Part shown: positions 1 through 22,280 of the stretch, piece by piece | How the letters are laid out: each line of letters begins with the position of its first letter | Position numbering within the stretch: position 1 is the first letter of the stretch | IMG/VR virus record: IMGVR_UViG_3300020442_004223 | Location: 1 to 22,280 of that record | Direction: 5' to 3' (one strand) | Source: a virus | DNA length: 22,280 bases | Position numbers and translations under genes: made by a program | Notes under the pieces: generated by a model | Databases searched by the model: none | Seen by the model: the letters and a program-made list of their open reading frames with translations, nothing else | Told to the model about the DNA's origin: nothing

Positions 1-303
1 GTGGCAGAAGCACCCTTCTGGACCGCCGTTACCACCGCTGGTATCGACGACCAGGACGCTGCAAACGCCATGATGTATCGCGTCACCGCTGACACCACCT
101 TCAAGGTGTACAACGTCAACGGCGTGACCTCCACCACCGTGGACGGCGACGGTGTCTTCATCAGCTCTGCTGACAAGGACGCTGGCAAGGCCGCTTACAT
201 CATCTGCCGCGTTAACTACCTCCGTCCTGCTGCTGCTACCTCCTTCATGGACATCGTTGGCAGCCTGGACTTCGCCTCCCAAGTGGGCGGTAACGACGAG
301 TGA
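1..303 (+). CDS. Probable abundant virion protein, possibly truncated at the window edge
   Basis: The frame is open from the first base, which happens to read GTG, so either a 100-aa protein starts exactly here or, equally likely, this is the 3' part of a longer gene. I do not recognise the family. The product is Ala/Val/Thr/Asp rich without membrane segments, consistent with a beta-rich capsid or decoration protein. Codon use is strongly biased to C- and G-ending codons such as ACC, AAC, TAC and AAG; bases 121-180 are about 63% G+C by hand count, well above most of the window. That bias, and the strong terminator that follows at once, suggest a highly expressed structural gene. Function is inference only. 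Confidence 0.6.
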   Translation: MAEAPFWTAVTTAGIDDQDAANAMMYRVTADTTFKVYNVNGVTSTTVDGDGVFISSADKDAGKAAYIICRVNYLRPAAATSFMDIVGSLDFASQVGGNDE

Positions 304-326
304 TAATTTCGCTCTGATATTCATAC

Positions 327-352
327 AGCGGGTCTTCACGGCCCGCTTTTTT
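327..352 (+). terminator. Rho-independent terminator
   Basis: A G+C-rich hairpin (AGCGGG at 327-332 pairing with CCCGCT at 342-347, with a TC/GG extension into a five-base loop) is followed directly by a run of T to 352. It lies 24 bases after the stop of the first gene and separates it from the small-gene cluster starting at 405. Confidence 0.85.
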
Positions 353-373
353 ATTGTCTACAAGAATTTATTT

Positions 374-388
374 TGATATGCTATATCA
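374..388. repeat. Short interrupted palindrome upstream of the 405 gene
   Basis: TGATAT and ATATCA flank a GCT loop, 16 bases before the ATG at 405 and about 20 bases after the terminator. It could be part of a promoter or operator for the next transcription unit. In AT-rich sequence a 6-bp palindrome may be chance. Confidence 0.25.
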
Positions 389-404
389 GTAATCGATTGT
401 AATC

Positions 405-845
405 ATGCTTTACCAGAACCGTGTCACAGGAGGTCTAGTTGAGGTTGTTTCTCAGCACGGGGAAGGCATTCTGATGTGTCTCGATGCCAACGAAGAAGTT
501 CTTTATATTGACGAAGATGATCTGACTCCGCATCTCGATGCAACCATGGAGCAGGAACGCAATGAGGAGCGTCTGACAGAGTCTTTGGCTGCAGAAGGTG
601 TGAAGCCAGCTAAGCCGACCAAGAAAGAAACTTTTCCGATTGACACTCGTGTGAATCTGAATCTTGCATCTGCTCGACAGATCGCGGATGCTCTTCCCGG
701 TGTCGGATTGAAGACTGCTCGCGACATTAAGGATCTTCAGCTGTCACTCCCTGGTGAGCGTTTCCAGCGATTGGAGCAGCTCAAGTCAATCAAGCGTGTT
801 GATTGGGATCAAATTTTCGGCGAGAACCTTGTGCGTGTCGAGTAA
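405..845 (+). CDS. Helix-hairpin-helix (ComEA-like) domain protein
   Basis: 146 aa. The C-terminal part, about residues 80-140, has the layout of a ComEA-type helix-hairpin-helix: a VNLNLASARQIADALPGVG stretch, then KTARDI, a variable part with 'GERFQRLEQLKSIKRV', and an aspartate-rich end. Such domains bind DNA non-specifically through the backbone at the hairpin 'LPGVGLKTA'. The N-terminal 60 residues look like a small beta domain (VTGGLVEVVSQHGEGILMCLD), followed by a Glu-rich and Lys/Pro linker. The ATG at 405 has no obvious Shine-Dalgarno sequence. Sitting among virion genes, the protein may act in packaging or at the head-tail junction, but this is inference. The fold call is fairly sure, the role is not. 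Confidence 0.75.
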   Translation: MLYQNRVTGGLVEVVSQHGEGILMCLDANEEVLYIDEDDLTPHLDATMEQERNEERLTESLAAEGVKPAKPTKKETFPIDTRVNLNLASARQIADALPGVGLKTARDIKDLQLSLPGERFQRLEQLKSIKRVDWDQIFGENLVRVE

Positions 846-846
846 T

Positions 847-897
847 TATTGGCGCGTGTTAATGTGTTATTGGTGCATCTGAAAGCTGTACCAATAA
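847..897 (+). promoter_or_regulatory. Direct and inverted TTATTGG repeats in intergenic gap
   Basis: The 69-bp gap between 845 and 915 holds two direct copies of TTATTGGYGC at 847-856 and 867-876, exactly 20 bp apart. An inverted copy ACCAATAA at 890-897 can pair with TTATTGGT at 867-874 as an 8-bp stem with a 15-nt loop. No T-run follows, so this is not a normal terminator. An operator or an mRNA leader structure for the 915 gene is possible. Confidence 0.35.
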
Positions 898-914
898 TGC
901 ATCGGTGTTGATTA

Positions 915-1394
915 ATGCAGCTTGATACTTTCATTAAGTCAAAGGTACGGTGGCATTTAGGTTATAACCTCACCTCAGTGCCTGCCGGTGACATTGCACG
1001 ATTAGAAGAAGCTCTGGATAACGTTCAGGACTCCTATTGGTATAGCAAGATCGTTGAGCAGGTTGAGCGGTGCGACGAAGCTGAGAAGCGTACCGACATG
1101 ACCGGGACAATTAATAACAACACTGTCCCTCGTGGTCGAGTGGAGTCAATTGCTGGTGACGTCGACCGTACGATCGCCACCACGGACTTCAAAGATACGT
1201 TGAAGACTTGGACTCAAATTTATCTATACGAGACTGATCGTTTGGCCCTGCATTTATATGTACCAAACTACAGGAATCCTGAGCAAGCTAGGTATAGGTT
1301 CAACCGTGAAGGTGCCGAGTTTATCCAAGCTCTTCCTGGCCCTGCTGATGTTGCTGTTGGCACCCGCCTCATTCTCGAAACCAATCACCGCTGA
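915..1394 (+). CDS. Phage protein of unknown function (possible head-tail adaptor)
   Basis: 159 aa, soluble, mixed charge, no signal peptide or membrane segment. I do not recognise a named family with confidence. The N-terminal half is helical and acidic (LEEALDNVQDSYWYSKIVEQ); the C-terminal half has aromatic/basic strands (YVPNYRNPEQARYRF). Size and position between small structural-region genes would fit a head-completion or adaptor protein, but that is context only. The ATG at 915 follows the repeat-containing gap. Its 3' end overlaps the start of the transglycosylase gene in the +1 frame by roughly 90-137 bp depending on that gene's start, an unusually long overlap for same-strand phage genes. 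Confidence 0.6.
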   Translation: MQLDTFIKSKVRWHLGYNLTSVPAGDIARLEEALDNVQDSYWYSKIVEQVERCDEAEKRTDMTGTINNNTVPRGRVESIAGDVDRTIATTDFKDTLKTWTQIYLYETDRLALHLYVPNYRNPEQARYRFNREGAEFIQALPGPADVAVGTRLILETNHR

Positions 1395-1983
1395 AACCGT
1401 GTCAAGAGTAACTCCAGGTCAATTAGCAGTAATCCTTAATCAGGCTGGTTTCAAGCAGTCAGAGATTCCGACAATGATTGCGATCTCTACTGCAGAATCA
1501 GGATTAAACCCCAAAGCACATAATCCAAGATACCCAGACGATTCATATGGTCTGTTTCAGATCAACATGCTTGATGAGCCTGGGTACAAGCTCGGCGAGG
1601 AGAGGCGCCAGCGTTACGGATTGAGAAGCAACGAAGAGCTCAAGAATCCTACGGTAAACGCCAAAGCAGCATTAGATATCCGCAATCGCCAAGGTCTCGG
1701 AGCTTGGTCGGTTTATACCTCTGGCGCATACAAACAGTATCTCCCCGAAGCGCAGGAAGCGACCAAACGCGCCTTGGCTGGTGGCGCTGCGCCGCTCCCG
1801 GCGGCAACTCCACCTACGGCACCGCCTCCTGTCGAAGAGGCTAAAACCGAGAAGAAGACAGAACCTAAAGCATTTGACTTTTTGAAGATGTTTAGATCTC
1901 TGCGTCCCGCTTTAGGTGGTTCAAAAGTTGACGTCCAGAGTGCACTGACAGAGGCCATGAGCCCTCCTCAGTTTTTTGAGTGA
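1306..1983 (+). CDS. SLT/lysozyme-like transglycosylase with signal peptide
   Basis: Predicted to cleave the glycan strands of peptidoglycan. From the GTG at 1306 the product is 225 aa: a signal-peptide-like start (two Lys, then the hydrophobic core LFLALLMLLLAPASFS), then a lysozyme-like domain. The catalytic Glu lies in 'TAESGLNP', followed by 'SYGLFQINM', 'NAKAALDI' and 'WSVYTSGAYKQYL', the usual motif order of this phage family. A Pro/Ala/Thr linker and a basic tail make up the last 70 residues. An ATG at 1258 would add 16 residues ahead of the leader, and an ATG at 1348 would cut into the hydrophobic core; GTG 1306 gives the best leader. It could serve lysis or local wall digestion during DNA entry. 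Domain call firm; start uncertain. Confidence 0.85.
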   Translation: MKVPSLSKLFLALLMLLLAPASFSKPITAETVSRVTPGQLAVILNQAGFKQSEIPTMIAISTAESGLNPKAHNPRYPDDSYGLFQINMLDEPGYKLGEERRQRYGLRSNEELKNPTVNAKAALDIRNRQGLGAWSVYTSGAYKQYLPEAQEATKRALAGGAAPLPAATPPTAPPPVEEAKTEKKTEPKAFDFLKMFRSLRPALGGSKVDVQSALTEAMSPPQFFE

Positions 1984-2270
1984 TGCGATTCGCGCAGGTT
2001 CCTGGATATAGTCAGTCATTTCCGGTCTTGTACAGGAATATGTACAACGACTATCAGATGAGTACGGCAGGATTTAGCGATCCTTTCAATACTGCAAAAC
2101 AGGAGAACCACGATAAATGTCAGTTCGTGGTGTCATACACAGGACAGGAAGATCCTAGGTATCAGCTCAACAATCCGGCTTACATGAGGGAGGTTTCACG
2201 CTCACATAGCGATAGCATTCCCCCTGTTATTCTTAATAAAAGACCCGTGCAGGCGCAATGGCAGGCGTAA
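1983..2270 (+). CDS. Hypothetical phage protein
   Basis: 95 aa from the ATG at 1983, which shares its A with the TGA stop of the transglycosylase (TGATG coupling); an in-frame GTG at 1980 is a less likely start. The product is rich in Tyr, Gln, Asn and Pro, with one Cys and no membrane segment. It resembles small minor virion components, but I recognise no family. It overlaps the next gene by 13 bp, so the cluster from about 1300 to 3163 is probably one transcript. Confidence 0.6.
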   Translation: MRFAQVPGYSQSFPVLYRNMYNDYQMSTAGFSDPFNTAKQENHDKCQFVVSYTGQEDPRYQLNNPAYMREVSRSHSDSIPPVILNKRPVQAQWQA

Positions 2271-2605
2271 ATTATTTTCAAGATACTATCTTTGACACCA
2301 GCACACAGCTGACTGCCCCTGGTAATGGCAGCGAAGTGCAGGTTGCAGTCAACAACTATTTCGCCACTTCAAGCTATACGCTGTTTGTGAAAGTTGCTGC
2401 TATCAATACCAACGTGAAAGTTGCTCTTCAAGGTAGCTTGAATAACAGCGACTGGGCTGACATCATTGCAGATCAGACGATCACTGCAAACGGCAACTAT
2501 TTTTATAGTGTTAATGGGCGTCCTGTCAAATATATTCGGCCTGTGTTTGTGAGTGAGACTGGTGGAACGGCTGCGACGATTGACTTCACAGTAGCAGCTC
2601 TTTGA
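2258..2605 (+). CDS. Small beta-rich virion-type protein
   Basis: 115 aa with alternating hydrophobic and Ser/Thr/Asn strands throughout (for example 'SSYTLFVKVAAINTNVKVALQGSLNNSDW'), the look of a single beta-sandwich domain as in head decoration or tail accessory proteins. There is no signal peptide and no catalytic motif. The ATG at 2258 lies inside the end of the preceding gene (13-bp overlap). The 'VALQGSLNNSDWADI' stretch resembles beta-sandwich domains of phage particle proteins; the exact role is unknown. Confidence 0.65.
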   Translation: MAGVNYFQDTIFDTSTQLTAPGNGSEVQVAVNNYFATSSYTLFVKVAAINTNVKVALQGSLNNSDWADIIADQTITANGNYFYSVNGRPVKYIRPVFVSETGGTAATIDFTVAAL

Positions 2606-2606
2606 T

Positions 2607-2834
2607 GTGGTCAAACCTCGGACTAATATTGGCTACATGTTTGGCCTTCGACGTCGCGATATTCCAGCCGGACCTAAACCTAAGTCCGGTAAGGTTGCGG
2701 CAAGAAAGCCGCGCATGGCGGGAGATGTTTTAGATTTAAACTTATTACAACCAGGTGTTGCGCCAGAACCGTACGCTCCTGGAGCAGATCTACGCAACGA
2801 GCTGCGTGCGGGTATCCGCGATTTAGACCTTTAA
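2607..2834 (+). CDS. Small basic/Pro-rich protein with KPRMAG motif
   Basis: 75 aa from GTG 2607, one base after the TGA of the preceding gene; ATG 2637 is the alternative start. The N-terminal half is strongly basic (GLRRRDIPAGPKPKSGKVAARKPRMAG), while the C-terminal half is acidic/Leu-rich (DVLDLNLLQPG...DLRNELRAGIRDLDL). The KPRMAG hexapeptide recurs in the next gene product, which suggests a shared binding peptide or processing site. I recognise no family. A tail or capsid accessory peptide is possible. Confidence 0.5.
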   Translation: MVKPRTNIGYMFGLRRRDIPAGPKPKSGKVAARKPRMAGDVLDLNLLQPGVAPEPYAPGADLRNELRAGIRDLDL

Positions 2835-2846
2835 CTTACCGTCAAA

Positions 2847-2999
2847 ATGGGTAAAACCCGATCTGATAGTCAGACAGATGAGATGCGGTCAGCCCGCGCA
2901 AGAGCTGCTGCACCCCAGACTCCAATAAGAGAGCAACCCAAGCCCCGCATGGCTGGACAGGCACTTGGTGTCGATAAAAACGAAGAAGAGGAGGAGTGA
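2847..2999 (+). CDS. 50-aa charged protein with KPRMAG motif
   Basis: ATG 2847 to TGA 2997-2999 encodes 50 residues: an Arg/Ala-rich first half, 'PKPRMAGQALGV' at about residues 31-42, and a terminal run of five Glu. The Glu codons (GAAGAAGAGGAGGAG) double as a strong Shine-Dalgarno region for the gene starting at 3002, so the two are probably translationally coupled. It sits in a tight same-strand cluster. Shared KPRMAG with the preceding protein supports that it is real. No known function. Confidence 0.5.
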   Translation: MGKTRSDSQTDEMRSARARAAAPQTPIREQPKPRMAGQALGVDKNEEEEE

Positions 3000-3001
3000 T
3001 C

Positions 3002-3163
3002 ATGGGTAAGAAAATGCCACCTGAGCTGTTAGCTCATTTCAAAAAAAAGCAAGAAGAGAAAGAAGGTTCTGATAAAGATCCTAAACAAACTGATAAGGAG
3101 AAGCGTAAAGACGCTGTCACAAAGGCACGTAAGCGCATGGAAGAGAAGAAGAAAAAAGATTAA
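3002..3163 (+). CDS. 53-aa highly charged, Lys-rich protein
   Basis: ATG 3002 to TAA 3161-3163 encodes 53 residues with almost uninterrupted Lys/Glu/Asp/Arg, likely a single charged helix (PELLAHFKKKQEEKEG ... KARKRMEEKKKKD). The ribosome site is excellent: AGGAGGAG ends a few bases before the ATG, inside the preceding gene. Small basic helical proteins in virion regions may bind nucleic acid or act as scaffolding, but nothing here proves that. It is the last gene before the putative promoter at 3175. Confidence 0.55.
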   Translation: MGKKMPPELLAHFKKKQEEKEGSDKDPKQTDKEKRKDAVTKARKRMEEKKKKD

Positions 3164-3169
3164 ACCAAC

Positions 3170-3207
3170 TCGGCTATAATATTTTTAACGCAACTCGCTA
3201 GTCAGAC
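3170..3207 (+). promoter_or_regulatory. Putative promoter for the large virion genes
   Basis: A perfect TATAAT is at 3175-3180 in a short AT-rich gap (3164-3207) before the GTG at 3208. No convincing -35 box is present at the right spacing. A phage-modified or extended -10 promoter is possible. The element also loosely resembles T4-type late promoters (TATAAATA). Confidence 0.3.
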
Positions 3208-3996
3208 GTGTCAAGTAGTAGTTCAAATAAACAGCCACTTATGGTGGATCGTCCAGCAACGACTTCTACGTTGCTGACCGTTGCCTCCGGACAGGATTTT
3301 GGTACGAGCCTTGTCCCCTCTGCTGTGGGTAACGCCACCAAGGTGTTTGACGTTGACTCTGCTAGCACGGACACTTCGATCTCGGGTGCTTACATCGATG
3401 AGATCTGGTTGACGTATTCCAAGCGTACGATTGAGTTCATCGACGCCAAATCTGCCACCACTGGAACTTACTCAGCTAATGGCACCACAATTACTGTCAC
3501 GATTACTGCAGGACACAACCTCCAGGTCGGGCAGAAGGTTTACTTGGACATTACGAGCCGTAGCTCGGGTACGGATCCGATTGACCAAGAGATCACAGTA
3601 AGTGCAGTTACCTCGACTACCTTTGAGGGCACGATTCCTAGCATTTCAGGTACGATCACTGGTAACGTCAGTGCTTATCTGCCGACTGACATCTGCTTCT
3701 ACCTTGTTAACGTCGGCACGGTCAGCAACACGAACCAGTTCTTCCCTGTGTTCACTGCAAGTGTCCCTTCGACCTACGAGAATCTCAGCTACAGCCTGAC
3801 TCTGAATCGCGACCTTCCTTTGATCAATCACCCTGTGGTTCAGGCTGGTGCCAACTTCGATAGTGCAAATAGCCAGATCGCACCGAAGCAACGCGGACTG
3901 ATGCTCAAGCGTGGCCAGGCTTTGTATGCAGCTGTGAGCGGTTCTACGGCTTTGACCAACGGTTTCTACGTCGGCATTCAAGGCGGCTTCTATTGA
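3208..3996 (+). CDS. Virion structural protein with one beta repeat module
   Basis: 262 aa from GTG 3208, Ser/Thr-rich, with no signal or membrane segment. Residues about 86-157 hold a 'GTYSANGTTITVTITAGHNL..G..VYLDITSRSSG' module that recurs three times in the next protein, so the two genes probably encode parts of the same particle structure. Flanking strands (TSISGAYIDEIWLTYSK; YENLSYSLTLNRDLPLINHPVV) look like the beta-sandwich of phage tail or neck proteins. The next gene starts 9 bases downstream and is probably co-transcribed. Exact position in the virion is unknown. Confidence 0.75.
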   Translation: MSSSSSNKQPLMVDRPATTSTLLTVASGQDFGTSLVPSAVGNATKVFDVDSASTDTSISGAYIDEIWLTYSKRTIEFIDAKSATTGTYSANGTTITVTITAGHNLQVGQKVYLDITSRSSGTDPIDQEITVSAVTSTTFEGTIPSISGTITGNVSAYLPTDICFYLVNVGTVSNTNQFFPVFTASVPSTYENLSYSLTLNRDLPLINHPVVQAGANFDSANSQIAPKQRGLMLKRGQALYAAVSGSTALTNGFYVGIQGGFY

Positions 3997-4005
3997 TTTA
4001 AGGTT

Positions 4006-6303
4006 ATGCCATTTGAAGTTGGTGGGTTTGGTTCTTCAAGCCAGAGCTTTGATGGCAAGTACGCAAAGAAGTTTGAGAAACAGACAAACTTTAAGCCGAA
4101 CACAGATATAAAATTTAAATCAAGGCTGTACGATTTTCAGCCTGATAATGAAGACTACGATAGTGAGACCAAGTTTTACAACAGGGACTCACTCTGGTCA
4201 CGTTGGCGACGTGGATACGATCTTTACAGCATTACCCAGACATACATGGGTACAAGTTCTAAGGATCGTAATACCCGTGGCGACTTCAGAATGTATGTAG
4301 CATTTCAGCAGTTCCCTGGAGTGTTCATTCCTGCCCGTGTTTTCACCTTTCCAAGCTCTACGCCTGAGATGGGAACGCAGATGGTGGGGATTCGTGACGC
4401 CAATAGCTTTAGTTTCTATAACTTTGGTCTTCCGATTACTGCCGTACGGTATTTAACGGGTGAAGTTTCGGGCACATACTCACAATCGGGGACGACTATA
4501 ACGGTTACTTCGAACGACCATGGTTTGGAAACAGGTGATGATGTCTTTTTAGATTTCACAACGGGTTCTGGTATTGATGCGACGCTTGCAATTACGGGGA
4601 CTACGCAAAATACGTTCACCTGTACCGCTGCAGCGTCTGTTACGACAAGTGGAAACGTTGTTTACCGCAAAGAAACTACTTTTAGTGACCTTAATTGGGA
4701 GCAAATGCGTGTTCAAATACGTTTTATCCCTACACCCGTCAACTTTTTTGCCGGCGAACGTCTTGCTGACCGTGTAATCGAACGTGATCCTGGCATTTTT
4801 GCAACTTATTCTCAGTCACTAACCACAATTACGGTCAACTGTACTGCTGCACACGGTCTAGCAACAGGTAATGAAGTTCTTATGGTGTTTACATCAGGGA
4901 CTGCGATACCGGGTCTATACGATGTGACTGTTACTAGCGCCACTCAGTTTACTGTGACATCAGTTGCGGCGGGCACTACGTTTGGTACTGCCATCGTTAA
5001 CCGAAGAATCCGTGGTTATGACTATGAAGACTACGTGGGTTACACAGTCACAGGCACTGACAAAGATACAAATGAGATCTTATTTCAGCGTGATGACAGC
5101 TATGGAGAAAAGGTCATTGATAATAAACCCACAACAGTCACTCCAGCGCATCGGGGCTTCAAAGTTAACAGATATCTGACCACTGAGGTTCGTTACCAGT
5201 GCAGTTGTCAAGATTTTATGCGTCGTGACAACTTTAATCTTTATTCGGAGGCGCAGAAACGTAAGTTCCCTGTCACTCAACTGAACAGTGTTAAGCCAGG
5301 ACAGCGAATCGACCGCGAAGGCGATCTAATTGACACCCGTGATGATATTGGTGTTTACAGTGACTTTGGATATGTAGCTGTAAATAACTTCTACAACCTT
5401 CCGACGTATGAGGACGGTAGTGAGTTCTCATATCCGAACCTGATGTACTATCAAACGCGGTGGTGCAAGCATATTTATGCTGCGATGTGGTCGATTGTCC
5501 ACGATGAAGGCAATGAACCCATCAATTTATCGGCTCTGTACAGCCAAGATGGTGGCCCGAATATCACAGTGACCGCCACGGACCATCGTCTCGGTGTTAA
5601 TACAAGGATTCGACTTGATTTTACGAGCGGAAGTGCGATTGACGGTGAATATACGGTCTCAGAAGTTGTAGATAAAGATAATTTCAAGATTGTTTACCCC
5701 TTCAGCAACACAACTCTGGGCTATTGCGTGGTGAGAAACCTTAAAAACCATGAATATGTAGGCAGTTGGCTGCTCGAGCCTAACGATCAGCCTCTAGGTG
5801 TGGCTTTAGAGCGTTTTTACGACAAGCTTGAGAAAGAAAACGACCGAATCCGTATGCAGGCTGAAAGAATGTCGATGATGAGTTACGGAATGCCCTGGTC
5901 AGGTGCAAAAGAAATTAGCGGTGACCGAAATCAGCCTACTCAGGTGGGAAATTTTGACGATAATTTAGTCAGCATGATGATGACCGACTCCATTCGTCGA
6001 AATGAAGCAGGTGAACTGGATAGAAGCGGCAGAACGGTCAATTCGACGATGAATATGCTGCAAATGATGAATAAATTGTTCAATATTGATCCAGATATCA
6101 TTCAGGACACCAAAATTGGCATGCTGGATCAGCCTCTGACTGATTACACCAGTGATTTCCAGTTTGGTGAGATCGACGGAGGTACTTATGTCAACGGTAC
6201 GCCTGTTTCAGTTGGTACTTCAAGTGAACTAGACTGTCGAACATATTCTCCCTTCTTACCTCAACCAATCTTGGTTGATTCTGGCCTCTATATCAATAAT
6301 TAA
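4006..6303 (+). CDS. Large virion protein with three beta repeats and CxC...CxH cluster
   Basis: 765 aa. Domains in order: an aromatic/basic N-terminal domain (1-150); repeat 1 (about 155-221); repeat 2 (263-335), both of the form 'TYSQS.TTITV....HGL.TG..V...FTSG.A..G.Y.VT'; a region with Cys399-x-Cys401 and, 85 residues later, Cys487-x-His489; repeat 3 (about 507-577) directly after it; a helical, Met-rich C-terminal region (590-700); and a final beta part. The repeats resemble beta modules sometimes matched to ubiquitin-E1 FCCH-type domains in phage proteins. CxC...CxH is the SWIM zinc-finger order but with a very long spacer. Probably a major tail/baseplate or neck component. The ATG at 4006 has AAGG seven bases upstream. 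Confidence 0.75.
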   Translation: MPFEVGGFGSSSQSFDGKYAKKFEKQTNFKPNTDIKFKSRLYDFQPDNEDYDSETKFYNRDSLWSRWRRGYDLYSITQTYMGTSSKDRNTRGDFRMYVAFQQFPGVFIPARVFTFPSSTPEMGTQMVGIRDANSFSFYNFGLPITAVRYLTGEVSGTYSQSGTTITVTSNDHGLETGDDVFLDFTTGSGIDATLAITGTTQNTFTCTAAASVTTSGNVVYRKETTFSDLNWEQMRVQIRFIPTPVNFFAGERLADRVIERDPGIFATYSQSLTTITVNCTAAHGLATGNEVLMVFTSGTAIPGLYDVTVTSATQFTVTSVAAGTTFGTAIVNRRIRGYDYEDYVGYTVTGTDKDTNEILFQRDDSYGEKVIDNKPTTVTPAHRGFKVNRYLTTEVRYQCSCQDFMRRDNFNLYSEAQKRKFPVTQLNSVKPGQRIDREGDLIDTRDDIGVYSDFGYVAVNNFYNLPTYEDGSEFSYPNLMYYQTRWCKHIYAAMWSIVHDEGNEPINLSALYSQDGGPNITVTATDHRLGVNTRIRLDFTSGSAIDGEYTVSEVVDKDNFKIVYPFSNTTLGYCVVRNLKNHEYVGSWLLEPNDQPLGVALERFYDKLEKENDRIRMQAERMSMMSYGMPWSGAKEISGDRNQPTQVGNFDDNLVSMMMTDSIRRNEAGELDRSGRTVNSTMNMLQMMNKLFNIDPDIIQDTKIGMLDQPLTDYTSDFQFGEIDGGTYVNGTPVSVGTSSELDCRTYSPFLPQPILVDSGLYINN

Positions 6304-6305
6304 TC

Positions 6306-6725
6306 ATGACGATCCAGATTTTGAGCCGTCGATCAAAAGTTTTACATGATCGTCCCACACCAGCACGAATCGGTGAGGCAGAGCTCTGCATCAACTTCAA
6401 TGCAGGCGATCCCGGGCTTTATTTCAAGGATGATGCGGCTTCACCGTCTACCGGCCTCATCAAAGCTGGCCCGACCTTTGTGGGCTCCAGCCAGCCCAAC
6501 ACCCCTTCGGCAGGATTCGGTTCCTTCTGCAAAGGAGAGAACTGGCTTGACACATCGAGCACTCATATCCTCAAGATCCACGACGGCAGTGCGTTCCAGA
6601 CACCCAAAGCAGTGGCCTCTGTCAGCTCAGGTAAGCCGACGAGTCCTGTGGACGGTCAACTCCACTACGACACTGCGATTCCTGGCCTGTTTATTTGGAA
6701 CGGTTCAGCCTGGACAGCAGTCTAA
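6306..6725 (+). CDS. Small tail-fibre/structural protein (Mtd-N-like repeats)
   Basis: 139 aa. Near the N-terminus 'ILSRRSKVLHDRPTPARIGEAELCINFNAGDPGLYFKDD' resembles the beta modules at the start of many phage fibre proteins ('R.G..gE..vn......lyi.D'). The C-terminal 'GKPTSPVDGQLHYDTAIPGLFIWNGSAWTAV' is a second module of the widespread 'G.l.yd....l.vwnGsaW..v' type. These are attachment and trimerisation building blocks. The ATG at 6306 is two bases after the preceding stop. Its last four bases overlap the reverse-strand gene ending at 6722. A longer open frame at 6346-6885 in another phase is a shadow. Confidence 0.7.
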   Translation: MTIQILSRRSKVLHDRPTPARIGEAELCINFNAGDPGLYFKDDAASPSTGLIKAGPTFVGSSQPNTPSAGFGSFCKGENWLDTSSTHILKIHDGSAFQTPKAVASVSSGKPTSPVDGQLHYDTAIPGLFIWNGSAWTAV

Positions 6726-6964
6726 GACTTCAAAAGGTGATCGAGAATTCGATCGAGTTTATTGTGAACGGCTTCCATCTCGCGTAAAAAGTCCTCTTTC
6801 AATACGTACTCTCTCGCGAGTCGATCGTGGAGCATATCAATGTCGTCTTCTATTCTTTCGAAGCGACGATCTAGTTTTTTGCTGAACGCATTAAGAGCAC
6901 GCGAGAGACCGGTAAATGCACCGATACCTCCAGTAATTGCAGCTGTAATTATTTCTGGAGTCAC
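6722..6964 (-). CDS. Small membrane-anchored coiled-coil protein
   Basis: 80 aa from a GTG start (complement of 6962-6964), ending in TAG inside the last bases of the forward gene. An N-terminal hydrophobic, Gly/Ala-rich helix (about residues 5-20) is followed by a long charged coiled coil (residues 28-78: KKLDRRFERIEDDIDMLHDRL...FLREMEAVHNKLDRIL). This layout is common among small phage membrane proteins, including some antiholin/spanin-like or membrane-remodelling proteins, but no specific family is certain. It is the only reverse-strand gene in the first 18 kb and must have its own promoter, probably in 6965-7032. Confidence 0.65.
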   Translation of the reverse strand: MTPEIITAAITGGIGAFTGLSRALNAFSKKLDRRFERIEDDIDMLHDRLAREYVLKEDFLREMEAVHNKLDRILDHLLKS

Positions 6965-6980
6965 AGCATAAATCCCATCT

Positions 6981-7015
6981 CATTATTCTAAAGGGTTCAA
7001 CAATTTAGAATAATG
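6981..7015. repeat. 12-bp perfect inverted repeat between divergent genes
   Basis: CATTATTCTAAA (6981-6992) and its exact reverse complement (7004-7015) flank an 11-base centre. It sits 17 bases upstream of both the reverse gene start (6964) and the forward start (7033). There is no T-run on either side. A symmetric operator or a leader hairpin acting on both genes fits its position better than a terminator. Confidence 0.65.
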
Positions 7016-7032
7016 GAAAAGTATATGGTCAT

Positions 7033-7560
7033 ATGGCAGTTGCCTACGAGCCCAATATAGAAGGAGCTCTACAGGTACTTGTTGACCTGATGACTGGACA
7101 TGGTTTCACGATGACTCGAGCACCTTATGCGCCGAACTACCGTGGCCTCGTCGACGCGCTGATTGATCTTAAAGACGGTTTCCCCACTTTTATTCCTTTC
7201 AGGGTCGGCTTTAATGCTACAACTTTTGAAGCAGTCGATCAGGGTGACGCTTTGTACATGCGTTCGAGCGACGGACAGGTAGGTAAAGCTATTGCAAACG
7301 ACACTCTTGATAAGGCCTATGTAGTTGGTATTGCAGACACAACCAAAGCTTCAGGTGAGGAAGTGAAAGTCCTGGTGACTGGTGTTGAGGCGATGACGGG
7401 TCTTGATGCTGGTGATCACTACTTTCTCTCTGCCGCAAGTGCAGGAGCGATCACCACGACTGCACCTACTGGCGCAGGTAATTATGTAGTCAGAGTCGGT
7501 GAAGCCACTTCAACTACAGAGTTTGCCATTCAATTGGAACCTCCGATCTTATTAAGTTAA
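7033..7560 (+). CDS. Tail-fibre/virion structural protein
   Basis: 175 aa. The N-terminal 55 residues ('AVAYEPNIEGALQVLVDLMTG') form a probable attachment domain. The rest is the repeated beta pattern known from decoration and fibre proteins: 'VDQGDALYMRSSDGQVGKAIANDTLDKAYVVGIA', then 'VKVLVTGVEAMTGLDAGDHYFLSAASAGAITTTAP', and a terminal 'NYVVRVGEATSTTEFAIQLEPPILLS'. It opens the adhesin array after the inverted repeat, with the next gene starting 5 bases downstream. Receptor contact or fibre-base function is inferred. Confidence 0.7.
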   Translation: MAVAYEPNIEGALQVLVDLMTGHGFTMTRAPYAPNYRGLVDALIDLKDGFPTFIPFRVGFNATTFEAVDQGDALYMRSSDGQVGKAIANDTLDKAYVVGIADTTKASGEEVKVLVTGVEAMTGLDAGDHYFLSAASAGAITTTAPTGAGNYVVRVGEATSTTEFAIQLEPPILLS

Positions 7561-7564
7561 TATT

Positions 7565-9433
7565 ATGGCAACTAGAAAGGCAATTGCATTAGTATCTGGT
7601 CTCTTCCAAGAGGTCAATACTCCGACTGATGGATTAGATTTTGCCGGAAATGATACAGATGATCTGAGTGAAGGTTCTTCTAACCAGTACTTCACTACTG
7701 CACGAGCCAGAAGTGCTATTAGTGTTACAGATTCGGGTGGAGATGGTTCTCTTGGCTACAACAGTAGTACTGGAGTTATCACTTACTTAGGTCCATCCCC
7801 TTCTGAAGTCCGTGCACATTTGAGTGTTGCAACAGGTTCTGGACTCACCTACAACTCAACAAGTGGTGAATTTGGTACCAATGCTATTCCTAATAGTCAG
7901 CTCGCTAATAGCTCTCTTACTCTTGGCTCGACAAGCATCTCGTTAGGAGGCACAGCTACAACAGTTGCAGGTCTCACTTCACTAACTTCTACAACTCTCG
8001 AGGGTTCTACTACCGTCCGTGTTGGAGCTGCTGATGCTGCCAATGGCATCCTCTTGAATTCTTCCGGTATTACCTTTGAAGGTTCAAGTGCTGATGCGAA
8101 TGAGACAGTCTTAACGGTCGCCAACCCCACAGCAGATCGAACACTGACCTTACCTGATAACACAGGTACGATTTTATCTACAGGTTCGTCTATCGCCAAC
8201 TCTAATTTGGCGAATAGCGATATTACTGTCGGCTCAACCTCTATCTCATTAGGTGCTACTGCAACCACTATTGCAGGTTTAACCAGCCTCACTTCGACGA
8301 CACTCGAAGGAACAACTACGGTTCGCGTAGGTGCTGCTGATGCTGCCAATGGACTGCTCCTCAACTCATCGGGCATCACTTTTGAGGGCTCATCTGCGAA
8401 CGCGCATGAGACTACACTTTCAGTTACCGATCCGACTGCAGACAGATCGATTGTCTTCCCAGATGCAGGCGGAACCGTCGCTTTACTTACATCGTTAAGT
8501 GTTGCTACAGGTTCCGGACTTACTTACAACAACGGCACAGGTGAGTTTGGGACCAGTGCCATTCCCAATAGTCAGCTTGCCAATAGCTCTATCACGATCG
8601 GCACGAGTGCTGTATCTCTGGGTTCTTCCACACTTACCCTTGCTGGTTTGACGTCAGTGACGTCGGCCGCAGTGGTCACGAATGATGGCGGCTTCAGAGT
8701 CCGTAATACCACGGACAACACGAAGCAGTTGGCGTTTGCTTTAAGTGGTATCACTACATCCACAACGCGGACTTTGACTGTTCAGGACGTAAACGACACG
8801 ATCGTTGTCCTGGGCACTGACCAGACCTTCACGGGCAACAACACATTCAGGAATTCATCCGGTCAAAGGTTTGAACAGGCCGCGACGAACGACGGTGTTG
8901 TCATCAATGGTCGTGGTGGCGGTAGTAATTCTTATGCGGTGACCCTTACACCTGAAGCTTTGGGTGCCAACCGCACAATTGTATTACCGAATGCTGGAGG
9001 CACGGTCTCTCTTAGAGATGTCAATGAAACGATCTCAGGCACTAAGACGTTCACGGCATCGAACACGTTCCGAAATGCATCTGGACAGCGGTTCGAGCAG
9101 GCTTCAACGCAAGATGCAATCCTTATTAATGGACGTGGTGGCGGATCCAGTTCTCGGGCGATTACGCTAACACCAGCAGCACTCGCCGACAACCGGACTA
9201 TTACAGTGCCGGATGAAACTGGCACATTATTGACTTCAGCTTCGACGATTCCCGGCGGAACTTTTGTTGATAATACCTTCAGGATTAGTGATAACAGTGA
9301 CAGTTCCAAAAAGCTTGCTTTTGAATGTTCAGGCATTACTGCAAGTAATACCCGAACTATGACTGTTCCTGATACCGATGGAACAATCTCCACCGAAAGT
9401 TTTGCTACCGCAATTGCAGTTGCATTAGGATAG
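7565..9433 (+). CDS. Long repeat-rich tail fibre
   Basis: 622 aa, Ser/Thr/Gly/Ala/Asn rich. Residues 25-87 carry a fibre-attachment module with 'DDLSEGSSNQYFTTARAR'. Two near-copies of a roughly 105-residue repeat follow (88-204, 205-308; both with 'AGLTSLTSTTLEG' and 'TVRVGAADAANG'), then a partial third (312-417), two copies of a 70-residue repeat (418-486, 487-556; 'TFRN.SGQRFEQA' and 'INGRGGGS'), and a C-terminal segment. Repeats tend to end in 'R-T-L-T-L-P-D-x-x-G-T', a common fibre strand-turn. Expected to form a trimeric shaft. Long reverse-strand open frames inside it are by-products of repetitive codons. Confidence 0.85.
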   Translation: MATRKAIALVSGLFQEVNTPTDGLDFAGNDTDDLSEGSSNQYFTTARARSAISVTDSGGDGSLGYNSSTGVITYLGPSPSEVRAHLSVATGSGLTYNSTSGEFGTNAIPNSQLANSSLTLGSTSISLGGTATTVAGLTSLTSTTLEGSTTVRVGAADAANGILLNSSGITFEGSSADANETVLTVANPTADRTLTLPDNTGTILSTGSSIANSNLANSDITVGSTSISLGATATTIAGLTSLTSTTLEGTTTVRVGAADAANGLLLNSSGITFEGSSANAHETTLSVTDPTADRSIVFPDAGGTVALLTSLSVATGSGLTYNNGTGEFGTSAIPNSQLANSSITIGTSAVSLGSSTLTLAGLTSVTSAAVVTNDGGFRVRNTTDNTKQLAFALSGITTSTTRTLTVQDVNDTIVVLGTDQTFTGNNTFRNSSGQRFEQAATNDGVVINGRGGGSNSYAVTLTPEALGANRTIVLPNAGGTVSLRDVNETISGTKTFTASNTFRNASGQRFEQASTQDAILINGRGGGSSSRAITLTPAALADNRTITVPDETGTLLTSASTIPGGTFVDNTFRISDNSDSSKKLAFECSGITASNTRTMTVPDTDGTISTESFATAIAVALG

Positions 9434-9437
9434 AGTT

Positions 9438-9842
9438 ATGGCAACCCAAGTACAATTTCGCAGAGGCTCAACAGCCCAGCACTCAGGCTTCACTGGTGCT
9501 TCGGGTGAAGTCACTGTAGATACTGATAAGAACAGTACAGTCGTCCACGATGGAGTACAGGCTGGAGGTTTCCCGCTTCTCAGAGAAGATGGAACGAACT
9601 CAGCACTTTCACTTGGTTCACTAACAAGTTGTGCTCTTAAGTTCGCCACTGATTCCAACACTGGAATTATTAGTGGTGGCCCGGATCAAATTAGTCTCGT
9701 GACCGGTGGAGTTGCTAGACTTACAATAGACGCAGCAGGCGCTGTAACTATCCCAGGTAACGTTTCAATTACAGGTGATCTTACGGTCACTGGGAACTTT
9801 GAAAACACATCAAACCTTGCATTAATTGTGGCTCTAGGCTGA
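9438..9842 (+). CDS. Fibre protein with Mtd-like N-terminal domain
   Basis: 134 aa. Residues 1-50 ('QVQFRRGSTAQHSGFTGASGEVTVDTDKNSTVVHDG') match the beta-prism-like N-terminal domain found in major tropism determinant-type and many tail-fibre proteins, usually a trimerisation or attachment module. The C-terminal part ('LTIDAAGAVTIPGNVSITGDLTVTGNF') is a short triple-beta-helix type strand repeat. It ends in VALG like the preceding fibre, which ends AVALG. AGGATAGAG lies just before the ATG at 9438. There is no lectin domain for receptor binding, so it may be a connector between fibre parts. Confidence 0.75.
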   Translation: MATQVQFRRGSTAQHSGFTGASGEVTVDTDKNSTVVHDGVQAGGFPLLREDGTNSALSLGSLTSCALKFATDSNTGIISGGPDQISLVTGGVARLTIDAAGAVTIPGNVSITGDLTVTGNFENTSNLALIVALG

Positions 9843-9843
9843 T

Positions 9844-10185
9844 ATGGCAAACACTTTTAAGATCGCTACTAAGTCAAGCCTGGTAACCACGGCTATCACT
9901 GACACCGCCACTAATATCTTGACTGCTGGCGCCAGTGCGACTCACGTTCTTCTGAGTATCTTGGTCTCGAACAAGACCGGCACCAGTGCTGACGTTGATA
10001 TTTATCTCGTGACAAATACGGGTGATGACATCTATATTATTAGGAACGCCCCTGTTCCTGGAGGTGGATCTTTGGAGATCATCTCAGGTTCTAAAATCAT
10101 CATGGAATCCAGCGATGTGTTGAGGGCACGTGCTGACACGGCCACTGCGTTGGATCTTTCTGTTAGCTACCTTGAGCAAACCTAA
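9844..10185 (+). CDS. Small beta-sandwich virion protein
   Basis: 113 aa with regular beta strands ('ATHVLLSILVSNKTGTSADVDIYLVTNTGDDIYIIRNAPVPGGGSLEIISG...DLSVSYLEQT') and no signal peptide. The pattern, with a central 'P(V/I)PGG-S-L-E' turn and a C-terminal 'SVSYLE', is that of small phage structural proteins found next to fibres. Function in the particle is not known. The ATG at 9844 follows the previous stop almost directly (TGATATG). Its stop codon overlaps the strong ribosome site of the next gene. Confidence 0.65.
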   Translation: MANTFKIATKSSLVTTAITDTATNILTAGASATHVLLSILVSNKTGTSADVDIYLVTNTGDDIYIIRNAPVPGGGSLEIISGSKIIMESSDVLRARADTATALDLSVSYLEQT

Positions 10186-10191
10186 GGAGGT
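10184..10191 (+). promoter_or_regulatory. Strong Shine-Dalgarno for the first receptor-binding fibre
   Basis: AAGGAGGT is fully complementary to the canonical 16S rRNA tail and lies 8 bases before the ATG at 10200. It is the best ribosome site in the window and fixes the start of the 10200 gene. It overlaps the preceding gene's TAA. Confidence 0.85.
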
Positions 10192-10199
10192 AATCAATA

Positions 10200-11237
10200 A
10201 TGCCATTAACTGATATTGATGGACAGCGGTTAGGGGATAGTGTTGCTGACAAGCTTGGTAATAGAAACCTGATCATCAATGGTGCGATGCAAGTGTCGCA
10301 GCGAGGCACGAGTTTCACTTCGCAAACTTCAGGAGCTTATTATTTAGACAGATTCCGGGCACATACTTTTAACTTGGGTAGTGGTGTCTATCAAGTAGAT
10401 CAAAGCACTGATGCCCCTGATGGGTTTGAAAAAAGCTTCAAGCTTAGTTGCACGACAGCCGATACTTCTACTGATGCAAACGCACAGATGAGCGTTTATC
10501 AAGCCTTGGAAGGCTACGATACAAGTTTTTTAAAGTATTTTCAAGCAAATCCGGATACAGTAACTATTAGTTTTTATGTAAAATCTAATCGGACTGGTAC
10601 ATTTTCTGCTGCGCTTAAATTAAGCGACAACGGTAGCTCGTGGGGGGACGGAAATACTAGAGTTTACAATTTTACTTATTCTATTTCTACTGCAGATACT
10701 TGGGAACGTAAAACCGCCTCTATCACCCTTGATTCAGCAACAACTGAGACAAAGGTGATCAATGAGAATTTTGCTGTTGCGATACAATGGTGGCAGCTTG
10801 CAGGAACAAGTAGAGACGGTGCTACGGCAAATAGTTGGGTAAACAACACAAATACAGCAACTGATTCTGATAATCTTCGTTTGTTAGAAAGTACAAACAA
10901 CAACTGGTTTATCACTGGTGTCCAGCTAGAAGTCGGCAACACCGCGACACCGTTTGAGCAAAGGAGCTTCGATTATGAGCTTGCTAGGTGTCAGCGGTAT
11001 TACTGGCAAGTTAATGGAGTTGGAAGAGTTTACTGCAATCAGTGGAACTCAAATCGGAGTACAGCCACTTTTCATCACCCTGTTACAATGCGTGTGACGC
11101 CAACAGGCAGCGGAACAGTTACAGGTGCCAATAGAATGACCAATGCAGACGCAAATAGCAGGACGCACACTACTTTTTATGTAGACTCAAATATATCAGC
11201 TTATGTTGACTATGCAAACTTTGATGCTGAGCTTTGA
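10200..11237 (+). CDS. Receptor-binding-type tail fibre, paralogue 1
   Basis: 345 aa. Residues about 19-38 carry 'GNRNLIINGAMQVSQRGTSF', the start of a phage tail-tip module with a carbohydrate-binding-like beta-sandwich. It is followed by 'SISFYVKS'-type strands ('TVTISFYVKSNRTGTF'), 'TADTWERKTASITLD', and 'NWFITGVQLEVGNTATPFEQRSFDYELARCQRYYW'. The last 75 residues vary freely among paralogues and probably form the receptor-contact tip. It ends in Ala-Glu-Leu, whose codons precede the next gene's start. Paralogues begin at 11628 (C-terminal part) and 16171. The body is AT-rich (18 of 60 G+C at 10561-10620) compared with the next gene. Confidence 0.8.
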   Translation: MPLTDIDGQRLGDSVADKLGNRNLIINGAMQVSQRGTSFTSQTSGAYYLDRFRAHTFNLGSGVYQVDQSTDAPDGFEKSFKLSCTTADTSTDANAQMSVYQALEGYDTSFLKYFQANPDTVTISFYVKSNRTGTFSAALKLSDNGSSWGDGNTRVYNFTYSISTADTWERKTASITLDSATTETKVINENFAVAIQWWQLAGTSRDGATANSWVNNTNTATDSDNLRLLESTNNNWFITGVQLEVGNTATPFEQRSFDYELARCQRYYWQVNGVGRVYCNQWNSNRSTATFHHPVTMRVTPTGSGTVTGANRMTNADANSRTHTTFYVDSNISAYVDYANFDAEL

Positions 11238-11239
11238 CA

Positions 11240-11614
11240 ATGTATAAACACTTTCCCACAGACGCGCCTGAGGCACCTGTGCAGTGCGTTTGCCGTATAG
11301 CTGACGGAGCGATGATTCCGTTTGACCCCGGCAACCGCGATTACCAGGAATACCTTGAGTGGGTCGCTGAAGGCAACACGCCTGAACCTGCTGAAGATAC
11401 TAACACTTGGGAGCATGTACGTATAAAACGTAACGAACTCCTCCAAGAATCCGACTGGACAATGATCCCTGGCTGCACTGTTGACCAGGCTCAATGGGCT
11501 GCTTATCGTCAGACCCTTCGCGACATTCCGACCACCTATGCAGAGACTGGTCCGGAATCAGTCGTCTGGCCGCGTAAACCCTCTACGTCAGGCCCTAATA
11601 CAATAGATGAATAA
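11240..11614 (+). CDS. Tail-fibre assembly chaperone, full two-module form
   Basis: 124 aa from the ATG at 11240, two bases after the fibre stop (a TTG at 11234 is less likely). Module 1 is 'NRDYQEYLEWVAEGNTPEPAED'. Module 2 is 'IKRNELLQESDWTMIPGC...QWAAYRQTLRDIPTTY...VWPRKP', the pattern of the phage tail assembly chaperone family. Such proteins bind the C-terminal tip of a fibre and aid its folding or trimerisation. The gene directly follows its probable client, the 10200 fibre. The other array members carry only one of the two modules, which makes this the complete reference copy. Confidence 0.8.
   Translation: MYKHFPTDAPEAPVQCVCRIADGAMIPFDPGNRDYQEYLEWVAEGNTPEPAEDTNTWEHVRIKRNELLQESDWTMIPGCTVDQAQWAAYRQTLRDIPTTYAETGPESVVWPRKPSTSGPNTIDE
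11351..11383 (+). repeat. 33-bp chaperone-module repeat, copy 1
   Basis: Encodes YLEWVAEGNTP. It differs by a single base from copy 2 (13403-13435) and by a single base from copy 3 (17343-17375). Near-identity of DNA, not only of protein, suggests recent duplication or gene conversion. Confidence 0.85.
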
Positions 11615-11627
11615 ATAGATCTACATC

Positions 11628-13277
11628 ATGGGATATATCGGCCAGAGCCCGCAGATCGCTCAGAGTACGTATCAAAGCATTGATGATATTAGCTCCAGCT
11701 TTAATGGATCTACGACTTCGTTCGCCCTTCAAGTTGGTGGTGTTTCACCAGTTCCCTTCCCGATCGCTTCGGAGAACTGCCTGATTTCTGTCGGTGGTGT
11801 CATCCAGGAACCAGATGGAACGGGAACTAACGGCTTCCAGCTGACTGGTACGAACATCGTCTTCAGTGCGGCTCCAGCGTCCGGTCAGTCCTTCTTCGGT
11901 GTCATTCTTGCTGGCGCCGACTATGTGACAGCAGGCCATGCATTCCCTGATGGTGATGCCGGTACGCCCTCGATTACCTTCAACCAGGACCTTGATACTG
12001 GCCTATTCCGAGGCGGTACTGGGATCACGTCTGTCAGCTCGAACAACAATAAGATTGCTGATTTTGGGCCTACTGCAATTGTCTTCAATGAAGACGGTGA
12101 TGATGTTGATTTCCGTGTAGAAGGCGATACGAAAGCAAACTTATTTGTCGTCGATGCAGGTAATGACAAGATTACTCTTGATGGTGATCTAGAGCCTACG
12201 ACGATTCACGGGAATACTTTTCCAACTGCCGGTACGTTAAGTAATCGCAACCTGTTTATCAATGGGGAGCACAAGATAGATCAAAGAAATGAGGGATCTG
12301 CGGTCTCCTTAAGCAGCACACAAAAATTTATCACTGACAGATGGGCATCAAAAATTCAAGGCGGCGCGGCTACTGGTCAGCAGGTCACCGATGTTCCTAG
12401 TGGAAAAGGTTTTGCAAGAAGTTTTAAATTTGATGTCACAACTGCCGATACATCGTTGGGTTCAAATGATGAAATTTGGTTCCAGCAGCGGATCGAAGCA
12501 CAAAATTTGACGCGATTGCGTTACGGCACTTCTGAAGCTCAATCGATAACAGTTTCTTTCTGGGTTAAATCTGCTCTTACTGGTGATTTTGGTTTCTTTA
12601 TTTATCAATCTGATGCTACAAGGGCATACCAAACTACTTACAATATTGCTACGGCGAATACTTGGGAATACAAAACAATTACAATCCCTGGAGATACTTC
12701 AGGCACTATAAATGATGATTTTGGTACTGGTTTTGAAATTAGATGGTATTTAGGTATTGGCAGCAGTAAGGGAGGATCTTCAAATCAAAATGCTTGGGGT
12801 TCTAATGCTACTAATCGTCATCCAACAAGTACGAACCTGATGGCCTCTACCAGCAATGATTGGTTGATCACTGGTATTCAGCTAGAACTTGGCGAAAAGG
12901 CAACACCGTATGAGCACCTAAACGTCAGCGATGAGCTTGATAAATGTTATCGGTACTGCCAAAGGTATGGGGGTGGCAGGATAGCAATGGGCATCTGGGT
13001 CAATAATTCCGGAGGCGACCGGGCAATTATTAACCATCATTTGCATACGCCAATGCGTGCTACTCCTGCTATTGACGCTGTTACCAACGGTAATTTACTT
13101 GTTGAGGATGTAGCATGGTATTCAGTGACATCAACGCCTACCATTCAAGGAGAATCGAATGTAAGGATGGCGGTGTTCACCGTAATAACCAGCACGACCG
13201 GTGTCGTTACTTCATCCGGTCAGACCCCAGCAGTTTGGGGTAATGGTGCGGATGTAACTCTTGAAGCGGAGCTTTGA
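11628..13277 (+). CDS. Composite tail fibre: attachment modules plus receptor-binding module, paralogue 2
   Basis: 549 aa. Residues 1-100 form an N-terminal module (GYIGQSP..., 'IDDISSSFNGSTTSFAL', 'ISVGGVIQEP', 'FFGVILAG') also found in the 13513 protein. Residues 112-200 are fibre strand repeats ('ITFNQDLDTGLFRGGTG', 'VEGDTKANLFVVDAGNDKITLDGDL'). Residues 205-447 form the NRNLFING receptor-binding-type domain shared with the 10200 and 16171 proteins, ending in 'ITGIQLELGEKATPYEHLNVSDELDKCYRYCQRY'; a unique tip of 100 residues follows. G+C falls from about 53% in the N-terminal half to about 35% after 12,240, which suggests domain swapping. It ends Ala-Glu-Leu. Confidence 0.82.
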   Translation: MGYIGQSPQIAQSTYQSIDDISSSFNGSTTSFALQVGGVSPVPFPIASENCLISVGGVIQEPDGTGTNGFQLTGTNIVFSAAPASGQSFFGVILAGADYVTAGHAFPDGDAGTPSITFNQDLDTGLFRGGTGITSVSSNNNKIADFGPTAIVFNEDGDDVDFRVEGDTKANLFVVDAGNDKITLDGDLEPTTIHGNTFPTAGTLSNRNLFINGEHKIDQRNEGSAVSLSSTQKFITDRWASKIQGGAATGQQVTDVPSGKGFARSFKFDVTTADTSLGSNDEIWFQQRIEAQNLTRLRYGTSEAQSITVSFWVKSALTGDFGFFIYQSDATRAYQTTYNIATANTWEYKTITIPGDTSGTINDDFGTGFEIRWYLGIGSSKGGSSNQNAWGSNATNRHPTSTNLMASTSNDWLITGIQLELGEKATPYEHLNVSDELDKCYRYCQRYGGGRIAMGIWVNNSGGDRAIINHHLHTPMRATPAIDAVTNGNLLVEDVAWYSVTSTPTIQGESNVRMAVFTVITSTTGVVTSSGQTPAVWGNGADVTLEAEL

Positions 13278-13279
13278 TT

Positions 13280-13462
13280 ATGACTATTCAATACTACTTG
13301 ATAACTAATCCTTCTCCTACCGCTATCGGAGACCCGAGTGTCGGTATTGTAGGCACGTGTATTTCAATTCCTCCAGACCCCGATAACACTCGCTACCAGA
13401 AATATCTTGAGTGGGTCGCTGAAGGCAACACGCCTCTCCCTGCCGACCCCGGAGAGGAGTAA
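13280..13462 (+). CDS. Mini tail-fibre chaperone, N-module only
   Basis: 60 aa from ATG 13280, two bases after the fibre TGA; GGAG at 13268-13271, within the fibre's Ala-Glu-Leu codons, is its Shine-Dalgarno. The C-terminal 'TRYQKYLEWVAEGNTPLPADPGEE' matches module 1 of the full chaperone at 11240. Module 2 (RNELL...WAAYRQTLRDIP) is missing altogether, and a stop follows the acidic tail. It could be a functional short chaperone specific for the 11628 tip, or a truncated remnant. Repetition of the same form at 17223 favours function. Its stop codon lies within a 9-bp hairpin. Confidence 0.65.
   Translation: MTIQYYLITNPSPTAIGDPSVGIVGTCISIPPDPDNTRYQKYLEWVAEGNTPLPADPGEE
13403..13435 (+). repeat. 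33-bp chaperone-module repeat, copy 2
   Basis: Same YLEWVAEGNTP-coding block as 11351-11383, with TAT in place of TAC as the only difference. Confidence 0.85.
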
Positions 13463-13483
13463 GGACAAAAGACTTACTCCTTT
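13455..13483 (+). terminator. Hairpin over the mini-chaperone stop, weak terminator
   Basis: AGGAGTAAG (13455-13463) pairs perfectly with CTTACTCCT (13473-13481) around a nine-base loop. Only three T follow, so termination would be partial; transcript-end protection or attenuation is possible. The gene's TAA is within the left arm. Confidence 0.45.
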
Positions 13484-13512
13484 AGAATAGAGTGATCAAG
13501 AGGTAGTTCACT

Positions 13513-14010
13513 GTGCCATACATCGGTAGAGGCGTAGCACGTGGTCAGAACCGTGAGATCGATGACATCTCCGGTTCTTTCAACGGAACGCTAGCAACAT
13601 TTGACCTCGAGGTAAGTGGGATTGCTGTTACTCCTGCTAGTACCTCTCAGCTCACGGTGTCAGTCGGTGGTGTAATTCAGAACCCAAGTGTCGACTACAC
13701 CGTAGCCAGCAGTCAGATCACTTTTACGACGCCCCCGGGGTCAGGTCTTTCCTTCTTTGCAGTCATGCAAGGGGACTCGGTCGACATCAATACCCCGGCT
13801 GACGGAACGGTCACTGAAGCAAAGCTAGCGTCAAACTTTACTGGCGCCACAGGTGGTGCAGGTAACCACGTCTTTTTCTTGAATGAGCAAACGGTAGATA
13901 CGAGTTACACTATTCCTACGAACCGGAACGCCCATAGTGCGGGGCCGATTACAATTAATTCAGGGGTCACGGTTACTATTCCGTCATCTTCAAGTTGGGT
14001 GGTGATTTGA
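13513..14010 (+). CDS. Short tail-fibre protein with shared attachment module
   Basis: 165 aa from GTG 13513, supported by AGAGGT about nine bases upstream. The N-terminal module ('PYIGRGVARGQ...IDDISGSFNGTLATFDL', 'SVGGVIQNPSVDYTV', 'FTTPPGSGLSFFAVM') is homologous to the N-terminus of the 11628 fibre. The C-terminus ('YTIPTNRNAHSAGPITINSGVTVTIPSSSSWVVI') is a common fibre-end motif that probably seals the trimer. It carries no tip domain of its own, so it may be an adaptor onto which the S74 fibre downstream docks. The next gene starts after 8 bases with a good ribosome site. Confidence 0.75.
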   Translation: MPYIGRGVARGQNREIDDISGSFNGTLATFDLEVSGIAVTPASTSQLTVSVGGVIQNPSVDYTVASSQITFTTPPGSGLSFFAVMQGDSVDINTPADGTVTEAKLASNFTGATGGAGNHVFFLNEQTVDTSYTIPTNRNAHSAGPITINSGVTVTIPSSSSWVVI

Positions 14011-14018
14011 GGTAAATT

Positions 14019-15185
14019 ATGGCAATTACTATCAGCGGAACAGACGGCATCACGCCACTTAAAGTCACAAATGGAACAGCTGCGGCTCCTGCGTTGACAG
14101 GTGATGATACCGATAGCGGTATTTTCTTTGGTACGAACGAAGTAAATATTTCAACAAACGGCAGCACTGCGGCAAAGGTTGATAGCTCGGGGCAGCTGTT
14201 AGTTGGTACGTCTACTGCGCGTAGTAATACGTTTAATCAATCCCTCAGTCAGGCGTTTCAAATTGAAGGTACTACCAGCAGCGCTAGAGGAGCTGCAATT
14301 TTTTCATCTAGCAGCAATAGTGGAGAGGGTGGCTATTTAATTTTGGGCCACCAAAGGAGTGGATCTATAGGCGGGAATACGGCTGTTATCGATGATAGTG
14401 AATTAGGCTTTATTGGTTTTCAAGGGAATGATGGAGCTGAGTTTGTTGATGCGGCCAGAATATCTGCATTTGTTGACAGCACTCCTGGCTCAGACGACAT
14501 GCCAACCCGCTTAGTGTTTTCCACTACTGCGGATGGGGCGTCTACTCCGACGGGTCGGATGGTGATTAACCGTCTTGGCAATACAAACATTGGAAGTGTT
14601 CTTGAAAACGCTGACACGCGATTGTATGTTCAAGGCGCAGGTACTGGAAGCGCAAGCAGCACCATTGTTGGTCGCAACTCAGCTGGCACTATTCTGCATA
14701 TTTTAAGAGATGACGGAGCTTTTAATACTGGTATAGCTGCTGTTTCACCTTACAACTTAACGACTGTATCTGGAGCAAATATGTTCCAGAACTCTGACGG
14801 TTTTGTGTACAGGTCAACATCTTCTCGCAAATTTAAGACAAATATCGAGACGCTTGAGGATAGTTATGCAGATGCTATTTTAAACATTGAGCCAGTATGG
14901 TATCGCTCTACTGCGCCAGGGGATACAAAACATTCTGATTGGAGTCACTACGGTTTTATTGCTGAAGACGTAGCGGCGGTTGATCCTCGCCTTGTTTTCT
15001 GGAAAACGCATGAAGCAGAATCAACAGAGGATGGAACGATCAATGAAGTTGAATTAGACGAGCCTATTGCCGAAGGCGTTCAGTACGACAGATTTGTGCC
15101 TCACTTGTTGAATCTGATTAAACGTCAACATCAAGCGATTGAAACGTTAGAAACTAAAGTTGCAGCACTGGAGGCAGCAGAATGA
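14019..15185 (+). CDS. Tail fibre with C-terminal S74 intramolecular chaperone
   Basis: 388 aa. Residues 1-65 are fibre strand repeats ('DDTDSGIFFGTNEVNISTNG...KVDSSGQLLVGTS'). The middle has 'ADAARISAFVDSTPGSDDMPTRLVFSTTADGASTPTGRM', a module found in many phage fibres. From about 265 the peptidase S74-type domain starts: 'SSRKFKTNIETLEDSYADAILNIEPVWY', 'HYGFIAEDV', 'YDRFVPHLLNLIKRQHQAIETLETKVAALEAAE' (terminal coiled coil). In this family a Ser with a Lys five residues on (here Ser268/Lys273) makes the chaperone cleave itself off after trimer folding. 'TGAGGT' precedes the ATG. The stop overlaps the next start (ATGA). Confidence 0.85.
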   Translation: MAITISGTDGITPLKVTNGTAAAPALTGDDTDSGIFFGTNEVNISTNGSTAAKVDSSGQLLVGTSTARSNTFNQSLSQAFQIEGTTSSARGAAIFSSSSNSGEGGYLILGHQRSGSIGGNTAVIDDSELGFIGFQGNDGAEFVDAARISAFVDSTPGSDDMPTRLVFSTTADGASTPTGRMVINRLGNTNIGSVLENADTRLYVQGAGTGSASSTIVGRNSAGTILHILRDDGAFNTGIAAVSPYNLTTVSGANMFQNSDGFVYRSTSSRKFKTNIETLEDSYADAILNIEPVWYRSTAPGDTKHSDWSHYGFIAEDVAAVDPRLVFWKTHEAESTEDGTINEVELDEPIAEGVQYDRFVPHLLNLIKRQHQAIETLETKVAALEAAE

Positions 15186-15796
15186 CCTTAAGACTTAACG
15201 GAAGCAGCTCAGGCTTTACTGAGATCGATGCCCCAGCTGCAGCGGGTAGTAACACCCTTACGTTGCCAACCAGCAACGGCAGTGCCTTTCAGTCTTTAAG
15301 GAACGGATCAACTGCAGGATCTTTAGTTTTTGGAGATACAGCAATTCTTCAGATCGTTTATGCAGAAACAACAACAGAAGCAGAAATCACCGGAACTACT
15401 TATACGGATACAAATTTGACGGCAAACATAACGCCGCTAAAGTCTGACAGTGATATTTTAGTGATTGTCAACCAGCAATACCTCTCGCTAGCTGCGTCCA
15501 CTTTTTTTACGGGTCTTGGCATCAGGATTTTAAGAGGCTCAACCACTGTCTACGATCCTGTTGGTGATGCAACTGGTCCGTTTGATGTGTTTTCACAAGC
15601 ATCAGGTGTAACAGGGGTAAATCTTTACGAACATAAAGCCTTGATTTACAATGACGACAACAGGTCGGCAGGTACTTCTCAGCTGACATACAAAACACAG
15701 GCTAGAAATTATGCCAGTACTAGTACAGCGTTTTTTCAATATGACGGTGGCTTGGTCAATGGAACGTCAACAATCACACTTGTGGAGCTAGGCTGA
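15182..15796 (+). CDS. Tail-fibre tip-like protein
   Basis: 204 aa, ATG overlapping the S74 fibre's TGA by four bases (ATGA), with GGAG upstream within the coiled-coil codons. Residues 1-50 are short fibre strands ('LRLNGSSSGFTEIDAPAAAGSNTLTLPTSNG'). Residues 55-204 form one beta domain ('ILQIVYAETTTEAEITGTTYTDTNLTANITPLKSDSDILVIVNQQYL...STITLVELG'), which resembles C-terminal domains of cyanophage-type fibres. It is probably a separate receptor-contact subunit. The terminal Val-Glu-Leu-Gly codons provide GGAG for the chaperone gene that follows in a TGATG overlap. Confidence 0.7.
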   Translation: MTLRLNGSSSGFTEIDAPAAAGSNTLTLPTSNGSAFQSLRNGSTAGSLVFGDTAILQIVYAETTTEAEITGTTYTDTNLTANITPLKSDSDILVIVNQQYLSLAASTFFTGLGIRILRGSTTVYDPVGDATGPFDVFSQASGVTGVNLYEHKALIYNDDNRSAGTSQLTYKTQARNYASTSTAFFQYDGGLVNGTSTITLVELG

Positions 15797-16128
15797 TGTC
15801 CTTAAGATCTGACGCAATCAGAAGTCTTGCCCCTGGGGCCGATTTCGGAATCATTGGTGGAGATCTTGCCAATCTGATTTGGCACTCTACTGAAATTGAT
15901 CAACCCTCAGTTGCTGAAATTGAAGCGGAAATGAGCCGTCTTCAATCTTTGATTCCTATGAAGGAACTCCGTGCTAAGCGCAATCAACTGCTTGCGGAGA
16001 CTGACTATCTGGCGTTGTCTGACGTTACCTTGAGCGAAGACATGCGGACATATCGCCAAGCGCTCAGGGATCTTCCTGACAAGACCAGCGATCCAGCAAA
16101 CCCCACCTGGCCTGTGAAGCCTAGCTGA
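15796..16128 (+). CDS. Tail-fibre assembly chaperone, C-module form
   Basis: 110 aa, starting at the A shared with the previous TGA. The N-terminal part is distinct ('GADFGIIGGDLANLIWHSTEIDQPSVAEIEAEMSRL'). The C-terminal half, 'LRAKRNQLLAETDYLALSDVTLSEDMRTYRQALRDLPDKT...TWPVKPS', is module 2 of the phage tail assembly chaperone family, aligning with 'IKRNELLQESDWTM...WAAYRQTLRDIP...WPRKP' of the 11240 protein. The WVAEGNTP module is absent. It is expected to help fold the tip encoded by 15182. It is thus the converse of the N-module-only genes at 13280 and 17223. Confidence 0.75.
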   Translation: MSLRSDAIRSLAPGADFGIIGGDLANLIWHSTEIDQPSVAEIEAEMSRLQSLIPMKELRAKRNQLLAETDYLALSDVTLSEDMRTYRQALRDLPDKTSDPANPTWPVKPS

Positions 16129-16170
16129 ATAAATAAAACAACTTATAATAGACCTAACTAGAGGTAAGCG
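16128..16170 (+). promoter_or_regulatory. Putative late-type promoter and ribosome site for the 16171 fibre
   Basis: The 42-bp gap holds AATAAATA at 16128-16135, one base off the T4-type late promoter TATAAATA, then TATAAT at 16144-16149, then AGAGGT at 16160-16165 as the ribosome site before ATG 16171. A similar AATAAATA at 11610-11617 precedes the 11628 fibre but overlaps the end of its upstream gene. Confidence 0.4.
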
Positions 16171-17220
16171 ATGTCGACGCTCAAGGTTACGAATATCGAA
16201 TCACCGAGTGGCGGCGGTGTTAATGCCAAGATTACGGATATTAACGGTGGTCAGCTGAGTAATCGCAATCTGATTATCAACGGTGACATGCGCATTGCGC
16301 AACGGGGAACAAGCTTTTCCACTAATAATGATAGAAATTTTGGAGTAGATCGATTTGCGTGCAATGCAAGCGCAAACACCACTATTACTTATTCACAAGA
16401 GACAGATGCTCCAGCAGGCTTCTCAAATTCATTAAAAGCAACGATTACTTCAGCGAACTCGTCTAGGCAAGCTGGAGACACAAATTATGTGTTGCAAGCT
16501 ATTGAGGGCTATAATTCTGCAAACCTAAACTTTGGCAGTTCAAATGCAAAGACATTTACGCTTTCCTTTTATGTGAAATCCAGCGTTACGGGGACTTACG
16601 GGATTGGTTTTGCAAACAATGGTAGCACTCGCGTTCGTCATACGTCATACACAATTAACAGTGCAAACACATGGGAAAGGAAGACAATTACTGTTCCCGG
16701 CGACACATCAGGAACTTGGTTGACTAATAGCGGTATTGGGTTGGTTCCTATATGGGATCTTGGCATGGGTACTAATTATGAAAGCGATGTAATTGATACA
16801 TGGGACGCCGGTGAGGACTACAGGAAATCGTCTTACGTGAATCTTTCTCTGACGGGCTCTGCTACTTGGCAACTCACTGGAGTGCAATTAGAAGTTGGCG
16901 ATGTCGCCACAGTATTTGAGCACAGAAACATTACCGATGAGATTGCTAAATGCCAAAGGTATTACCAAAATGGAGCATGTTGGATTATCGGGTTTGGCAG
17001 CACAGGTGCATTTGTCGGCAGCGCTCAAAATTTCAATACTTATATGCGAGCAAATAATCCAAATGTTGTTCTTGGTACTCCTTCGGAAAATGTAAACTTT
17101 GGTTCTATTGGTGCTCCAGCCGTTTTTGGAAACGGTTTTAGATTGTTTGGGACTATTACAACAGGAACAAACATTAACGCTTACTATTCAAATACCTTTA
17201 CGGCCAGCGCGGAGCTTTAA
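16171..17220 (+). CDS. Receptor-binding-type tail fibre, paralogue 3
   Basis: 349 aa. The N-terminal 30 residues ('STLKVTNIESPSGGGVNAKITDINGG') form a short fibre-attachment piece. 'LSNRNLIINGDMRIAQRGTSFS' then opens the same receptor-binding-type domain as in the 10200 and 11628 fibres, with 'TFTLSFYVKSSVTGTYGIGF', 'TWERKTITVPGDTSGTW' and 'WQLTGVQLEVGDVATVFEHRNITDEIAKCQRYYQ'. The last 75 residues are the variable tip. It ends Ser-Ala-Glu-Leu, followed two bases later by the mini-chaperone. Three such paralogues within 7 kb suggest alternative or multiple receptor specificities. Confidence 0.8.
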   Translation: MSTLKVTNIESPSGGGVNAKITDINGGQLSNRNLIINGDMRIAQRGTSFSTNNDRNFGVDRFACNASANTTITYSQETDAPAGFSNSLKATITSANSSRQAGDTNYVLQAIEGYNSANLNFGSSNAKTFTLSFYVKSSVTGTYGIGFANNGSTRVRHTSYTINSANTWERKTITVPGDTSGTWLTNSGIGLVPIWDLGMGTNYESDVIDTWDAGEDYRKSSYVNLSLTGSATWQLTGVQLEVGDVATVFEHRNITDEIAKCQRYYQNGACWIIGFGSTGAFVGSAQNFNTYMRANNPNVVLGTPSENVNFGSIGAPAVFGNGFRLFGTITTGTNINAYYSNTFTASAEL

Positions 17221-17222
17221 TC

Positions 17223-17399
17223 ATGTCTTATCAGATCACACTTAGTCTTGACGGCTCTGAATACGGAGTCAAAAAAGTATTAGAGGATGGCAGCGTTTTA
17301 TATTTGTCAGGTACTGACAATGGCACTCCTGAATGGGCGCAGTACCTTGAGTGGGTTGCTGAAGGCAACACGCCTGACCCTGCTGATTCTGAAGAATGA
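17223..17399 (+). CDS. Mini tail-fibre chaperone, N-module only (58 aa)
   Basis: ATG 17223 to TGA 17397-17399 gives 58 residues. The N-terminus, 'SYQITLSLDGSEYGVKKVLEDGSVLYL', differs from the other chaperones. The C-terminal 'WAQYLEWVAEGNTPDPADSEE' repeats module 1 of the 11240 chaperone. Module 2 is missing, as in the 13280 gene. GGAG of the fibre's Ala-Glu-Leu codons is its ribosome site, and its ATG is two bases past the fibre TAA. It overlaps the next gene by four bases (ATGA). The short length makes it easy to overlook, but position and motif make it a convincing gene. Confidence 0.7.
   Translation: MSYQITLSLDGSEYGVKKVLEDGSVLYLSGTDNGTPEWAQYLEWVAEGNTPDPADSEE
17343..17375 (+). repeat. 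33-bp chaperone-module repeat, copy 3
   Basis: Same YLEWVAEGNTP-coding block as 11351-11383, with GTT in place of GTC as the only difference. Confidence 0.85.
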
Positions 17400-17686
17400 T
17401 TCTGAAAATCCTCGTTTCAGTCACGGCCCTTCTTGCTTTAGCTCCAAACCTGCTGATCGGTTATCTTTACCTGAACAAAGATAAGATTATCGAACAGCAA
17501 AAAGAAGCTCTGATTAAAAGCATCAGTGGTCAGCTGACGAATCAACTTGGTAAGCAGACCGAAGCTCTGACCGGGAATATGGATTCGATGTTCACCGATA
17601 AGGTGAAGCCAGAGATGCAGCTTCAACACAACAATCAGTTGAAAGCACTTCCGAAACAAACCGGACCTGCTATCCCTTTGGGATAA
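17396..17686 (+). CDS. Small membrane protein with helical tail
   Basis: 96 aa with an N-terminal hydrophobic helix (residues 2-25, 'ILKILVSVTALLALAPNLLIGYLYL') followed by a charged/Gln-rich helical region ('KDKIIEQQKEALIKSISGQLTNQLGKQTEAL') and a Pro-containing end. The hydrophobic segment may be an uncleaved anchor. The ATG at 17396 overlaps the mini-chaperone stop. The next gene begins directly after its TAA, so the two are likely partners at the membrane. No specific family can be named; a role in lysis or host-envelope interaction is only a guess. Confidence 0.65.
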   Translation: MILKILVSVTALLALAPNLLIGYLYLNKDKIIEQQKEALIKSISGQLTNQLGKQTEALTGNMDSMFTDKVKPEMQLQHNNQLKALPKQTGPAIPLG

Positions 17687-18409
17687 ATGCCTGATATACC
17701 TGACATAGGTATCAACAGCCTCCCGCCTGTCAGGATTCACAGCTGGATGGTCAAACCTCCAGTGGTAAGCGCCATCGAGGTTCCTGTCACAGTGGATCTC
17801 GGTACACCAATAATTCAACTACCAGGCTGTGTCAAAGCACATACTCAGTCTGGTAAATCTAATTCCATCATGGAGGACGACCCCAATGGGGTTGTGACTC
17901 ACTGCGACGCAGGGGCTCCTTCTTTTACACCTTTGGATTACACCCCAGAGGATTTGGTTTACACCACAGAGGCACCAGTTCCTTCGTACAAGCCTGAACC
18001 ACCGGCACTACCAGATGCTCCGGAAATCCCTGGACCCGCACCAGTCCCAGGTACAAAGTCGGAAAAATCAAAAACAGAAACGAAACAACCTCCAGAGAAA
18101 GTCGAAGAAAAGCCAGTAAAAACAGAAGTTTCTGAACCCACTGTCACGATCACAGATTATCTGCCCTCCCCTCAGCAGGTGACAACGACTGCATCTATTG
18201 CTGTTGTCGCGACCTCAGCGGCCCTCCTAGCAAAGCCGCTTGCCGACTTGCTTCTAAAGCTGGTGAAACCTGCTGTGAAGAAGGCAATGAAGAAGATTTC
18301 TGCGTTGCGTGGGAAGCCCCAGAAAATGGAATCACTTCAAGAGAGACGTCTTGCCCAGCGTGATCGGAATCGTGCTCTTCGTGAGTTACGGCGGGCGTTA
18401 AAGAAATAG
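17687..18409 (+). CDS. Pro-rich protein with C-terminal membrane segment
   Basis: 240 aa, starting at the base after the preceding stop. The N-terminal domain (1-95; 'PPVRIHSWMVKPPVVSAIEVPVTVDLG', with Cys48 and Cys73) looks like a conserved globular part typical of marine cyanophage hypothetical proteins. Residues 96-150 are a Pro/Lys/Glu linker. Residues about 166-188 ('TTTASIAVVATSAALLAKPL') are a likely membrane helix, and the last 50 residues are strongly Arg/Lys rich ('RRLAQRDRNRALRELRRALKK'). Function unknown. Its last 215 bp overlap the 3' end of the reverse-strand gene ending at 18195. Confidence 0.65.
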   Translation: MPDIPDIGINSLPPVRIHSWMVKPPVVSAIEVPVTVDLGTPIIQLPGCVKAHTQSGKSNSIMEDDPNGVVTHCDAGAPSFTPLDYTPEDLVYTTEAPVPSYKPEPPALPDAPEIPGPAPVPGTKSEKSKTETKQPPEKVEEKPVKTEVSEPTVTITDYLPSPQQVTTTASIAVVATSAALLAKPLADLLLKLVKPAVKKAMKKISALRGKPQKMESLQERRLAQRDRNRALRELRRALKK

Positions 18410-19196
18410 GGTGAACGTGTGGTGCCACTGTTTCATTTGGCATCGTCACGACGATGTCAGCACAGACTTTTGCGAATTGACTACCTGGCCTAAAAGTAAT
18501 TCCGGCCTTAGCTAATTCACCGCAATTTTTTAATCTAGCGATCTCAAAATCCAATCTTCGATTAGCAAGCATCTGCTCTTGCAATGCTATCTGTGCTTCT
18601 GCTGCACGTTTACATCGAGCTTGCAGGCCTCCATCTAAAGGTATTGATAAGGTTGCAGACAATCCTCCGTTCCAACTATAGTTACTTTTTTGTCCAGTTC
18701 TAATTGGACGATGGTATAAAATCTTGCCCGGATTATCAATCACTCCATCATCATTTAGGTCGCTTGTATCATAAACAGGATCGTTATAGTAATCTTCGTA
18801 AGGGAGCTGGAACGATCCAGTTCTTGTCATAAATGGCGTCACATTTAACGTGGGGCCTTGACATTGGATGCCGTTCCCGTAGGTGTTAGTGATATAAGGA
18901 CCCTGAAGTACTTGGATCGCCTGGTTTGTCACGCTCCCACTACTATTTGCAATAGGGTTAGCAGTAGCACTAACGCCACCGACATCAGCAGCCAACGAAG
19001 GATTAACAAATAGAGAAAGTACACCTACTGTGAGAAGATGGAAGTACTTTCCGTGACGCTTCTTATCTCCGTAGTTCTGTTTATAATCGTGTGATTTGCA
19101 AGCCCCGGAGCTTGCAGCGTCTCCGTAAACTGAAAGCCTTTCGTATTGTCGACGATCGACCAGCTGGGCTTGTTTGCGGAATCCAGTGTTGTCCAT
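18195..19196 (-). CDS. Exported protein with internal signal peptide and Ca-loop motif
   Basis: The frame gives 333 aa from the only standard start (ATG at 19196). A typical signal peptide lies inside it at residues 45-70 ('KKRHGKYFHLLTVGVLSLFVNPSLAA|DVGG'). The first 44 codons overlap the preceding gene in another frame and do not look like a leader, so the true start is unclear; no ATG, GTG or TTG occurs just before the leader. The mature part has 'DLNDDGVIDN', an EF-hand/dockerin-like calcium loop, four Cys, and a helical region ('AEAQIALQEQMLANRRLDFEIARLKNCGELA'). The last 71 codons overlap the forward 17687 gene. Probably periplasmic or outer-envelope; function unknown. Confidence 0.6.
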   Translation of the reverse strand: MDNTGFRKQAQLVDRRQYERLSVYGDAASSGACKSHDYKQNYGDKKRHGKYFHLLTVGVLSLFVNPSLAADVGGVSATANPIANSSGSVTNQAIQVLQGPYITNTYGNGIQCQGPTLNVTPFMTRTGSFQLPYEDYYNDPVYDTSDLNDDGVIDNPGKILYHRPIRTGQKSNYSWNGGLSATLSIPLDGGLQARCKRAAEAQIALQEQMLANRRLDFEIARLKNCGELAKAGITFRPGSQFAKVCADIVVTMPNETVAPHVHPISLTPAVTHEEHDSDHAGQDVSLEVIPFSGASHATQKSSSLPSSQQVSPALEASRQAALLGGPLRSRQQQ

Positions 19197-19480
19197 GTAC
19201 TGGTGACGCCGTTAATAGTATTGCTATTGCCTGAAGTGGTTGAGGGAGCAATACTGTTGCCTGTGTTCTGTATATTAGTGCCTGTTACGGAATATTGGTA
19301 GCCAGTGTTGTAGTCCATCGAGTTTATTGTCTCAGTCACAACAGAGGTTGTTTCTGTCTTTGACGTCAAGCTTCCCTGAGTAAAGTTTGGGACTACCGGC
19401 ACTGAATACCCAGGTTGCATCATCCCATGAAGGATTCCAAGGACAAATCCCAGGGCTATGCCTTCATGTAAGCGGTCCAT
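19025..19480 (-). CDS. Ser/Thr-rich protein with N-terminal hydrophobic segment
   Basis: 151 aa, ATG directly abutting the stop of the upstream reverse gene (TAG then ATG). Residues 6-20 ('EGIALGFVLGILHGMM') form a hydrophobic segment, possibly a membrane anchor. The remainder is Thr/Ser/Asn rich and beta-prone ('TTSVVTETINSMDYNTGYQYSVTGTNIQNTGNSI'), with a 'YSVTGTNI' stretch echoed in the upstream protein as 'YSVSGTGV'. Its 3' end overlaps the leader region of the 18195-19196 gene. With its two neighbours it forms a probable three-gene envelope operon of unknown role. Confidence 0.6.
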   Translation of the reverse strand: MDRLHEGIALGFVLGILHGMMQPGYSVPVVPNFTQGSLTSKTETTSVVTETINSMDYNTGYQYSVTGTNIQNTGNSIAPSTTSGNSNTINGVTSTWTTLDSANKPSWSIVDNTKGFQFTETLQAPGLANHTIINRTTEIRSVTESTSIFSQ

Positions 19481-19963
19481 CTATCGCACGGTAATCTCCG
19501 AGACGTATTGTCCTGTTGCACTTGTTCCCGCGCCACCTGCTGTCACAGATACAGCACCAGCCGACGTGATTGTGCCAGCGAGAGTTCCTGCGGTGCCTGC
19601 GGAAGTTGAAGTGATGTCCGAGAAGTTAGCCACCTCCCCAGTAGTCACTGCACTCGTCGGGATGGCATCACCTTGTGTATAGGACTGAGAGAAGCTGAAC
19701 GCGTTTCCGCTGGTGGCCTGTGTTGCAGTGATTGATGGCCCGGCTGAGACGCCAGTGGTCATGTTCAAGGAACCGACAGCACCTGTATTCGTGCCATCTG
19801 TTGTGCTTACTCCCGTCCCAGAAACGCTATACGAATTACCTACACGGCTTACATTCGTTGCCGCAGCATCAACGGTCAGTTGAATCGAGCTCTGGAGCCG
19901 GCTTGTGATGTCAGCATATGCAGGCGCCCCCGCAAATGCGAGAATAAAAAGTGCACGCCACAT
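19481..19963 (-). CDS. Secreted Ser/Thr/Gly/Ala-rich protein
   Basis: 160 aa from the ATG at 19963, preferred over the upstream ATG at 20002 because GAGG (complement of 19971-19974) sits seven bases ahead and the product then starts with a clean signal peptide, 'MWRALFILAFAGAPAYA|DITS'. The mature part begins 'RLQSSIQLTVDAAATNVSRVGNSYSVSGTGV' and continues as a low-complexity Gly/Thr/Ser/Ala beta-type sequence to 'GQYVSEITVR'. It resembles extracellular fibre- or adhesin-like proteins; no family is named. It is first of three reverse genes, presumably transcribed from the divergent gap at 19964-20022. Confidence 0.7.
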   Translation of the reverse strand: MWRALFILAFAGAPAYADITSRLQSSIQLTVDAAATNVSRVGNSYSVSGTGVSTTDGTNTGAVGSLNMTTGVSAGPSITATQATSGNAFSFSQSYTQGDAIPTSAVTTGEVANFSDITSTSAGTAGTLAGTITSAGAVSVTAGGAGTSATGQYVSEITVR

Positions 19964-20022
19964 AATAGATCCTCGTCCGTATTCTGATATTAGTAGAAAC
20001 ACATTTAGTCTAAAATATACCC
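19964..20022. promoter_or_regulatory. Divergent intergenic region, probable promoters
   Basis: This 59-bp AT-rich gap separates the reverse secreted-protein operon from the forward lysis-like genes, so promoters for both should be here or close by. 'TAAAATATA' just before the forward ATG and 'TAGACTAAAT' on the reverse strand are weak -10 candidates. No -35 boxes are convincing. Confidence 0.3.
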
Positions 20023-20274
20023 ATGAAAGATGAAGAATCCCAATTCTCTTTTAGAGAGTTATTGTCAACGCTTGTTCCCGCAGGCGTCCTATCGTGGGCA
20101 CTGGCTATGTTGACGGCCAGCTATATGGGCTACGCGAAGATCGACGCGGCTTTCATCTCGTCACTGGTGACATCGGTCCTGGCTGTATATGGAATCAGTA
20201 GAAAGGATGATGGTAAAAAGACTGAGAAAAAGTTTACAGTGCCTGATAAGGACTCTCAACCCCCGACTAAGTGA
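20023..20274 (+). CDS. Two-helix small membrane protein, holin candidate
   Basis: 83 aa. Two hydrophobic segments, about residues 14-34 ('TLVPAGVLSWALAMLTASYMG') and 41-57 ('AAFISSLVTSVLAVYGI'), are joined by a short loop. A charged N-terminus (MKDEESQ) and a Lys/Asp-rich C-terminal tail (SRKDDGKKTEKK) follow holin layout in size and topology. It overlaps the next gene, a peptidase, by four bases (GTGA), the typical arrangement of holin and endolysin. No sequence family is recognised, so the call rests on topology and context; a general membrane accessory protein is the alternative. Confidence 0.55.
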   Translation: MKDEESQFSFRELLSTLVPAGVLSWALAMLTASYMGYAKIDAAFISSLVTSVLAVYGISRKDDGKKTEKKFTVPDKDSQPPTK

Positions 20275-21050
20275 ACATAGTTTTTAAAACGCACTGCCAC
20301 CTGAAGAAGAGGCCAATACCGAGAAAAAAGTTAAAAAATGAAGAAAAGGCAAAGGTTGTTCAAACGCGCCGTATGCCAAGGTGTGAAGTGATCGATGAAA
20401 GGGATGATCACACTCTTTTCTCGACGCCGTTTGGCGAGTGGTGGATACGGAACGCTGATTGGGAAGAAGAGGACACCTCGGAAAAGATTCTCTGTGAAGA
20501 GGTGGATGGCGTTCGGTTCTTGAAAGATTACCCATACCTTTATCAGGACACTGAAGGTGTGAAGGAACGCCGTATATGTCAAACGAAGTCGATTGCCTCT
20601 GCTTTGATGTATTTGGGATTAGGTGGCATTGAAAAGTGCTCAGACTATGCCGATGTCGTCCATAGATATGGGCATGGCGCCTACCGACGGCATCACAGAG
20701 CCGCAATGGAAGACATCGGTGTGACTGCGACATTTAGCCACACCCTTGGTTACGACGAGATCAAAGATGAAATCGACGAGGGCAAGCCAGTCATTGCTGG
20801 GCTTTGGAGTAAAGGACCGTATCTGAAACCCAGGGGCCTGACTTATTTCGTGGCTATCTATGGCTACGACAGCAAGGATTGGATAATCCAGGATCCCTTA
20901 GGAAAGCTGAACTTACTCAATGGTTTCTGGGATGATCTGACGGAGGGTGCAGGTCAAGAAATCCGATACGACATGGAGCTACTTGACCGTCGCCTGTTCC
21001 AGGGAGGCGGTTCTGGTGCCATGGGTTGGCTGAATTTCAGAGAATGTTGA
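20271..21050 (+). CDS. SH3-like plus C39-like peptidase, endolysin candidate
   Basis: 259 aa from GTG 20271. Residues 1-75 look like a bacterial SH3-type domain ('KTHCHLKKRPIPRKKL...DDHTLFSTPFGEWWIRNADWEEE'). Residues 85-255 resemble a papain-like C39 peptidase: Gln92 and Cys103 in 'YQDTEGVKERRICQTKSIASALMYLG', 'GYDEIKDEIDEGKPVIAGL', and 'YFVAIYGYDSKDWIIQDPLG' with Asp208. The His normally found before the 'GYD' strand is replaced (Thr191-Tyr192-Phe193), so activity is doubtful or uses another residue. Cleavage of peptide cross-links in the cell wall is the likely ancestral role. Coupled to the holin candidate by GTGA overlap. Confidence 0.7.
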   Translation: MNIVFKTHCHLKKRPIPRKKLKNEEKAKVVQTRRMPRCEVIDERDDHTLFSTPFGEWWIRNADWEEEDTSEKILCEEVDGVRFLKDYPYLYQDTEGVKERRICQTKSIASALMYLGLGGIEKCSDYADVVHRYGHGAYRRHHRAAMEDIGVTATFSHTLGYDEIKDEIDEGKPVIAGLWSKGPYLKPRGLTYFVAIYGYDSKDWIIQDPLGKLNLLNGFWDDLTEGAGQEIRYDMELLDRRLFQGGGSGAMGWLNFREC

Positions 21051-21078
21051 GCTATATTGACATCAAATCGAGAGCCAA

Positions 21079-21294
21079 ATGGAAGAGATTTTCAAGGACA
21101 CTGCTAAGCAGTTGCAAACGCAGCTAGAGGAGCTGAGTGAGAAAATCAGATCAGCTGAAGAGGGTTTGATGCGAAGCAAGGAAGTGTACCTGAAAGTGAC
21201 AGGTGCCCTCGAGGTCCTGGCTATCGTAAAGCAGCGTGTTGACGAACAGCGCTACGAAAGCGACGGCTCGGTTGACCTTACTATGGCTGATTAA
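21079..21294 (+). CDS. Small coiled-coil protein
   Basis: 71 aa. Residues 1-40 form a regular heptad coiled coil ('EEIFKDTAKQLQTQLEELSEKIRSAEEGLMRSKEVYL'), and residues 40-55 ('VTGALEVLAIVKQRVDEQ') continue as helix. No membrane segment or signal peptide is present. GAGAG seven bases before the ATG is a modest ribosome site. It lies 28 bp after the peptidase gene. It resembles many small phage proteins of unknown function; oligomerisation through the coiled coil is likely. Confidence 0.6.
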   Translation: MEEIFKDTAKQLQTQLEELSEKIRSAEEGLMRSKEVYLKVTGALEVLAIVKQRVDEQRYESDGSVDLTMAD

Positions 21295-21295
21295 T

Positions 21296-21529
21296 ATGCT
21301 TGGTGATATTAATAAACAGCGTTATAAAGCCATAGAGCTGGTCGCTGAAGAAGTTCGAATCCCCTCCAAGGATCTCCGGTTGAACGCGATTGTTCGTGAT
21401 ATTCCTGATGAAGATCTGAAGTGGGTTCTGGATAAGCTTCACTACTTCCTCCTTAAAATCCTGGAGGATGCTGAGTACGATCCAGCTGAAGAGGAGTGTG
21501 ATTTTGAAGCTCTAGGTTTGACTGACTAG
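21296..21529 (+). CDS. Small acidic helical protein
   Basis: 77 aa from ATG 21296, one base after the preceding TAA; an upstream start at 21236 in the same frame would overlap the previous gene by 59 bp and adds a sequence unlike the rest. The product is helical ('DINKQRYKAIELVAEEV', 'DEDLKWVLDKLHYFLLKILEDAEYD') with an acidic tail (EEECDFEALGLTD). I recognise no family. Its TAG stop is part of a CTAG that is also the stop of the converging oxygenase gene. Confidence 0.6.
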   Translation: MLGDINKQRYKAIELVAEEVRIPSKDLRLNAIVRDIPDEDLKWVLDKLHYFLLKILEDAEYDPAEEECDFEALGLTD

Positions 21530-21536
21530 AGCTTTT
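21507..21536. terminator. Bidirectional hairpin terminator over shared CTAG stop
   Basis: AAGCTCTAG (21507-21515) pairs perfectly with CTAGAGCTT (21526-21534) around a ten-base loop, and four T run to 21536 on the forward strand. It sits exactly where the forward 77-aa gene and the reverse oxygenase gene meet. The T-run is short, so efficiency may be modest, mainly for forward transcripts. Confidence 0.55.
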
Positions 21537-22188
21537 CCCAGTAGCAAGGATCCATGATGTAGTTCTCGATGTCGCCACTTCCAGGCGGCTCGGAACCGAC
21601 AACGATCAGGTCGTAGGAGATCGAAAAACGTGGCTTCTCACCGATATAATCCTCGACCGAGTGTTGCATGCTCGCTGGGAACATTACTAAACGGTGTTTA
21701 ATAGGCGCCAAACGCACTTCGTCGTAGTGCAGATCGGTGTCATTGTGCACCAGAGGTAGGTAGCTCATGCAGTTTTCAGCCTCGAACTTCAAGGCACCAG
21801 AGTCGTTGTCCGGTTCATTGAGGTAAAAAACGCAGCTGATGATGGCGTTTTTGTGGACGTGCGAAGGTATTGAACCTGAGTTTTCGCACACGACAGGCCA
21901 GGATTTCTGTGCATAGATATTGACCTTCTCAAGGTCAACTCCCATCTCGTAAAGATATTCTTCCGCAGCTTCGCCGATCTGTTCGTTCAACCAATTAAAT
22001 TCAGGCTGGAGGTGTACGAGATAGTCATCACGCACATCACCAGTAAGGTTTGCTGATGAGTCGTTATATTCGCCTAAGTTTTTCTTATAAAAACGCTGCA
22101 CATAATCTTCCATTCCTGCAGCAATATCTTGCTCAGGTTCCAGATCTTTGATGCAGATAGGGATCGGAAAAGCGGTGACTACTGCCAT
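21526..22188 (-). CDS. 2OG-Fe(II) oxygenase superfamily protein
   Basis: 220 aa. The C-terminal half has the pattern of the phage/marine-bacterial 2OG-Fe(II) oxygenase family: 'SGSIPSHVHKNAIISCVFYLNEPDNDSGALKFE' (candidate iron ligands His110/His112), 'HRLVMFPASMQHSVEDYIGEKPRFSISYDL' (distal ligand His176, 2OG-binding Arg187). Such enzymes hydroxylate or oxidatively modify proteins, nucleic acids or small molecules; the phage members' substrates are unknown. The N-terminus ('VVTAFPIPICIKDL') is a typical leader strand of this family, not a signal peptide. Its TAG overlaps the TAG of the converging gene. Transcription comes from the tRNA side; a TATAAAAA on the reverse strand at 22205-22198 is a possible late-type promoter. 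Confidence 0.8.
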   Translation of the reverse strand: MAVVTAFPIPICIKDLEPEQDIAAGMEDYVQRFYKKNLGEYNDSSANLTGDVRDDYLVHLQPEFNWLNEQIGEAAEEYLYEMGVDLEKVNIYAQKSWPVVCENSGSIPSHVHKNAIISCVFYLNEPDNDSGALKFEAENCMSYLPLVHNDTDLHYDEVRLAPIKHRLVMFPASMQHSVEDYIGEKPRFSISYDLIVVGSEPPGSGDIENYIMDPCYWEKL

Positions 22189-22203
22189 TTGATGCTGTTT
22201 TTA

Positions 22204-22280
22204 TAGGAGCAGAGGGACTTGAACCCTCACGACCGCAATGGCCAACAGATTTTAAGTCTGGTGCGTCTACCGATTCCGCC
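22204..22280 (-). tRNA. tRNA-Leu(UAA), 5' end cut by the window
   Basis: On the reverse strand the sequence holds the D-arm (GGAATCGGTAGACGC), an anticodon loop CTTAAAA with anticodon UAA (complement of 22252-22254), a variable arm of leucine type (GGCCATTGCGGTC), a T-arm (GAGGG-TTCAAGT-CCCTC), and the 3' acceptor strand TGCTCCT plus A. CCA is not encoded. The 5' acceptor strand, expected AGGAGCA, lies past the window end. It reads UUA and UUG. Long-variable-arm shape and loop make the call secure. Confidence 0.95.

Follow-up and report, generated by a model that had tools for sequence, protein, structure and literature searches.

Stand-alone N-modules of a tail-fibre chaperone and a putative exchange cassette that ends inside the chaperone gene

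The tail-fibre array of IMG/VR virus record IMGVR_UViG_3300020442_004223 raises the question of whether a tail-fibre chaperone can exist in nature as one of its two halves alone, and how the halves are distributed among fibre genes. In the window, by which we mean the whole analysed stretch of 22,280 nucleotides, four small genes starting at 11240, 13280, 15796 and 17223 each adjoin a fibre or tip gene directly upstream, an arrangement that was also found in relatives (Table 1). All four ORFs are intact. As the initial annotation had described, 11240-11614 carries both a YLEWVAEGNTP motif and a PF16778 motif, 13280 and 17223 carry YLEWVAEGNTP only, and 15796 carries the PF16778 motif without YLEWVAEGNTP. 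Profile searches agreed with this, since PF16778 (Phage_tail_APC) scored above its cut-off of 26.6 in 11240 and 15796, and neither it nor any other Pfam family matched 13280 or 17223. When the full 11240 protein was searched against the window, exactly these four places were returned. We refer to the N-module containing YLEWVAEGNTP as A and to the PF16778 C-module as C1. No Pfam family corresponds to A; it is contained in PHROG 20370, a family of no assigned function that matches the A module in all three A genes. The array holds folding aids of three kinds, namely A or A+C1 partners, one partner in which C1 is joined to a different N-module, type B, and the intramolecular S74 chaperone within the fibre at 14019-15185.

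Table 1. Genes and parts of the fibre array in the window
Feature	Coordinates	Strand	Supporting match or observation
Conserved 113-aa 'MANTFK...SYLEQT' protein	9844..10185	+	marker of first fibre slot (homologue position before A+C1 fibres)
Slot-1 fibre, NRNLIING near start, C-terminus DAEL	10200..11237	+	phrog_4492 tail fiber protein E=4e-51
A+C1 chaperone, 124 aa, A module ~24-53, PF16778 58-114	11240..11614	+	PF16778 61.3 bits; phrog_20370 residues 13-76
Slot-1 A core, putative 3' cassette border	11330..11394	+	L005 near-identity resumes 11330; 80-nt repeat family D1
Slot-2 fibre, NRNLFING at residue 206, C-terminus EAEL	11628..13277	+	phrog_4492 E=8e-47; phrog_18673
A-only gene, 60 aa	13280..13462	+	phrog_20370 E=4e-9; no Pfam
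Short fibre/attachment-like array protein	13513..14010	+	phrog_18673 tail fiber protein E=1e-32
Fibre with intramolecular S74 chaperone, residues 268-326	14019..15185	+	PF13884 Peptidase_S74 35.5 bits, cut-off 22
~200-aa tip protein ending VELG, partner of type-B chaperone	15182..15796	+	~200-aa genes, never A fibre class, precede type-B chaperones
B+C1 chaperone, 110 aa, type-B N-module ~1-50, PF16778 56-109	15796..16128	+	PF16778 58.7 bits; type-B model
Slot-3 fibre, NRNLIING at residue 31, C-terminus SAEL	16171..17220	+	phrog_4492 E=2e-56
A-only gene, 58 aa	17223..17399	+	phrog_20370 E=1.5e-5; no Pfam

Models of A, C1, B and C2, the last being a second type of C-module that ends in KAVKDxNPKP, were built from 198 IMG/VR loci. 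Because these loci were sampled via the A motif or the window protein P0002, the proportions of modules are biased, and the following counts of complete distinct proteins are not a census: 106 were A-only, with a median of 57 aa and tight lengths, 73 were A+C1, 41 were B+C1, 38 were B+C2, 30 had C2 with other N-parts, and one had C1 with a further kind of N-part. The 106 A-only proteins confirm the earlier idea that the two modules are separable in nature. The consensus of A is IPxDxxNxDYQEYLEWxAEGNTPEPAD, in which W is invariant among 23 aligned copies and G and N are conserved in at least 90%. Among 10,944 ORFs of related loci, 239 matched the A model at E < 1e-5 and one more at E 0.1-1, with none between, and this clean gap indicates that the module is not a product of chance. 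The initial annotation had also taken 15796 for a bare C-module, which does not hold, since its first ~50 residues form the recurrent type-B N-module (SLKPxAxW...YSGLxW...PTESEIDAEVTRL), different from A, and no bare C1 protein was present among the complete distinct proteins of the 198 loci. In the isolate S-T4, an A-like start joined to C2 was seen by eye.

The shortness of A-only genes and their lack of C1 could mean that they arose from A+C1 genes by decay or truncation, the reading that the initial annotation had set against its own proposal. No remnant of a C-module was found in any frame within 450 nt downstream of 112 A-only genes, 102 of which had at least 200 nt to check, and five close pairs of A-only genes gave dN/dS of 0.14-0.35. 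These ratios indicate that the A protein is under purifying selection along the whole gene. Together with the tight lengths and the occurrence of A-only genes in isolates of several phage groups, these results speak against decay, to which we give almost no credence.

If A-only genes are intact, the missing C function might be supplied in trans, as had been suggested for the full-length copy: A-only proteins would join the A+C1 protein, which would provide the C function for every fibre in the array. The gene content of the window and its close relatives fits this, as one A+C1 and one B+C1 gene stand beside two A-only genes, and in every array with both forms A+C1 precedes A-only and is the first gene. 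The proposal meets its difficulty in five records deposited as complete, P-TIM68, MEP401, Venkman, MedDCM-OCT-S45-C4 and ctXG6705, each of which has one or two A-only genes. Neither C1 nor C2 was detected in them, and PF02413 (Caudo_TAP) and PF14301 (DUF4376) were each found in 0 of 5 at E <= 1. Thus C in trans is not generally needed, and its supply as a general rule is unlikely, although these five records may hold an unrecognised C partner. We regard trans-complementation as quite improbable as the explanation of A-only genes; it may still act in genomes with both forms.

What the A module does follow is the type of fibre upstream. A fibre model was trained on the even-numbered loci; the odd-numbered loci and the window served as its test set, with near-copies between the halves kept. 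In these held-out loci, 76 of 78 A or A+C1 genes followed the fibre class recognised by the model, compared with none of 56 other chaperones, and conversely 99 of 102 fibres of the class were followed by A or A+C1. The suspected tie between A and one fibre class is thus borne out. The class usually ends in AEL or SEL, and the upstream gene ends in EL for 98 of 106 A-only genes and 65 of 74 A+C1 genes, but for none of 43 genes with C1 and without A. In a fold search, a read-through model of fibre and A matched carbohydrate-binding modules of a general kind along with other beta-sandwiches, so that the modelled fibre has a carbohydrate-binding-module-like domain (CBM4). A weak correlation linked the variable part of A to the fibre tip (last ~150 residues) in Mantel tests (r 0.16 and 0.19, p 0.001), compared with no significant correlation with the fibre middle domain (r 0.02 and 0.06). 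At the nucleotide level, the terminal E codon of the AEL end is GAG in 60% of fibres (88/147), compared with 28% elsewhere, and GAG at this position probably also aids translation of the A gene. A purely ribosome-binding role of the AEL end was considered and rejected, because 59 of 147 fibre ends use GAA and 59 of 147 have no Shine-Dalgarno core near the stop; it follows that the AEL protein motif itself is kept.

The co-variation of A with the tip would also be expected if the A-only protein were an accessory of the tip, remaining on the fibre or capping it and aiding or shielding receptor binding, rather than a folding chaperone. Mu Tfa stays on its fibre, and the chaperone of Alteromonas phage A5 is dispensable for active fibres and has been suggested to act as a transient cap (PMC10579305); a cap would also agree with the absence of an oligomerising C domain. 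The same A module is fused to C1 elsewhere, which argues for a shared chaperone-like role, and we consider the accessory reading rather unlikely, with a chance above that of trans-complementation.

The presence of C1 follows the position in the array. A homologue of the MANTFK protein stands directly before the fibre of 55 of 58 A+C1 genes, compared with 1 of 84 A-only genes. On a fibre tree (FastTree), the A-only/A+C1 label required 40 changes, against a mean of 47.5 after shuffling, and at least 16 changes were forced by well-supported branches, so that fibre lineages are nearly random between the two forms.

Comparison of the window with its close relative L005 located the borders at which fibre sequences are replaced. 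Blocks that are 93-99% identical break off at 10284, 12243 and 16291; these positions coincide with NRN-L-ING or lie shortly behind it (12243 is the NRN start itself). Near-identity returns within the A core: at 11330, which is 30 nt upstream of the W codon, at 13366, inside gene 13280, and at 17341, which is 11 nt upstream of the W codon. Similar borders were seen at slot 1 in two further relatives, L006 and L007, and in the comparison with L008 identity returns at 11447, within the C1 part. An ungapped border scan of 1030 pairs was used only loosely, because indels distort it for about half of the pairs. Nearly the same combination of tip and A was found in both states in four pairs of loci: L110 (A) and L127 (A+C1), L006 (A+C1) and L127 (A), L093 (A) and L098 (A+C1), and L014 (A+C1) and L046 (A). 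The pair L088/L156 was excluded, as the L088 gene lies at a contig end. In the four pairs, DNA identity is mostly 80-95% as far as the A end and falls to the level of unrelated DNA immediately behind it; similarity begins ~500-600 nt before the A end in three pairs and ~1200 nt before it in L006/L127.

These comparisons indicate that the distal part of the fibre and the variable start of A form one exchange cassette, bounded by NRN-L-ING and the WVAEGNTP core, which would split the chaperone between its halves, and that C1 does not move with the cassette and remains with the first slot. The tie of C1 to the first slot accounts for near-identical A modules with and without C1. This result goes beyond the earlier idea of two separable modules.

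Within genomes, codon identity was 0.69 in the A core and 0.64 in the fibre junction (ITGVQLEVG), compared with 0.41-0.46 in other regions; in the window alone, this contrast gave a Fisher p of 4e-10 from pairs that are not independent. Such higher synonymous codon agreement is as expected of segments exchanged between slots, although against GC-matched other genomes the core and junction were not significantly higher in nine pairs (p 0.10 and 0.19). The A core might then serve chiefly as a DNA homology arm in recombination, its protein doing little, because codon identity within genomes is raised only in the core and the junction and the exchange borders lie there. Between genomes whose codons differ, however, the protein sequence of the core is conserved, the rest of A co-varies with the fibre tip, and the whole A gene is under purifying selection, which leaves the homology-arm reading highly improbable.

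We therefore favour, and think probable, the reading that A-only genes are functional stand-alone N-domains of the Tfa type, that tip and A are exchanged as a cassette, and that C1 is tied to its slot. The sequences show the cassette entering near NRN-L-ING, or near ITGVQLEVG in several slot-to-slot transfers, comprising the distal part of the fibre and the variable first ~30 codons of A, and ending in the YLEWVAEGNTP core. By analogy with Mu Tfa and Pam3 gp25, whose N-domains bind their fibres (PMC9608196), we infer that A docks on the fibre tip; by the same analogy (PMC9608196), C1 would be the helical, oligomerising half. For fibres of the A class, A alone may suffice to fold the tip or to cap it, with C1 presumably adding something required at slot 1. 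A further reading, which we hold only tentatively and at less than an even chance, is that a free domain of ~57 residues is a complete and sufficient chaperone or cap for widespread carbohydrate-binding fibres, whose tips are exchanged by recombination at the border between the fibre-binding and the assembly half; every tip would then come with a recognition half of its own and make use of whatever assembly half the slot provides, or of none.

Few structures underlie the two-domain model of tail-fibre chaperones. The loci described here amount to a natural domain-removal experiment, with nearly the same tip and N-module present with and without the C-domain and with phages that have the N-domain alone, so that the half required for folding becomes directly testable. 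In addition, borders are named for the exchange of fibre specificity between slots and between phages, a role is suggested for the unannotated families PHROG 20370 and 34019, and attention is drawn to tiny genes annotated as hypothetical or missed, as in S-T4.

The predicted model of 11240 shows three strands and a helix, after which come three helices, an arrangement compatible with a two-domain chaperone; a fold search with this model gave no PDB match at E <= 0.001, the best being chemokines at E about 1, and the A sequence had no credible match among solved structures. C1 of 11240 and 15796 belongs to PF16778, whose solved member 2KZ6 matches the C1 profile at E=6e-19, whereas A-only genes contain no part of this family. 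According to PMC9608196 and PMC10579305, proteins of the Mu Tfa/Tfa family (North et al. 2019; PDB 5YVQ) are encoded directly after the fibre and have a variable N-domain that binds the C-terminal region of the fibre and a conserved C-domain for assembly. 11240 resembles Mu Tfa in its gene position and in its layout of a variable N-part and a conserved C-part, the C-part being helical in the predicted model; the same layout is seen in the sequence of 15796, and A-only genes correspond to the N part alone. The differences are that here the N-module also occurs as its own gene and that exchange cuts the chaperone between its halves; in addition, Caudo_TAP (PF02413) was not found in the five A-only records. 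In Pam3 gp25, a protein of 162 residues, residues 1-55 bind the TNF-like fibre gp24 and the C-terminal helices trimerise (PMC9608196). The likeness lies in a 55-residue N-domain, a linker and a helical C-domain, A-only proteins being about the size of the N-domain, while gp25 is a single protein serving a TNF-like fibre and A fibres carry a CBM-like domain. A fibre and its cognate chaperone are common to unrelated phages in the case of Alteromonas phages V22 and A5 (PMC7289586, PMC10579305). There, whole fibre-chaperone pairs are shared, whereas here the border lies inside the chaperone gene. In invertible or exchangeable segments such as the G segment of Mu, the variable fibre end changes together with its chaperone, which generally takes part as a whole gene; segments of this kind are mentioned in PMC10579305. 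The present cassette is like them in that fibre end and chaperone change together, and differs in that only the N-module part of the chaperone is included. The string AEGNTP together with tail fiber and chaperone was not found in the literature searched, and the naturally split form of modular Tfa-type chaperones is new in comparison with these systems.

Between the window and the related locus L098, similarity was lost in one piece at 15285-16132, taking with it both members of the type-B pair, the tip gene (15182..15796) and the entire B+C1 chaperone (15796..16128), with conserved sequence on either side. By sequence comparison, the type-B pair thus seems to have been exchanged as a whole unit, in contrast to A+C1. 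Against L005, a close relative of the window, near-identity was lost within the fibre at 14019-15185, where 14567-15134 covers its middle and its S74 part, which indicates on alignment grounds that the S74 end of this fibre was also exchanged.

GAG made up 60% of the terminal E codons in the fibre AEL ends preceding A genes, compared to 28% at other E codons, and this terminal codon probably doubles as the Shine-Dalgarno site of the A gene. Elsewhere in the window, a convergent pair of genes on opposite strands, both strongly matched by a PHROG family, overlaps by ~215 nt. In other phages, the part fused to the A module of Acidovorax phage ACP17 was neither C1 nor C2, and Synechococcus phage S-T4 carried an A-only gene.

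Features of the window and of two other phages
Feature	Source	Position	Strand	Remark
Fibre 3′ end preceding A gene (example)	window	13266-13282		
Gene	window	17687-18409	+	phrog_570, E=3e-67
Gene	window	18195-19196	-	phrog_848, E=4e-120
2OG-Fe(II) oxygenase-like gene	window	21526-22188	-	phrog_81, E=8e-31
A module + further C-terminal part	Acidovorax phage ACP17 (L212)	3049-3462		
A-only gene	Synechococcus phage S-T4 (L205)	4001-4174		unannotated gap, immediately 3′ of fibre with EAEL end
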